A stretch of 64,000 nucleotides of DNA. Origin: Prevotella amnii DSM 23384 = JCM 14753. GTDB lineage: Bacteria; Bacteroidota; Bacteroidia; Bacteroidales; Bacteroidaceae. The notes beneath the pieces were generated by a model. The model did not search any database, was not told where the DNA came from, and saw nothing but the letters and a program-made list of their open reading frames with translations. The stretch spans positions 5,390 through 69,389 of the forward strand of contig NZ_KB905274.1 of NCBI RefSeq assembly GCF_000378745.1. The letters are read 5' to 3'. How positions within the stretch are numbered: the stretch's first letter is position 1; each line of letters opens with the position of its first letter. The position numbers and the translations under genes were made by a program. Positions 1-64,000 of the stretch are shown piece after piece.

Positions 1-1246
1 CCTCTCTCTCCGCAATTTCTTTCTCTTTTGCAGATTGCTTGGCAATGAGCCTGTCCATATCCTCCGAAATCTTCCTGTCCGTCACCTGCGCGTAAATCTG
101 CGTGCTTGATATGGAGGCGTGCCCCATCATCTTGGCAATGCTCTCAATGGGTATTCCTGCACTTAAACTCATTGTACCGAAAGTGTGCCTTGCCATATGA
201 TAGGACAACCGTTCTCTGATACCGCAAGCCTTGCCCACAATGCACAGGTTCTTGCCCATTACGCTACGGCTGCAACTACGGGGGAAGACAAGGCTGTCGC
301 CTTTTTCTTTCACCGTCTGCAGTTCTTCGTTTCCCTCCTGTTCTTCCCAACAATGGCGGATAATGGCCTCCGCTATTGGATGCAGCGGCACAACGAACTC
401 CACCTTTGTCTTTTGACGTTCCTTTCGGATATACTTCCTCCCGCCCGCTGCCGTTTGGATATGCCCATATTGCAGAGTTTCCATATCAGCGATTGCCAGT
501 CCCGTAAGACAGGAAAAGACGAACATCAGCCTTGCCAATTCCGCCTCGCTGTCATTCATTTTCATTGTCGCAAGTTTAGCAACTTCACTCTTTTGCAGGA
601 AGCGTATCTTCTTTTCTTCTTTCTCATACTTGGCATGCTCAAAAGGATTGCAGCGAATAATCCTCTTGCTGACCGCACGGAACATCAGCCTGCTCAGCCA
701 GCAGAGATAGTTGTTGATGGTCGTTCCCTTTAATCCGCGCTTTTTGAGAAAGAAGCGATATTCCTCAAACAAGTCCTCCGTAATGGTGGAAATGGATATG
801 TCCTGCAATCCTTTATCTTCCACAAACTCACGGAGGTTCTTGTCAGAATGGGACAGATTCAGATAAGTTCCCTCCGCCCTTGACTTTCCAACGCTTTCCT
901 TGAGTGCTTGCAGCTCCGCCCTGCTCATGGCAAGGAGGGTTGACGGATTCTCTGTTATGCCTTGCAGGTGGTTCTTGATAAGTTCAGCACTTACCACTCC
1001 GTCCCTTGTCAGTATATCCTGATAGGTCTTTTCCACAATTTCCCTGAACTCATGGAGTCTTTGATTGGTTTTCCTGTCTGTCGTCAAGCCCTGCTTGGTG
1101 TTCCACTCGGAGGGATTGCATTCTTCGCCCGTGGTAATGGTTGTGCTTTTTCCGTCTATGGTGATACGGCATAGAATGGCGGTATTGCCATCTGCCTTAA
1201 TTTTCTGTCTGTTGATATAGAACATTATCTTGAATGTACTTCTCAT
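1..1246 (-). CDS. Tyrosine recombinase / integrase of a mobile element, C-terminus cut by the window edge
   Basis: An open frame runs from an ATG at 1246 leftward through base 1 without a stop (at least 415 codons). The N-terminus (MRSTFKIMFYINRQKIKADG) fits the arm-binding domain of Bacteroidetes integrases, followed by a SAM-like core-binding region and a catalytic domain. The HxxR box HMARHTF lies near residue 350 and the nucleophile Tyr in QIYAQV near 380. The position of the first catalytic Arg reads TGLAIAD, so it is Ala. It lies 64 bases downstream of a second integrase on the same strand, probably co-transcribed. G+C and codon choice (CTG, AAG, GCC) differ from the rest of the window, which indicates transfer. 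The family is clear; the element type is not visible. Confidence 0.93.
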   Translation of the reverse strand, partial: MRSTFKIMFYINRQKIKADGNTAILCRITIDGKSTTITTGEECNPSEWNTKQGLTTDRKTNQRLHEFREIVEKTYQDILTRDGVVSAELIKNHLQGITENPSTLLAMSRAELQALKESVGKSRAEGTYLNLSHSDKNLREFVEDKGLQDISISTITEDLFEEYRFFLKKRGLKGTTINNYLCWLSRLMFRAVSKRIIRCNPFEHAKYEKEEKKIRFLQKSEVAKLATMKMNDSEAELARLMFVFSCLTGLAIADMETLQYGHIQTAAGGRKYIRKERQKTKVEFVVPLHPIAEAIIRHCWEEQEGNEELQTVKEKGDSLVFPRSCSRSVMGKNLCIVGKACGIRERLSYHMARHTFGTMSLSAGIPIESIAKMMGHASISSTQIYAQVTDRKISEDMDRLIAKQSAKEKEIAERE

Positions 1247-1310
1247 TGTCTTGATGCTTTAATGTTTTGATTGATTGGATGAAAAAAAATAAGATGATGA
1301 GACTTTATCG

Positions 1311-2540
1311 TTAGATAGTCAGCTGCATATCACCTGTAAAAGAGAGGAAAAGGTCGAACTCCTCAAAAAGTTTCAGTGGAGTTACTTTGGCATAGCGTTC
1401 CGTCATGCTTATGTTGGAATGTCCCAGCATCTTGCTTACCGTTTCAATAGGCACACCCTGTTCAAGCGTGATGAGTGTTGCAAAGGTGTGCCTTGCGGTA
1501 TGAGTGGTAAATGGAAACGATATGCCTGCACGAAGCCGCAGGGCTTTCAGACAGGTCTGATAGCTCTTGTACTTGATATAGGGAAGCAGTGTTTCCCTTT
1601 CATCGCAGTGAAACCTCTCTATCAGCCTAATGGCTTCGGGCAATAACTTGATACGGCAGGGTACGCCTGTCTTGTGGCGGTTGAATTTCAGCCACATTTT
1701 GCCTTCATCATCACGGACAAGGTGGGACTTGCTCAGTTCCATCAGGTCGCAATAGGCTGCACCAACATAGCAGGCAAAGAGGAATATGTCCCTTGCCGTT
1801 TCCATTTCTTCCTCCAAATCCTCAAAGCAGAGAGCCTTCAGCTTTTCCAACGCTTCCTTGTCGAGTGCCTTGGGGAGTTTCTTGTTGCCCTTTGATATCT
1901 TAACCTTGTCAAAAAGGAGCGTGTCTGCCAATCCCTCACGGTATGCCAATCTGCATACCGTCTTCAAATGCGTGGCTACATTATAGAACGTGCTTTCCTG
2001 AAAACCACACTCACCTAAGAAATACTGCTGGAACTCATGGATAAAATCCTCTGTAAGTTGCGAGAATGCCAAGTCCGAAACCTTGTACTTCCGTTGAATA
2101 AACTTCTGTAAATGTATCCGGGTGGAGTGGTAGCCGTGTATGGCTCCTTCCTTGATGTCTATACCTACATGGTTTTCTTTTTCCTTGATGAGTATGTCCA
2201 GCCTTTCGATGAGCATGCACCGTGTCTGCACGCTGCCCTGAAACTGCTCCTTCACATCGGTTGCGTCAAACGGGCATCCTTTGGAGAGCAGGGACTGATA
2301 AGCAGACTGAACGGACAGCAACAGGTTTTCCAACCTGCTGTTCACTTCCACCGCCTCACGGCTCTTTCCGTCCATTCGGCTCTCACGGGGATTCCACAAA
2401 TCGGGATTGCAGGAGAGTTTGCAACTGAACTGGGCAATGGAACGGTCGATGGTTATCCGCCCCATAATCGGGGCTTTGCCCGACTTGTCAAGACCGCTCT
2501 TTTTGAGGTAGAGCAACACCTTCATTTTTCCTTGTTTCAT
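1311..2540 (-). CDS. Tyrosine recombinase / integrase (second of a tandem pair)
   Basis: 409 residues, complete. It has an N-terminal arm-binding region (MKVLLYLKKSGLDKSGKAPI), a central core-binding helical domain (about 105-210), and a C-terminal catalytic domain with HTARHTF (H347, R350), LGH (H374) and the Tyr nucleophile at 383 in TERYAKV. The usual first Arg is replaced (YVGAAYCDL). IntDOT of the Bacteroides conjugative transposon CTnDOT is known to lack this Arg as well. It is transcribed toward the other integrase. A TAACTTTG box lies 20 bases upstream, inside an 11-bp inverted repeat. Higher G+C than the chromosome to the right marks it as acquired. It most likely catalyses integration or excision of the element whose body lies left of the window. 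Confidence 0.95.
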   Translation of the reverse strand: MKQGKMKVLLYLKKSGLDKSGKAPIMGRITIDRSIAQFSCKLSCNPDLWNPRESRMDGKSREAVEVNSRLENLLLSVQSAYQSLLSKGCPFDATDVKEQFQGSVQTRCMLIERLDILIKEKENHVGIDIKEGAIHGYHSTRIHLQKFIQRKYKVSDLAFSQLTEDFIHEFQQYFLGECGFQESTFYNVATHLKTVCRLAYREGLADTLLFDKVKISKGNKKLPKALDKEALEKLKALCFEDLEEEMETARDIFLFACYVGAAYCDLMELSKSHLVRDDEGKMWLKFNRHKTGVPCRIKLLPEAIRLIERFHCDERETLLPYIKYKSYQTCLKALRLRAGISFPFTTHTARHTFATLITLEQGVPIETVSKMLGHSNISMTERYAKVTPLKLFEEFDLFLSFTGDMQLTI

Positions 2541-2703
2541 ACGCTTTAATTTCTGTGGGCAAAGTTACCCGAATTAAAGCGTTCCTCACTTACGCAGAAA
2601 ACTGCCGACCGAAGCAACAGCCACACGAGCGAAAATAATTCAGTTACCGAATATTACTCCATCGTTACCTATGCTAGAATCGAGTAACGTTCTGGTAACT
2701 GAA
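2541..2703. other. Repeat-rich att-like segment upstream of the integrase pair
   Basis: An 11-bp inverted repeat ACGCTTTAATT (2541-2551) / AATTAAAGCGT (2572-2582) encloses the integrase promoter. A 10-bp inverted repeat TTCAGTTACC (2639-2648) / GGTAACTGAA (2694-2703) encloses a second pair, CGTTAC (2663-2668) / GTAACG (2684-2689). The core GTTAC thus appears five times in either orientation, counting AGTTACCC near 2563-2570. Clustered short repeats beside an integrase are typical of arm-type integrase sites at an attachment site. That role is inferred; an operator is an alternative. Confidence 0.5.
2560..2567 (-). promoter_or_regulatory. Putative -7 box of the integrase promoter
   Basis: On the minus strand this reads TAACTTTG, matching the Bacteroidetes TAnnTTTG box, 20 bases upstream of the integrase ATG. 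No clear -33 TTTG is seen. It sits in the loop of an 11-bp inverted repeat, which could allow autoregulation by the integrase or a partner. Confidence 0.45.
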
Positions 2704-3040
2704 CTTCTGCCTAAATCTGCATATTGCTGCCCTTTTTGAAAGAGGCAGTTTTATGCAAATTGTTCCGTTTCCTGCTTATTATCAGTCAGTTTACACCAAC
2801 TTCGATTTTACTTCATTTTCTTTGATTAGTTGGATGGCAAAAGGTGATGTTTTGCTCACCAAAAGGTGATGTTTTGCTCACCAACATGACTCCTTATATA
2901 TAACTAATTGGAAATAAACAAATTACCTTGTTTGTTAAACTGAACAGATAACGATTTGGAAACGAGTGAGATAATTGGCTTTGCTATTTTCTGCTTAACA
3001 AAGAACGCTTGTTATTCTGTTTGCAAAAGATAATATTTTA
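2704..3040. other. Intergenic stretch at the element/chromosome border
   Basis: There is no plausible gene here. Base composition drops from the G+C-rich integrase region to the A+T-rich chromosome across this segment. It holds a weak hairpin CTGCC...GGCAG followed by TTTTA (about 2730-2755) and the tandem 22-bp repeat listed separately. The stop of the phosphoethanolamine transferase gene follows on the minus strand, with no obvious terminator. Confidence 0.5.
2838..2881. repeat. Two perfect tandem copies of a 22-bp repeat
   Basis: Copies at 2838-2859 and 2860-2881 are identical and directly adjacent. Each holds the inverted arms GGTGA and TCACC around an 8-base centre (TGTTTTGC), so each can fold. 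No other copy was noticed in this window. It may be an interspersed genomic repeat unit or part of the element's end. Confidence 0.8.
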
Positions 3041-4735
3041 CTATGACTCTCTTCTGTAAAGCTTTTTACCACAATATCTCTTCCTTTTAGCATCAAACTG
3101 TTTGTTAAATACACTTAATTTAGGGTTATATCCACTTGTTTTTATTCCCATTATATCTAAAATAGAATGAATCATATCATCAGTCATAAAAGGTCTATTT
3201 ATAGATAGCTGTATCCTTTGTGCAAGTTTAGGACGCTTTGTACGAAAAGTTTTAGAAATATAAATCAGCATAGGTATTTCCACCATTCGAGTATTTATAC
3301 CTACTTCTGAATGCCCTGCTACCTTATCATTTATATCCATAAGATCCTCACCATGATCTGAAGTATAAATAACTATTGCATCTTTATTTTCAAAACGTTT
3401 TATAATGGCATTCATAATGCTATCATTATAACGCACAGCAGTGCTATAACAAGCTCTTAGCTCCTTCATTTCTTTATTAGAGCCTTTCACTTGCTTTGTA
3501 GAATACTCTTTAAAAGTCTTTGGATAACGTTCGCTATACCGAGTATGTGTACCATATAAATGTAAAACTATAAAGTTTTTCTTGCTTTTATTATGCTTTA
3601 AAGTCTTATCTAATAGTGGCAGTAACGATTCATCATAAGGTTCTTTCATATTAAAACCATCTTCTGATCTTAGCCGTGTAAAAGCCTTATTATTACAACG
3701 CTCAGCATATATTCTCCCATGATTACCATAGCTCCCAGAATACTCTTGATTAGAAAGCCATGTTGTATTATACCCTGCTGCCCTTAAAATACTGAACAGA
3801 TCGGTATAATTATACCATTGTCCCTTTGCATGTTGACGATAAAAAGTAAAAAGATCTTGTAACACTAATATAGTCATTCCATGAGGGCTGATAACATCAT
3901 TAAATCTTAACAGCTCTCCTTTCATATATCGCTTGCTCATGTATGGTGTATTGTTAAGATGATAACCATATATTCCCATATAATGACGTGATGTTGATTC
4001 GCCTAAGATATAAACAATATATGGGATAGAACTATTATTACTCAATATCTTAGGCTTAGTATTACCTGCCTTAAGCATTCTCTCAAAATTTCTCATATTA
4101 GTAATACCATCACATACGTTAGTTATAGTTCTTACCAATGGACAACATCTTCTTTCTAAATATCCAATAGTTGTATCACTCTGCCTAAAGAAATCTTTTA
4201 CAACATTCACAGTAGTGAAAACAATAGCAAAGAAAAGATAAAATGCAAATATCGCCCCTACCTTTGGCTTACAACTTATCTTTTTAAGCATTTTAATAGC
4301 AGCATATATTGCAAAAGAAATTACTATTAGGGCTACATATAGGTACCAATGTAACAAATTAGTCTCTACATATTCCCACGTTTCTGAAACATTAGTAGCA
4401 AGTAACACCTCTATTATAGCTCTATCGGGCAACCCTTGATAATGATATATAAAGAACAAATCGCCTATAAACACTATACCTGCGAAGATTATAATTATTT
4501 TACGTACAATCCTTCGTATTATTTTATTTATTGTACATTCTGTAAATAGCGCAATTAAAGTCACTAAACAAGTGGCATAAAGAAACAAATGTACACCTCT
4601 TCCAAAAGATGAAGCTACATAAAAAATAGTAAGATTAAAAAGCAGAATTATAGTTATAAAAGCAAAATTATTTACTGCAAATTTAACGAATAGACTTTTA
4701 AAGTCCTTTAGTTTTTCCTTTAAAAAAGGTTTCAT
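3041..4735 (-). CDS. Phosphoethanolamine transferase (EptA/CptA-type, sulfatase fold)
   Basis: 564 residues. The N-terminal 190 or so hold about five hydrophobic membrane segments; the rest is a periplasmic alkaline-phosphatase/sulfatase-type domain. The nucleophile motif LGESTSRHYMGIYGY is near residue 245 and the metal-binding YTSDHGEDL near 460, both hallmarks of enzymes that move phosphoethanolamine from phosphatidylethanolamine to lipid A or LPS core sugars. The length fits the family. The acceptor cannot be told from sequence; in related Bacteroidales lipid A is the usual one. The ATG at 4735 follows a TAACTTTG box (4797-4804). It is a chromosomal-type A+T-rich gene lying immediately beside the integrase end. 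Confidence 0.9.
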   Translation of the reverse strand: MKPFLKEKLKDFKSLFVKFAVNNFAFITIILLFNLTIFYVASSFGRGVHLFLYATCLVTLIALFTECTINKIIRRIVRKIIIIFAGIVFIGDLFFIYHYQGLPDRAIIEVLLATNVSETWEYVETNLLHWYLYVALIVISFAIYAAIKMLKKISCKPKVGAIFAFYLFFAIVFTTVNVVKDFFRQSDTTIGYLERRCCPLVRTITNVCDGITNMRNFERMLKAGNTKPKILSNNSSIPYIVYILGESTSRHYMGIYGYHLNNTPYMSKRYMKGELLRFNDVISPHGMTILVLQDLFTFYRQHAKGQWYNYTDLFSILRAAGYNTTWLSNQEYSGSYGNHGRIYAERCNNKAFTRLRSEDGFNMKEPYDESLLPLLDKTLKHNKSKKNFIVLHLYGTHTRYSERYPKTFKEYSTKQVKGSNKEMKELRACYSTAVRYNDSIMNAIIKRFENKDAIVIYTSDHGEDLMDINDKVAGHSEVGINTRMVEIPMLIYISKTFRTKRPKLAQRIQLSINRPFMTDDMIHSILDIMGIKTSGYNPKLSVFNKQFDAKRKRYCGKKLYRRES

Positions 4736-4796
4736 TAGTTTTATCTTTATATTATTATTAATGTTATATAAAACAGTGATGCTTTATAAATGTTTG

Positions 4797-4804
4797 CAAA
4801 GTTA
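4797..4804 (-). promoter_or_regulatory. Putative -7 box for the phosphoethanolamine transferase gene
   Basis: TAACTTTG on the minus strand, 61 bases before the ATG. No well-placed -33 TTTG was found. Confidence 0.4.
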
Positions 4805-4860
4805 ATGTTTTTTAATCTAATTTTTATTATCTACCATCAAAAAATAATCTTATTCAAAAA

Positions 4861-4897
4861 AAAAGCGCAAGTGTGTTAAAAACAGACTTGCGCTTTT
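4861..4897 (-). terminator. Rho-independent terminator of the OmpA-like gene
   Basis: Perfect 12-bp arms AAAAGCGCAAGT (4861-4872) and ACTTGCGCTTTT (4886-4897) with a 13-base loop. On the minus strand the stem is followed by a run of nine T residues (complement of 4856-4864). It lies 15 bases past the stop codon of the gene at 4913-5773. Confidence 0.88.
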
Positions 4898-4912
4898 ATA
4901 TTTATATTTCTG

Positions 4913-5773
4913 TTATTTTTTTTCAGTATCTTTTGGTGCTTTACCTATTAAGTCCATAAACTGGTCGAGCTTTGGAGTAATTATTATTTGTGTACGACGA
5001 TTGCGCTGACGTCCCAGCTCTGTATCATTCCCCACAATAGGGTTATATTCACCACGACCTCCAGCAGTTATTCTGCTTGGATCTACCCCAAAACGGGTCT
5101 GTAAATAATTAGCTACAGAAGTAGCACGAAGCGCTGAAAGATCCCAATTGTTACGGATATTAGCCATTATTTTATTAGTAGTATTAATAGGCACATTATC
5201 TGTATTTCCCTCTATAAGAACATCATAATTATTATAATCCATAATAATCTTAGCTATCTTACTTAAAGTTTGCTCTGCACGAGAATTGATTTCATACGAA
5301 CCACTCTTATATAGCATATTGTCGGCCAAAGATATATATACTACACCCTTTAAAACTTGTATATCTACTTCTTTTAGCTCTTCTCTGCTCAATGAGCGCG
5401 TAAGATTATTCTGAAGAGCCATATTGAGCGAATCGCTCTTAGTTTTCACCTCGACAAGATGGCGTATATACTGGTTGCTCTCATTAATCTGATCTACCAG
5501 CTTAGCTATATTAATATTGTTATAATTAGCACTTGTCAAGCTCTTATCTAAGCTACCTTGTAACGCTGCAGCACTCTCTTTTGCTTGCGCTAACTGATCT
5601 TCCAAACTCTTTATACGTGCATTGTTTGCAGCTATGGTTTCCTTTGCACTCTGATAATCGTTTGTCAGCTTATTATTTTCTGTACGGCAATTATCTAAAT
5701 CTTTCTTACTTGCACAACTTGAAAAAGCTAAAGTAGCAGCTAAAACACTGATAATAAAATAGACTTTCTTCAT
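4913..5773 (-). CDS. OmpA-family peptidoglycan-binding lipoprotein
   Basis: 286 residues. A lipoprotein signal ends at the lipobox FSSC (Cys20). Residues about 25-85 are a heptad-rich coiled coil (KKDLDNC... SLEDQLAQAKESAA). The C-terminal OmpA domain (about 150-270) carries the EGNTDNVPI and NWDLSALRA motifs and ends with GRQRNRRTQI, the peptidoglycan-contacting signature. It probably tethers the outer membrane to the cell wall. A full promoter (5810-5839) and a strong terminator frame it as a single-gene unit, divergent from purL. The Bacteroides homologues are OmpA/MotB-like lipoproteins; the exact subfamily is not resolved. Confidence 0.92.
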   Translation of the reverse strand: MKKVYFIISVLAATLAFSSCASKKDLDNCRTENNKLTNDYQSAKETIAANNARIKSLEDQLAQAKESAAALQGSLDKSLTSANYNNINIAKLVDQINESNQYIRHLVEVKTKSDSLNMALQNNLTRSLSREELKEVDIQVLKGVVYISLADNMLYKSGSYEINSRAEQTLSKIAKIIMDYNNYDVLIEGNTDNVPINTTNKIMANIRNNWDLSALRATSVANYLQTRFGVDPSRITAGGRGEYNPIVGNDTELGRQRNRRTQIIITPKLDQFMDLIGKAPKDTEKK

Positions 5774-5809
5774 AATAGTATTGATATTTAATAAAATTCT
5801 TCTTTTTTA

Positions 5810-5839
5810 CAAAGTTATTATTATGGTATTAGAAAACAA
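5810..5839 (-). promoter_or_regulatory. Bacteroidetes promoter of the OmpA-like gene
   Basis: On the minus strand: TTG (5839-5837), 19 bases, then TAACTTTG (5817-5810), matching the -33/-7 consensus. The ATG is 36 bases downstream. Confidence 0.65.
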
Positions 5840-5954
5840 GAAAAGCGTAGATGGTTTAATTATTTTTAACCAATAGCTGTTTTGTTTTATTACATTTTGA
5901 TATACACATGATATATTAAGTGTAATATATAGTATTATTTCCATTTGAAAATAG

Positions 5955-5962
5955 TATCTTTG
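5955..5962 (+). promoter_or_regulatory. Putative -7 box for purL
   Basis: TATCTTTG, 36 bases before the purL ATG. A TTTG lies too close (5944-5947) to be the -33 element, so the box is supported alone. Confidence 0.5.
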
Positions 5963-5998
5963 CAACGTATTAATAACACCTAATTTAGATATTAAACA

Positions 5999-8900
5999 AT
6001 GATCCATTTCTTTAGAACCCAGCAGAAGAATGTGATTGCAACCGAAGCCAATCACCCTCTATCTGATGCAGAGATTAAAGCACTTTGTTGGTTATATGGC
6101 GAAGCTCGTTTCTTAAACGAAAAACACCTAAAAGGTACTTTCGTAGGTCCTCGCAGAGAAATGGTTACTCCATGGAGTACAAATGCCGTTGAGATTACAC
6201 AAAACATGGGTCTTAGCGGCATTTTTCGTATAGAAGAATATTACCCCGTGAGTAGCCCTGAAGCCGAGTACGACACCATGCTACAACGTATGTATAGTGG
6301 CCTTGATCAAGACCTTTTTTCTACTTCGATTACCCCATCACCTATTCGTATCGTAGATGACCTTGAACTATTTAATGAAGAAGAGGGCTTAGCTCTTTCA
6401 AAGGAAGAGATAGCTTATCTTAAAAAAATAGAAACAGAAAATGGCAGACCATTAACCGATTCAGAAGTGTTTGGTTTTGCTCAAATAAATAGTGAGCATT
6501 GTAGGCATAAGATTTTCGGAGGAGAGTTCATCATAGACGGCAAGGTAAAAGAAAGCAGCTTGTTTAATCTTATTAAGAAAACGACAAAAGAGAATCCTGG
6601 AAATATTCTTTCTGCTTATAAAGATAATGTCGCCTTTTCTAAGGGTCCTATCATAGAGCAATTTGCTCCCGCAGACCAGTCTACCTCCGATTACTTTCAT
6701 ATCAAACCCATAGAAAGCGTTATCTCCCTTAAAGCAGAAACTCATAACTTCCCTACTACTGTAGAGCCTTTTAATGGTGCTGCAACTGGTACAGGTGGGG
6801 AGATTCGTGACCGTATGGGTGGTGGCGTAGGATCTTGGCCCATTGCAGGTACGGCTGTATATATGACATCTTATCCACGTCTAAAAGAAAAAGGAGAAAA
6901 ATCGGACACGTTACGTACATGGGAACGCTTGCTTCCCGTACGTCAATGGCTTTATCAAAGTCCTGAGCAAATATTAATAAAAGCATCTAACGGAGCAAGC
7001 GATTTTGGAAACAAGTTTGGACAGCCTCTCATTACAGGTTCTCTTCTTACATTTGAACATCAAGAAAATAATGAAAAATATGCTTATGATAAAGTCATTA
7101 TGCTTGCAGGGGGTGTGGGATATGGCACTAAACGCGATTGTTTAAAGGGCACCCCACAAGCTGGCAATAAGATAGTAGTTGTAGGTGGAGATAACTATCG
7201 CATAGGTTTAGGAGGAGGATCAGTTTCCTCTGTTAATACTGGCCGTTACTCTAATGGTATTGAGCTAAATGCCATTCAGAGAGCAAATCCTGAAATGCAA
7301 AAGCGAGCTTACAACTTAGTGAGGGCTTTAGTGGAAGAAGATCATAATCCTGTTGTTAGTATCCATGACCATGGCTCTGCAGGGCATCTTAATTGTTTGA
7401 GCGAGCTTGTAGAAGACTGTGGGGGCAAGATAGATATGGGAGAATTGCCTATTGGCGATAAGTCGTTGAGTGCTAAAGAGATTATTGCGAATGAAAGTCA
7501 GGAGAGAATGGGGCTGCTCATAGATGAAAGACATCTTGCTCACGTAAAGAAGATTGCTGAGCGTGAACGAGCTCCGATGTATGTAGTGGGTGAAACTACG
7601 GGAAATGCTCATTTTAGCTTTGAGCAAACAGATGGTACTAAACCTTTCGACCTTGATGTGGCACAGATGTTTGGACACTCACCTAAAACCATTATGAGAG
7701 ACGAAACAGTGATACGTACTTATGAAGATACCACCTACGATGTTATTAAGATTAAAGAATATATACATGATATGCTACAACTGGAAGCTGTAGCATGTAA
7801 AGATTGGCTTACAAACAAGGTCGATCGCTCGGTAACCGGTAAAGTGGCACGTCAGCAATGTCAGGGTGAGATACAATTACCTTTATCCGATTGTGGTGTA
7901 GTATCGTTAGACTACCGTGGTAAGAGTGGTATCGCTACCGCCCTTGGCCATGCTCCGCAAGCTGGCTTAGCTAATCCTGAAGCAGGCTCTATACTATCAG
8001 TAGCTGAAGCTCTTACTAACATCGTGTGGGCTCCACTTACAGATGGAATGGACTCTTTAAGCCTTTCAGCCAACTGGATGTGGCCTTGCCGCTCACAAAA
8101 AGGTGAAGACGCACGTCTATATAACGCTGTAAAGGCTTTATCTAACTTCTGCTGTGCTATTGGTGTCAATGTTCCTACAGGCAAAGACTCGCTTTCTATG
8201 ACACAACAATATCCTAATGGTGATAAGATAATAGCTCCCGGAACAGTTATTGTTACCAGTGGTGGTGAAGTGTCAGATGTTAAGAAAGTTGTTTCCCCTG
8301 TACTCGTTAATAAAAAGAGAACACGCTTACTGCATATAGACTTTAGTTATGACGAGCTTCGTTTAGGTGGTTCAGCATTTGCACAAAGTTTGGGTAAAGT
8401 AGGTAGTGATGTGCCTACTGTAAAAGACGCACAATACTTCTGCGATTGTTTTGAAGCTATACAGGAAATGATAAACAATAACTGGATACTTGCAGGGCAT
8501 GATATTTCTGCAGGTGGGTTAATAACTACTCTGTTGGAAATGGTGTTTGCCAATACTCATGGAGGCTTAAAAATAAATCTTCATGATATTCAGGGAAATG
8601 ATATTATTAAGAAGCTTTTCGCAGAAAATCCAGGTGTTATTATACAGGTAGATGATTTTTATTATGAAGATGTAAAAAATTATTTAGAGGAAAACAATAT
8701 AGGTTTTGCTCGCATAGGCTGCCCTGTAGAAGAAGGAAGAGAGCTTAACCTTACAGATGGAGAATTTAATCTAAAGCTAAACATTGATGAGATGCGTGAT
8801 ATATGGTACAAAACATCTTATCTCTTAGATCGTAATCAAAGCCTCAACGGAATGGCTAAAAAGCGTTTTCAAAACTATAAGAAACAACCTTTAGAAATGA

Positions 8901-9742
8901 CATTCAACAGCAATTTTAAAGGAACATTAGCACAATATGGTCTGAACGCTGATCGCTGGAAAGAAAAATCACTCACCTCCCACACTAAGCTACCCACAGC
9001 AGCTATAATTCGCGAAAAAGGTACTAACGGCGAGCGCGAAATGGCTTACAGCTTGTACTTAGCAGGTTTTGAGGTAAAAGATGTGATGATGACCGACCTT
9101 ATCAGTGGGCGCGAAACTTTAGAAGAGGTCCACTTAATTGTTTTCTGTGGAGGCTTCTCTAATTCTGATGTGCTTGGATCGGCAAAAGGATGGGCTGGAG
9201 CATTTCTTTTTAACGAGAAAGCCAAGAAAGCCTTAGATGCTTTTTATGCACGAAAAGACACCCTTTCTCTCGGTATATGTAATGGTTGTCAGTTAATGGT
9301 AGAACTCAATCTCATTAATCCAGAGCATCAACATCGTACACACTTATGCCACAATACGAGTAAGAAGTTTGAAAGTGGTTTTGTTAGTTTGGTTATTCCT
9401 AATAATAATAGTGTCATGCTTGGATCGCTAAGTGGTAACAAACTTGGTATTTGGGTAGCTCACGGAGAAGGTAGATTTTATATGCCAGAGCCAGAAGATA
9501 AGTATAATATCATAGCTAAATATAACTACGCAGAATACCCTGCTAATCCTAATGGCTCCGATTATAACGTAGCAGGTATATGCTCTACTGACGGAAGACA
9601 CCTTGCTATGATGCCCCACTTGGAACGCGCTATCTTCCCTTGGCAGCAAGCTTGGTATCCTCTTAACCGTAGAAACGATGAAGTTACACCTTGGATAGAG
9701 GCCTTTGTAAATGCACGCCGTTGGATAGAAAAACATCTATAA
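5999..9742 (+). CDS. purL: Phosphoribosylformylglycinamidine synthase (long, single-chain PurL)
   Basis: 1247 residues, the large form that fuses synthetase and glutaminase. It makes FGAM from FGAR, glutamine and ATP in purine synthesis, in the cytoplasm. The first half shows NSEHCRHKIF and KAETHNFPTTVEP followed by GAATGTGGEIRD (ATP/FGAR site). The C-terminal glutamine amidotransferase domain has its nucleophile in GICNGCQLM (about residue 1094) and the partner His-Glu in PHLERAIFPWQ. The length equals the usual 1230-1300. It stands alone between its own promoter box and a strong hairpin at 9764-9796. Confidence 0.98.
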   Translation: MIHFFRTQQKNVIATEANHPLSDAEIKALCWLYGEARFLNEKHLKGTFVGPRREMVTPWSTNAVEITQNMGLSGIFRIEEYYPVSSPEAEYDTMLQRMYSGLDQDLFSTSITPSPIRIVDDLELFNEEEGLALSKEEIAYLKKIETENGRPLTDSEVFGFAQINSEHCRHKIFGGEFIIDGKVKESSLFNLIKKTTKENPGNILSAYKDNVAFSKGPIIEQFAPADQSTSDYFHIKPIESVISLKAETHNFPTTVEPFNGAATGTGGEIRDRMGGGVGSWPIAGTAVYMTSYPRLKEKGEKSDTLRTWERLLPVRQWLYQSPEQILIKASNGASDFGNKFGQPLITGSLLTFEHQENNEKYAYDKVIMLAGGVGYGTKRDCLKGTPQAGNKIVVVGGDNYRIGLGGGSVSSVNTGRYSNGIELNAIQRANPEMQKRAYNLVRALVEEDHNPVVSIHDHGSAGHLNCLSELVEDCGGKIDMGELPIGDKSLSAKEIIANESQERMGLLIDERHLAHVKKIAERERAPMYVVGETTGNAHFSFEQTDGTKPFDLDVAQMFGHSPKTIMRDETVIRTYEDTTYDVIKIKEYIHDMLQLEAVACKDWLTNKVDRSVTGKVARQQCQGEIQLPLSDCGVVSLDYRGKSGIATALGHAPQAGLANPEAGSILSVAEALTNIVWAPLTDGMDSLSLSANWMWPCRSQKGEDARLYNAVKALSNFCCAIGVNVPTGKDSLSMTQQYPNGDKIIAPGTVIVTSGGEVSDVKKVVSPVLVNKKRTRLLHIDFSYDELRLGGSAFAQSLGKVGSDVPTVKDAQYFCDCFEAIQEMINNNWILAGHDISAGGLITTLLEMVFANTHGGLKINLHDIQGNDIIKKLFAENPGVIIQVDDFYYEDVKNYLEENNIGFARIGCPVEEGRELNLTDGEFNLKLNIDEMRDIWYKTSYLLDRNQSLNGMAKKRFQNYKKQPLEMTFNSNFKGTLAQYGLNADRWKEKSLTSHTKLPTAAIIREKGTNGEREMAYSLYLAGFEVKDVMMTDLISGRETLEEVHLIVFCGGFSNSDVLGSAKGWAGAFLFNEKAKKALDAFYARKDTLSLGICNGCQLMVELNLINPEHQHRTHLCHNTSKKFESGFVSLVIPNNNSVMLGSLSGNKLGIWVAHGEGRFYMPEPEDKYNIIAKYNYAEYPANPNGSDYNVAGICSTDGRHLAMMPHLERAIFPWQQAWYPLNRRNDEVTPWIEAFVNARRWIEKHL

Positions 9743-9763
9743 AATATTTTATTTTATACAAAG

Positions 9764-9801
9764 ACGCATTAGGTGGGTATAACTCGCCTAATGCGTTTTT
9801 C
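9764..9801 (+). terminator. Terminator after purL
   Basis: ACGCATTAGG (9764-9773) pairs with CCTAATGCGT (9787-9796), followed by a T-run. The stem lies 21 bases after the stop. Confidence 0.85.
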
Positions 9802-9883
9802 TTCTTTTTTATATAAAGAGCTTATTTTTGATATCATAAGGCTTAAAATAAAAATATTATACTTTCAAAACACAACTATTTTC

Positions 9884-9914
9884 TTTGCTATATTATGGGT
9901 TTTCAGTACCTTTG
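9884..9914 (+). promoter_or_regulatory. Bacteroidetes promoter of gpmI
   Basis: TTTG (9884-9887), 19 bases, TACCTTTG (9907-9914): both elements with ideal spacing. The gpmI ATG is 48 bases downstream. Confidence 0.8.
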
Positions 9915-9962
9915 CATATATAGAATATAGAAATTTAAAACAAAACATAGAAAGAAATAATT

Positions 9963-11480
9963 ATGGCAAAGAAAGCTTTATTGATGATTTTAGATGGTTG
10001 GGGTAACGGTTTACATGGTAAAGGCGATGTTATATATAACACACCAACACCTTTTCTTGATTATTTAAATGCTGTTAGTGCTCATTCTGAGCTACAAGCT
10101 TGTGGCGAAAATGTAGGTTTGCCTGATGGACAGATGGGTAACTCAGAAGTAGGGCATCTAAATATTGGTGCAGGTCGTATAGTTTATCAAGATCTTGTAA
10201 AGATTAATAAGGCTTGCCAAAGTGGCGAAATATTAAAAAATCAAGAGATAATAAACGCTTATAGCTATGCACAAAAAACAGGGAAAAAGCTACATCTTAT
10301 GGGGCTTACCTCTACTGGTGGTGTACACTCTTCATTAAATCACTTGTTTAAGTTGATAGAGATAGGTAAGGAATATGGTCTGAAAGATGTTTATGTCCAT
10401 TGTTTTATGGATGGACGTGATACCGATCCTAAAAGTGGTGCAGGTTTCCTAAGAGAAGTACAAAAGGTCTGCGATGCTAATGGAGCACATATAGCTTCTG
10501 TTATAGGGCGTTTTTACGCTATGGACAGAGATAAGCGTTGGGCACGAATAAAAGAGGCTTACGACTTATTAGTACATGGTAAAGGCAAACCTGCTGACGA
10601 TGTAGCAAAGGCTGTAGAAGAAAGCTATGAAGAGGGTGTTACAGATGAGTTTATAAAAGCTATTACTAATAGCAATGTAAACGGTAATATAGAAGAAGGC
10701 GATGTAGTTATTTTCTTCAATTATCGTAACGACCGTGCAAAAGAATTGACCCAAGTATTGAGCCAAACAAACATGGCAGATGAAGGTATGAAAACCATTA
10801 AAGACTTACAATATTATTGTATGACTCCTTATGATGCAAGTTTTCATAACGTACATATCCTTTATCCTAAGGAAAATGTTATGAAAACCTTAGGCGAATA
10901 TCTAAGTTCTTTAGGTAAGAAACAACTACATACTGCAGAAACAGAGAAATATGCACACGTAACTTTCTTTTTTAATGGTGGTCGTGAACAACCTTACGAT
11001 GGTGAAGATCGTATATTAGTGCCATCTCCAAAGGTAGCTACATATGATTTAAAACCTGAGATGAGTGCATATGAGGTAAAGGACAAACTTATAGGAGCTA
11101 TCAATACTCAGGAATACGACTTTATTGTGGTAAATTTCGCTAATGGTGATATGGTAGGCCATACTGGCATTTATAATGCCATAGCTAAAGCTGTATATGC
11201 GATAGATAAATGCGTTAAGGAAGTTATAGAAGCAGCTAAAGCTAATGATTATGAAACTATTATCATAGCCGATCACGGTAATGCTGATAATGCTATCAAC
11301 GAAGATGGTACTCCTAACACTGCTCACTCGCTAAACCCTGTACCTTTTATATATGTTACAGATAACAATTCTGCAAAGGTAAGAAACGGACGTTTAGCTG
11401 ACGTCGCACCATCTATCCTACATATAATGGGCTTAGAGCAGCCTAAGGAAATGACAGGAGAAAACTTAATAGAAGATTAA
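9963..11480 (+). CDS. gpmI: 2,3-bisphosphoglycerate-independent phosphoglycerate mutase
   Basis: 505 residues, usual for the family. It interconverts 3- and 2-phosphoglycerate in glycolysis using two Mn ions and no cofactor. The metal site begins at [10 protein letters not shown]. The phospho-Ser sits in [15 protein letters not shown] (about residue 60). FMDGRDTDP and the later [11 protein letters not shown] supply substrate and metal ligands. The ATG at 9963 opens on the conserved [13 protein letters not shown]. An upstream open stretch from 9773 is not used, since the promoter lies inside it. It has its own promoter and a cluster of terminator hairpins. Confidence 0.98.
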
Positions 11481-11492
11481 TTTATATATTCT

Positions 11493-11594
11493 CTCTATGA
11501 GCCTTATAGAGGAAAATGCTTATAAGCTTTTCCTTTATAAGGTTATATCTAAACAAAAATGTAGTGAAACAGGTATCTGTTTCACTACATTTTT
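11493..11594. terminator. Hairpin cluster between convergent gpmI and the flippase gene
   Basis: Three stems in a row: CTCTAT/ATAGAG (11493-11511); a near-palindrome with GGAAAA and TTTTCC ends around GCTTATAAGC (11511-11533); and a perfect 18-bp stem (11555-11572 with 11577-11594) with a 4-base loop and A/T-rich outer ends. The last can terminate both strands. Confidence 0.9.
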
Positions 11595-11693
11595 ATTATA
11601 TAACTATTAAGAAATGAAAAACAACTTTATATATATGTTTTTAGTTTATCTTCATTTCATATCTTTGCTCATTTTCCTTTAGAAGAGCTTTTA

Positions 11694-13139
11694 CTACTTT
11701 TGCTTTTTTCTCAAAAAATATCTGATACACTCTTCTAATATTTGCGAGCCTGAAATCTTCATGATAATAAAGTAAAGAAAAGAAGCCATTATAAGACGAA
11801 CTATCAAAAGAACTATCTTATTATGAATAAAAGTAGTTGCAAAATAAGTAATAAACATCACTATAAGTGTAATAACAAGATAAGGCAATATATCTTTAAG
11901 CACATCTAAAAGGCGTATGCCTATCTCCTTATTAGCAAAATATTGCCATACAAAAAGCCATAGTATTGTAACAAAAGTATATATACTTACCATAATCACA
12001 ATACCATAATGAAAACATGTTAACACCGTAGATAGCTGAACAATTATCAACGCTACAGTACACCACATATAAATAGCCGACTTACCTCTACTTACTATCA
12101 AGTTTTGATACATTATATAAAAAGGAACAAAAGCACCGCTTATACATAGTATACGAAGCAAAGGGATACTATCTACCCACTTTTCTGAAATCAAAAGAAC
12201 TATAAATTCGTTTGCCACCATAGCCAATCCAAACATTGCAGGGAAAGCTAAAAAAGCTGTAAAACGAAGCATTTTGCGGAAGATCTTTATCTGTCTCTCT
12301 CTGTCATTATTTACCTCTACCAAGATAGGCTGTGCTACCATTGCTATTGTGCCTGAAACAAAAGTGCTTGCCATAGTATCCCATTTGAAAGCCTGTGAGA
12401 AATTGCCTACAGCCTTAGCTGAATAAAAACGCCCAAAGATAAAAGTAAGTAGATTTTGGCTTAATGAGTTTATAATAGTTGTTAGTAATATCTTATAACT
12501 GAAAGAAAACATTCTCTTTATCGGGCTGAAGTCTATTTTAAGAGATGGATGCCATGGTGTAATAAAAAATCTGCCAATACTCATAATAGCGATAAACAAA
12601 AATTGTTGCCATGCCAAGCTCCAATAAGCATACCCTTTAAAAGCTAATATTATACTTATAATACCTGAAAAGATTAAGGATAGTATGCGCAAGATTGTTG
12701 TTTCCCTTACTATCATATTTTTAAAAAGATAAGCAGTGTGCGCTGTTCCTAATGCAGAAAATATCAACGAAACAAAAAGAAAACGTGAAAGCGAGATAAG
12801 CTCTACCTGATGAAAAAAGTTAGCTATCAATGGAGCTGCAAAAAAAAGTATCGTGTAAGAAATACAGCTTATAAAAGTACTAAACCAAAATACTGAATTA
12901 TAATCGTTATCTGATGGCTTTTCCATGTTAGCTAAAGCAGAAGTAAAACCACTCTCTTGCAGAGCACTTGCAATAGCTGTAAAAACAGCAAGCATACCTA
13001 CTAAGCCATAGTCGGACGGAGAAAGCAATCGAGCAAGAAAAATGCCAATAACAGCATTAAGAACTTGCATAGAGCCATTATTAAATGCTCCCCAGAGCAA
13101 TCCTTTTGCAGTCTTTTCTTTTAACGTTTCTTTTTCCAT
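11694..13139 (-). CDS. Wzx-like oligosaccharide flippase (MOP superfamily)
   Basis: 481 residues with about 12-14 hydrophobic segments over the whole length. The N-terminus KTAKGLLWGAFNNGSMQVLN and the following LLSPSDYGLVGMLAVF are typical of polysaccharide flippases of the WzxC/RfbX kind. It would move undecaprenyl-linked glycan units across the inner membrane. It is divergent from the LicD operon, with back-to-back promoters at 13190-13221 and 13333-13363, so both may serve the same surface glycan. The substrate is unknown. No polymerase or ligase gene is next to it. Confidence 0.9.
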   Translation of the reverse strand: MEKETLKEKTAKGLLWGAFNNGSMQVLNAVIGIFLARLLSPSDYGLVGMLAVFTAIASALQESGFTSALANMEKPSDNDYNSVFWFSTFISCISYTILFFAAPLIANFFHQVELISLSRFLFVSLIFSALGTAHTAYLFKNMIVRETTILRILSLIFSGIISIILAFKGYAYWSLAWQQFLFIAIMSIGRFFITPWHPSLKIDFSPIKRMFSFSYKILLTTIINSLSQNLLTFIFGRFYSAKAVGNFSQAFKWDTMASTFVSGTIAMVAQPILVEVNNDRERQIKIFRKMLRFTAFLAFPAMFGLAMVANEFIVLLISEKWVDSIPLLRILCISGAFVPFYIMYQNLIVSRGKSAIYMWCTVALIIVQLSTVLTCFHYGIVIMVSIYTFVTILWLFVWQYFANKEIGIRLLDVLKDILPYLVITLIVMFITYFATTFIHNKIVLLIVRLIMASFLYFIIMKISGSQILEECIRYFLRKKQK

Positions 13140-13189
13140 ATATAGAGTTGCGGAGAAATAGTTTTATTTACTTTACATAATGATTTTTA

Positions 13190-13221
13190 CAAAAGTACTA
13201 TAAAACAAAGGACCTACCAAA
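13190..13221 (-). promoter_or_regulatory. Bacteroidetes promoter of the flippase gene
   Basis: On the minus strand TTTG (13221-13218), 20 bases, TACTTTTG (13197-13190). The ATG lies 50 bases downstream. Confidence 0.72.
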
Positions 13222-13332
13222 ATAAAACCGTCATAATAACATGCTATAAAAATATATGATACCTCCTAAAGAGGTTTATATCGTAGTTTATTAACTTTTT
13301 ACTAAAAGAAGATAAAAGATTAATACTTTTCT

Positions 13333-13363
13333 TTTGCTCGTCCATCATTTAATATTATTTTTG
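13333..13363 (+). promoter_or_regulatory. Bacteroidetes promoter of the LicD operon
   Basis: TTTG (13333-13336), 19 bases, TATTTTTG (13356-13363). The LicD ATG is 23 bases downstream, giving a short leader. Confidence 0.75.
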
Positions 13364-13386
13364 CAATAACAAAGGAATAAGTAGTA

Positions 13387-14220
13387 ATGGTAACAACTTT
13401 TAATACAGGCGAAACACAAGAAATGTTGCGTAAGGAATATAATCCTGACGGATCTGTTTTGCGGCGCGCCCAGCTACGATTGCTTGACATGGCTATATAT
13501 CTACAACAAACAGCTAAAGCCATAGGAATACCTTGCAGATTAGATGGTGGCAATGTTTTAGGCGCTTTAAGGCATAAGGGATTTATTCCTTGGGATGATG
13601 ATATTGATTTTGTAGTGCATCAACGAGACTTTAACCGTCTATGCAATTATATTAAAGCACATCCACATCCACAATACGTATTGCAAGATAACACCACCGA
13701 TAGTGGATTTTATAAAGAATGGGCTTGCCTACGCGACTTAAAGAGCGAAAACAGAAGCCATGACAACAGCAACAGCGAAGACAAACGAATGCATGAAGCT
13801 CAGCACTACCGCGGTTTACATATAGACATATTCCCCTATGAGGGATATATGATACCTTGGCTGCAACATTTAGCTGCAAAACTATCGGTTAATGTCAATC
13901 TAAAATTATCTGGTAAACACCCACACTTAGCACAGTTATGTTACACAATATTGCATAATATAGTGTTCCCATGTTTTCGTGTCTTTGGTAAAATGTTTGG
14001 CAATCCTACTAACTATATGCACTCTTATGGTGCATGGTTTTATGAGCAAAACCCAGAGAATATTATGTTTCCACATAAGGATATAACGTTTGAAGGGTAC
14101 ACTTTTGAAGGTCCTGCTAATCCTGAAGAATTGTGCCGCATTGCTTATGGCAAATATATGGAACTTCCTCCAAAAAACAAGCGAGATAGACATAAGATAG
14201 ATATAGTTTTTATTGATTAA
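13387..14220 (+). CDS. LicD-family phosphotransferase
   Basis: 277 residues. The LicD/fukutin nucleotidyltransferase signature is plain: RLDGGNVLGALRHKGFIPWD followed by DDIDF, then HIDIFPYEG. Known members move phosphocholine or a phospho-alditol from a CDP carrier to a glycan at the membrane. No choline kinase or LicC gene is adjacent; instead a CTP-dependent cytidylyltransferase follows after 37 bases. That suggests a CDP-alditol or similar donor made in the same operon (inference). The gene starts at the ATG just after its promoter and heads a four-gene unit. Confidence 0.9.
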   Translation: MVTTFNTGETQEMLRKEYNPDGSVLRRAQLRLLDMAIYLQQTAKAIGIPCRLDGGNVLGALRHKGFIPWDDDIDFVVHQRDFNRLCNYIKAHPHPQYVLQDNTTDSGFYKEWACLRDLKSENRSHDNSNSEDKRMHEAQHYRGLHIDIFPYEGYMIPWLQHLAAKLSVNVNLKLSGKHPHLAQLCYTILHNIVFPCFRVFGKMFGNPTNYMHSYGAWFYEQNPENIMFPHKDITFEGYTFEGPANPEELCRIAYGKYMELPPKNKRDRHKIDIVFID

Positions 14221-14257
14221 ACAAACATTTTTTCGTGTTTACATACTTTTTTTAGTT

Positions 14258-14977
14258 ATGAATATAGCCGTAATATTTGCTGGTGGCTCTGGTCAGCGTA
14301 TGCACACCAATGGAAGACCAAAACAGTTTTTAGAGCTTAATGGCAAACCTATTATCATTTATACTCTTGAGCTGTTTGATAATCACCCTATGATAGATGC
14401 CATTATAGTGTCTTGCATTGAGGAATGGATACCTTTTTTAGAAAAAGTTATTCGTAAATTTGAAATTAACAAAGTCGTTAAGATTGTACCCGGAGGAAAA
14501 ACGGGGCAAGATTCTATTTATAAAGGATTATGTGCTGCCGAAGAATATTCACAAGGTAGCAATGCCACAGTACTTATACATGATGGTGTCCGCCCATTAA
14601 TAAATGAAGAAACTATAACCGAAAATATAAAGAAAGTGGCAGAATGCGGTAGCTGTATAACCTGTGCACCAGCTACAGAAACATTTATAGTAAGGCAAGA
14701 AGATAAAAGCTTGCGCATTCCCTCACGCAAAGACTCGCTTATAGCACGTGCTCCACAAAGCTTTCTTTTAAAAGACATTTTAGAAGTACATCGTAAAGCT
14801 TTAAAGATAAACAAGCACGATTTTATCGACTCTTGCACCATGATGAGCCATTATGGCAAAATATTAGGCACTATTATAGGGCCTATGGAAAATATAAAAA
14901 TAACAACACCTACCGATTTTTTCGTGTTTCGTGCAATGATTGCTGTTCGAGAAGATCAACAGATTTTTGGGTTTTAA
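14258..14977 (+). CDS. IspD/TarI-family cytidylyltransferase
   Basis: 239 residues from ATG 14258. A TTG at 14213 would add 15 residues overlapping the previous gene and is unlikely. The CTP-binding motif FAGGSGQRM with RPKQFLELNGKPI, the central HDGVRPLI, and the C-terminal NIKITTPTDF identify the family. IspD makes CDP-methylerythritol for isoprenoids; TarI makes CDP-ribitol. Placement between LicD and an SDR favours a CDP-alditol for glycan decoration, but an isoprenoid role is not excluded. One base separates it from the next gene. Confidence 0.85.
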   Translation: MNIAVIFAGGSGQRMHTNGRPKQFLELNGKPIIIYTLELFDNHPMIDAIIVSCIEEWIPFLEKVIRKFEINKVVKIVPGGKTGQDSIYKGLCAAEEYSQGSNATVLIHDGVRPLINEETITENIKKVAECGSCITCAPATETFIVRQEDKSLRIPSRKDSLIARAPQSFLLKDILEVHRKALKINKHDFIDSCTMMSHYGKILGTIIGPMENIKITTPTDFFVFRAMIAVREDQQIFGF

Positions 14978-14978
14978 C

Positions 14979-16019
14979 ATGAATAAAACATTACGTCAGG
15001 ACATACTACATTTTGCAGCCTCTTTTCCCTTATCAGAAGCTCTCCGCAAAAAGACCATAGCCATAACAGGAGCTACAGGGCTATTAGGTTCATGCATGAC
15101 TATGGCTTTATTAGAGCTTAACAAGCTATATAATCTTAACTTGCGCGTTATTGCCATAGTACGCAATACAGAAAAGGCACACAAAATGTTTGGAAATGAG
15201 AATAACTATTTTGACATTTTCAAACATAACTTTAATAAACATCTTCCTTTTAAAGCACCAGAACATATTGATAGCATAATACATTTTGCTGCTCCTACTG
15301 CTTCAAAGACATTTATAGAAGAGCCTATAGAAACAATGAACACAGTATATTTTGGCACTAACAGCTTATTAGAATATGCTAAAAAGTCTGGTTTGTCTTC
15401 TTTTGTTTTAGCTTCCACTTTAGAGGTCTATGGTACGATATATGACGATTCTACACTATTAACAGAAGATAAACAAGGTTATATCGACCCTATGGCTACA
15501 CGTAGTAGTTACCCTTTAGCTAAAAGAGCCGCAGAAGCTCTTTGCCATAACTACGCCATAGAGTATGATGTAAATGCTAAGGTAGCTCGATTAGCACAAG
15601 TTTTTGGCGCAGGTGTAGCAAAGAATGATAACCGAGTGTTTGCCCAATTTGCTAAAGCTGCCATAAATAATAAGGACATTGTATTAAATACCACAGGAGA
15701 ACTTTGCCGTAGCTACTGTTACACAATAGATGCAATTACGGCTATTCTTTTTATTATGATAAAGGGTAATAAGGGTGAGGCTTATAATGTTGCCAACGAG
15801 AAAAGTTACATATCTATAAAGGATATGGCTAAGATGGTCTTAGAAAATCATCACCCTACTGGCAAATTAATATTTGACATCAAAGAAGGTTTAGGTTATT
15901 CACCCACTACTAAGCTACGTCTATCTTCTAAAAAGTTAGCATCTTTAGGTTGGAAGCCAGAGTACAACCTTAGTGAAATGTTCGATCGCTTAATAGCAAG
16001 TTTTAAAGAAACGGTGTAA
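14979..16019 (+). CDS. NAD-dependent epimerase/dehydratase (extended SDR)
   Basis: 346 residues from ATG 14979, one base after the previous stop; an upstream TTG at 14940 is less likely. The Rossmann motif TGATGLLGS (about residue 33) is followed by the active-site Ser/Thr region and YPLAKRAAE (YxxxK) near residue 180. It resembles UDP-sugar epimerases and dTDP-glucose dehydratases. In this operon it probably prepares a sugar or alditol for the CDP-linked donor. Its stop overlaps the next start (TAATG), so translation is coupled. The substrate cannot be read from sequence. Confidence 0.87.
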   Translation: MNKTLRQDILHFAASFPLSEALRKKTIAITGATGLLGSCMTMALLELNKLYNLNLRVIAIVRNTEKAHKMFGNENNYFDIFKHNFNKHLPFKAPEHIDSIIHFAAPTASKTFIEEPIETMNTVYFGTNSLLEYAKKSGLSSFVLASTLEVYGTIYDDSTLLTEDKQGYIDPMATRSSYPLAKRAAEALCHNYAIEYDVNAKVARLAQVFGAGVAKNDNRVFAQFAKAAINNKDIVLNTTGELCRSYCYTIDAITAILFIMIKGNKGEAYNVANEKSYISIKDMAKMVLENHHPTGKLIFDIKEGLGYSPTTKLRLSSKKLASLGWKPEYNLSEMFDRLIASFKETV

Positions 16020-16912
16020 TGGGAATTTTTAGAAATTTATATAATAGTATCTTTCATACTTATACAAAAGTAGATTTAAGCAAATGGAATCATAGTCCGC
16101 ATAATGATAAGCCCATATATGGTGTATACCATATCTTAATGGATAAAGGGTGGGAAAAACTTGCAGAAGCTCAGCTACATAGCTTAAAGCAAAGCGGTTT
16201 ATTAAGTGTTACCAAAAAGCTCTATCTCAGCTGTATAAGTGATAACGAAGAAAATATAGAAAAGCTAAAGAAGAAAATAGATAGTAACAATGTCGAGCTG
16301 GTAGCTTTTCATAAAGATCCAAAATGCTATGAATATCCTGCCCTCGAATTTATTAGAAAATTGAGTATAAAAGAAGATGCTTTTTTATATTATTTCCATT
16401 CTAAAGGCATAAGCTATCAAATGGTTGATAGCAAAGACAAACAGTTTATGTCTTTTCGTAGTAAGATAGATGCATGGCGTGAACTGTTAGAGTATTTTGT
16501 TTTTTATAAATGGAAAGTAGCTGTAAACGTTCTTTCGGAAGGCTATGATACTTATGGCTGTTATCGTTGGCCTCCTAAAAAACACAAAATGTATAGTGGT
16601 AGTTTTTGGTGGGCTCGTACCGACTTTATACGTACCTTACCCTGTTTCGATTCAAATATTATTGCTAATAACCGGTTTTATTCTGAAACATGGCTCTTTG
16701 AAAGACCTAACAAGCAGTTTTCTGCTTTCGATTCCATAGTAGATTTTTATTTTGTACATGTTCCACATAGCATTTATATGGAGAAACACCCTCCTTTAAA
16801 AGATATTTTTCGCTTTGTAGCTACTTACAATTTTCGTAAGATAACAAAACATCTTTTTGGATATAACTACAAAAAGGTGAATCAAAAGCGATTTCAAAAA
16901 TTAAAAAGATAG
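16019..16912 (+). CDS. Putative glycosyltransferase
   Basis: 297 residues, no membrane segment. Motifs YYFHSKGIS (about 120) and MYSGSFWWARTDFIRTLP (about 190), then SETWLFERP, match a group of capsule/LPS-locus glycosyltransferases with an HSKG motif, related to the rhamnan-synthesis type. It begins with a one-base stop/start overlap with the SDR gene and ends the operon. It likely adds a sugar to the glycan that LicD decorates. The sugar and linkage are unknown; the family assignment is by motif only. Confidence 0.7.
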   Translation: MGIFRNLYNSIFHTYTKVDLSKWNHSPHNDKPIYGVYHILMDKGWEKLAEAQLHSLKQSGLLSVTKKLYLSCISDNEENIEKLKKKIDSNNVELVAFHKDPKCYEYPALEFIRKLSIKEDAFLYYFHSKGISYQMVDSKDKQFMSFRSKIDAWRELLEYFVFYKWKVAVNVLSEGYDTYGCYRWPPKKHKMYSGSFWWARTDFIRTLPCFDSNIIANNRFYSETWLFERPNKQFSAFDSIVDFYFVHVPHSIYMEKHPPLKDIFRFVATYNFRKITKHLFGYNYKKVNQKRFQKLKR

Positions 16913-17007
16913 TATTTTATAAAAACCTTTCTCCTAAAAAAATAAAGAAAGAAGCATTAGCTTTTAATAAAAAAAGCATAATGTGTGCTATTTTGCATAA
17001 GAAATAC

Positions 17008-17015
17008 TATCTTTG
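17008..17015 (+). promoter_or_regulatory. Putative -7 box of the bcp operon
   Basis: TATCTTTG, 34 bases before the first bcp ATG. A TTTG at 16992-16995 is too close for the usual spacing. Confidence 0.5.
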
Positions 17016-17049
17016 CAATAAGTAATAAATATATAAAAGATATTATTAT

Positions 17050-17505
17050 ATGATGAAAATTGGCGATAAAGCTCCTGATGTTCTTGGAACTGATCAGAAT
17101 GGTAAAGAAATTAAGTTGAGCGATTATAAAGGTAAAAAGGTAGTACTTTACTTTTACCCTAAGGACTCTACTCCGGGGTGTACCACAGAGGCTTGCAACC
17201 TGCGTGATAATTATAGCGAGCTACAAAAACAAGGTTATGTAGTGATAGGTGCAAGCATTCAAGATGAAAAATCTCATAAACGGTTTATAGAAAAGAATAA
17301 TCTTCCTTTTCCTCTTATTGTAGACACTGACTTAAAACTTGTAGAAACTTTTGGTGTTTATGGTGAAAAGAAAATGTGTGGTCGTACCTATATGGGTACT
17401 TTCCGTACTACTTTTATTATCAATGAAGAGGGGATTATTGAGCATATTTTTAACCCTAAAGAAATAAAAGTTAAAGAGCATGCTTCTCAAATATTAGGCT
17501 TATAA
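17050..17505 (+). CDS. bcp: Thioredoxin-dependent peroxiredoxin (Bcp/PrxQ)
   Basis: 151 residues, standard for PrxQ. It reduces hydroperoxides with thioredoxin as donor, in the cytoplasm. The motif DSTPGCTTEACNLRD holds the peroxidatic Cys and, five residues on, the resolving Cys, typical of the two-Cys PrxQ form. The C-terminal TYMGTFRTTFIINEEG is also diagnostic. Two ATG codons in tandem (17050, 17053) could both start translation. The next gene follows after 52 bases. Confidence 0.96.
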   Translation: MMKIGDKAPDVLGTDQNGKEIKLSDYKGKKVVLYFYPKDSTPGCTTEACNLRDNYSELQKQGYVVIGASIQDEKSHKRFIEKNNLPFPLIVDTDLKLVETFGVYGEKKMCGRTYMGTFRTTFIINEEGIIEHIFNPKEIKVKEHASQILGL

Positions 17506-17557
17506 GCATAATATATATCCTTTAAAAACACTACACTTTATAGTTAATATCTCCCTT

Positions 17558-18349
17558 ATGCTAAAAACTGCTATCAGATTGCCTGAAAATATAAAAAAAG
17601 AGCTATTATTTTTAGCCGAAAAGTATGAAACTATAGAGTTTTTACAAGGCGACCCTTCGTGGTTTATGCATCAAGTAAAAGGTATAGAAAATCAGGAGAC
17701 AATGGCTTTCATTGCCTCCTGTTTAAGTTATGGTAACCGTAAGGCGTTTATGCCGAAACTACAAAACATATTAGATTTTACACATAACGAGCCATATCAA
17801 TGGGTTAGAGAAGGGGCTTTCTTGCATGATATACCAAATAACACGAAAAGCTTTTATCGATTATATTCTAATAATATGATGCGCCATTTCTTATTATCTT
17901 TACAAGAGATGTTTATCAATAAAGGCAGCTTAAAGGAATATATTCGTCAAAACATTAATACTCTACACAAAAGCAAACATATAAAAGCAGAAGCCATATC
18001 TGCTATAGAAATACTATGCAGCTATTTCCATGCTCATGGCTTTTCTGGAATTATCCCCAAAAACACCATCTCCTCATGCAAACGTATATGTATGTTTATG
18101 CGTTGGATGGTGCGTGATAACTCCCCTGTAGATCTCGGAATATGGAGTGATATGTTTGAAAAAAAGTCGCTTATAATTCCGTTAGACACTCATGTCTTAC
18201 AACAATCTATTCGCTTAGGTCTAAACAAAAGTAAAACTACTTCTATGAAAACAGCACAGCAAATAACCATACAGCTATGTAAAGTTTTTCCTGACGACCC
18301 TCTCAAAGGCGACTTTGCCCTCTTTGGTTATGGAATAAATTCAAAATAA
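17558..18349 (+). CDS. TIGR02757 (DUF2400) family protein
   Basis: 263 residues. Recognised by FIASCLSYGNRKAFMPKL near the N-terminus, WMVRDNSPVDLGIW and IPLDTHVLQQSIRLGL, and the ending PLKGDFALFGYGI. The fold is related to the helix-hairpin-helix DNA glycosylase class, but no activity is established. It is found in Bacteroidetes and some other phyla. It is probably co-transcribed with bcp upstream and the WYL gene 22 bases downstream, so a role in stress or DNA damage is possible but only inferred. Confidence 0.85.
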   Translation: MLKTAIRLPENIKKELLFLAEKYETIEFLQGDPSWFMHQVKGIENQETMAFIASCLSYGNRKAFMPKLQNILDFTHNEPYQWVREGAFLHDIPNNTKSFYRLYSNNMMRHFLLSLQEMFINKGSLKEYIRQNINTLHKSKHIKAEAISAIEILCSYFHAHGFSGIIPKNTISSCKRICMFMRWMVRDNSPVDLGIWSDMFEKKSLIIPLDTHVLQQSIRLGLNKSKTTSMKTAQQITIQLCKVFPDDPLKGDFALFGYGINSK

Positions 18350-18371
18350 AAGATAACCTGTATTACTACTT

Positions 18372-19310
18372 ATGCGACTTGATAAACTTAAAAATCAGTT
18401 AGAGCTCATTCAACTGTTAGTGGATAGAACAGATTTTTCTATAGAAGAGCTATGCGAAAAGTTAGATATTTCCAGACGTAACCTTTATTATCTTATCTCC
18501 TTCCTTAGACGTTCAGGATTTATTATTTTTAAGAACAAAGGATATTATCATATAGATTATCACTCACCATTTATAGCTAAATTGTTAAACAGCGTGCAGT
18601 TCACAGATAATGAGATACATGCTATTTATGATGTTCTTACGTCATCAGGAATTAATAACGAAACCATTAACCACTTACGTTATCGTCTTGATAATGCATA
18701 CAATTTATCTAATATTAATAATACTACTCTACGTAAACAAATAGATGATAATCTTAAAGTTATTACACAAGCCATAAGAGAGAAAAAAATGGTAACTATA
18801 TATGGATACTCCAGCTTAAACAGTAGCTCGGTACGAGATCGTATAGTAGAACCTTTCTTCCTGATGAATAACTCTCAAGACGTAAGATGCTACGAGCTAA
18901 GATCTAAGATAAATAAGACCTTTAAAGTGGCAAGAATGAAAAGTGTAGAGCTGCTCGATACTCCATGGTTACGCGAAGATATGCATAAGGAAATGTTCAC
19001 TGATATTTTTATGTTTAGCAGCGAGAAGCAGCATCTTGTTACACTACGTATGGGCAGAGTTGCATTTAATCTTTTTATAGAAGAATATCCTCAAGGAGGA
19101 CGATTTATAGAAAAAGAAGATAATGAACACTGGATATTAAATTTAGAAGTGTGCGATTACCGAGGCATAGGAAGATTTGTTTTAGGTTTAAATAAAGATA
19201 TCGAAATATTAGGAAATGACAAATTTATAGATTACATACATAACGAAATAAGACAGATGCAAAATAACTTCTTAAAGAAAGATATAAACGGTAAGCAAAA
19301 AACAAAATAA
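18372..19310 (+). CDS. WYL-domain transcriptional regulator
   Basis: 312 residues. The N-terminal winged helix-turn-helix (FSIEELCEKLDISRRNLYYL, residues about 20-40) is followed by a linker and a WYL-type domain (about 135-235) and a C-terminal WCX-like extension. WYL proteins sense ligands, probably nucleic acid or nucleotides, and control DNA-damage or phage-defence genes in several bacteria. No defence genes lie beside it; it follows TIGR02757 by 22 bases. The target is unknown. Confidence 0.82.
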   Translation: MRLDKLKNQLELIQLLVDRTDFSIEELCEKLDISRRNLYYLISFLRRSGFIIFKNKGYYHIDYHSPFIAKLLNSVQFTDNEIHAIYDVLTSSGINNETINHLRYRLDNAYNLSNINNTTLRKQIDDNLKVITQAIREKKMVTIYGYSSLNSSSVRDRIVEPFFLMNNSQDVRCYELRSKINKTFKVARMKSVELLDTPWLREDMHKEMFTDIFMFSSEKQHLVTLRMGRVAFNLFIEEYPQGGRFIEKEDNEHWILNLEVCDYRGIGRFVLGLNKDIEILGNDKFIDYIHNEIRQMQNNFLKKDINGKQKTK

Positions 19311-19709
19311 ATATCTATTTTTGCGTGAGATTTATTTTAAGATAATGTTTTTAGGACGCAATAGATAGTTTGAACGAGTTTTCATTTAAACATAATATAA
19401 GCCCGCTCTATATATCTGAAACGGCTGACAAGATGAAAGCCTTACGATATTTTAAGAGAACTTTCAAGAGTAGATTATTAAAAGATTAGTTTAACTTTGA
19501 AGATAAACTTTTAATAACATCTATGCAGATTTCAGTATATTGGTAGAACAGCTCTAATGCTAATTACTTGATAATTAACCCACTATAAAACTACTCATAA
19601 GCAGGCTATTTACAAAACTTAGTTTTTAACACTATTCATTAACTATTTCTCTTTCAAATAATTACAACAACTTTATAAGAATCAACTAAATAATTTTATC
19701 CACTAATGC
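19311..19709 (+). other. Long A+T-rich intergenic stretch before the peptide/fimbrillin operon
   Basis: No plausible open frame. It has a 10-bp inverted repeat TTATTAAAAG (19475-19484) / CTTTTAATAA (19508-19517), which may end transcription of the WYL operon or form part of a small RNA. A lone TATTTTTG box lies at 19316-19323. A tRNA-like phrase near 19540 lacks a T-arm and was rejected. Confidence 0.4.
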
Positions 19710-19740
19710 TTTGTTTTATCTATATCTTTTACTAAATTTG
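19710..19740 (+). promoter_or_regulatory. Bacteroidetes promoter of the peptide/fimbrillin operon
   Basis: TTTG (19710-19713), 19 bases, TAAATTTG (19733-19740). The first ATG follows 60 bases later. Confidence 0.75.
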
Positions 19741-19800
19741 CAAATATAGGATAATCAAAGCAAATTTTGGCTTATATACTACTAATCATTTTTTTTAGTT

Positions 19801-20037
19801 ATGGAAAAAGAAAAACTTATAAAAGCCAAGTACCTTAAGCCTACGATAGAAATTTATCCATTACTTAAAGAGTGTGTAATCTTGGCTGCAACGGGAAGAC
19901 CTGTTAATGAAACGACGACAATAACACCTCGTGAAAAAGAAGAAGACAATATCAATTTAGGTAGCGATGGAAATATTAGCATCACTTCTGATGATGGCGA
20001 TGTCAACTTCGGCGGTATTACTATTATTAACCCATAA
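19801..20037 (+). CDS. Small acidic protein of unknown function before a fimbrillin-like gene
   Basis: 78 residues, no signal peptide or membrane segment. The N-terminal half carries YLKPTIEIYPLLKECVILAA; the C-terminal half is Asp/Glu/Asn-rich (EEDNINLGSDGNIS, SDDGDVNFGG) and ends in GGITIINP. Small Bacteroidales proteins of the pattern 'KPxIEV...LAAS' are familiar as unnamed hypotheticals, but I cannot assign a function. It is 61 bases downstream of a full promoter and nine bases before the lipoprotein gene, so it is very likely real and co-expressed. It could be a secreted or processed peptide; nothing proves that. Confidence 0.75.
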   Translation: MEKEKLIKAKYLKPTIEIYPLLKECVILAATGRPVNETTTITPREKEEDNINLGSDGNISITSDDGDVNFGGITIINP

Positions 20038-20046
20038 ATATGCAAA

Positions 20047-22824
20047 ATGAAAATGAACTTTTATAAGCATTTTATATTTGCATGTTTCCTTGCTTTTGGG
20101 ATATGTGCAATGTCTTGTTCTGACGAAATATTTAGTACAGATAATAATAGCAAAGACGGACAGCTACACTTTATAGCAGAAGTAGTACAAAACAATCAGC
20201 TAACAAAAGATAGCAGAGCTGCACAGCCAGCTGACGCCTGCATTGAAGCTCGCAACATATCAGAAACCATGTTTCAAGGTAAAAAGATGTGGTTACAGGA
20301 TAGAACTATTAATGGTATCTTTTCTTCTTCTAAAAATAAAGCTAAAACACGTGGGGACATAATACCTGCAGATATTTCTTATCTTAATGAAAATGAAATT
20401 AAATTATCATTATGGAGTTATAGGAAGGGAAAAGAGCAAGACAAATATGATGAATGGTTAAATAAAGAGACATTAAATATTAATAAAGAGGGATTGGGAA
20501 CCTTTGAAGAAGATCCAAATAATCCACAAAAATATTTATGGTCGTATAATAAGCCATACTGTAAGTTTGTTACTTTATGTACGAATGAAAGTACTTCTGA
20601 TGAGAATGGTGAAAGTTCCAAAGTAGCATATACTTATAACAAGGAAGAACAATTACCTCAAATCAAGTTTGAATGTCCTAATGATGTTTCTAAACAATTC
20701 GATTTATTGGCAGCAAGTACAGATGTAAACTATAATACTCAAGCAAAAGATGATCCCATAAAGCTTAAATTACTTCCTGCGTTAACTGCTGTACAATTTT
20801 CTATCAATTTAGGCAAATTACCCGATGAGATAACACTAACAGCAGTACAACTAAAAAATATAGTTACCAAAGGAATATATACTTTCCCAACTGCAAAAGA
20901 ACCTTCTGGTTCTTGGAGCTTTTCTAAAGATGATAAAGGCACTTTATCTTTAACTTGTATTAAAAATTTTAATAACGACGACGATAATACAATAACATTA
21001 GGTGAAGATCCATGTAAAGAGAAAGGAGACGACGGAGAAGAATTTTGGTCAGGTGGTGATGGTAATACATTTTTTGTTATTCCACAAGATTATGCAGATA
21101 TTAAAGTTTGCCTCACACTACATAATGATTTTAAAGACAAAGATCAATATCTTGAGGTTCCCCTTGATAAAGGGAAATTTGACGCTGGACAAACAAAAAT
21201 CTTAAAATTATCAGCTCACAAATCGTTAAATACATTAATAACCAAAGGACCTAAACTCATCTTTATTAATGCTAAAGAGGCTCAATTTTCGGTTTTTAGT
21301 TATTTACAAAAAGGACCTAATGAGAATGCTGAAAATGCACCATGGGAATATGTTGGATATGAAGATAGTGATAATAAGCTACATGAAAATTCTACCCCTG
21401 ACTGGCTTAATTTGGTTACAAAATTAGGTGAGGGTGGACGTAATGAAGGTAAAATAGAAATAACACCTTTAAAACTAACAACTTCATATCCGTGGGATAA
21501 CGAATTTGATAAAACTGAAAAAGCACCTAAGCCTTATAACCTTGCAAATGCAAATGGTGAATCAAACATAGAAGAAACCGCTAATTGTTATATTATTTCT
21601 TCACCTGGTACCTATTCCATTCCTTTGGTATATGGTAATGCTATTAAGAATGGAGGAACTAATAAGGCTTCCTTTAAGTATAAAGGTGAAACACATAAAA
21701 ATGATAAGAAGCTTGATACTTTTATAAACTATGCTGGTAAAGAAATAACTTCTCCCTATATAAATGAAGATAACGCTAACGATAAAGCCATAAAAGCAGA
21801 ACTTCTTTGGGAGGATAGAGAAAACATGTTAAGTGTTATACCTAACATAGTAAGTGGGGCGCAAGGTCACGATTACTTAACATTTACAGTTTCTTCAGAT
21901 CAAATTAAGAGCGGCAATGCTTTAATAGCAGTAAAAAACAAAAATAATACCATTATGTGGTCGTGGCACCTGTGGTTTGTTCCAGCAAAAGAATATGGAA
22001 AAACTGTACAATTAACAGATATGTACGGAACTCAACGTCACGTAGCTAAATTACCATTAGGCTATATACCTTTTTTATATGGACCTAATGAAAAACATCC
22101 AAGAAAAGTAAAATTAGTATTCAGACAAACTAATAATGATAAAATACGAAGTAAGTTTACAGTAGAGCAAGAGACTATTACAAAACACTTGTTTTATACT
22201 AATTATTATCAACATGGACGAAAAGATCCTTTTTCAGGTGATGTTGCACATGCGCAAGATGGGAAAATAACCTGTGTTGATGGTACAAAAACTTTAGCTT
22301 ATGCTATACAGAATCCAAATCAGCTAATAAATTATGATTATAAGACAAATTGGTGTAGTAATACATATTTTAATCTTTGGTCTGCTAACTTTTCTATATT
22401 AGACGAAAACCTTAAACTTAGCAATAATGTTAAGACCATTTACGACCCATGTCCTGTAGGATATAAAGTACCTCCTGTAAATACTTTCACAAAAATGGAA
22501 AAAGAAGGTACCGGCTACGATAAAGATAAATATGGTTGGACCTTCAAAACCGATAATAACAAAGAATCTTTATTTATATCAATGACGGGGAACTTAACTT
22601 ATCAAAATGGAAAATTAGAACCTGATGTATATGTGATAAAAGATAAAACGTTTCCATATCCAGATGCACAAGGATTTTATCAATTAGCCACAAGCAATAG
22701 CACTGTTGACAAAGAAAATAATTCAAGATGTTCTCTTTTCTTGGGTCAAGGAAATTATAAACCTTGTGAAATATATAATAACATGGCTGAAGCTGATACT
22801 GTACTACCTGTAAAAGATGAATAG
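20047..22824 (+). CDS. Large fimbrillin-like surface lipoprotein
   Basis: 925 residues. The lipoprotein signal ends at AMSC (about Cys24). The N-terminal half resembles fimbrillin/Mfa-like modules: TRGD near residue 100, long beta-rich repeats, and FFVIPQDY about 345. The C-terminal half holds ANCYIISSPGTYSIPL, IMWSWHLWFV and YDPCPVGYKVP, a set common to large Bacteroidales surface lipoproteins and fimbrial tip-like subunits. It probably acts in adhesion at the cell surface. The family usually needs arginine-type gingipain-like cleavage for assembly; no such site was proven here. It pairs with the small gene upstream and ends in a hairpin. No usher or anchor (Mfa2-like) gene is adjacent. Confidence 0.72.
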   Translation: MKMNFYKHFIFACFLAFGICAMSCSDEIFSTDNNSKDGQLHFIAEVVQNNQLTKDSRAAQPADACIEARNISETMFQGKKMWLQDRTINGIFSSSKNKAKTRGDIIPADISYLNENEIKLSLWSYRKGKEQDKYDEWLNKETLNINKEGLGTFEEDPNNPQKYLWSYNKPYCKFVTLCTNESTSDENGESSKVAYTYNKEEQLPQIKFECPNDVSKQFDLLAASTDVNYNTQAKDDPIKLKLLPALTAVQFSINLGKLPDEITLTAVQLKNIVTKGIYTFPTAKEPSGSWSFSKDDKGTLSLTCIKNFNNDDDNTITLGEDPCKEKGDDGEEFWSGGDGNTFFVIPQDYADIKVCLTLHNDFKDKDQYLEVPLDKGKFDAGQTKILKLSAHKSLNTLITKGPKLIFINAKEAQFSVFSYLQKGPNENAENAPWEYVGYEDSDNKLHENSTPDWLNLVTKLGEGGRNEGKIEITPLKLTTSYPWDNEFDKTEKAPKPYNLANANGESNIEETANCYIISSPGTYSIPLVYGNAIKNGGTNKASFKYKGETHKNDKKLDTFINYAGKEITSPYINEDNANDKAIKAELLWEDRENMLSVIPNIVSGAQGHDYLTFTVSSDQIKSGNALIAVKNKNNTIMWSWHLWFVPAKEYGKTVQLTDMYGTQRHVAKLPLGYIPFLYGPNEKHPRKVKLVFRQTNNDKIRSKFTVEQETITKHLFYTNYYQHGRKDPFSGDVAHAQDGKITCVDGTKTLAYAIQNPNQLINYDYKTNWCSNTYFNLWSANFSILDENLKLSNNVKTIYDPCPVGYKVPPVNTFTKMEKEGTGYDKDKYGWTFKTDNNKESLFISMTGNLTYQNGKLEPDVYVIKDKTFPYPDAQGFYQLATSNSTVDKENNSRCSLFLGQGNYKPCEIYNNMAEADTVLPVKDE

Positions 22825-22852
22825 ATAAAGTTTTATTTATCTCAAAATATCT

Positions 22853-22887
22853 TTCTCCCCATCTTTATAAAATGAAGATGGGGAGAA
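22853..22887 (+). terminator. Terminator after the fimbrillin-like gene
   Basis: Perfect 13-bp arms TTCTCCCCATCTT (22853-22865) and AAGATGGGGAGAA (22875-22887) with a 9-base loop, then a T-rich CTTTCTTT. It is 28 bases past the stop. Confidence 0.85.
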
Positions 22888-23109
22888 CTTTCTTTACAGT
22901 GAGGATATTGTTAGCTATCCACAAAAGTGTTCAGAAAAGCAACTACGTTTACCAACATAAGAAAAAACATATATAGAGAAAAAGACGATACTTCTTATGA
23001 AATATCGCCTTTAGTAAATATAATATCCAAGATTTCCCATTTAAGGATAATACTTAGATTAGAAATAATGTTTTAATGAAATGATTATTTATTTAGAAAG
23101 CTGTTTTCT

Positions 23110-23589
23110 TTATTTTGTTATTGTAGAAGTAGTTACTGATATGTTGTGCTGAAGCGAATCACTATGCAGCGAATCGGCTTTAGCCACTGAAGGCCCCTCT
23201 GATGTTTTATTAGAATTAGCTACACTCACTGGCAAAGAAGAGCCGCTTCCTGTAGAAAAAGCACCATTTATAGCATTACCCAAAGTAAGAACTATAGCCA
23301 ATAATGCTGCTGCCTTAAAAAGAGGCAATAATCGATAACGAAAAGTTATCACCTTAGCCTTTATAGGCTTATCTTCATCAATAATGGACAAAACCTTCTC
23401 ATCGAACTCATCATTAAGAACATTATCATCTTTCTCCTGTTTTACAAAACTAAATAACAATTTATATTGCAACAAATGCTCTGGCACTTTTTCCTGTGAG
23501 AAGAATGTACGAAGTATCTCTTCTTCCTCAAGAGAAGTTTCACAACGCCAATAACGCTCTAAAAGTTGTTCTATATATTTATAATCCAT
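23110..23589 (-). CDS. Putative membrane-anchored anti-sigma factor
   Basis: 159 residues. A soluble N-terminal part (YIEQLLERYWRCETSLEEEE) is followed by one membrane segment (about residues 88-110, LLPLFKAAALLAIVLTLG) and a Ser/Thr-rich outer tail. Its start overlaps the end of the sigma factor gene by 11 bases. The topology, overlap and order fit an anti-sigma factor. Sequence similarity to characterised ones (FecR, RseA) is not evident, and in Bacteroidales this family usually remains hypothetical. Confidence 0.65.
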   Translation of the reverse strand: MDYKYIEQLLERYWRCETSLEEEEILRTFFSQEKVPEHLLQYKLLFSFVKQEKDDNVLNDEFDEKVLSIIDEDKPIKAKVITFRYRLLPLFKAAALLAIVLTLGNAINGAFSTGSGSSLPVSVANSNKTSEGPSVAKADSLHSDSLQHNISVTTSTITK

Positions 23590-24091
23590 AATTGTCTAAT
23601 TTTAAATATAATTGTTTTACAGTTTGCCTTGCTCGAAAAATACTAACCTTTACCTGATCTTCAGATATGGCCAATATATCGGCAATCTCTTTATAAGATT
23701 TCCCCTCAAACTCACGAAGCTGCATACAGCTACGCTGCTTTTCAGGTAATGAAGCTACAATTTCCCTTACTATTACTATCCCATCTTTTGCTATCATATT
23801 ATCTTGTGGAGAATTCGCAGAAGAGAGAGAAGCAAAGGAACTCTCATCTAACGAATCGTTTTTATTCTCCTTTTTCTTTATCCTGTCAAGCGATAAATTA
23901 CGACATATACGAAAGCTATAAGCCTCTATTGAACTAATATCACTCCAAATGGAACGCTTATCCCATACTTTTATCAAAGTATCTTGCACAATATCCTCAG
24001 CCTCTTCTTTATTCATTGTTATCCGAAGGGCTAACCGATAAAGCTCATTCTTTAACGGCAAGACATCATTCCGAAAACTGATTTTCTTCAT
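23579..24091 (-). CDS. ECF-type RNA polymerase sigma factor
   Basis: 170 residues, typical of ECF sigma. Region 2 contains EEAEDIVQDTLIKVWDKR (about 28-45) for core binding and -10 recognition. Region 4 contains LPEKQRSCMQLREFEGKSYK and the helix-turn-helix IADILAISEDQVKVSIFRAR (about 140-160). It is co-transcribed with the membrane protein above, which likely controls it. A TATTTTTG box lies 51 bases upstream of the ATG. No regulon can be read from this window. Confidence 0.93.
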   Translation of the reverse strand: MKKISFRNDVLPLKNELYRLALRITMNKEEAEDIVQDTLIKVWDKRSIWSDISSIEAYSFRICRNLSLDRIKKKENKNDSLDESSFASLSSANSPQDNMIAKDGIVIVREIVASLPEKQRSCMQLREFEGKSYKEIADILAISEDQVKVSIFRARQTVKQLYLKLDNYGL

Positions 24092-24141
24092 CTTCTATAT
24101 AAAAGACGATTAGTTACTTTATAAAGTTACAAAACACTATG

Positions 24142-24149
24142 CAAAAATA
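24142..24149 (-). promoter_or_regulatory. Putative -7 box of the sigma/anti-sigma operon
   Basis: TATTTTTG on the minus strand, 51 bases before the sigma ATG. No -33 TTTG at the usual distance. Confidence 0.4.
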
Positions 24150-24245
24150 TTGTTTTTAACTTTTTTTTTATTCATAAAGCAAAGGTGATAGCAGAATATT
24201 CCTACCACCACCTTCTAAATTATATTATAGAAACAAGTAAAAAAC

Positions 24246-26138
24246 TCACTCTAAATATGTATAACCATAAAGGCCATTACGATAATTACTAAGAAACTCC
24301 TTACCTTCTTCAATAGAAATCTTACCTTCTTTAACACTCTTTGTTACCCATATCTCAAGCTGGCGAACAAGTTTTTTAGGCTTATATTGTACGTATTCAA
24401 GCACTTCTTCTACCGTTTCCCCATCGAATATCTGATCAATATTATAACTACCATTCTTTACCGATATATGAACAGCATTAGTATCACCAAACAAATTATG
24501 CATATCTCCTAAAATTTCCTGATATGCTCCTACAAGGAACACACCTATATAATAAGGTTCGTTACGTCGCAAAGCATGTATAGGAAGGACATGACTGCTC
24601 TTACCATCTGCCACAAAATTGGCTATTTTACCATCGCTATCACAGGTAATATCCTGAAGAGTTGCTTTACGTGTTGGACGTTCTTTTAGGCGTTGTATAG
24701 GAACGACAGGGAAAAGCTGATCTATAGCCCAAGAGTCTGGTAACGACTGAAAGAGGGAGAAATTACAAAAATACTTATCTGCTAACAACTTATCCATATT
24801 ACGAAGCTCATCAGGAACATGCTTCATAGATTTAGCTATATTGTTTATTTCATGACACACGCTCCAATACATTGCTTCTATCTCTGCCCTTGTTTTTAAG
24901 TCTACCATGCCATGAGAGAAGAGCTCTAAAGCCTGATCTCGTATTTGTTCGGCATCATGCCAATCTTCTAACATATTACGCTTATCAAGATTATCCCATA
25001 TATCATACAAGTCGCGTACTAATTGATGATCAGTTTCTTTTGCTTCAAAATCGTCTGACATTTCAGGCAAAGATGCCGTTTCAAGAACATCAATGACCAA
25101 TATTGAGTGATGAGCTGCCAAGCTTCTACCACTTTCGGTAATAATATTAGGGTGTGGTATATTATTTTTATCAGATACGTCTACAAAAGTATACACGCAA
25201 TCATTAACATATTCTTGTATACTATAGTTCACCGAACTTTCGCTACTTGAGGATCTTGTTCCATCATAATCCACTCCAAGTCCGCCACCACAATCAACAA
25301 ACTCTACATTATATCCCATCTTACGAAGATTAACATAATATTGTCCAGCTTCGTTAAGAGCTGTTTGTATACGACGTATTTTTGTTATTTGTGATCCTAT
25401 GTGAAAGTGTATAAGCTTTAAGCTATCATGCAATCCCTTATTATCTAATAGCTCAAGGGCATTTAGTAGCTCTGAAGAGGTTAATCCGAATTTAGAAGCA
25501 TCACCACCACTTTCTGCCCATTTCCCTGACCCACTGGAAGCTAACTTAATACGAATACCAAGATTTGGCTTAACATTAAGTTTCTTTGCAGCATGTGCTA
25601 TAAGATCTATCTCATTTAATTTTTCTACTACTATAAAGATTCGCTTACCCATTTTCTGAGCTAACAGAGCTAATTCTATATAACTTTGATCTTTATATCC
25701 ATTACAAATTATTAATGCGTCGCTTTGACATTGTACAGCAATAACAGCATGAAGTTCAGGCTTAGAGCCAGCTTCCAGTCCAAGATTAAACTTTCGCCCA
25801 TGTGTAATAATTTCCTCAACAACAGGCTGCATTTGATTAACCTTAATAGGGTAGATGATAAAATTTTCTGCATTAAAATTATATTCTTTCTTAGCCTGAT
25901 CAAAACATGATGCAGTTTTTTCGATACGATTATCAAGAATATCAGGAAAACGTAGCAACACTGGCGGTGTTACATCTCGCAAAGCCAACTCGTCCATGAT
26001 ATCACGTAAATCTATCTCCGTATTGTCTTTGCATGGTGACACACATACATTACCTTTCTCATTAATATCAAAGTAAGATGTCCCCCACCCATTAATATTA
26101 TAAAGTTCTTTAGAATCTTCTATCGTCCACTTCTTCAT
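24246..26138 (-). CDS. speA: Biosynthetic arginine decarboxylase
   Basis: 630 residues, the usual length. It converts arginine to agmatine with PLP, the first step of polyamine synthesis by the agmatine route. Lys in FIIYPIKVNQMQPVVEEI (about residue 98) binds PLP; LGLEAGSKPEL, HFHIGSQITKI and FVDCGGGLGVDYDG (about 280) complete the site. The C-terminal helical-bundle insertion is present. It is 50 bases downstream of aroK on the same strand, in the order topA-aroK-speA, so probably one transcript. Confidence 0.97.
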   Translation of the reverse strand: MKKWTIEDSKELYNINGWGTSYFDINEKGNVCVSPCKDNTEIDLRDIMDELALRDVTPPVLLRFPDILDNRIEKTASCFDQAKKEYNFNAENFIIYPIKVNQMQPVVEEIITHGRKFNLGLEAGSKPELHAVIAVQCQSDALIICNGYKDQSYIELALLAQKMGKRIFIVVEKLNEIDLIAHAAKKLNVKPNLGIRIKLASSGSGKWAESGGDASKFGLTSSELLNALELLDNKGLHDSLKLIHFHIGSQITKIRRIQTALNEAGQYYVNLRKMGYNVEFVDCGGGLGVDYDGTRSSSSESSVNYSIQEYVNDCVYTFVDVSDKNNIPHPNIITESGRSLAAHHSILVIDVLETASLPEMSDDFEAKETDHQLVRDLYDIWDNLDKRNMLEDWHDAEQIRDQALELFSHGMVDLKTRAEIEAMYWSVCHEINNIAKSMKHVPDELRNMDKLLADKYFCNFSLFQSLPDSWAIDQLFPVVPIQRLKERPTRKATLQDITCDSDGKIANFVADGKSSHVLPIHALRRNEPYYIGVFLVGAYQEILGDMHNLFGDTNAVHISVKNGSYNIDQIFDGETVEEVLEYVQYKPKKLVRQLEIWVTKSVKEGKISIEEGKEFLSNYRNGLYGYTYLE

Positions 26139-26188
26139 TTTATTATTGTATATACTAACTTTTATAAATAATCTTTATTCAAAATACA

Positions 26189-26770
26189 TTATGTATTAAG
26201 CAATTCACGCAAATTATATACAGCCTCTTTTATTTTTCCTGCACTATTTAAGAGATTAATATTTAAAACATATTTTGCTTTTAAATAATAACTCTCTCTC
26301 TCTGCTACCTGTCTTACAATAAGTTGTCCTATCTCTTCTTCTGTTTTACCCAACAAAAGTGGGCGTATAGTCTTGCCCATCTTCAAATGAGCATATAACA
26401 CTTCTGGAATAGCTTTTAAGTAAACAGTAGTTCCTTGCCTGTTCATATAATCCATATTATCGAAAAAGCAAGGTGTCCCTCCTCCACAAGCTATGATAAC
26501 ATTTTCATTTTCAGCTACTTCATGTAACATCGCTTGCTCTATTTTTCTAAAGCCTTCTTCTCCTCTCTCTTCAAAAAGCTGCTTTATGTTTCTATGCATA
26601 CGTGCTTCAATATACCAATCGAGATCGTAAAAAGGAATATTCATTTCATCTGATAAAACCTTTCCTATAGTTGTTTTACCAGCCCCCATGTAGCCAATAA
26701 GGAGAATGCGAAGCGTGTTTTGCTTCGTATTCCCCTTGTTTTGTAACTGCTTTTTAAGAGGTATAGGCAT
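26189..26770 (-). CDS. aroK: Shikimate kinase
   Basis: 193 residues, about 20 more than typical at the N-terminus. It phosphorylates shikimate in chorismate synthesis. Walker A GYMGAGKTTIGK (about 26-37), the shikimate-binding DLDWYIE, FRKIE and ACGGGTPCF are present. The first 20 basic residues (MPIPLKKQLQNKGNTKQN) precede the usual start and no nearer ATG exists, so either the extension is real or a non-ATG start is used. The gene lies 21 bases after topA and 50 before speA. Confidence 0.95.
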   Translation of the reverse strand: MPIPLKKQLQNKGNTKQNTLRILLIGYMGAGKTTIGKVLSDEMNIPFYDLDWYIEARMHRNIKQLFEERGEEGFRKIEQAMLHEVAENENVIIACGGGTPCFFDNMDYMNRQGTTVYLKAIPEVLYAHLKMGKTIRPLLLGKTEEEIGQLIVRQVAERESYYLKAKYVLNINLLNSAGKIKEAVYNLRELLNT

Positions 26771-26791
26771 ATTGCTTATTATAAATATATA

Positions 26792-29140
26792 TTAAACCTT
26801 TTTCTTCTTACGTTTTGGTTCTGGTGCTTTTTTTATAATATCAATACACTGTTCATAAGTAAGCTCTTTTACTTTATCGTGTAATGCTTTTGGTAATCGA
26901 TAGTTTTTACCTTCGTAAGCTATATAAGGACCATAACGTCCATTCATCAATTCCATATTTGCATCTTCTGTAAAAGTCTTTAAATGACGCATAGCTTCTT
27001 GCAAACGTTTCTCTTGGATAAGGCGTATAGCTCCATCAAGAGATATTGTTAATGGGTCTTGATCCTTAGGAATAGATACATATTTCTTCTTGTGCATTAC
27101 ATAAGGGCCAAAACGACCTGTGCCTATGATAACATCTTCATCTTCAAATTTGCCAAGATTGCGTGGTAACTTAAAAAGCTCTATAGCATCTTCAAGTGTT
27201 ATGCTTTCCATATTCTTACCCACTGGCAACTGTGAAAAACGCGGTTTAGCCTCATCATCAGCAGTACCTATCTGCACTACAGGACCAAAACGGCCTATCT
27301 TTACAAAAACAGGTTTACCCGTCTTAGGATCAATGCCTAACTCTCTTTCACCTGCTTTATGCTCAGAACGTGCATTCATAACCTCTTCTACTTTTGGCTC
27401 AAAGCTATGATAAAAATCTTTCATCTCTTTATCCCATGCAGCTTTACCTTCAGCTATCTTATCAAATTCCTGTTCTACCTTTGCCGTAAAGTTATAGTCC
27501 ATTATCTCCGGAAAGCTCTTCATAAGGAAATCGTTTACCACTATACCTATATCGGTAGGTATAAGTTTCCCCTTATCAGCACCCACCATTTCTGTCTTTT
27601 CTATCGACTTTAACTTATTCTTCTTCAAGGTATCTATCTTATAGCTACGCTCTTCTCCCTTTTTATCTCCCTTCTCTACATATTCGCGCTGCTGAATAGT
27701 AGATATTGTTGGAGCATAAGTAGAAGGACGACCAATACCCAACTCTTCAAGTTTTCGTACCAAACTTGCCTCTGTATATCTACTCGGAGTTTGAGAATAA
27801 CGCTCTATTGACGATACCTCTACCCTATTTAACATATCGCCCTCTTTTATTAAAGGCAAATTATGCAAGCTCTCTTCTTTTACTGTTTGCTCGTCATTAG
27901 ACTCTTGATATACCTTTAAGAAGCCATCAAAAATCACTACTTCACCATTAGCAACAAAATGTAATCCCTCTTGTTCTGCTGCAGTGCAAGGGATTATATT
28001 TATATTAACAACAGTCTTTTCCATCTGTGCGTCAGACATTTGTGATGCTATAGTGCGCTTCCATATAAGATCGTATAAACGACGCTCCTGCACACTTCCT
28101 TCTATCGTTTGATTATCTGCATAAGTAGGACGGATAGCTTCATGAGCCTCCTGTGCCCCCTTGCTGTTAGTATGATACTGACGGACTTTGCTATATTCCT
28201 TACCATAGAGCTTCTCTATCTCTGCCTTAGACGTATTTATGGCAAGCTTAGATAGGTTCACACTATCGGTACGCATATAGGTAATACGCCCAGCTTCATA
28301 TAGACGTTGAGCTACCATCATAGTTTGGCTTACTGTAAATCCTAATTTACGTGCTGCTTCCTGCTGAAGAGTAGAAGTAGTAAAAGGAGGAGCAGGTGTA
28401 CGCTTTAAAGGTTTCTTTGTTACCGAAGAAACCTCAAACTGAGCATCTTTGCACAATTCAAGAAAAGCAACAGCCTCTTCATGAGTATAAAAACGCTTAT
28501 TCAGCTCTGCCTTTATCTCCGTAGGCTTATCTTCTTTATTTCCTAATAATGTGAAAACTGCATTTATTCTATAATATCTTTCCGACTTAAAATTCTGTAT
28601 TTCACGCTCCTTTTCCACTATTAATCTAACAGCAACGCTCTGTACACGCCCAGCACTTAGAGATGGCTTTACCTTTCGCCATAATACTGGAGACAACTTA
28701 AAGCCAACTATGCGATCTAACACCCTACGTGCTTGCTGTGCGTTAACAAGATTCATATCTAAATGACGAGGATTATTTATTGCCTCCAATATAGCAGGCT
28801 TAGTAATCTCATGAAACACTATTCTGTTTGTCTTAGACTCATCTAAACCTAAAACCTCGCACAAATGCCAACTAATAGCTTCTCCCTCACGATCCTCATC
28901 GGAGGCTAACCAGATCTTCTTTGCCAATTGGGCTTCCTTCTTTAGCTCGCCAACTACTTTTTTCTTCTCCGTAGGAATTTCATAATTAGGTGCTAACGAA
29001 TCAAGATCTATACTCAATTCTTTCTTTTTCAGATCGCGGATATGCCCATAAGATGACATCACCTTAAAGTCCTTTCCTAAGAATTTCTCTATAGTTTTTG
29101 CCTTAGCAGGGCTCTCTACTATAACTAAATTATCTTGCAT
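26792..29140 (-). CDS. topA: DNA topoisomerase I (type IA)
   Basis: 782 residues. It relaxes negative supercoils through a covalent 5'-phosphotyrosine. The Toprim domain (1-115) has VESPAKAKTIEKFLG and SDEDREGEAISWHL. The catalytic Tyr is in RITYMRTDS (about 293). The C-terminal part has no four-Cys zinc fingers but three TopA_C-type repeats marked by GRFGPVV, GRFGPYV and GRYGPYI, ending in a basic tail PEPKRKKKKV. This tail type is common in Bacteroidetes. It heads the topA-aroK-speA unit with a TACTTTTG box 29 bases before the ATG. Confidence 0.97.
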   Translation of the reverse strand: MQDNLVIVESPAKAKTIEKFLGKDFKVMSSYGHIRDLKKKELSIDLDSLAPNYEIPTEKKKVVGELKKEAQLAKKIWLASDEDREGEAISWHLCEVLGLDESKTNRIVFHEITKPAILEAINNPRHLDMNLVNAQQARRVLDRIVGFKLSPVLWRKVKPSLSAGRVQSVAVRLIVEKEREIQNFKSERYYRINAVFTLLGNKEDKPTEIKAELNKRFYTHEEAVAFLELCKDAQFEVSSVTKKPLKRTPAPPFTTSTLQQEAARKLGFTVSQTMMVAQRLYEAGRITYMRTDSVNLSKLAINTSKAEIEKLYGKEYSKVRQYHTNSKGAQEAHEAIRPTYADNQTIEGSVQERRLYDLIWKRTIASQMSDAQMEKTVVNINIIPCTAAEQEGLHFVANGEVVIFDGFLKVYQESNDEQTVKEESLHNLPLIKEGDMLNRVEVSSIERYSQTPSRYTEASLVRKLEELGIGRPSTYAPTISTIQQREYVEKGDKKGEERSYKIDTLKKNKLKSIEKTEMVGADKGKLIPTDIGIVVNDFLMKSFPEIMDYNFTAKVEQEFDKIAEGKAAWDKEMKDFYHSFEPKVEEVMNARSEHKAGERELGIDPKTGKPVFVKIGRFGPVVQIGTADDEAKPRFSQLPVGKNMESITLEDAIELFKLPRNLGKFEDEDVIIGTGRFGPYVMHKKKYVSIPKDQDPLTISLDGAIRLIQEKRLQEAMRHLKTFTEDANMELMNGRYGPYIAYEGKNYRLPKALHDKVKELTYEQCIDIIKKAPEPKRKKKKV

Positions 29141-29169
29141 AGTCTATATATTGTACTTTTTCAAGAGCG

Positions 29170-29177
29170 CAAAAGTA
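29170..29177 (-). promoter_or_regulatory. Putative -7 box of topA
   Basis: TACTTTTG on the minus strand, 29 bases before the topA ATG; no good -33 match. Confidence 0.45.
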
Positions 29178-29226
29178 GTAAACTTTTCCTCTTACACCTT
29201 ATATAATATAGTTTATTTCTACTTTT

Positions 29227-29757
29227 TTAAGTTTTCAAATACTTTTCTTTGAATAATCTTACTGCTTTACGAATGGAATATAAGCCAAACTCTTCTTCAT
29301 CTAATCTTTCTATAGCTAACCAATAAGAAGCCGCTACATCATCATGTGCCTCCAAACTATCTTCGTTTGTAACCGTGCAAATATAAAACATATCAAGAGT
29401 AGGCACTACAAAGCCACTATATAAATAGCTATTAGGAATAGAACAAAAATACGAACTCTTTGCTATATGCAAGCAAGTTTCTTCCATAACTTCACGTACC
29501 AATGCCTCTTCTATAGTTTCACCTATATCACAGAAGCCACCAGGCAAATCAAGCATATCTTTGGCAGGCTCTCGCTTCCTTTTAGTAACAAGAACCTCCC
29601 CATACGTGTTAATAATAAAAGCTGCCACAGCAGAACTGGCATTTAAGAAAAACTCAAAACCACAACTTTTACAACACTTGCTCTTATTACTTTGCACCTG
29701 AAAATCTTTACTACCACATACAGGACAATAACTAAACTTATCTAAGACATGAGACAT
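29227..29757 (-). CDS. Nudix hydrolase with N-terminal zinc ribbon
   Basis: 176 residues. An N-terminal zinc ribbon CPVCGSKDF...CKSCGFEF (residues 11-38) is joined to a Nudix domain with box GFCDIGETIEEALVREVMEE (about 72-91). The box fits GX5EX7REUXEEXGU except that the last Gly is Cys (ETCL). The combination recalls NudC-like NADH/NAD-cap hydrolases, but NudC is longer and has an SQPWPFPxS motif that is absent here. The substrate is open. It is followed by topA on the same strand after 86 bases. Confidence 0.87.
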   Translation of the reverse strand: MSHVLDKFSYCPVCGSKDFQVQSNKSKCCKSCGFEFFLNASSAVAAFIINTYGEVLVTKRKREPAKDMLDLPGGFCDIGETIEEALVREVMEETCLHIAKSSYFCSIPNSYLYSGFVVPTLDMFYICTVTNEDSLEAHDDVAASYWLAIERLDEEEFGLYSIRKAVRLFKEKYLKT

Positions 29758-29883
29758 ATAAAAGCTTTTAAATATTTAATGCTATATATTAAAATAGGTT
29801 TAAACTTCGTATTTAATGTTATACATATATGCAAAAATAACAAAAACATTATATATAAAAGCACTATACCTACAACTTTTTAT

Positions 29884-29891
29884 TATCTTTG
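29884..29891 (+). promoter_or_regulatory. Putative -7 box of the esterase/fucosidase pair
   Basis: TATCTTTG, 145 bases upstream of the esterase ATG, leaving a long leader. No -33 TTTG is found. Confidence 0.4.
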
Positions 29892-30036
29892 CGCATAAAT
29901 AATCCTAAGGCATAGTGTTCCTTACTTAGCTTTTATTCCTCTTTCCTTTGCTATAATAAAGAGAATAAAATAAGATAAAAATGCAGCTCGCAGTGTTTTA
30001 GAGAAACAACTTTGCCAAAACAAAACAAGAAATAAC

Positions 30037-30861
30037 ATGAATTTTCATAAACTCCTTTTTACAGCCGGATTAGCCTTTATTACTTTATCTACAAATGCAC
30101 AACGCTCATTTAACATAAACTTATATAATGGTCAGCCACCACACAGCAGTAATGACCAAACCGACTCTGCTAAAATACGCATCTATCTCCCAGAAGAAAA
30201 AGAAGCTACAGGACGTGCTATTGTGATATGCCCTGGCGGCGGATACGAAAAACTATCTTTAGAAAAAGAAGGATACGACTGGGCAGAGTTTTTACAAAAT
30301 CAAGGCATTGCTGCTATAGTTCTTAAATATCGTATGCCTCACGGCAAACCAGAAATACCTATTGAAGATGCTCAACAAGCTATGAAAATGGTACGACTCA
30401 ATGCTGCAAGCTGGAAAATTGATCGTAATGATGTAGGCATTATGGGATTTTCTTCGGGTGGACATCTTGCAGCTACAATTGCTACAAAGTCTAAAGGAGA
30501 CGCCAGACCTAACTTTCAAATACTTTTCTATCCCGTAATATCAATGATGGAAGGTTATGGAGATGCTGTCAGCTTGGAAAACCTGTTAGGACGACACCCT
30601 AACAAACGCACACAAAAACAATATAGTGCCGACCTAAATGTTAGCCGTGTTACTCCACGTGCCTTTATAGCTTTAAGCGATGACGATAACATCGTACCAC
30701 CTGCTAACGGAGTAAATTACTACACCGAGCTATACCGTAACGGTGTGAAAGCATCATTACATGTATACCCAAGTGGCGGACATGGCTGGGGAAGCAAGAT
30801 AGGATTTCGTTTTCATGAAGAACTGATAATGGAACTAAAAGCATGGTTAAAGAGCTTTTAA
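30037..30861 (+). CDS. Secreted alpha/beta hydrolase (acetyl-esterase type)
   Basis: 274 residues. The signal peptide ends near NAQRS (about residue 21). The oxyanion-hole region CPGGGYEKLS, the nucleophile elbow GFSSGGHLAA (Ser about 148), Asp in SDDDNIVP and His in SGGHGWGS give a full triad. It resembles BD-FAE/Axe-type carbohydrate esterases that remove acetyl or feruloyl groups from plant or host glycans. It is 77 bases upstream of a GH95 fucosidase on the same strand, which suggests joint work on an acetylated, fucosylated glycan. The substrate is not proven. Confidence 0.87.
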   Translation: MNFHKLLFTAGLAFITLSTNAQRSFNINLYNGQPPHSSNDQTDSAKIRIYLPEEKEATGRAIVICPGGGYEKLSLEKEGYDWAEFLQNQGIAAIVLKYRMPHGKPEIPIEDAQQAMKMVRLNAASWKIDRNDVGIMGFSSGGHLAATIATKSKGDARPNFQILFYPVISMMEGYGDAVSLENLLGRHPNKRTQKQYSADLNVSRVTPRAFIALSDDDNIVPPANGVNYYTELYRNGVKASLHVYPSGGHGWGSKIGFRFHEELIMELKAWLKSF

Positions 30862-30938
30862 CTATGCTTTAAATATAAAAACAACAGAATAACCGTAACA
30901 ACCTTTATACTTACTAACAATCTTTACAAATAACTTTA

Positions 30939-33254
30939 ATGCTTTCAAAACTAATCTTTATAACCATAACACTATGTGCCTCAACACAAGTAAAGGCTCA
31001 AAAACATAATACTATATGGTTTGATACCCCTTGCTCTTCATATACAAAAAAAATATGGCTAAAATCTCCTAATATATTAACAGCTGGTGATGAGATGCAA
31101 AATGCTGATACAGAATGGGAAAACAGATCACTTCCTATAGGAAACGGATCACTGGGAGCAAACATCATGGGAGGCATTGCTTGCGATAGGTTCACACTAA
31201 ACGAAAAGAGCTTATGGCGCGGTGGACCAGGCGTAAAAGGTGGTGCGGCATACTATTGGGACCAGAATAAGCAATCGGCACATTTCTTAAAAGCTATAAG
31301 AAAAGCTTTCTTGCAAGGAAACACAAAATTAGCAGCCAAACTAACACAAGACAATTTTAATGGGAAAGCTGCATATTCTATAGCTACCGAGCCACACTTT
31401 CGCTTTGGAAACTTTACCACTATGGGAGAAGTTACCATACAAACAGGACATAAAGAGCAAGACATCTCAGACTATAAACGATGCTTGTCTCTCGATTCGG
31501 CTACAGCTTCGGTAAGCTATCACACCAACACCACCTACTATAAACGATCTTATTTCATATCCTACCCTGACAATGTGATGGTTATTAAATATACAGCAAA
31601 AGGAGCCGACTTGCTAAACCTAACCTTAACCTATACCCCATCGCCTATAGCACAAGGACAAGTCGTTAATGACTCTACAGACGGAATAACTTACAAAGGC
31701 AAGCTCAATGATAACAACATGCGCTTTACTATACGCATAAAAGCAAACATTAATGGTGGAACAAGCAAGGTAATAGACAGTAAACTGCATATTTTAAAAG
31801 CAAAAACAGTTACCTTTTTCCTAACTGCAGATACTGATTATAAACAAAATACCAACCCCTCTTTTACAGACCCTAAAACATATATTGGTGTGAACCCTGA
31901 CCAAACCACAAAAAAATGGATAAAACACGCACTACAAAAAGGTTATAATAACCTACTAAATAATCATCTTGCAGATTATACACCTTTATTTAAACGCGTG
32001 AAATTAATAATAAATCCAGATGATAAAGAAACTAAAGAAGCTCTTTGCTTACCTACAAACAAACGATTACAACGATACCGTACAGGAAAAGCCGACTATG
32101 ACCTTGAAACCCTTTACTTCCAATATGGACGTTATCTACTTATAGCATCGTCACGTCCGGGCACACTCCCTGCTAACTTACAAGGACTTTGGCATAACAA
32201 TGTAGACGGACCATGGCGTGTAGATTATCATAATAATATTAATCTTCAGATGAATTATTGGCACGCCCTAACCACAAACCTCGCCGAATGTGCACAACCA
32301 CTTAATAACTTTATCTGTATGCTTGAAAAACCAGGACGTCGCACTGCTAAAGCCTACTATAATGCTCGCGGCTGGACAACATCTATATCGAGCAATATCT
32401 TTGGCTTCACTGCACCACTCATAAATAAAGATATGACATGGAACTTATCGCCTATATCTGGACCATGGCTATCTACCCACCTTTGGGAATATTACGATTT
32501 TACTCGCAATAAAACATATTTGCGTAACACCGCTTACCCCATATTAAAGGGAAGTGCACAATTTGCAGTTGATTTCCTATGGCATAAACCTGACGGAACT
32601 TATACAGCTGCACCGTCTACCTCTCCTGAACATGGCTCTATAGATCAAGGCGCAACTTTCGTACATGCCGTAGTACGCGAGATTCTTACAGATGCTATTG
32701 CTGCAAGCAAAGTGTTAGATATAGATAAAAAGGAACGGAAACAATGGGAAAAAGTGCTCCTGAAGCTATCACCATATCGTATAGGACGCTACGGACAGCT
32801 CATGGAATGGTCTGAAGACATTGATGATCCTAACGATAATCATCGCCATGTAAACCATCTTTTTGGCTTATTCCCGGGTCATACCATATCTACCTCTACC
32901 ACACCTACCCTTGCCCGTGCTGCACGCATAGTGTTAGAACATCGTGGTGATGGAGCTACAGGGTGGAGCATGGCTTGGAAAATATGTCTTTGGGCGCGTT
33001 TACATGACGGGGATCATGCGTATAAGCTCTTTCAAAACCTTCTTCGTAACAGCACGTTAGATAATCTTTTAGACACACATACACCCTTTCAAATAGATGG
33101 CAACTTTGGTGCTACTGCAGGTATTGCTGAAATGTTAGTACAAAGCCAAATGGGAAAAACAGAACTATTACCTGCCCTGCCTAAAGCATGGAAACACGGA
33201 TATGTTAAAGGATTAGTAGTAAGAGGAGGTAAAGAGATAGAGCTGAAATGGTAA
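30939..33254 (+). CDS. Glycoside hydrolase family 95 alpha-L-fucosidase
   Basis: 771 residues with a signal peptide ending near VKAQ (residue 20). The N-terminal GH95 beta domain starts with [20 protein letters not shown] and SLWRGGP. The catalytic (alpha/alpha)6 barrel shows [21 protein letters not shown] (candidate general-acid Glu, about residue 565) and [15 protein letters not shown] (candidate Asp). Family members release alpha-1,2-linked fucose, some galactose, by inversion. It is probably periplasmic or at the surface. It follows the esterase gene and ends in a 21-bp stem terminator. No SusC/D pair is in the window. Confidence 0.94.
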
Positions 33255-33259
33255 CATAC

Positions 33260-33302
33260 TTATGTACCCTATTTTTGGCTTAGCCAAAAATAGGGTACAT
33301 AA
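33260..33302. terminator. Long bidirectional hairpin between convergent genes
   Basis: Perfect 21-bp arms (33260-33280 and 33282-33302) around a single central base, reading TTATGTACCC...GGGTACATAA at the ends. It lies 5 bases after the fucosidase stop and 33 before the stop of the lipoprotein on the other strand, so it can serve both. Confidence 0.85.
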
Positions 33303-33335
33303 TAAGCACATAAAGATATAATAAACTCTTATTTT

Positions 33336-34490
33336 TTAAAGCAACTTTTGTATCTCTTCATCTAAGTTCTTAATCTGTGAAGGATTTTTCACTACATTAT
33401 TACCACGATCGATAAGGTAAATAATAGGCAACGTTGTTGCAGTAGCCGTATAAGCTTGGCTTACTCCTTTATCATCATAAACATTTACCCAAGGAAGGTT
33501 AGCTACCTGTTCCTTCCAGAAATGCTGATTTTCATCGAGCGAAACCATATAAATCTCTAAACCACGTGAATGATATTTATTATAAAGATCACGCAAATGC
33601 ATTATATATTCCGTAGAGCCTTTCATACCAAATACATGAAAATCGAGCAATACAACCTGTCCTTTAAAATCGGTAAGATGACGCTCATTTCCCATGTTAT
33701 CACGTAAAGGAAGATCGATAACCCCTCGCACATCAGCCTTTAGCTCTATGGGCTTTTGCCTTGCTTTTACTATGCGTTCATCTTTCATACCCTTAATGGT
33801 TATGTTATGAAGATTTTGAGTGCGAAGTGTTCCAGGATAATAAGTATCCCAACTTGTAGCTACAGCTCCAAACACCTTAGTATCTTTTGCGTCCTTTGAA
33901 GGGTCGAATATCAAAATAGCTTGATTATTTATTACAACATACTGAAACAGTGCGAAATAGCTATACGACTTCATTGGAGCCTTAAAAATATAGTTTGTTG
34001 TAATATCACGTTTATAATCGGCAAGCATCACTTCTATCAAAGAGTCGGCTAACTCTGGACGCTGTGCCAACAACTGCTGACAACGGCTTTGAAGATTAAT
34101 CTGCTTCAAAGCCAGTTCCTTAACCTTTTCGTTATCAGACGAACCCTTTATAATATAATTGGTAGCCATCTGAGGATAAACTGCCTTTACTGCAATATGC
34201 TCTGTAGAATCGATAGCAATATTAATGATCTGATCGGCTATACGAAGACGATAAAATTCCGGATTATCACCTCTACCACCTGAAAAAGAAAATACACCAC
34301 TTTCATCAAGCTTTACTGAATCTATTTTAGCAATACCTTCTAAGCCATTATGTTCTAAGAATAGCACAGAATCTTTCGCATTAGAAATAGTCCCTTCTAT
34401 ACGAAAACCTTCCTTTGCACAACTCGCCAACATTATCATACCCAGTGTACAACAGCCTACAAAGACCTTATTTATAATATTTTTCTTCAT
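33336..34490 (-). CDS. Thioredoxin-fold lipoprotein (DUF4369 plus AhpC/Redoxin-like) without CXXC
   Basis: 384 residues. The lipobox LASC gives Cys24. A DUF4369-like beta domain (about 27-125) and a helical linker precede a C-terminal TlpA/redoxin-like domain (about 245-384) seen in LTDFKGQVVLLDFHVFG, GLEIYMVSLDENQHFWKEQV and ATTLPIIYLID. The place where TlpA-type proteins have WCxxC reads FGMKGSTEY (near residue 283), with no cysteine. It is therefore probably not a disulfide reductase; a binding or chaperone role is possible. A full promoter lies upstream. It is likely in the outer-membrane periplasmic leaflet. Confidence 0.85.
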   Translation of the reverse strand: MKKNIINKVFVGCCTLGMIMLASCAKEGFRIEGTISNAKDSVLFLEHNGLEGIAKIDSVKLDESGVFSFSGGRGDNPEFYRLRIADQIINIAIDSTEHIAVKAVYPQMATNYIIKGSSDNEKVKELALKQINLQSRCQQLLAQRPELADSLIEVMLADYKRDITTNYIFKAPMKSYSYFALFQYVVINNQAILIFDPSKDAKDTKVFGAVATSWDTYYPGTLRTQNLHNITIKGMKDERIVKARQKPIELKADVRGVIDLPLRDNMGNERHLTDFKGQVVLLDFHVFGMKGSTEYIMHLRDLYNKYHSRGLEIYMVSLDENQHFWKEQVANLPWVNVYDDKGVSQAYTATATTLPIIYLIDRGNNVVKNPSQIKNLDEEIQKLL

Positions 34491-34595
34491 ATCATATTTG
34501 GTGTTAAAAAAGCATAGTAATATAAGTGTAAAAACAGTGTAAACAAGAAAAAATAATCCTTAATTATAATTTCTCATACACAAACCTATCTTGTG

Positions 34596-34627
34596 CAAAG
34601 GTAGTATTTTTTAAGAAATAGCCCAAA
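34596..34627 (-). promoter_or_regulatory. Bacteroidetes promoter of the thioredoxin-fold lipoprotein
   Basis: On the minus strand TTTG (34627-34624), 20 bases, TACCTTTG (34603-34596). The leader is about 100 bases. Confidence 0.72.
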
Positions 34628-35015
34628 TATTTAGAAAAATGTATTAATAAAAAGCATCTTTTTAACCGCTATACATCTGTTTTTACAAAATAACAAACAA
34701 TGCTTAATAGAGCAAAAGGTAACTATGTTAGAGTATTTTTAATCTATTTTTTAATGAAAAATAAGTTATTTTTCTTTCATTTTTAATCTATTTTTCTTTT
34801 TCATGGTTCGTTCTTAATCTAAGAATATGCTTTTTTTTATCATTAAAAGCCTCACGTATTATTATATAAAAGTTTGGCTTTTGCTTTCTCACAAGGGTTA
34901 TATAATGTTTATATATTTAAGACATGCCATTTCTTTTTATTATAAGTGCCTTAAATATTTGTAATGTTTTTCTAAAAAATTAACTATAGGTGGGTAAAAT
35001 AAATCTACTCTTTTT
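34628..35015. other. A+T-rich intergenic spacer with a 17-bp direct repeat
   Basis: No gene-like frame. The 17-bp phrase ATTTTTAATCTATTTTT occurs at 34735-34751 and again, identical, at 34779-34795. The rest is low-complexity A/T. It separates the divergent lipoprotein and rimP promoters. Confidence 0.5.
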
Positions 35016-35047
35016 TTTGTAGTATGCGAAAAATGTTTGTACCTTTG
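35016..35047 (+). promoter_or_regulatory. Bacteroidetes promoter of rimP-nusA-infB
   Basis: TTTG (35016-35019), 20 bases, TACCTTTG (35040-35047), 61 bases before the rimP ATG. Confidence 0.78.
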
Positions 35048-35056
35048 CAGTGTTCA

Positions 35057-35093
35057 GAGGAATGGGGGACTTGACAAAAGTTCCTCATTTTTT
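35057..35093 (+). promoter_or_regulatory. Terminator-like hairpin in the rimP leader
   Basis: GAGGAA (35057-35062) pairs with TTCCTC (35081-35086), followed at once by ATTTTTTATTATTT. It lies between the promoter and the rimP ATG, so it may act as an attenuator. The same bases can also pair as GGACTT with AAGTTCC, giving a possible alternative fold. Confidence 0.5.
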
Positions 35094-35108
35094 ATTATTT
35101 AGCAAATT

Positions 35109-35576
35109 ATGATAGACAAAGCTGTTGTTAAAAAACTCGTATCCGAATGGCTGGAAGGAAAAGAATATTTCCTTGTAGATATTCAGATTAGTTCGGAAAA
35201 CAAGATCGTAGTAGAAATTGATCATGCAGATGGGGTGTGGATAGAAGACTGTGTTGAGCTCAGCAAGTATATCGAGGAGCATCTTTCTCGTGATGAGGCT
35301 GACTACGAACTGGAAGTAGGCTCGGCAGGCTTAGGACAGCCCTTTAAAGTGGCTCAGCAGTACATTAACTTTATAGGTAAAGAAGTTGAGGTGCTTGATA
35401 AAGAAGGTAAGAAAGTAAAAGGGCTGCTAAAAAGCGTAGATGGTGACGATTTTATAGTTGCTGTCAATGAAAAAGTGCGAATAGAAGGCAAAAAGCGTCC
35501 TGTGAAAATGGACGTTGATCATAAGTATAACATGAAAGAAGTGAAATATACAAAATACGTAATAAGTTTCAAATAA
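35109..35576 (+). CDS. rimP: Ribosome maturation factor RimP
   Basis: 155 residues, usual size. It binds the 30S subunit during maturation. The N-terminal RimP domain contains YFLVDIQISSENKIVVEID, DCVELSKYIEEHL and YELEVGSAGLGQPF, the last being the conserved VSSPG-like turn in Bacteroidetes form. A C-terminal SH3-like domain follows. It is the first gene of rimP-nusA-infB, with nusA 4 bases after its stop. Confidence 0.95.
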   Translation: MIDKAVVKKLVSEWLEGKEYFLVDIQISSENKIVVEIDHADGVWIEDCVELSKYIEEHLSRDEADYELEVGSAGLGQPFKVAQQYINFIGKEVEVLDKEGKKVKGLLKSVDGDDFIVAVNEKVRIEGKKRPVKMDVDHKYNMKEVKYTKYVISFK

Positions 35577-35580
35577 AGCT

Positions 35581-36846
35581 ATGGCTGCAAGAAAAATAGA
35601 AGAAGATCGTCCTAATATGGTCGAAACCTTCAAGGAGTTTAAAGACACTAAAAGTATCGACCGTACCACTTTGGTAAGCGTTTTGGAAGAGAGCTTTCGC
35701 AATGTGCTTGCAAAAATATTTGGTAGTGACGAAAATTTTGATGTTATTGTAAATCCTGATAAGGGAGACTTTGAGATCTATCGTAATCGTGTGGTTGTGG
35801 CAGATGACGAGTTAGAGAACGAAAACAAGCAGATAAGTCTTACTGATGCTCGCAAATTAGAGCCCGACTTTGAGGTAGGTGAAGACGTTAGTGAGAAGAT
35901 AGATTTTAATAAGTTTGGTCGCCGTGCTATCCTCAATCTGCGTCAAACATTAGCATCGAAGATATTAGAGCTGGAGCATGACTCTTTATATAATAAATAT
36001 AAGAACCGTGTAGGGCAAATTGTTTCAGGTGAGGTTTATCAAACATGGAAGCGCGAAGTATTATTAGTAGATGAAGATAATAACGAGATGATATTGCCCA
36101 AAGGCGAGCAAATACCTCGTGATAATTATCGTAAGGGAGAAACTATCCGTGCCGTTATTCATCGTGTTACCAATGATAATAATAATCCGAAGATTATCCT
36201 TTCGCGCACAGCACCCGAGTTTTTAGAGCGTTTGCTCGAAGCTGAAGTGCCTGAAATAAATGATGGCTTGATAGCTATAAAGAAAGTTGCCCGTATGCCG
36301 GGTGAGCGTGCTAAAATAGCAGTAGAAAGCTATGATGAGCGTATAGATCCTGTAGGCGCATGTGTAGGTGTACGCGGTAGTCGTGTACATGGCATTGTAA
36401 GAGAGCTATGTAACGAAAATATTGATGTTATAACATGGACGGCTAACACAAAGCTATTTATACAGCGTGCATTAGCTCCTGCAAAAGTAAGTAGCCTCAC
36501 CATAGATGAAGAGACTAAGAAAGCAGAAGTTTATCTACAGCCAGAAGAAGTTAGTTTGGCAATTGGTCGCAATGGTTTAAACATCAAGTTAGCAAGTATG
36601 CTGACAGATTATACTATTGATGTCTTCCGTGAGTTAGATGAAAACGAGACAGAAGATGATATCTATTTAGACGAATTTGCTGACGAGATAGACCAATGGG
36701 TAATAGATGCTATAAAAGGTATAGGCATGGAGACTGCCAGGCAAGTACTTAACGCACCACGCGAAATGTTGATAGAAAAAGCAGATTTAGAGGAGGAGAC
36801 AGTAGATAATGTGTTGAATATTCTAAAATCCGAATTTGACAATTAG
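35581..36846 (+). CDS. nusA: Transcription termination/antitermination factor NusA
   Basis: 421 residues, the short form lacking the C-terminal acidic repeats of E. coli NusA. In order: the RNA-polymerase-binding N-domain (1-130), S1 domain (GQIVSGEVYQTWKREVLLVD, about 140-205), KH1 (GACVGVRGSRVHGIVREL, about 260) and KH2 (LAIGRNGLNIKLASMLTDY, about 325-345), then one helix-hairpin-helix-like region (AIKGIGMETARQVL). It modulates pausing and termination. It sits between rimP and infB as in most bacteria. Confidence 0.97.
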   Translation: MAARKIEEDRPNMVETFKEFKDTKSIDRTTLVSVLEESFRNVLAKIFGSDENFDVIVNPDKGDFEIYRNRVVVADDELENENKQISLTDARKLEPDFEVGEDVSEKIDFNKFGRRAILNLRQTLASKILELEHDSLYNKYKNRVGQIVSGEVYQTWKREVLLVDEDNNEMILPKGEQIPRDNYRKGETIRAVIHRVTNDNNNPKIILSRTAPEFLERLLEAEVPEINDGLIAIKKVARMPGERAKIAVESYDERIDPVGACVGVRGSRVHGIVRELCNENIDVITWTANTKLFIQRALAPAKVSSLTIDEETKKAEVYLQPEEVSLAIGRNGLNIKLASMLTDYTIDVFRELDENETEDDIYLDEFADEIDQWVIDAIKGIGMETARQVLNAPREMLIEKADLEEETVDNVLNILKSEFDN

Positions 36847-36988
36847 GTGATGGCTGGTGGGTGATGGTTGTTAGCAGAAAGCCTAAAGGGTGTGACTCTT
36901 CTGCAGCTCCATGTTCGGAACCCCTCTACCGAAAGCTATAAAAGGTAATACTATCTACAACGAACACCCACACCGAAAAAGGAAATTA

Positions 36989-39889
36989 ATGAGTATCAGA
37001 CTAAGTAAAGCAATTCGAGAATTAAACATTGGACTTCCAACGGCTGTTGAGTTTCTACAAAAGAAGCTCGAATTAAGCGAAGAGTCTATTGATGTTAACT
37101 ACAAACTAAGCGATAATCAATATAAGGCTCTCATAAAAGCTTTTAAAAACGATAAAGACGTAAAGGACAAAGCCGCAGATATCCTACAAAAGAAAGCAAA
37201 AGATAAAAAAGAAAGCACAAAGACAACTAATCATAGTGCAGATAGCTTGTTCGCCTCTAAAAGGCAAAAATATACCCCACTTGGTAAAATAGACCTTCAA
37301 GAGAAGAACAAACCATCGTCAAAGGGAGCAAAGCCTGTTAGTACAGATACATCTGTTGCAAAAGATTCTTCTAAAGAAGTATTAGCAAAAGATGAAAAAA
37401 CAGAACAAGTAACAACTCCTAAGCAAGAAACTCCTGAGGTGAAAGAAGCTAAGGCTGATAAACTATCTGATAAAAAAGAAGCACAAATAACAGAAGTTTC
37501 TACAGAAAGCAAACAAGAGAAACAAGCTAAAATAAAAAACGAAACTATTAACGTTTTAGTGAATACAGAAAAGAAAGTAGAAAACATAGCTACTCAAGGA
37601 GCAGCTAATGTAGAAACAGAGACAAAGGACGAAGGTATCTTTAAGACAAAAAATGAAGAAAAGATGCTTAACGCCCCAAAAGTGAACGTGCTTGGTAAAA
37701 TAGATTTAAGTAGCCTTAATCAAAGCACTCGCCCTAAAAAGAAGAGCAAAGAAGAGCGCAAAAAAGAGCGTGAAGACAAGGCTGAACAAAAGAAAGCACA
37801 AAGTAAGAAAAAGCGTGTACGCATTAATAAAGAACGCGTAGATATTAATGCATCTGCAAATCAGCAAGGCAGCGGGCAAGGTAATCGTAACAAGAGTAAC
37901 AACAACAGCCACAACAACAACCGTGGCAGCGGCAAGAAAAACAACCGCAACAATAACAACAACCGCAATCATAAGCCTTTAGAGGTAGACGATGAGGCTG
38001 TTGCACGTCAGGTAAAGGAAACTCTGGCTCGCCTTACAAGTAAGACCCAAAATAAAAAAGGTGCTAAATATCGCAAAGAGAAGCGTGAGGCAGTACAGGA
38101 AAAACTTAATGCAGAAGCACGTGCAGAGAAGAGAGAAAGTAAGGTTTTGAAGCTTACCGAGTTTGTTACTGTGTCAGAACTGGCTACCATGATGAATGTC
38201 CCTGTAACTAATGTTATATCAACATTAATGTCAGTAGGCATTATGGTTTCTATAAATCAACGTTTAGATGCCGAGACTATTAATCTTGTAGCAGACGAGT
38301 TCAACTTTAAAACAGAATATGTTTCTGCCGAAGTACAGGAAGCAGTAAGCGAGGAAATAGACGATGAGAATGACCTTGTCTCGCGTGCTCCTATTGTAAC
38401 TGTGATGGGTCATGTAGATCATGGTAAGACTTCGTTGCTCGATTATATTCGTAATACAAATGTTATCGCTGGTGAAGCTGGTGGTATCACACAACATATA
38501 GGCGCATATTGTGTGAAAGTGGGTAGCGGAAAGAGTGTAACCTTCTTAGACACTCCCGGACACGAGGCCTTTACAGCTATGCGTGCTCGTGGTACTCAAG
38601 TAACAGACATCGCTATAATCATTATTGCTGCCGACGACTCTGTCATGCCTACTACTCGTGAAGCCATTTCTCATGCACAAGCAGCTGGCGTTCCAATGGT
38701 GTTTGCCATAAACAAGATAGACAAGCCCGGAGCTAATCCTGATAAGATACGTGAAGACCTTTCACAGATGAATCTCCTTGTAGAAGAATGGGGTGGTAAA
38801 TATCAATGTCAGGAAATTAGCGCAAAGAAAGGGATTGGTGTTGAAGACTTATTAGATAAGGTACTTCTTGAAGCAGAGATGCTCGACTTAAAAGCTAACC
38901 CAAATCGCAAAGCTACAGGTACTATCATCGAGTCGTCTTTAGACAAAGGACGTGGTTATGTTAGCACAGTATTAGTTTCTAATGGTACTTTAAAGATAGG
39001 AGATAATGTCATTGCTGGCACCTCATACGGACGTATTAAAGCTATGTTTAACGAGCGTAACCAACGTATTGAAACCGCTAAGCCTGCAGAACCTGCCATT
39101 ATATTAGGTTTAAATGGTGCTCCTGCAGCTGGTGATACTTTCCATGTTATGGAAACAGAGCAAGAAGCACGAGAGATAGCCAATAAGCGAGAGCAACTAC
39201 AACGTGAGCAAGGGCTACGTACACAGACCAGACTTACCTTGTCTGATATTTCTCATCGTATTGCTCGTGGAGAGTTCCATGAGATGAATATTATAGTAAA
39301 AGGAGATACCGATGGGTCTATAGAAGCCTTGTCTGATTCATTTATTAAACTATCAACAGAGAAAGTTAATGTAAATGTTATTAGTAAAGCAGTAGGTCAG
39401 ATCTCTGAAAGCGATGTAATGCTTGCAAGCGCATCAGATGCTGTCATTGTAGGTTTTCAGGTACGTCCATCTACTGAAGCACGTCGTTTAGCCGATCGTG
39501 AGGGGGTAGAGATTAACACTTACTCTGTTATCTACGATGCTATTGATGATGTAAAATCCACTATGGTGGGTATGCTTGATAAGGTAAAGAAAGAAATTAT
39601 AACAGGACAAGTAGAAGTAAAACAAGTCTTTAAAATTTCAAAAGTTGGTACTGTGGCAGGAGCTTTGGTAACTGAAGGTAAAGTACACAACAAAGATAAA
39701 GGAAGAGTGGTACGCAACGGTATCGTTATACACACAGCTCCTATTGATGCTTTAAAAAGATATAAAGACGATGTTAAAGAAGTCGTTACAGGTTTAGAAT
39801 GTGGTATATCACTTGTCAATTACAACGATTTGCAAACGGGAGATATTATTGAAACATTCACAGAAATAGAAGTTGAACAAAAATTATAA
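36989..39889 (+). CDS. infB: Translation initiation factor IF-2
   Basis: 966 residues from ATG 36989, which gives the family N-terminus [15 protein letters not shown] after an AAAAAGGA ribosome site; an in-frame ATG at 36911 would add 26 unusual residues. The N-terminal IF2N domain is followed by a long charged Lys/Glu and Asn-rich linker (about 75-345), a second IF2N (about 390-440) and the GTPase domain with [12 protein letters not shown] (about 472), DTPGHEAF and NKIDKP. Domains II-IV complete it. It places initiator tRNA on the 30S subunit. The 142-base gap from nusA is unusual for this operon. A strong terminator follows the gene. Confidence 0.97.
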
Positions 39890-39901
39890 TGAAATAACAA
39901 T

Positions 39902-39939
39902 AAAATCCCCTAATACACGATGTATTTAGGGGATTTTTT
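39902..39939 (+). terminator. Terminator of the rimP-nusA-infB operon
   Basis: AAAATCCCCTAA pairs with TTAGGGGATTTT, with extra pairing TAC/GTA after a one-base bulge, then six T. It is 13 bases past the infB stop. Confidence 0.9.
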
Positions 39940-40021
39940 ATTATCTTCGTAGCAACAAATGTTACTGCCTTTTATTATGGTATAGCATTTGTTGTCTTTA
40001 TTAATAAAAGAGATTTAAATA

Positions 40022-41467
40022 ATGTCAGATAACAAAAATAATGAATATGTAAAGAAGATTGCTGAGCAAAAATATGAATTTGGGTTCACAACAGACGTAC
40101 ACACCGATATTATTCCAAAAGGACTAAATGAAGATATTGTACGCTTAATCTCGGCAAAAAAAGGTGAGCCAGACTGGCTTCTTGACTTCCGTTTAGAAGC
40201 TTTCAGATATTGGCAAACCCTTTCTGTTCCCCAATGGGGGCATCTAACCCTTCCTGAACTACATCTTCAGGACATCTCTTACTATGCTGATCCGTTAGCG
40301 AAAAAGCCTAAGAATAAAGAAATTGACCCAGAGTTAGAAAAAACATTTGATAAGCTTGGTATTCCTTTGGAGGAACGCTTAGCTTTGAGCGGTACTGCCG
40401 TTGATGCTGTAATGGACTCTGTTTCTGTAAAAACTACTTTTAAAAAACAATTAGCAGAAAAGGGTATAATCTTTTGTTCTTTTGGCGAAGCTGTTAAGGA
40501 GCACCCCGCTTTAGTACGTCAATACTTAGGAAGTGTGGTACCGTATAAGGACAACTGGTCTTCGGCTCTTAACTCTGCTGTTTTTAGCGATGGGTCGTTT
40601 GTCTACATTCCAAAAGGTGTTCGTTGCCCTATGGAGCTTAGTTCGTACTTTCGTATAAATGCTGTCAACACAGGACAGTTTGAGCGTACGCTAATAATTG
40701 CTGACGATAACGCCTACGTTAGTTACTTAGAAGGTTGTACTGCGCCTATGCGTGATGAAAACCAGCTACATGCTGCTGTGGTAGAAATAATTGTAATGAA
40801 CAATGCTGAAGTTAAGTATTCTACTGTGCAAAACTGGTATCCTGGCGATGAACATGGCAAAGGCGGTGTACTTAATCTTGTTACAAAGCGTGGAGAATGT
40901 AGAGGTGCCAATTCTGTTTTATCATGGACACAGGTAGAAACAGGGTCTGCAATAACATGGAAATATCCTTCTTGCATTCTTAGAGGAAACAATTCTCAAG
41001 CGGAGTTTTATTCAGTAGCTGTTACCAATAACTATCAGGAAGCAGACACAGGGACTAAAATGATACACATAGGAAAGAACACTAAAAGTACTATTATATC
41101 TAAAGGAATATCTGCCGGTCATAGCCAAAACTCATATAGAGGCTTAGTGCGAGCAACAGCTAATGCTGATAATGCACGCAACTATTCAAGCTGCGACTCC
41201 CTACTCTTAGGTTCAAAATGTGGTGCTCACACTTTCCCTTACATGGATATTCATAACGATTCTGCCATAGTAGAACATGAAGCAACTACATCTAAAATAA
41301 ACGAAGAACAACTTTTCTATTGTAATCAACGTGGTATTCCAACGGAAGATGCTGTAGGCTTAATCGTGAATGGATATGCAAAAGATGTGTTAAACAAACT
41401 TCCTATGGAATTTGCTGTAGAAGCGCAAAAGCTCCTTTCTGTAACATTAGAAGGAACAGTAGGATAA
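40022..41467 (+). CDS. sufB: Fe-S cluster assembly scaffold SufB
   Basis: 481 residues, normal size. With SufC and SufD it forms the SufBC2D scaffold for Fe-S assembly in the cytoplasm. Signatures are [59 protein letters not shown] and SHGISAGHS-like [15 protein letters not shown], ending in the conserved core [13 protein letters not shown] with the cluster-linked Cys. It is first in sufBCDS, without sufE/sufU nearby. A 179-base gap with a small hairpin separates it from sufC. Confidence 0.97.
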
Positions 41468-41495
41468 ATAAGAACATATTATTAATAAAAAAATC

Positions 41496-41521
41496 ACCTC
41501 AGGGCTAACGCCAAAGGAGGT
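41496..41521 (+). promoter_or_regulatory. Small hairpin between sufB and sufC
   Basis: ACCTC (41496-41500) pairs with GAGGT (41517-41521), with GGC (41503-41505) / GCC (41510-41512) inside. It is G+C-rich against an A+T-rich background. It could be a processing or partial-termination element that sets sufB relative to sufCDS. No T-run follows, so it is not a simple terminator. Confidence 0.4.
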
Positions 41522-41646
41522 TAATTAGAAAAAAACAAGCCAATTTTAAGAAAATAAGGCACAGAGAATAGACTAAAGCCAATAGGCTTTCTGATATTTT
41601 TAAGATGTGTTAGAGATAATATTAACAAAATAATATATAAAACATT

Positions 41647-42402
41647 ATGTTAGAAGTAAGAAACTTGCATGCTACTATTGCAGGTAAAGAAATATTAAGA
41701 GGCATCAACCTCACTATTAACGATGGAGAAATACATGCTATCATGGGACCTAATGGGTCTGGAAAGTCTACCCTAAGCGCCGTTCTTACGGGTAACCCTC
41801 TTTATAAAGTTACTGATGGTATGGCAGTTTTTAATGGTAAAAACCTCCTCGAAATGAAACCAGAAGATCGTGCTCGTGAAGGACTTTTCTTATCTTTTCA
41901 ATACCCAGTGGAAATACCTGGTGTGAGCATGACCAATTTTATGAAAGCCGCAATAAATGCAAAGCGTATATATCAAGGTTTAGAGCCTTTAAAAGCCTCC
42001 GACTTTATGACACTTATGCGTGAAAAAAGAAAACTCGTAGAATTAGATTCAAAGTTATCACGTCGCAGTGTTAATGAGGGTTTTTCTGGTGGAGAAAAGA
42101 AAAGAAATGAAATATTTCAAATGGCTATGTTAGAACCGAAACTTAGCATCTTAGATGAGACTGATTCAGGTTTAGATGTTGATGCCATGCGTATAGTTGC
42201 CGAAGGTGTTAACAAAATGCACACTAAAGAGACATCGGCTATTGTCATTACACACTACGAACGCTTACTCGATATGATCAAACCTAATTTTATTCACGTC
42301 CTTTATAAAGGGCAGATAGTGAAAACGGCTGGTCCTGAACTTGCTAAAGATATAGAATTACGTGGTTATGATTGGATAAAAGAAGAGGTAGATAAATACT
42401 AA
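41647..42402 (+). CDS. sufC: Fe-S assembly ATPase SufC
   Basis: 251 residues. An ABC-type ATPase of the SufBC2D complex. Walker A GPNGSGKSTLSAVLTG (about 35-50), Q-loop LSFQYPVEIPG, signature GFSGGEKKRNEIFQMAML and Walker B SILDETDSGLDVDAM are all present; the E-T-D-S-G-L-D stretch is typical of SufC. It is soluble, with no membrane partner. sufD begins 7 bases after its stop. Confidence 0.97.
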   Translation: MLEVRNLHATIAGKEILRGINLTINDGEIHAIMGPNGSGKSTLSAVLTGNPLYKVTDGMAVFNGKNLLEMKPEDRAREGLFLSFQYPVEIPGVSMTNFMKAAINAKRIYQGLEPLKASDFMTLMREKRKLVELDSKLSRRSVNEGFSGGEKKRNEIFQMAMLEPKLSILDETDSGLDVDAMRIVAEGVNKMHTKETSAIVITHYERLLDMIKPNFIHVLYKGQIVKTAGPELAKDIELRGYDWIKEEVDKY

Positions 42403-42409
42403 TTATTTC

Positions 42410-43753
42410 ATGAAAAGTGAACAACAATATATAGACCTATATACACAGGCATCACAGCTTATTAAGAGTAAGTCTGTAAAAGTGATGAATGACCTCCGTG
42501 ATGAGGCTTTTATGAATTTTAAAAAATTAGGTTTCCCTTCTAAAAAAGAGGAACGCTATAAGTATACTAATATCCATTCGCTCTTTGAACCAAATTACGG
42601 TTTGAATCTAAACAGGCTGGAAATACCTATAGACCCTTATAAAACTTTCAAATGTGGCATTCCTAATCTTAGCACATCGCTTTACTTTATTGTAAACGAT
42701 CAATTATATACAAAAAAACTTCCTAATACTTATTTAGGGGAAGGAGTTATAATTGATAGTCTTGCTAAAGCAGCTATACATTATCCAGAGCTTATTACAA
42801 AATATTATGGAAAGCTTGCTAAGACATCTGAAGATGGCATAACAGCTTTAAATACAATGTTAGCACAGGACGGGTTATTTATATATGTTCCTAAAAACGT
42901 AAAATTAAAAAATACAGTACAGATAGTAAACATTCTTCGTTCTGATGTAGACCTAATGGTAAATAGGCGTGTTCTTATTATCTTGGAAGAAGGAGCAGAA
43001 GGACAATTCCTCTTTTGCGATGATACTGCCGATGATAGAAAATTCCTAACAACACAAGTTATCGAAGCCTTTGTAGGAAACAATGCTCATATTGATCTTA
43101 ATTGTCTTGAGGAAACACATACTAAGAATGTACGTATCTCTAATGCTTTTATTCAACAGGAAAGCTATTCTAAAGCAAGCCATAATGTTATTACTTTACA
43201 TAATGGTATTACGCGTAATATGCTAAATCTGACATTTAAAGGTCAGCATAGTGAGTGTTTTATTAATGGTTGTATAATAGCCGACAAAGAACAACATGTA
43301 GACAACAACACTCTCATAGATCATGCTGCACCTCACTGCCAGAGCCATGAGCTTTACAAATATGTACTTAATGACAAAGCTGTAGGTGCTTTTGCAGGAC
43401 TTGTTTTAGTACGTAAAGAAGCACAAAAGACAACTTCAATAGAAACTAACCGAAATCTTGTTTCTACTAACACTGCACGCATGTACTCACAGCCCATGTT
43501 AGAAATATATGCCGATGATGTACAATGTAATCACGGTTCTACTGTAGGACAACTTAATGATGCTGCTCTTTTTTATATGCAACAACGTGGTATTGATCAG
43601 CAAGAAGCACGTACTCTACTCCAAACTGCATTTATCTACGAGGTCATAGATAAAATAGAACTCGATTCTTTACGCGAACGCTTACATCTTTTAGTAGAAA
43701 AACGCTTCCGTGGAGAACTTAATAAGTGTAACAGATGTAAAATTTGTAAATAA
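42410..43753 (+). CDS. sufD: Fe-S assembly protein SufD
   Basis: 447 residues. It is homologous to SufB in the C-terminal beta-helix (HNVITLHNGITRNMLNL, HVDNNTLIDHAAPHCQSHELYK, HGSTVGQLNDAALFYMQQRG), but has the SufD N-terminal region. The His in the SufD core used for cluster building is present in CNHGSTVG. It lies between sufC and sufS with gaps of 7 and 15 bases, so is co-translated with both. Confidence 0.96.
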   Translation: MKSEQQYIDLYTQASQLIKSKSVKVMNDLRDEAFMNFKKLGFPSKKEERYKYTNIHSLFEPNYGLNLNRLEIPIDPYKTFKCGIPNLSTSLYFIVNDQLYTKKLPNTYLGEGVIIDSLAKAAIHYPELITKYYGKLAKTSEDGITALNTMLAQDGLFIYVPKNVKLKNTVQIVNILRSDVDLMVNRRVLIILEEGAEGQFLFCDDTADDRKFLTTQVIEAFVGNNAHIDLNCLEETHTKNVRISNAFIQQESYSKASHNVITLHNGITRNMLNLTFKGQHSECFINGCIIADKEQHVDNNTLIDHAAPHCQSHELYKYVLNDKAVGAFAGLVLVRKEAQKTTSIETNRNLVSTNTARMYSQPMLEIYADDVQCNHGSTVGQLNDAALFYMQQRGIDQQEARTLLQTAFIYEVIDKIELDSLRERLHLLVEKRFRGELNKCNRCKICK

Positions 43754-43768
43754 GAAAGGAATATATTT

Positions 43769-44986
43769 ATGTATGACACTAATAAGGTACGAGCCGATTT
43801 CCCTATCCTATCACGCACCATTCATGGCAAGCCTTTAGTATATTTAGATAACGGGGCTACTACCCAAAAACCACTTTCCGTATTAGAGGCTATGCACAAT
43901 GAATATATTAATGTTAATGCTAATGTACATCGTGGTGTACATTGGCTTTCACAACAAGCTACTGACCTACATGAAGCTGCACGTGAAACAGTAAGACAAT
44001 TCATCAATGCTAAGTCTATAACCGAAATAGTTTTCACACGTGGGACAACGGAAAGCCTCAACCTAATAGCGTCTTCTTTCGCTGATGGATTTCTTAAAGA
44101 AGGTGATGAGGTTATAATTTCCACTATGGAACACCACTCTAATATAGTACCTTGGCAATTGCAGGCTGCCAAAAAAGGAATAGCATTAAAAGTCATTCCT
44201 CTGACTAAAGCTGGAGAATTAGACCTGAAAGTTTATACTAAACTCTTCACTCCTCATACCAAACTTGTAAGCATAACTCATGTTAGTAATGTGCTTGGCA
44301 CTATAAATCCTGTAAAAGAAATAATAAGTATAGCACATGAACATAACGTACCTGTTATGTTAGACGGCGCACAAAGTGTACCTCATTTTAAAGTAGATGT
44401 ACAACAAATTGACTGCGATTTTCTTGCTTTTAGTGGACATAAAATATATGGCCCTACAGGAGTAGGTGTTCTCTATGGTAAGGAAGAATGGTTAGACAAG
44501 CTACCACCATATCAAGGTGGAGGTGAAATGATAGAACACGTTAGCTTTGAAAAAACAACCTTCGAACGTCCACCACTCAAGTTTGAAGCTGGTACACCTG
44601 ATTATATCGCCACTCATGGCTTAGCTACTGCCATTAATTACGTTACTCATTTAGGTATGGATAACATCTTTGCCCATGAGCAAGAGCTAACTCGTTATGC
44701 CTTGCAACAACTCCGTGAGATAAAAGATATACACATATATGGTCATACTGATAACTTTGGAGATGCCGTTATCAGCTTTAACGTTGGCAATATTCACCAT
44801 ATGGATATTGGTACATTGCTCGACCAGTTAGGTATTGCTGTTAGGACAGGACATCATTGTGCTCAACCCCTAATTGAGACTTTAGGTACATTAGGTACTG
44901 TACGTGCATCTTTTGGACTATATAACACAAAAGAAGAGGTAGATGAGCTCGTAAAAGGTTTGAAAAAAGTTTTAACTATGTTTTAA
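43769..44986 (+). CDS. sufS: Cysteine desulfurase SufS (group II)
   Basis: 405 residues, normal size. A PLP enzyme that takes sulfur from cysteine for the Suf scaffold. It shows YLDNGATTQKPLSVLEAM, ANVHRGVHWLSQQAT, the Lys in FSGHKIYGPTGVGVLYG (Schiff base), and the active Cys in VRTGHHCAQPLIETLG near residue 360. SufS usually needs SufE or SufU, neither of which is adjacent. It follows sufD by 15 bases. Confidence 0.97.
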   Translation: MYDTNKVRADFPILSRTIHGKPLVYLDNGATTQKPLSVLEAMHNEYINVNANVHRGVHWLSQQATDLHEAARETVRQFINAKSITEIVFTRGTTESLNLIASSFADGFLKEGDEVIISTMEHHSNIVPWQLQAAKKGIALKVIPLTKAGELDLKVYTKLFTPHTKLVSITHVSNVLGTINPVKEIISIAHEHNVPVMLDGAQSVPHFKVDVQQIDCDFLAFSGHKIYGPTGVGVLYGKEEWLDKLPPYQGGGEMIEHVSFEKTTFERPPLKFEAGTPDYIATHGLATAINYVTHLGMDNIFAHEQELTRYALQQLREIKDIHIYGHTDNFGDAVISFNVGNIHHMDIGTLLDQLGIAVRTGHHCAQPLIETLGTLGTVRASFGLYNTKEEVDELVKGLKKVLTMF

Positions 44987-44999
44987 AGAACACTATTAA

Positions 45000-45602
45000 A
45001 TGCTATATTCTCAATATAATATTGGACTCTGTGAAGCTGGCTGCGATGAGGCTGGGCGTGGTTGCTTAGCAGGTAGTGTATATGCTGCTGCTGTTATACT
45101 ACCTAAAACCTATTGTAATGAGCATCTCAATGATTCTAAAAAACTATCTTCAAAGACACGCTACGCCTTACGTAAAGATATAGAACTTAACGCTGTAGCA
45201 TGGGCAATAGGTAAAGTTACTCCAGAAGAAATAGATCGGATAAATATACTTAACGCCAGTATTCTTGCCATGCATCGTGCACTCGATCAGCTTATTATTC
45301 GTCCTGAAGCCATCATAATAGACGGAAATCGCTTCAAACCCTATCACAACATACCCTATAATACTATTGTTAAAGGTGATGGCAAATACTTATCAATAGC
45401 AGCTGCTTCTATATTAGCAAAAACATATCGAGATGATTATATGTGTACTCTTGCTAAAAAATATCCCCAATACGAATGGGAACATAACATGGGGTACCCT
45501 ACTAAAGCACACCGACAAGCTATTGCAAAATATGGTATTACTCCTTATCATCGTAAGAGTTTTAACCTTCTTGGTGAAACTACACAATTACTGCTTTTTT
45601 AA
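45000..45602 (+). CDS. rnhB: Ribonuclease HII
   Basis: 200 residues, the usual size. It cuts RNA in RNA-DNA hybrids and single ribonucleotides in DNA. The motif [18 protein letters not shown] (DEAGRG at about residue 16) gives the metal ligands; DGNRFKP and [21 protein letters not shown] complete the family signature. It starts 13 bases after sufS and probably ends that operon. It converges on the helicase gene with only 46 bases between stops. Confidence 0.96.
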
Positions 45603-45648
45603 TATGTATTCTATATTTTCACGATGCAGCTTCAATTATAATTTAACA

Positions 45649-48186
45649 TTATAAAATTTTATATTTAGAAAATTTTAATAATAGAGTTCTTATACCAGCT
45701 TCCTTAAAAGAGATCTTTGCCTTTGCATTCTCTCCTTGCCCCTCTATACTTAAAACCTCTCCTATACCAAACCTCTGATGCTCTATAATTGTACCTACTC
45801 CTATTAATTTATCATTAACCTTAGACTTTATATTTGATTCATCAGCATTTTGCATTACCCTTCCTCCATTAGTAATAGCTGCTGATAAACGACGGAAATT
45901 ACCTCCTTCTGACAATAATATGCTCTTTGCACGTGCTGATAAAGGGTCGACTGCCACCTCGGCACGTTTACGCTCCGTTATCTTAGGTTTAGGATCTGCA
46001 CGAAACTGGCTACCTACAGGATTATTATTTTGGAATCTACTGTCAAGCCGTTTATAATCACTACCATATTGCCTGCTACCCAAATATGGCTTATTAGGCT
46101 CATATTCCTGAGTTTTATTGGCTCTATAGCCTCTATATTGTGATGTATAACTTTCGTTTTTTATGCTTCCTACCCGCTCTTTATAACAACTATTATCAGC
46201 CATCATACTCTCTTCTTTACAAATAAGATTAGGATCTATATCCTTAATAAAACGACTTGGAGTATCAAACTGCATCGCGCCATAACGGAAACGATTCTTG
46301 GCATTAGTAATAATACAATGACGACCTGCACGAGTAATAGCTACATATAAGAGTCTGCGCTCTTCTTCTATTTCACGTCTTGAATTTGCTGACATCGGAC
46401 TAGGAAAAATATTTTCTTCCAAACCCACAATAAAAACAGTAGGATATTCTAACCCCTTAGCTGCATGAATTGTCATCATTGTTACCTTTGGAGAATCATC
46501 ATCAGTCTTATCATTATCAGAATATAAAGCTATTTCTTGTAAATAATCAGTAAGAAAAACATTATCTTCTCTGTTTTCTTCACGTGCAGTATCTACAAAC
46601 TCTTGCATTGCAGAAAGAAACTCTTCCAGATTTTCTTGTTTCGACAAAGATTCGGTATCCGAGTTAGAGTAAATATCATTAGATATTTTACTTTGCATAA
46701 CTATATCCTTCCCTAACAAATAGGCATCTGTTGTCGTTAGACGTGCCACAAAGCTATTAATAAGTAATATAAATTCATTTATTTTTGATAACGTTCCACT
46801 ATTTACCTTAAGCCCATATTGTAATGGATTTGTTATAACTTGCCAAAGACTAACCATGTTTTCTGATGCACAAGCTATAATTTTTTCTATAGTTGTTTTA
46901 CCTATACCTCGAGCAGGATAATTTATTATACGACGAAAAGCCTCTCCATCATTATTATTAACAATAAGACGAAAATAAGCTATAATATCTTTTATCTCTT
47001 TACGCTGATAAAATGATAATCCGCCCACAATCTTATAAGGTATTGATTGACGGCGAAATTCATCTTCAAAAGTACGACTTTGTGCATTTGTTCTATACAA
47101 AATAGCAAAATCAGAATAAGATGCATTATCAATATGTTTAATACGTTGCAACTCTTTAGCAACAACAATAGCTTCTTCTTTATCGCTATAACATGGCTTA
47201 TATTGTAATTTACTCCCCTCTTCTTCCTGCGAATATACATCCTTTGAAATCTGATGTTCATTATGCTTCATCAACGAATTAGCAGCTTTTACTATAAATT
47301 GTGTCGAACGATAGTTCCTCTCCAACTTAAACGTTCGTACATCTTTAAATATATTTTTAAAATTAAGAATATTATCAATATTTGCCCCTCTAAATGAATA
47401 TATGCTTTGGTAATCATCTCCAACGACACATATACGCTGATGTATGTTTACAAGTTGGGTAATTATAGCTACCTGTGCATAATTAGTATCCTGATACTCA
47501 TCAACAAGAATATATTCAAATAATTTAGCATATTTGTTTCTCACATCTTCATTATCTCGAAATAACACATAAGCATTTACAAGTATGCTGTCAAAGTCCA
47601 TAGCATTAGCCTGTTTACAACGTGCTTCATAAGCCTTATAAATAGAATAGACATAAGGCATACGACATTGCTTGTCTCTATCTATGGCTGCCTTATCTTG
47701 TTCATACTTATCAGCTGTAATGAGATGATTTTTCGCCATAGATATAAAGTTATGCACCATATTAGGCTTATATACTTTTTCATCATATCCCATAACCTTG
47801 ATTATATTCTTAAGCAACGAGCGAGAATCGCTCTCATCGTAAATTGTAAAACTACTGTTGTAGCCAATATACTGTGATTCTTTGCGTAAAATTCGTGAGA
47901 ATATAGAATGAAAAGTACCCATATAAATACGGTTAGCATCGCTTTGGTTTGTTATTTTTGCTATACGATCTTTCATTTCACGAGCAGCCTTATTGGTAAA
48001 TGTTAGGGCAAGTATATTCCAAGGCTTTAATCCTGATTCTAAAAGATAAGCTATCTTATAAGTAAGCACACGAGTTTTACCTGAGCCTGCTCCTGCTACT
48101 ACCAATGAAGGGCCATCACAATATTCCACCGCTTCACGTTGATGAGGATTCAATTCACTTAATAATATTTCTTTTTTATTTTTCAT
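45649..48186 (-). CDS. uvrD: UvrD/PcrA-type superfamily 1 DNA helicase
   Basis: 845 residues. A 3'-5' helicase used in excision repair and replication restart. Walker A AGAGSGKTRVLTYKIAYLLE (about 33-52), YILVDEYQDTNYAQ (motif II, about 228), VGDDYQSIYSFRGA (motif III) and MTIHAAKGLEYPTVFIVGLE (motif V/VI region) are clear. A long polar linker precedes a C-terminal Tudor-like end (GVGTIIEHQRFGIGEVLSIE), the PcrA-type tail that contacts RNA polymerase. mtgA ends 6 bases upstream, so the two share a transcript. Confidence 0.96.
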   Translation of the reverse strand: MKNKKEILLSELNPHQREAVEYCDGPSLVVAGAGSGKTRVLTYKIAYLLESGLKPWNILALTFTNKAAREMKDRIAKITNQSDANRIYMGTFHSIFSRILRKESQYIGYNSSFTIYDESDSRSLLKNIIKVMGYDEKVYKPNMVHNFISMAKNHLITADKYEQDKAAIDRDKQCRMPYVYSIYKAYEARCKQANAMDFDSILVNAYVLFRDNEDVRNKYAKLFEYILVDEYQDTNYAQVAIITQLVNIHQRICVVGDDYQSIYSFRGANIDNILNFKNIFKDVRTFKLERNYRSTQFIVKAANSLMKHNEHQISKDVYSQEEEGSKLQYKPCYSDKEEAIVVAKELQRIKHIDNASYSDFAILYRTNAQSRTFEDEFRRQSIPYKIVGGLSFYQRKEIKDIIAYFRLIVNNNDGEAFRRIINYPARGIGKTTIEKIIACASENMVSLWQVITNPLQYGLKVNSGTLSKINEFILLINSFVARLTTTDAYLLGKDIVMQSKISNDIYSNSDTESLSKQENLEEFLSAMQEFVDTAREENREDNVFLTDYLQEIALYSDNDKTDDDSPKVTMMTIHAAKGLEYPTVFIVGLEENIFPSPMSANSRREIEEERRLLYVAITRAGRHCIITNAKNRFRYGAMQFDTPSRFIKDIDPNLICKEESMMADNSCYKERVGSIKNESYTSQYRGYRANKTQEYEPNKPYLGSRQYGSDYKRLDSRFQNNNPVGSQFRADPKPKITERKRAEVAVDPLSARAKSILLSEGGNFRRLSAAITNGGRVMQNADESNIKSKVNDKLIGVGTIIEHQRFGIGEVLSIEGQGENAKAKISFKEAGIRTLLLKFSKYKIL

Positions 48187-48192
48187 TTCACT

Positions 48193-48882
48193 TTAATGTT
48201 CTTTAGGGAATAGTTTTATAAAAAGCATCTGCCTTTCTATTTGTTTCATACGTTTATACATATAAGGACCTGGCGATTTAGAGGAAAAACGCCTTGGGTT
48301 TGGTAATGTTGCGGCTATCAAAGCACAATTGCTTCTACTTAGGTCCTTAGCTTCAACCCCAAAATGATGTTTAGCTACAGCTTGTACACCATAAATACCA
48401 TTCCCCATTTCTATTGAATTAAGATACACCTCCATAATACGCTGCTTACTCCACATTGTTTCTATAAGGAATGTAAAATATGCTTCTAATCCCTTTCGTA
48501 TCCACGATCGCCCTTGCCACAAAAATACATTTTTAGCCGTTTGTTGTGATATAGTAGAACCACCACGTAAGCGTTTACTACTATTAAGATTTTCTTTAGC
48601 AGCTTGTTCTATAGCTTTATAATCAAACCCGTGATGAGAAAGAAAACGCTGATCCTCACTAGCTATTACTGCTACTGGCATATAAGGAGATATTTCTTTT
48701 AAAGAAACCCACGAATGGTATAACTTTATATCTTCTCCTTTCCTCATTTGTTCAAAGCAACGTGATAACATAAGAGGCGTAAAAACAACAGGAACAAACC
48801 TATATATAACAACACTAAGTATTGATGATACAAATAATAATCCTACTACCAAACGGAAAATCTTTAATATTTTCTTTATCAT
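48193..48882 (-). CDS. mtgA: Monofunctional biosynthetic peptidoglycan transglycosylase
   Basis: 229 residues from ATG 48882; a TTG at 48903 would add seven. An N-terminal membrane anchor (IFRLVVGLLFVSSILSVVIY) is followed by a GT51 domain with ASEDQRFLSHHGFD (catalytic Glu), LRGGSTISQQTAKNVFLW (motif 2), RIMEVYLNSIEMGNGIYG and ALIAATLPNPRRF. It polymerises lipid II glycan at the inner membrane without a transpeptidase domain. It is 6 bases upstream of the helicase gene on the same strand. Confidence 0.95.
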   Translation of the reverse strand: MIKKILKIFRLVVGLLFVSSILSVVIYRFVPVVFTPLMLSRCFEQMRKGEDIKLYHSWVSLKEISPYMPVAVIASEDQRFLSHHGFDYKAIEQAAKENLNSSKRLRGGSTISQQTAKNVFLWQGRSWIRKGLEAYFTFLIETMWSKQRIMEVYLNSIEMGNGIYGVQAVAKHHFGVEAKDLSRSNCALIAATLPNPRRFSSKSPGPYMYKRMKQIERQMLFIKLFPKEH

Positions 48883-48913
48883 AAAATCTAAAATAAAGCC
48901 CAACCAGCAAATG

Positions 48914-48921
48914 CAAAATTA
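48914..48921 (-). promoter_or_regulatory. Putative -7 box of mtgA-uvrD
   Basis: TAATTTTG on the minus strand, 31 bases before the mtgA ATG; no matching -33. Confidence 0.35.
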
Positions 48922-49201
48922 ATCATAAACTCTGAAGAATCATTCTTTCAACATGGAAAAGTTAAAATTATCCCTTAGTCTTCTGTATATTTTCCCTTAA
49001 ATATAAGTTACTCTTTTTTGTAGCTATACTTATATTTACTCCTCTTGACACTATTTTCTTATTCATATACTTGTATTTCCTCTCCTTGATTATGTTTTCT
49101 TCTATAAATATTATCTTATAAATAGTTTCATAAGATATACAAATCATTTTTCAGATTTCGGTTAAAATCTTTTAATGAGAATATAAAATATACATATAAT
49201 C
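48922..49201. other. Intergenic region with two inverted repeats between mtgA and guaB
   Basis: No gene. TAAATATAAGT (48998-49008) / ACTTATATTTA (49028-49038) is an 11-bp inverted repeat; TATCTTAT (49112-49119) / ATAAGATA (49130-49137) is an 8-bp one. Either could be an operator for the divergent promoters. No known purine-regulator box was recognised. Confidence 0.45.
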
Positions 49202-50741
<1,540 letters not shown>

Positions 50742-50809
50742 AAGGATAATGCTATTTAGCTATTAACGTTAACTTACATTATTTTTTTCAACAAACAGAA
50801 AAAAATCCT

Positions 50810-50817
50810 TATCTTTG
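50810..50817 (+). promoter_or_regulatory. Putative -7 box of the chaperone-OstA-mutL operon
   Basis: TATCTTTG, 18 bases before the ATG of the first gene. No -33 TTTG at the right distance. Confidence 0.5.
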
Positions 50818-50835
50818 TAGTCTGATAAAAAGTAG

Positions 50836-51993
50836 ATGAAAATAATATTATTACTTCTTCTTCTTATAACAAGATGGCAAGCTATAGCTCAAAGTAGCTC
50901 TGTTGTTATGTCTATTAATGGTAAGGTTGTTAGTAGAGAAGAATTCGAATATGCTTACAAAAAAAATAATAAAGGCAGTCAACACATTAGTGTGACTGCT
51001 TTTGCTAAGCAGTATGCTGTTTATAAACAAAAAGTAGCTGCCGCTGAAGAAGCACAACTTGATAAACTTTCTTCACTTAACAATGATATAGATGTTCTTC
51101 TTTCGCATAAAGAAGAACCTAAAACTTATATAAAAGACAATTTTAAATCAACTCCTTTTGAACAAAATGCTAATCTTCTGTATCGTATCTATAATGACGA
51201 AATAAACAATAATGGGGGGCTATTTCGTTATGGAGAAATTTTCTTAAGTATTAAGCAACATTCTACAGCTTATGAAGAAGATAAAATACATCTGCTTGCC
51301 GATTCTATTTATATTGCGCTACAACATGGAGACAATTTTGAAACTCTTGCAAAGAAATATTCTAATAGAAAAGAAGAAGGTGTCTTTTTTATAGCTACTA
51401 AAAATAACATGTTAGAAGATGTAGATAAAGTTCTCTCTACTATGAAGGTGGGTGAAATATGTAGGCCTATTAGCTCTCCATTTGGATTACATATTTTAAA
51501 ACTTATAGGTCGTGAAAAATTTCCTACATATAAGGTTATACGTCCACAATTAATACTACAAATAGAAAAATCTAATCTTCGCAAACAAATTATAGAACAA
51601 CAACAAAATAAAATTCCTTATACAGAAGCCATATCTGATATTGACAAAAAAAGAAAAGCCAATACTATTATAGATGAGAATTTACGTCGTGAAATACATG
51701 ATGGATTATTAGTAGCTGCTATAACACAAAGGAAATTAGATAGCTTACTTAATAATGAAAAAGAATTACAACATTTTTTTAGTAAGCACAAAAAGATTTT
51801 TCGCAATATCAATAAAAACAAAAGTAATAATATAATCTCATTTAAAGATAATCTGCCACTTATAAAAATATGTTATAAACAATTTCTTGAACATATTTGG
51901 GAAAAAGAGTTAAAACATAAATATAATGTTGTTTTCAATAAAAAAGAATTGTCGATAATACGTAAGATATTTAAAGCTAATGAAGATAAATAA
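50836..51993 (+). CDS. Periplasmic parvulin-like (PpiC) protein, degenerate
   Basis: 385 residues with a signal peptide ending near AIAQ (about residue 18). After an N-terminal SurA-like helical part, a parvulin-type domain (about 115-215) is visible in FRYGEIFLSIKQ, NFETLAKKYSNRKEEGVFF and ICRPISSPFGLHILKLIG, the last being the best-kept motif. The family His residues are not clearly preserved, so it may be a chaperone rather than an isomerase. It overlaps the next chaperone gene by 14 bases and so probably acts with it on outer-membrane proteins. Confidence 0.8.
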   Translation: MKIILLLLLLITRWQAIAQSSSVVMSINGKVVSREEFEYAYKKNNKGSQHISVTAFAKQYAVYKQKVAAAEEAQLDKLSSLNNDIDVLLSHKEEPKTYIKDNFKSTPFEQNANLLYRIYNDEINNNGGLFRYGEIFLSIKQHSTAYEEDKIHLLADSIYIALQHGDNFETLAKKYSNRKEEGVFFIATKNNMLEDVDKVLSTMKVGEICRPISSPFGLHILKLIGREKFPTYKVIRPQLILQIEKSNLRKQIIEQQQNKIPYTEAISDIDKKRKANTIIDENLRREIHDGLLVAAITQRKLDSLLNNEKELQHFFSKHKKIFRNINKNKSNNIISFKDNLPLIKICYKQFLEHIWEKELKHKYNVVFNKKELSIIRKIFKANEDK

Positions 51994-53437
51994 AGTAAAA
52001 AAAATAATGCTGTTATTTTGTACAGCACTATCAATAATGAGTATTCGTGCAGGTATTTACAATACTAAAAGATCTTTATATACAAAAGACGATACAACAA
52101 AAACTATAGTACAACAACCTAATAACACACCTATAAGTAAGAAAAATATCATAGATGAAGTGATTTGGGTTGTAGGAGATGAGCCTATTCTACGTTCAGA
52201 AGTAGAAATTACTAAGCTACAAGGTGAAGCTGAAGGCACTAAATGGGCAGGTGACCCAGAATATCTTATACCAGAACAGATTGCTGTACAAAAGCTTTTT
52301 CTTCATCAAGCAGCCCTCGATAGCTTAACAATTACAGAAAGTGAAATTTATCAAGGAGTAGAACAGCAGATAAACTACTGGATTTCACTTCCTCAAATTG
52401 GCTCAAAGGAACGATTAGAAGAGTTCCAACATAAAAGTTTAGCACAAATACGCCAAGACTTACACGATGACTACAAGAATCGTCAACTTGTTCAAAAGAT
52501 GCAAGAAAAATTAGTTTCTGACATTAAAGTATCGCCTTCAGAAGTGCGTACTTATTTTAATAAAATACCTATAGATAGCATTCCTATCGTTCCTACACAA
52601 GTAGAAGTAGAGATACTTACTCAAACTCCTAAAATAGAGGTAGAAGAAATTAACCGAATAAAAAATCAGCTACGCGATTATACTAATCGTATAAATAATG
52701 GAGAAACAACATTTGAGACCTTAGCTCGACTTTATTCAGAAGATCCTGGCTCTGCTCGTCAAGGCGGAGAATTAGGTTTTATAGGTAGGGCGTCTCTCGA
52801 TCCCACTTTTGCTGGCGCAGCTTTTAATCTTACTGACCCTAAAAAAATATCAAAAATCGTAGAAAGTGAGTTTGGCTATCATATTATTCAGCTTATTGAT
52901 AAGCGAGGTGATAAAATAAACGTTCGCCATATTTTATTAAAGCCAAAAGTATCACAAGCATCTATAGATGCAGCAAAAAACAAATTAGACTCTATAGGTA
53001 ATGATATTCGCTCTAAAAAATACACTTTTGAAGCAGTAACAGCTTATATGTCTGATGATAAAGACACAAAAAACAGTCATGGATTAATGGTTAATTCTTC
53101 TACCAATGCTCGTACTTCACGTTTTAAAATGCAAGATCTTCCCACAGAGGTAGCACGTGTTGTAGATACAATGAAAGTGAATGAGATCTCAGCTCCTTTT
53201 ACTATGACTAACGCAAAGGGTAAGATTGTTTGCGCTATAGTAAAGCTAAAATCGCGTACACCTGAGCATCGTGCATCAATAACAGAGGATTTCCAAGAAA
53301 TGAAAAATATTGTGCTTGCTAATCGTCGTAGACAGGTAATTCATGATTGGGTAGTAAAGAAAATTAAAGACACCTATGTAAGAATGTTACCACAATATAG
53401 AAATGGAAAATATCAATATGAAGGTTGGGTTAGATGA
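51980..53437 (+). CDS. SurA-like peptidyl-prolyl isomerase / outer-membrane protein chaperone
   Basis: 485 residues with a signal peptide (about 1-25). A SurA-type N-terminal domain (IIDEVIWVVGDEPILRSEVE, residues 57-76) is followed by two parvulin domains (about 200-310 and 315-420). The first is well kept: LYSEDPGSARQGGELGF and SEFGYHIIQLIDKRG; the second begins INVRHILLKP. It likely escorts outer-membrane proteins through the periplasm. It overlaps the previous gene by 14 bases and the OstA-like gene by 4 (ATGA). Confidence 0.9.
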   Translation: MKINKVKKIMLLFCTALSIMSIRAGIYNTKRSLYTKDDTTKTIVQQPNNTPISKKNIIDEVIWVVGDEPILRSEVEITKLQGEAEGTKWAGDPEYLIPEQIAVQKLFLHQAALDSLTITESEIYQGVEQQINYWISLPQIGSKERLEEFQHKSLAQIRQDLHDDYKNRQLVQKMQEKLVSDIKVSPSEVRTYFNKIPIDSIPIVPTQVEVEILTQTPKIEVEEINRIKNQLRDYTNRINNGETTFETLARLYSEDPGSARQGGELGFIGRASLDPTFAGAAFNLTDPKKISKIVESEFGYHIIQLIDKRGDKINVRHILLKPKVSQASIDAAKNKLDSIGNDIRSKKYTFEAVTAYMSDDKDTKNSHGLMVNSSTNARTSRFKMQDLPTEVARVVDTMKVNEISAPFTMTNAKGKIVCAIVKLKSRTPEHRASITEDFQEMKNIVLANRRRQVIHDWVVKKIKDTYVRMLPQYRNGKYQYEGWVR

Positions 53438-55377
53438 TTTCATACCGTTTATATAAAGAATTGACTAGGCATATTATCATTATAAAAATGGTATTATGCC
53501 TTTTTGGGATATGCCTATCAGAACCTTTGTGTGCACAGGTAAAAAGAAAGGCTTCAATAGCAAAGATTTTTTTAGATCATGCTGATATACTTCGGCATAG
53601 TCCTAATGATCAGACAAATGTGCAAGTAGCTAAGGGTAATGTTATAATGCGTTATAAAGGTTCAACACTAAGGTGTGATAGTGCTTATTTAAACAATGTA
53701 GAAAACAGCTTCTCTGCTTTTGGACATGTATACATTACTCATCAAGGAGGTATAACGCTAAATAGTGAACGTGCTTTTTACGAAGGTTTTAATCAGATGC
53801 TAAGAGCACGTGGTAAAGTAATGCTACGTGAGCCAAGAAGATCACTTAGATGTGATAGCTTAGATTATAATATGGCATCTAAGGAAGCTAATTTCTTTGG
53901 AGGACGTGGCACTTTAGTATATAATGGGAACACTATTATTGCCGACCAAGGCGATTATAACACAGAAACAAAAGATGCAAATTTCTATGGGAATGTGATA
54001 ATGCGTAGCTATAAATATCACATAACCACTCCTACTGCGCATGGTAACACTGAGACCGGAGAACTACACGTAGTAGGTCCTTCGGTCATTCGCACAAGAA
54101 AAGGCGAAATTATACATACTAGTGATGGTACATATAATAGTATATCAGATGATATGACTCTCAACGGTCGCTCTACAATAAAATCTCCTCAACGTGATGT
54201 AGAGGGTGATTATATTACTTATAATAGTAATACAGGAGACGCTACAGGTCATGGTAAAGTAAAAATTGTAGATAAAGTTAATAAACGCATTATTACTGGA
54301 GAAGATATTATTTATAACTCTAAAACAGGATATAGTGAAGGTAATGGAAACGTAAAGATAATAGACAACCGCGAACAGCGCACCATGCTTGGTGATAAGA
54401 TTATCTATAATTCTAAAACAGGTTATAGCGAAGGACATGGAAACGTAAAGATAGTAGATGAGAAAAAGCAACGCACCATGACAGGCAACAACCTTTTTTA
54501 TAATAGCAAAACTAACGAAGGAGAAGGCAAAGGAAACGTTTTCTTTATAGATCATAAAGAAAAACATGCTTTTAAAGGAGACTATATCCATTACACCGAT
54601 TCTGCTGCTATTGGCTTTGGAGGAAATCCGGGCGCAGAGATTATGGATTTTTCACAAAGCAAAGATACTCTCTATATACATGCTGATACTATTAGCATGA
54701 AAGGGTTTCACATGAACACACCACAGATGTATAGAAAAATATATGGTGTAAATAATGTACGTGCTTATCGTGCAGACATACAAGGAGTATGTGGCTTCTT
54801 AGTAACAAACACAAAGGACTCTACCATTACCATGTACGATTATCCTATTATATGGAACGGCAACCGACAATTAGTAGGCGACTCTATTCGCACTTACATG
54901 AACGATTCTACCGTTCGCGAGGCATATGTCTTTGGAAATGCTTTTTCTATAGAGCAGCTACATGATAAAACACATTATAATCAGTTATCTTCAAAGATGA
55001 TGCATGCCTTCTTTACTAATGGTAATATTCGTAGAGTAGATGCTATAGGCAACGTACTATCAATATACTATTATACTGAAAAGAATGATACCACCCTTAT
55101 GGGGCATAATTACACAGAAACCGACACGTTACGTATGTTTATAAACGATAAGCAGCAAATGGAAAAAATATGGCTATCGAAATCGGTAGGAACACTCAGT
55201 CCTATGACACAGATACCACCTGAACGCCTTAAACTTCCACATTTCGAATGGTTCGAGGAAGTACGACCTAAGGACAAAAATGATATTTTTCGCAAAGCTG
55301 CTCGTATGTCTGCAACAACTATACGCAATGCACAAGTAGCTCCACCTCCTATGCAACATATTGAAGGACGGAAATAA
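53434..55377 (+). CDS. OstA-like (LptA/LptD N-domain related) periplasmic protein
   Basis: 647 residues. An N-terminal hydrophobic segment (MVLCLFGICLSEPLCAQV region) acts as a signal. The body is a long repeated beta structure of the OstA type, e.g. VQVAKGNVIMRYKGSTLRCD, SLDYNMASKEANFFG and four adjacent 31-residue units (261-384). OstA/LptA folds carry LPS across the periplasm. No C-terminal beta-barrel of full LptD is seen, so this is not LptD itself; a bridge or lipid-binding role is likely. Its start overlaps the SurA-like gene by 4 bases. Confidence 0.85.
   Translation: MISYRLYKELTRHIIIIKMVLCLFGICLSEPLCAQVKRKASIAKIFLDHADILRHSPNDQTNVQVAKGNVIMRYKGSTLRCDSAYLNNVENSFSAFGHVYITHQGGITLNSERAFYEGFNQMLRARGKVMLREPRRSLRCDSLDYNMASKEANFFGGRGTLVYNGNTIIADQGDYNTETKDANFYGNVIMRSYKYHITTPTAHGNTETGELHVVGPSVIRTRKGEIIHTSDGTYNSISDDMTLNGRSTIKSPQRDVEGDYITYNSNTGDATGHGKVKIVDKVNKRIITGEDIIYNSKTGYSEGNGNVKIIDNREQRTMLGDKIIYNSKTGYSEGHGNVKIVDEKKQRTMTGNNLFYNSKTNEGEGKGNVFFIDHKEKHAFKGDYIHYTDSAAIGFGGNPGAEIMDFSQSKDTLYIHADTISMKGFHMNTPQMYRKIYGVNNVRAYRADIQGVCGFLVTNTKDSTITMYDYPIIWNGNRQLVGDSIRTYMNDSTVREAYVFGNAFSIEQLHDKTHYNQLSSKMMHAFFTNGNIRRVDAIGNVLSIYYYTEKNDTTLMGHNYTETDTLRMFINDKQQMEKIWLSKSVGTLSPMTQIPPERLKLPHFEWFEEVRPKDKNDIFRKAARMSATTIRNAQVAPPPMQHIEGRK
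54214..54585 (+). repeat. Four tandem 93-bp repeats inside the OstA-like gene
   Basis: In-frame units at 54214-54306, 54307-54399, 54400-54492 and 54493-54585, each coding 31 residues of the form xxYNSxTGxxxGxGxVKIxDxxxxRxxxGxx. Units 2 and 3 are the most alike at DNA level, suggesting a recent duplication. They would add rungs to the beta jellyroll. Confidence 0.85.
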
Positions 55378-55393
55378 GAAAAAATAAAAAACG

Positions 55394-55708
55394 ATGCTAT
55401 TTTTTTATAAAAGAAAACCTCGACGATTTCACCATGAATATATTTACGTTGATGAGCGAAAGGAATTTATTGAGAAATTAAAAGAAAAATATATACAACA
55501 TAAGTTATGCTCAAAGGATAATAATATAAATTCATCTCTTTGTAGACGCGAAAGAATAAAAGAACGAGTCAAAGAAGAGTTTAATAATAATTACCAAAGA
55601 GTAAAAAGAAGAAACTATTTTAATATTATCCCACTTGGACTAATAGGATTAATACTTATAGCATTACTTGGAGCTGTGTATATTTGTTTTTATAGATATT
55701 TTTTATGA
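55394..55708 (+). CDS. Small membrane-anchored protein of unknown function
   Basis: 104 residues, strongly basic and charged for the first 75 (RRFHHEYIYVDERKEFIEKL, RRERIKERVKEEF), then one C-terminal membrane helix (IIPLGLIGLILIALLGAVYI). A tail-anchored topology with a cytoplasmic basic domain is likely. It lies 16 bases after the OstA-like gene, and its stop overlaps the mutL start (ATGA). I do not recognise a family; similar small proteins sit at this place in related genomes as far as I recall. Confidence 0.75.
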   Translation: MLFFYKRKPRRFHHEYIYVDERKEFIEKLKEKYIQHKLCSKDNNINSSLCRRERIKERVKEEFNNNYQRVKRRNYFNIIPLGLIGLILIALLGAVYICFYRYFL

Positions 55709-57642
55709 GCGATATAATACAATTATTACCCGACAGTGTTGCCAATCAAATAGCTGCAGGCGAGGTTATACAGCGTCCTGCATCTGTAATTAAAGAGTTA
55801 GTTGAAAATTCTGTTGACGCTAAAGCCACTATAATCAACGTATTAGTAATAGATTCAGGACGCACATCAATACAAGTCATTGATAATGGTAAAGGTATGT
55901 CTGACACAGATGCACGACTATCCTTTGAACGACATGCAACCTCTAAAATTAGAAAAGCTGATGATCTCTTTGCCTTACACACAATGGGCTTTCGTGGAGA
56001 AGCACTTGCCTCTATTGCTGCTGTATCACAAGTGGAACTGAAAACACGCATAGAGGGTCAAGAGTTAGGCTGCCATTTATCTATTTCTGGGGGTAAATTT
56101 ATAGCACAAGAGCCATGTCAATGTACTATAGGAAGCAATTTCCTGATAGAAAACTTATTCTTCAATGTGCCTGCAAGAAGAAAATTTCTAAAGTCAAACA
56201 CTACAGAGCTTAACAATATTATTACAGCTTTTCAGCGTATAGCTCTGGTTTACCCTGATATAAATTTTACTCTTCACAGCAATGGCTCTGAAGTATATAA
56301 TCTTAGAAGAGGTAGTTTTAAACAACGCGTTATAGAAATATTTGGTAAACGACTAAATCAAAGTTTATTACCCATAGATATCGAAACAACCCTATGCAAT
56401 ATACATGGCTTTGTAGGAAAGCCTGAGTCTGCCAAGAAAAAAGGAGTTCACCAATACCTTTTTGTTAATGAACGCTATATGAAGCATCCTTATTTTCACA
56501 AAGCTATAATGTCAGCTTATGAACGCCTTATACCGCAAGGAGAAATGGTTCCTTATTTTATCTATTTCGATGTACCACCAGAAAATATTGATGTTAATAT
56601 TCATCCTACAAAGACTGAAATAAAATTTGAAAACGAACAGGCTATTTGGCAAATTCTTATGGCTGCAGTTCGCGATACTATAGGTAAATTTTATGATGTT
56701 TCTTCCATTGACTTTGATACTGAAGGACGTCCTGACATTCCTGTGTTTTCACCAAATAACGAAACTGCTGCTCCTGAAACTAATTTTAATCCTAACTTCA
56801 ATCCATTCTTAGAAAATAGTTTTTCTGATAAAGAAAACCATATAACTACTACTAATAATAACACTGATAACCCAAAATATAATATTAACTCCAACGTTTC
56901 TAACCACATAAAAGTTAGTGCTGATAATTGGGAAGAACTATACGCAGGCTCTTTACAGAATAACACTACTAATAATAATATACAACAAACCTCTTTGCAG
57001 GATTTAGATTTTGACGAAAATGGTGAAGAAATTTTAATACAATCGAAACTATCTAAAGATATTGCAACTGCCATAGAAGAAAAATCTCCATCTCATTATC
57101 AATATAAAGGAAGATATATTATAACAGCTATAAAATCTGGACTTATGTTTATAGATCAGCATCGTGCACACATAAGGATTTTATATGAAAATTATCTAAA
57201 ACAATTCACAGAACATAAAGGGCATAGCCAAAAGGTATTATTCCCTGAAGTAATACATCTGACAAAGACTGAACACTCTATCCTTGAAAAGATATTACCC
57301 GAAATGCATGATATTGGTTTTCAAATAGATAATATAGGAGGAGATAGCTTTGCTATAAACGGGGTTCCCATAGGATTAGAAGGGCTAAACACAATAAACC
57401 TTGTACAAGAAATTATAGTCACAGCAAGTGAAAAGAATATAAGTATAAAAGAAGAAATTAACATATCCATAGCCACCAAATTAGCATACAATGCTGCTAT
57501 TCCTGTAGGACAAGTATTAGGAAATAAAGAAATGGAATCGCTTGTGAACGACCTTTTTGCTTGTGATACTGTCAATTATACACCTAATGGTAAAACGATT
57601 ATTGCTATTTTAAAACAGCAAGATATAGATCATCTGTTTTAG
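55705..57642 (+). CDS. mutL: DNA mismatch repair protein MutL
   Basis: 645 residues. The GHKL ATPase N-domain shows IAAGEVIQRPASVIKELVEN, DNGKGMSDTDARLSFERHAT and MGFRGEALASIAAVS. The middle linker (about 340-450) is Asn-rich and variable. The C-terminal dimer domain has IDQHRAHIRILYENYLKQ (about 483) where endonuclease-type MutL has DQHAxxExxxxE; here the first Glu is Ile. It matches lesions found by MutS to downstream repair. It is last in the chaperone-OstA operon, an odd partner set, with a 4-base overlap. Confidence 0.96.
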   Translation: MSDIIQLLPDSVANQIAAGEVIQRPASVIKELVENSVDAKATIINVLVIDSGRTSIQVIDNGKGMSDTDARLSFERHATSKIRKADDLFALHTMGFRGEALASIAAVSQVELKTRIEGQELGCHLSISGGKFIAQEPCQCTIGSNFLIENLFFNVPARRKFLKSNTTELNNIITAFQRIALVYPDINFTLHSNGSEVYNLRRGSFKQRVIEIFGKRLNQSLLPIDIETTLCNIHGFVGKPESAKKKGVHQYLFVNERYMKHPYFHKAIMSAYERLIPQGEMVPYFIYFDVPPENIDVNIHPTKTEIKFENEQAIWQILMAAVRDTIGKFYDVSSIDFDTEGRPDIPVFSPNNETAAPETNFNPNFNPFLENSFSDKENHITTTNNNTDNPKYNINSNVSNHIKVSADNWEELYAGSLQNNTTNNNIQQTSLQDLDFDENGEEILIQSKLSKDIATAIEEKSPSHYQYKGRYIITAIKSGLMFIDQHRAHIRILYENYLKQFTEHKGHSQKVLFPEVIHLTKTEHSILEKILPEMHDIGFQIDNIGGDSFAINGVPIGLEGLNTINLVQEIIVTASEKNISIKEEINISIATKLAYNAAIPVGQVLGNKEMESLVNDLFACDTVNYTPNGKTIIAILKQQDIDHLF

Positions 57643-58055
57643 AAAAATGAAAGAATTTCTCTATAAGCAACTATTTTATATATTATAAAAACTAACATTT
57701 TAAATAACAAAACATTATTATTAGCATAATAATAAAACATCTATACGGAACAAAAATAACCTATTTTTAATGCAAAAATAAACTAAAAATGCTACAAAAA
57801 TAGGTTATTTTTTATTTTTATAAGTTATTCTTTCTACTACAACTAATGGCTTTTCTCTCTTGCAAAAATAAGCCTATCCAGCTTTTTTAACACCTTACAT
57901 TTGCAGCTTTTCATACTAACAAATAAAGAAATATATGAAAATCCCCATTTTTTGTTTTTTTAAATAGCCCAATAGGATACCTTACATATAATAAAAAAGT
58001 GGAGGATATTATACTTATCTCTATCCTACACAAAAATTATAATTAAGATAGCTTT
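57643..58055. other. Intergenic region after mutL, with a long inverted repeat
   Basis: No gene is seen. It contains the inverted repeat listed separately and several copies of CAAAAATA. A promoter-like TACATTTG at 57896-57903 has no gene behind it on the same strand; a small RNA there is possible but unsupported. Confidence 0.45.
57752..57812. terminator. Inverted repeat, probable bidirectional terminator
   Basis: Perfect 17-bp arms AAAAATAACCTATTTTT (57752-57768) and AAAAATAGGTTATTTTT (57796-57812) 27 bases apart, followed by TTTATTTTTA. It lies between convergent mutL and mlaF. The long loop makes a classic terminator less certain. Confidence 0.6.
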
Positions 58056-58835
58056 TTATCTTGTTATATTATTGCTTTCTTCAATTTCTACTTGCTTAAT
58101 CTTTTTAAATAAGTCTGAAGCAAATATTAGGTCATTAAGTTTTTCGTTTTTAGCAGTTATAATATCATCTTTATTTCCTTGCCATTCCACTTTTCCTGAA
58201 GCAATAAATACAATATTCTCACCTATACCCATCACCGAATTCATATCATGTGTATTAATAATAGTTGTTATGTTAAGGTCATGGGTAATATCAGTAAGCA
58301 ACTTATCTATAACAAGGGACGTTTTTGGATCGAGCCCAGAATTTGGCTCATCACAAAATAAATATTTAGGACTCATCACTATAGCACGAGCAATTGCTAC
58401 ACGCTTCTGCATTCCACCAGACAATTCTCCTGGATATTTTTGTTCTGTTCCTGCAAGATGCACCCGATCAAGACATTCTCTAACTCGTTCTTGACGTTCT
58501 TCAAAACTCATTGAGGAAAACATATCTAAAGGAAAACGCACATTTTCTTCTACTGTTTGCGAGTCGAATAATGCAGCACTCTGAAAAATCATGCCCATTT
58601 CACGACGCATAAGCACCTGTTGCTTCTTTTTTAGATTTATAAAATTACGTCCATCGTATAACACTTCTCCTTTAGTTGGACTCATAAGCCCTGTTACACA
58701 ACGCATTAACACAGTTTTTCCTGCGCCACTCTGACCTATGATAAGGTTTATTTTACCATCTTCAAAGACAGTGTCTATGTTTGTTAATACTTCTTTTTCT
58801 CCGAATGATTTATATAAGTTTTTTACTTCTATCAT
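58056..58835 (-). CDS. mlaF: MlaF-type ABC transporter ATPase
   Basis: 259 residues. Walker A GQSGAGKTVLMRCVTGLM (about 34-51), the signature LSGGMQKRVAIARAIV (about 142), and Walker B YLFCDEPNSGLDP are typical of the Mla/Ttg2A lipid-transport ATPase, which maintains outer-membrane lipid asymmetry. It lies 45 bases after the permease gene on the same strand. No MCE-domain (MlaD) gene is in the window, so the substrate-binding part must be elsewhere. Confidence 0.9.
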   Translation of the reverse strand: MIEVKNLYKSFGEKEVLTNIDTVFEDGKINLIIGQSGAGKTVLMRCVTGLMSPTKGEVLYDGRNFINLKKKQQVLMRREMGMIFQSAALFDSQTVEENVRFPLDMFSSMSFEERQERVRECLDRVHLAGTEQKYPGELSGGMQKRVAIARAIVMSPKYLFCDEPNSGLDPKTSLVIDKLLTDITHDLNITTIINTHDMNSVMGIGENIVFIASGKVEWQGNKDDIITAKNEKLNDLIFASDLFKKIKQVEIEESNNITR

Positions 58836-58880
58836 TATAGTGTTTTTTTTAGCTGTTCAGCTTTTCCGGTTTTATCTACT

Positions 58881-59627
58881 TTAGCTTAATAGTTGTGTAA
58901 GGAACACATCGCTAAAAAGTATTAGTACACTCGACTTTACTACTGCATCAGTAGATGCTTTACCCACCTCTTGAGAGCCTCCTTTTACTGAATACCCCAT
59001 ATAGGAAGATACACTTGAGATTATAAAAGCAAAAAAGAATCCTTTTAAAATACTCATCCACATAAACCATTGATTAAAATGATGTTGTACTCCTTCTGTA
59101 AGGTCGGCAGGCGATATAACATGTCCGATATAAGCTGTAGAATATGCACCTACCATGCCAATAGCAGCAGAAAAAATAACTAAGAAAGGCATAAGGGTCA
59201 TTAAGCCTAATATTTTCGGAAGAATTAAGTAACTTGCAGAGTTTATTCCCATAATTTCAAGAGCATCTATTTGCTGTGTAACACGCATCGAACCAAGCTC
59301 TGAGGCTATGTTAGACCCCACTTTCCCTGAAAGTATCAAGCACATTATACTGGAAGAAAATTCCAATAGCATAATTTCTCGTGTTACATATCCAGACACC
59401 CAATGTGGCATCCATGGGCTTTGCACATTTAAACGTATCTGAATGCAAATGACAGCTCCTATAAAAAAGGAAATTAATAAAACAATACCAATGGAATTAA
59501 CTCCTAATTGCGACATTTCTCTCACATACGATTTAAAAAACATTCGCATACGCTCTGGCCTACTAAATGTACGCTTCATAAGCATAAGATACTCACCAAA
59601 GCTGAAGAGACGATCCTTTATCAACAT
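58881..59627 (-). CDS. mlaE: MlaE-type ABC transporter permease
   Basis: 248 residues with about five membrane helices. The MlaE family core is visible in SSSIMCLILSGKVGSNIASE, the coupling-helix region GSMRVTQQIDALEIMGIN, and TAYIGHVI. It works with the ATPase next to it to move phospholipid between the membranes. The gene starts at ATG 59627, divergent from lptB 150 bases away. A TACTTTTG box is 27 bases upstream. Confidence 0.92.
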   Translation of the reverse strand: MLIKDRLFSFGEYLMLMKRTFSRPERMRMFFKSYVREMSQLGVNSIGIVLLISFFIGAVICIQIRLNVQSPWMPHWVSGYVTREIMLLEFSSSIMCLILSGKVGSNIASELGSMRVTQQIDALEIMGINSASYLILPKILGLMTLMPFLVIFSAAIGMVGAYSTAYIGHVISPADLTEGVQHHFNQWFMWMSILKGFFFAFIISSVSSYMGYSVKGGSQEVGKASTDAVVKSSVLILFSDVFLTQLLS

Positions 59628-59654
59628 TTATTACAGTTTTATTTTATTCAATTG

Positions 59655-59662
59655 CAAAAGTA
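59655..59662 (-). promoter_or_regulatory. Putative -7 box of mlaE-mlaF
   Basis: TACTTTTG on the minus strand, 27 bases before the mlaE ATG; -33 not found. Confidence 0.4.
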
Positions 59663-59748
59663 ACTAAAATATACTATATATAGGCATAATAGAGAGTTGA
59701 AGTTATAGAAAAAGTCTTTAAATGTAAATGATAACAAATTTAATTTCT

Positions 59749-59756
59749 TATATTTG
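59749..59756 (+). promoter_or_regulatory. Putative -7 box of lptB
   Basis: TATATTTG, 22 bases before the ATG at 59779. It lies between this ATG and the upstream in-frame ATG at 59728, so it supports the later start. Confidence 0.5.
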
Positions 59757-59778
59757 CAAAATAAAGTATGACTCAGAA

Positions 59779-60630
59779 ATGAATGAAATTGAAAAAACTG
59801 TAGTTAGTCAAGAAAAAAAAAGTAGCATTTTACATACCGAAAATCTTGTAAAACGATATGGTAAACGCACAGTAGCTAATGGTGTTAGTATAAATGTGCG
59901 ACAAGGAGAGATTGTAGGATTGTTAGGGCCTAATGGAGCCGGAAAAACCACTTCGTTCTATATGACGACAGGATTGGTAGTTCCTAACGAAGGGCATGTG
60001 TATATTGATGATAAAGAAATAACAAAATATCCTGTCTATAAACGTGCTAAGGCTGGCATAGGATATTTACCACAAGAGGCTAGTGTCTTTCGTAAAATGA
60101 GTGTAGAAGATAACATAATGAGCGTCTTAGAAATGACTAAGCTTTCTCGTGAACAACGTATAGAAAAGATGGAGAGCCTTATTCGCGAATTTCGTTTGGA
60201 GAAAGTACGTAAGAATCTTGGCGATCGGCTTTCAGGAGGAGAACGCCGTCGCTGCGAAATAGCGCGATGCTTAGCTATTGACCCTAAGTTTATTATGTTA
60301 GATGAGCCTTTTGCTGGTGTAGACCCAATAGCAGTAGAAGATATTCAGCATATTGTTTGGCAATTAAAATTTCGCAATATAGGTATTCTCATTACCGACC
60401 ATAATGTGCACGAGACACTTAATATCACTGACCGCGCTTACCTTTTGTTTGAAGGACGTATCTTGTTTAAAGGTACTCCGGAAGAGCTATCAGCAAATAA
60501 AGTTGTAAAAGAGAAATACTTAGGTGTCGACTTCGTTCTTCAAAAAAAGGATTTTCAGCTTATCAATGAACGTAAACGGGCACAAGAAGCTGAAGAGAAA
60601 GCTGAAGATGAAATTATTAATACAATTTAA
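59779..60630 (+). CDS. lptB: LPS export ABC ATPase LptB
   Basis: 283 residues from ATG 59779; an in-frame ATG at 59728 would add 17 but lies before the promoter box. Walker [19 protein letters not shown], signature [16 protein letters not shown], Walker [19 protein letters not shown] and the His in [10 protein letters not shown] match LptB. It powers LPS extraction from the inner membrane with LptFG. A 30-residue N-terminal and a Glu-rich C-terminal tail (EKAEDEI) go beyond E. coli LptB. Its partners are not next to it, but the OstA-like and Mla genes are near. Confidence 0.95.
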
Positions 60631-60701
60631 TATAATAAGATAATTAGAATAGAAAATAAATAAGGTTAAGTCAGGGTATATTGTTTTTAGACATTAATAA
60701 A

Positions 60702-60732
60702 TTGGCTGTCAATTAAAAAATCATTATCTTTG
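60702..60732 (+). promoter_or_regulatory. Bacteroidetes promoter of tig
   Basis: TTGG (60702-60705), about 19 bases, TATCTTTG (60725-60732). The tig ATG is 89 bases downstream, giving a leader of roughly 80 bases. Confidence 0.65.
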
Positions 60733-60821
60733 CACTTTATAATGGTCTATGGCATATTATGTGCTTTTATGTAAAATACGGTTTTAATAATAATAATAAA
60801 TAATATAATAAACATCTAAAA

Positions 60822-62189
60822 ATGAATATTTCATTTGAAAATCCAGACAAAATTAATGGTTTGATGACCATTACTGTAGAAGAAGCAGACTATAGGGAAG
60901 AGGTAAATAAAACTCTAAAGGACTATCGCAAGCGCGCAAACATTCCCGGTTTCCGTCCAGGACAAGTTCCTATGGGGCTGCTTAAACGTCAGTATGGCAC
61001 ACAAATTAAAATGGATGTTGTTAATAAACTTCTTGGAGAGAATTTGCAGAAGTATATTGTTGATAATAAAATTCAGGTATTAGGTCAGCCAATGGCTTCT
61101 GAAAAACAAGGGGCAGTAGACTTAGAAAAAGAAGCTCCATATACTTTTATGTTTGATCTTGCAATTGCTCCTGAATTTAAAGCAGCATTAAGCGGTAAAG
61201 ATAAAATAGACTTTTATGAAATAGAAGTAGATGACAAATTAATAGATCAACAAGTGGAAATGTATCAAAACCGTGCAGGTCATTATGACAAAGCAGAAGA
61301 TTTTGATATAGAAAAGCGTGATATGTTAAAAGGAGATCTCCGCGAATTAGATGCAAATGGCAATACTCTCGAAGGAGGTATAACGGTAGAGGGTGCAGTA
61401 TTAATGCCACAATACATTAAAGTAGAAGATCAGAAGAACTTATTTAAAGGTGCTAAGTTAGGTGATATTATAACTTGGAACCCACGCGCAGCATATCCAG
61501 ACAACGACACAGAAGTATCATCTTTATTAAAGATTAATAAAGAAGAAATAGCTAACCATACAGGCGACTTCTCTTATCAAATTACAGAGATTTCTCGTTT
61601 CGTTAAGGCTGAGAATAATAAGGAATTATGGGAAAACGTTTATGGTAAAGATGCAAAAATAGAAGACGAAGCTGCTTTTCGCAAAGTCATCGCAGACGGA
61701 TTAGCTTCTCAGCTTGAAATCGATTCTAATTATAAGTTTATCCAAGATCTTCGTTCTCACATGGAAAAGAAGGTTGGGAAGTTAGAGTTCCCTGAAGCTT
61801 TGCTTAAACGCATTATGATAGCTAATAATAAAGATAAAGGGGCTGATTTTGTTGAAAAGAACTATGAGGGTAGTATAAAAGAGCTTACATGGCATCTAAT
61901 AAAAGAGCATCTTGCTGAAGCTAATGACATTAAGGTAGAAGATAAAGATGTCCGCGAGAGTGCTATCCAAATGGCTCGAACTCAGTTTGCACAATATGGC
62001 ATGACTAATGTTCCTGATGAATATTTAAATAATTATGCTGACGAAATGCTAAAGAAACATGAAAATGTTGATTCTTTTGTAGAAGCTGCTCTCGAACGTA
62101 AGCTCGCTGATAAGCTGAAAGGCGTTGTTAAATTGAATAAAAAGACTGTGAGCCTTGATGAGTTTAACAAACTGGTAAACGGCAAATAA
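60822..62189 (+). CDS. tig: Trigger factor
   Basis: 455 residues, normal size. The ribosome-binding N-domain carries YRKRANIPGFRPGQVPMGLL (about residues 35-55; signature GFRPGxVP). The FKBP-like middle (about 150-250) is poorly kept, as usual in Bacteroidetes, and may lack isomerase activity. The C-terminal helical chaperone domain follows. It binds nascent chains at the exit tunnel. It lies before clpP and clpX, the common proteostasis order, but a new -7 box precedes clpP. Confidence 0.95.
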   Translation: MNISFENPDKINGLMTITVEEADYREEVNKTLKDYRKRANIPGFRPGQVPMGLLKRQYGTQIKMDVVNKLLGENLQKYIVDNKIQVLGQPMASEKQGAVDLEKEAPYTFMFDLAIAPEFKAALSGKDKIDFYEIEVDDKLIDQQVEMYQNRAGHYDKAEDFDIEKRDMLKGDLRELDANGNTLEGGITVEGAVLMPQYIKVEDQKNLFKGAKLGDIITWNPRAAYPDNDTEVSSLLKINKEEIANHTGDFSYQITEISRFVKAENNKELWENVYGKDAKIEDEAAFRKVIADGLASQLEIDSNYKFIQDLRSHMEKKVGKLEFPEALLKRIMIANNKDKGADFVEKNYEGSIKELTWHLIKEHLAEANDIKVEDKDVRESAIQMARTQFAQYGMTNVPDEYLNNYADEMLKKHENVDSFVEAALERKLADKLKGVVKLNKKTVSLDEFNKLVNGK

Positions 62190-62221
62190 TATATTTTTTA
62201 GAAAATAATCCTTTATAATAT

Positions 62222-62341
62222 ATAGAGATTACCGATTTTTTCGTTATCTTTGTGTTAAGTATAATAGGTTATGTCATAACTTTTGGCATAATCTTTAACA
62301 CTAACACATAAAGATAAAGCGGAGAGGTCAGTAATCTCTAT
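62222..62341. promoter_or_regulatory. Nested inverted repeats around the clpP promoter
   Basis: Outer 11-bp arms ATAGAGATTAC (62222-62232) / GTAATCTCTAT (62331-62341); inner GTGTTAA (62252-62258) / TTAACAC (62295-62301); and a central palindrome GTTATG-T-CATAAC (62268-62280). The -7 box TATCTTTG is at 62245-62252, so the palindrome falls just after the expected transcription start. It is a good candidate operator or structured leader. Confidence 0.55.
62245..62252 (+). promoter_or_regulatory. Putative -7 box of clpP-clpX
   Basis: TATCTTTG, 121 bases before the clpP ATG; no clear -33 TTTG. Confidence 0.5.
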
Positions 62342-62373
62342 TTGTCTAATTAAACAAAAGGTATAAATAAAAC

Positions 62374-63039
62374 ATGAATGATTTTCGCAAATATGCCACA
62401 CAACATCTCAGAATGAGTGGTATGGTTATAGATGATGTTATAAAAACTCAAAATCAGTATCTTAATCCTTACATTTTAGAGGAACGTCAGCTAAATGTTA
62501 CCCAAATGGATGTATTTTCACGTCTTATGATGGATCGTATCATTTTTTTAGGTACTCAGATAGACGATTATACTGCCAACACTCTACAGGCACAGCTGCT
62601 TTACCTCGACTCAGTTGATTCAGGTAAAGACATTTCTATATATATAAACTCCCCTGGAGGAAGCGTTACAGCAGGGCTTGGCATTTATGATACAATGCAA
62701 TTTATTTCTAGCGATGTTGCTACTATTTGTACTGGTATGGCTGCATCTATGGGAGCTGTTTTACTTGTAGCTGGTCAGGAAGGGAAACGCTCGGCTTTAC
62801 CTCATAGCCGTGTAATGATACATCAGCCGCTGGGAGGTGTGCAAGGTCAGGCTTCTGATATAGAAATAGAAGCAAAGGAAATTCAAAAATTTAAAAAAGA
62901 ACTTTATACAATAATCAGCACCCATTCGCATCAGCCTTTTGAAAAAGTTTGGAACGATAGTGATCGTAACTACTGGATGACAGCAGAAGAGGCAAAGGCT
63001 TATGGCATGATAGACGAGGTTCTTGTACGTAAAAAATAA
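62374..63039 (+). CDS. clpP: ATP-dependent Clp protease proteolytic subunit
   Basis: 221 residues. It forms the barrel peptidase with ClpX/ClpA-type unfoldases. Catalytic Ser in [13 protein letters not shown] (about 128), His in [13 protein letters not shown] (about 153) and Asp in [14 protein letters not shown] (about 202) make the triad. An N-terminal stretch (about 35 residues before [15 protein letters not shown]) is longer than in E. coli and could be a propeptide. clpX begins 10 bases after its stop. Confidence 0.97.
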
Positions 63040-63049
63040 TAAGTATTTA

Positions 63050-64000
63050 ATGGCTTTGAATAAATGTAGCTTTTGTGGTAGAAGTGAAAAGGACGTAAAA
63101 CTTCTTATAAATGGTCTTCATGGATTTATATGTAATGATTGCGCTCAGCAGGCTTATCGAATAGTTATGCAATCTGGCGTAGTATCAGAAGAACATACAT
63201 CATCAGATAATAATAAGAAAATAAATCTTAAGAAAGTCCCAAAACCACAAGAAATAAAAAAATATCTCGATGAATATATAATAGGACAAGATGAGGCTAA
63301 ACGATACCTATCTGTTTCTGTATATAATCATTACAAGCGTTTACAACAGCAGAAGAAAGATGATGGTGTAGAAATAGAAAAAAGCAATATTATTATGGTA
63401 GGTTCTACAGGCACTGGTAAAACCCTTTTAGCACGTACCATTGCTAAATTGCTTGAAGTCCCATTTACTATTGTCGATGCTACAGTGTTTACAGAAGCAG
63501 GTTATGTAGGTGAAGACGTTGAGAGTATCTTATCACGTTTACTCCAAGTAGCCGATTATAATGTAGCCGCTGCAGAGCGTGGTATTGTTTTTATTGACGA
63601 GATAGATAAGATAGCCCGTAAAAGCGATAACCCAAGCATCACCCGTGATGTTAGTGGTGAAGGCGTACAGCAGGGCATGTTAAAATTACTCGAGGGAACT
63701 ATAGTTAATGTACCTCCTAAGGGAGGACGTAAGCACCCTGATCAAGATTATATTCATGTAGATACTAAGAATATATTATTTATCTGTGGTGGTGCTTTTG
63801 ACGGAATTGAACGCAAAATAGCTCAACGCTTAAACACCCATGTTGTGGGGTATAATTCTGTACAAAATGTAGCTAAGATAGATAAAGAAGATTTAATGAA
63901 GTATGTATTGCCACAAGACCTAAAATCATTTGGATTAATTCCTGAAATTATTGGTCGTTTACCAGTACTTACTTATCTCACTCCTTTAAACAGAGATGCT
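63050..64000 (+). CDS. clpX: Clp protease ATPase subunit ClpX, 3' end beyond the window
   Basis: ATG 63050; the frame stays open to 64000 (317 codons). The N-terminal zinc-binding domain has CSFCGRS...CNDC (residues 6-31). The AAA+ domain shows Walker [12 protein letters not shown] (about 125), Walker [12 protein letters not shown] (about 182) and the GYVGEDVES pore loop. The usual GPTGSGKT reads GSTGTGKT. It unfolds substrates for ClpP. Closely coupled to clpP, 10 bases away. Confidence 0.96.

Follow-up and report, generated by a model that had tools for sequence, protein, structure and literature searches.

Genomic organization of the locus

The window, i.e., the whole stretch of 64,000 nucleotides of Prevotella amnii DNA that was analyzed, contains an operon of four genes coding for a LicD-family transferase, an IspD-superfamily cytidylyltransferase (CT), an extended SDR, and a presumed glycosyltransferase, with the gene for a Wzx-type flippase next to it on the opposite strand (Table 1). 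The original prediction had described four coupled genes with a divergent flippase, and both its coordinates and its spacing turned out to be exact, with gaps of 37 bases between LicD and CT and of 1 base between CT and SDR, followed by an overlap of 1 base between the SDR and the fourth gene. These distances take ATG 14258 as the start of the CT, the frame of which begins at TTG 14213 in the list of open reading frames, and ATG 14979 as the start of the SDR.

Table 1. Features of the operon and the divergent flippase gene (positions in the window)
Feature	Position	Strand	Basis or remark
Wzx-type flippase	11694..13139	-	Divergent from the operon; matched best by the model for O-glycosylation flippases
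Promoter-like sequence (Bacteroides type) for the flippase gene	13190..13221	-	Pattern match only
Promoter-like sequence (Bacteroides type) for the operon	13333..13363	+	Pattern match only
LicD-family transferase, proposed hexitol-phosphate transferase	13387..14220	+	PF04991
IspD-superfamily CT, proposed fructose-6-phosphate cytidylyltransferase	14258..14977	+	PF01128
Extended SDR, proposed NADPH-dependent CDP-fructose reductase (CDP-hexitol synthase)	14979..16019	+	8v4g match
Presumed glycosyltransferase, fourth gene (role is a guess)	16019..16912	+	GT-A-like N-terminal half

The four-gene operon is real, and it is more than a chance arrangement, as the CT and SDR are kept beside LicD in related genomes and the dN/dS values against the closest relative are low for LicD (0.063) and the CT (0.038). 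For the SDR and the fourth gene dS was saturated, and hence dN/dS was not computable for either. The Bacteroides-type promoter motif, TTTG-N18-20-TAnnTTTG, occurs nine times in the window versus 1.94 expected, and two of the nine matches fall in the divergent gap, one for each direction. A scan for sigma-70 sites gave 10, fewer than the 17.9 in shuffled sequences. The operon and flippase are flanked by the genes for a phosphoglycerate mutase (PF06415) and a peroxiredoxin (PF00578), both assigned with Pfam, and no other polysaccharide genes were found in these flanks.

LicD-family transferase

The first gene matches PF04991 (102 bits; Pfam cut-off, 22.6) and is the only LicD match in the genome. 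Its structural model (pLDDT 94.5) has human FKRP as the closest solved fold, with a Z score of 15.7 versus 9.0 for the next kind of protein, and FKRP is a transferase that uses CDP-ribitol. Residues D70, D71, D72, D74, and D147 are invariant in the 40 aligned sequences (the window plus 39 loci chosen by hand among the 80 of 573 that were listed). By its family match, its acidic motif, and its FKRP-like fold, the protein belongs to the LicD/fukutin type, and the CT and SDR coded next to it suggest that its donor would be a CDP-alditol.

Cytidylyltransferase

The CT matches the IspD family PF01128 with 126 bits (Pfam cut-off, 27). Taken by their family names, the genes could code for housekeeping or choline functions, with the CT acting as the isoprenoid IspD or with LicD transferring phosphocholine, a reading that we consider highly improbable. 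The genome, which is 99.99% complete, codes elsewhere for a second and better-scoring ispD (178 bits versus 126 for the operon CT), and the CT stays below the cut-off of TIGR00453 (152 versus 181), on which grounds an isoprenoid role was rejected. The original prediction was to fall if this CT proved to be the only ispD, and because of the second gene it holds on this point. It had also argued that the substituent is not phosphocholine, and indeed no choline kinase or LicC-like family was detected in a scan of the eight genes that extend from the flippase to the WYL gene, so choline decoration was rejected as well. In addition, an SDR of this kind has no known place in the isoprenoid or phosphocholine pathways.

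The same chemistry could also work on five carbons, from a pentose phosphate to CDP-arabinitol or CDP-ribitol, and decorate the glycan with pentitol-phosphate. Broadly similar enzymes for CDP-arabinitol exist in pneumococci, the best solved relatives of the CT are TarI enzymes, and the protein just passes the NCBIfam model for D-ribitol-5-phosphate cytidylyltransferase (170 bits; cut-off, 166). However, the tree, built without the row of locus L040 (gene broken in that draft), sets the CT outside the TarI rows, in a clade of 38 rows with support of 99/95 that contains neither TarI nor housekeeping IspD sequences, although long branches call for caution with this tree. Assignment to the TarI/TarJ type was rejected for this position, though the ribitol-named model was passed. 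As the SDR also has a CDP-hexitol enzyme as its nearest match and retains the residues that contact the hexitol (see below), and as the moiety of Prevotella intermedia is C6H12O5, we regard a pentitol product as unlikely.

Putative CDP-hexitol synthase

The SDR matches the Epimerase family PF01370 (127 bits; Pfam cut-off, 20.9), and its closest solved structure is HS5.17, the CDP-6-D-glucitol synthase of Campylobacter jejuni (8v4g), with 196 bits versus 107 for the next kind of enzyme. Both proteins share 109 identical residues over 291 aligned, and 13 of the 18 ligand or active-site residues of HS5.17 that could be mapped are identical and 5 changed; Asp212 of HS5.17, a cytosine contact, corresponds to Gln in the SDR. 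The Gln that holds the hexitol and the Ser on the pyrophosphate side were found in all 28 distinct SDR orthologs and in none of the 17 sister-class SDRs, in a comparison in which identical sequences were merged and only SDRs over set scores were considered. One of the sister-class SDRs is closer to a different enzyme (127 versus 104 bits). The operon thus has the parts of a CDP-hexitol pair, namely, an IspD-superfamily CT distinct from both IspD and TarI, and, separated from it by a single base, an HS5.17-like SDR with ligand-binding residues. The product could be either CDP-glucitol or CDP-mannitol, two isomers that the sequence does not distinguish.

Fourth gene

The last gene of the operon had been called a glycosyltransferase in the original prediction. 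No family match backs this name, as neither Pfam (over cut-off) nor NCBIfam gave any, the best Pfam hit under the cut-off (E value of 0.0036) being regarded as noise, and the sequence search against the PDB returned only a tagatose epimerase with an E value of 0.14. The model, built from six sequences, is poor (pLDDT 53.9) and has no Foldseek match at an E value of 0.001 or better; its N-terminal half resembles the GT-A fold at low confidence (Z score of 7.8 or less). Since no Pfam or NCBIfam family matched, the label rests on this GT-A-like half, which points weakly to a glycosyltransferase.

Flippase

The divergent gene codes for a protein of the Polysacc_synt_3 family (248 bits; Pfam cut-off, 23). 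It matches the NCBIfam O-glycosylation flippase model NF058658 over positions 1 to 478 of 478 with 654 bits, below the cut-off of 720, while generic flippase models gave 166 bits or less. Six flippases of related genomes, including the P. intermedia-like genome G108 discussed below, gave 604 to 664 bits with the same model. The gene is not found beside metG, its neighbors being the phosphoglycerate mutase gene and licD. A second Wzx of the genome (359 bits) is coded at a separate site.

The flippase is common to all 43 genomes that bear this LicD. When both genes are on one contig (36 genomes), they lie within 10 kb of each other in 26 and at distances of 25 kb to 1.4 Mb in 5; in G108, the operon lies 90 kb away from it. 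The second part of this distance analysis covered 34 genomes of the same genus, all with the flippase; 24 genomes of other genera were excluded, as were two same-genus genomes (G004 and G015) that lack it.

These data bear on where the product ends. A phospho-hexitol could be made but be attached to a capsule, an exopolysaccharide, or LPS instead of a protein O-glycan, as CT/SDR pairs of this kind have been predicted for LPS and capsules (PMC10918830), and the score of the flippase under the O-glycosylation cut-off would fit such a destination. Against it stand the flanks devoid of other polysaccharide genes, the recurrent closeness of LicD to the flippase, the location of the second Wzx elsewhere, and the presence of the moiety on the O-glycan of P. 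intermedia, and we find this destination rather improbable.

Distribution among congeneric genomes

We found this LicD in 43 of 398 congeneric genomes, which sample a larger genus (locus L265, a second locus of G225, is excluded from the 43). The matching CT and SDR accompany it in 26 genomes, in 23 of which the fourth gene is beside them too, while 9 of the 43 have a different CT/SDR pair next to LicD. The remaining 8 have LicD without CT/SDR, two of them (G011 and G294) with LicD at a contig end. Some genes are broken in the drafts (CT and SDR in G017, LicD in G232).

Relation to the O-glycan of P. intermedia

The O-glycan of P. intermedia bears HexNAc-HPO3-C6H12O5, i.e., a HexNAc linked through phosphate to a C6 sugar alcohol, which has been described as new among the O-glycans of Bacteroidota (PMC10897501, PMC12871550). 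The fragment ions reported for it are at m/z 448.12, 284.05, and 245.04, and hexitol-phosphate corresponds to a mass of 244.03 Da. No genes for this moiety are named in the available text, and a 2025 review states that it is unknown whether such modifications enter together with activated sugars or are attached afterwards. The published NlpE glycopeptide of P. intermedia has an exact match in one of nine genomes, G108, which has all four operon genes intact and also a second LicD. G108 may be considered P. intermedia-like on the basis of this one peptide of 15 residues; its HmuY shares only 85% identity with chain 6r2h, which we take to be the HmuY of P. intermedia. The genome of the window has no C10-peptidase gene, and the single C10-type protein compared was not close to interpain A.

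Proposed pathway

A CDP-linked donor, perhaps a CDP-alditol, destined for a glycan was the core of the original prediction, and the sequence evidence from the CT, the SDR, and LicD supports it. We can go beyond this, as the donor is probably a CDP-hexitol formed by cytidylylation and then reduction, and the acceptor is probably the general protein O-glycan. Overall, it seems likely to us that the operon makes a phospho-hexitol and attaches it to a protein O-glycan. The CT would convert fructose-6-phosphate and CTP into CDP-fructose, and the SDR, which keeps active-site residues, would reduce the open-chain CDP-ketose with NADPH to CDP-6-D-glucitol or CDP-D-mannitol. LicD, with its fukutin/FKRP fold, would then transfer hexitol-phosphate to a sugar of the outer O-glycan, in the cytoplasm during assembly, and, judging from the P. 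intermedia glycan, this sugar would most likely be a HexNAc. The fourth gene product probably adds an adjacent sugar, although this is a guess. Finally, the divergent Wzx would move the glycan to the periplasm, where, by analogy with the known Bacteroidota system, it would become attached to D-(S/T)-X sites of proteins.

The operon would thereby provide four concrete candidate genes for a modification that chemical analysis has already revealed in a related bacterium. Read with a CDP-hexitol as the donor, its sequence predicts which Prevotella-type species bear the group.

Comparison with known systems

The CDP-6-D-glucitol pathway of C. jejuni HS:5 consists of HS5.18 and HS5.17 (structures 8v4g and 8v4h; PMC10918830). 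As in that system, an IspD-superfamily CT is paired with an extended SDR, the CT being likened to HS5.18 by description; unlike the HS:5 pair, which serves a capsular polysaccharide, the pair described here sits with LicD and beside an O-glycosylation-type flippase. Mnp1/Mnp2 of Streptococcus pneumoniae 35A form CDP-fructose and then reduce it to CDP-mannitol (PMC10918830), which, compared by description only, is the same order of steps that we propose; this system differs in its mannitol product and its capsule setting.

With the general O-glycosylation of Bacteroidota, the locus shares the kind of flippase and a predicted product that matches the moiety reported for P. intermedia. In Bacteroides (PMC10897501, PMC12871550), the flippase gene comes after metG, whereas here it lies between the phosphoglycerate mutase gene and the operon.

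The human ISPD/FKTN/FKRP system, which places ribitol-phosphate on alpha-dystroglycan (PMC4873967), is similar in that an IspD-fold enzyme provides a CDP-alditol and a LicD-related enzyme acts on a protein O-glycan. This is a parallel in how the systems work only, and the human system differs in using ribitol and not a hexitol, in having no known CDP-ketose reductase, and in its compartment. If the proposed pathway is right, the operon would offer a simple bacterial model of the type of reaction that human FKTN and FKRP catalyze. It is conceivable, at somewhat short of an even chance, that the operon is a bacterial counterpart of the alditol-phosphate modification of dystroglycan. An enzyme with the fukutin fold would then place alditol phosphate from a CDP-linked donor on the HexNAc of the O-glycan of proteins, and the site of this decoration would be tied to the O-glycan flippase. 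In this reading, the genus would vary the alditol by exchange of the CT/SDR pair beside a conserved LicD; the matching pair and a different one occur in 26 and 9 of the 43 genomes, respectively.

Organization of the operon

The operon very probably supplies a CDP-hexitol donor, with glucitol and mannitol fitting alike, and LicD is, with the same high confidence, the transferase. A protein O-glycan is, a shade less firmly, the probable acceptor; the three parts together are still likely, at only a slightly lower level because they rise and fall together. In this pathway, the cytidylyltransferase (CT) and the short-chain dehydrogenase (SDR) would make the donor, LicD would place hexitol phosphate on a predicted acceptor sugar, and the fourth gene would presumably act as a glycosyltransferase. 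Directly observed are the gene order, sequence relationships, conserved residues, linkage, and the occurrence of the operon in the genome that codes for the P. intermedia glycopeptide; each catalytic step is predicted. The four genes, their spacing, and the divergent flippase are as in the original prediction, with agreeing coordinates, and the families found are LicD, IspD, and extended SDR; the fourth gene was placed in no family over a cut-off in family-model searches. The window (G000:C10:5390-69389) belongs to a genome of 2.39 Mb, listed as 99.99% complete, in which a PF04991 search found one LicD. Elsewhere in the window, the phage-integrase-family gene possibly marks a mobile element.

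Features of the window and of the compared loci
Feature	Location	Strand	Remarks
Phage-integrase-family gene	1311-2540	-	Arm-DNA-bind and SAM-like domains; near window start
Flippase	11694-13139	-	divergent to the operon
LicD	13387-14220	+	
CT	14258-14977	+	IspD type
SDR	14979-16019	+	extended
Fourth gene	16019-16912	+	presumed glycosyltransferase
925-residue protein	20047-22824	+	no Pfam at E 1e-8; N terminus lipoprotein-signal-like by eye
Second LicD stretch of G108	L279 9317-14138 (G108:C1, from G108:C1:168500)		with a PF04464 gene
Balneolales MAG locus	L140 7891-10596		
Second Wzx of the genome	L036 (G000:C11:1-16000)		
Loci with a different CT/SDR pair	L246, L247, L254, L256, L258, L260, L261, L244, L046		

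Proposed donor synthesis

(i) Cytidylyltransferase. We rejected the reading of the operon CT as the isoprenoid IspD, as the genome has another, better-scoring PF01128 gene (178 versus 126 bits), and the TIGR00453 ispD score of the operon CT (152) lies below the cut-off of 181. It narrowly passes the D-ribitol-5-phosphate cytidylyltransferase model (170 bits, cut-off 166), and TarI-type enzymes are its best solved relatives. In a 53-row tree, for which the program warns of long branches meeting, it falls inside a 38-row clade (support 99/95), outside which lie the TarI rows, the housekeeping IspD rows, and a 9-row group near other LicD genes. Outside Bacteroidota, a Balneolales MAG has a CT 57% identical to that of the window, accompanied by a LicD (31%) and an SDR of the sister class (34%).

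(ii) SDR. The best matches of the SDR among solved structures were 8v4g and 8v4h (196 bits), well ahead of UDP-glucuronate decarboxylase, which ranked second among kinds (107 bits). PMC10918830 describes two structures of HS5.17, the CDP-6-D-glucitol synthase of Campylobacter jejuni, and we take 8v4g as HS5.17 because it is mentioned there once and the residue numbering fits. Among 18 residues named in that paper, 13 are identical in the SDR, including the catalytic Tyr and Lys, the two Arg at the pyrophosphate, the Tyr that stacks on the cytosine, and the hexitol-touching Gln and Glu, while the five that differ include the cytosine-contact Asp, replaced by Gln. All 28 distinct orthologs keep the hexitol-contact Gln and a Ser on the pyrophosphate side; at these two places, 17 sister-class SDRs have His or Arg, and Pro, and one of them favored UDP-glucuronate decarboxylase in the PDB (127 versus 104 bits).

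(iii) Make-up across the genus. Matching CT and SDR genes occur in 26 of the 43 LicD-bearing genomes, 23 of which also have the fourth gene, while 9 code for a different CT/SDR pair (33 to 36% identity) and the other 8 lack both genes in the stretch that was read. As the SDRs of those nine pairs carry His or Arg at the hexitol-contact Gln, their sequences indicate that they probably make another CDP-alditol. A different donor pair can thus supply operon-type LicD, pointing to exchange of the alditol across the genus. At four loci (L043, L239, L240, and L241), the fourth gene is tandem-doubled, the second copy being ~45% identical to that of the window.

LicD and the putative O-glycan flippase

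The confident LicD model (pLDDT 94.5) has human FKRP as its nearest fold, with Z 15.7 and an rmsd of 2.9 across 169 residues, a likeness that does not by itself prove the donor, and the second-ranked kind of fold is antibiotic nucleotidyltransferase (Z 9.0). The fold matches include 6kam, titled as FKRP with CDP-ribitol and a sugar acceptor, and FKRP was the only match in the sequence profile search (E 2e-6).

The flippase matches NF058658, the O-glycosylation flippase model, over its whole length with 654 bits, below the cut-off of 720, a shortfall common to its relatives, since six flippases from related genomes score 604 to 664 (G108, a P. intermedia-like genome, 642). The other NF058658 match of the genome, its second Wzx, scores 359 bits and lies in an apparent exopolysaccharide cluster, judged by eye.

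Operon-type LicD (E 1e-70 or better) occurs in 43 of a draw of 398 same-genus genomes, the window's own counted, and all 43 have the flippase (E 1e-90 or better), on the same contig in 36 and on different contigs in 7. Within the 36, the distance is ≤2 kb in 21, ≤10 kb in 26, and ≤20 kb in 31, and from 25 kb to 1.4 Mb in the remaining 5; these genomes are related to one another, so the counts are not independent events. Any LicD-family gene lies ≤10 kb from the flippase in 22, and ≤3 kb in 21, of the 34 same-genus genomes with flippase in the first draw (own genome counted; ~1.9 LicD matches per genome). In many same-genus genomes (L062, L063, L064, L065, L067, L052, L053, L054, L057, and others), LicD-family genes only ~25-35% identical to that of the window adjoin an O-glycosylation-type flippase, so decoration of O-glycans with alditol or other phosphates may be common.

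Proposed link to the Prevotella intermedia O-glycan

The P. intermedia O-glycan bears HexNAc-HPO3-C6H12O5, a C6 sugar alcohol attached via phosphate (PMC10897501), and a word search of that main text found neither LicD nor flippase. G108 (2.7 Mb, two contigs) codes exactly for the published P. intermedia NlpE glycopeptide (15/15; 7 to 13 of 15 in the other eight genomes tested) and for the operon (identity to the window: LicD 76%, CT 82%, SDR 59%, and fourth gene 58%). Against this link, the operon of G108 is 90 kb from the flippase, and the genome carries another LicD. Its HmuY is, also against the link, only 85% identical to chain 6r2h, which we take to be P. intermedia HmuY. The second LicD stretch, possibly a separate CDP-glycerol-type system, contains a glycerol-3-phosphate-cytidylyltransferase-like gene (111 bits, below the cut-off of 165). 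A product encoded there joins CTP_transf_like and GFO_IDH_MocA oxidoreductase domains.

Comparison with known systems

CT/SDR pairs are not new, as PMC10918830 predicts them for LPS and capsules in >200 organisms; the contribution of this analysis is to connect the pair with LicD, with an O-glycan flippase, and with the glycan of P. intermedia. Among the open-licence titles and abstract openings listed, no paper connected Bacteroidota O-glycans with LicD or with a CDP-hexitol pathway, and none of the terms LicD, O-glycan, and cytidyl matched in PMC11969387. PMC8729774 describes phosphoglycerol on the Porphyromonas gingivalis O-glycan, probably a late-step addition, and PMC12871550 states that the timing of such modifications is not known. 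The operon as proposed would parallel human dystroglycan, in which LicD-related enzymes put alditol phosphate on a protein O-glycan, a likeness drawn in part from an excerpt of PMC4873967 and the FKRP fold match.
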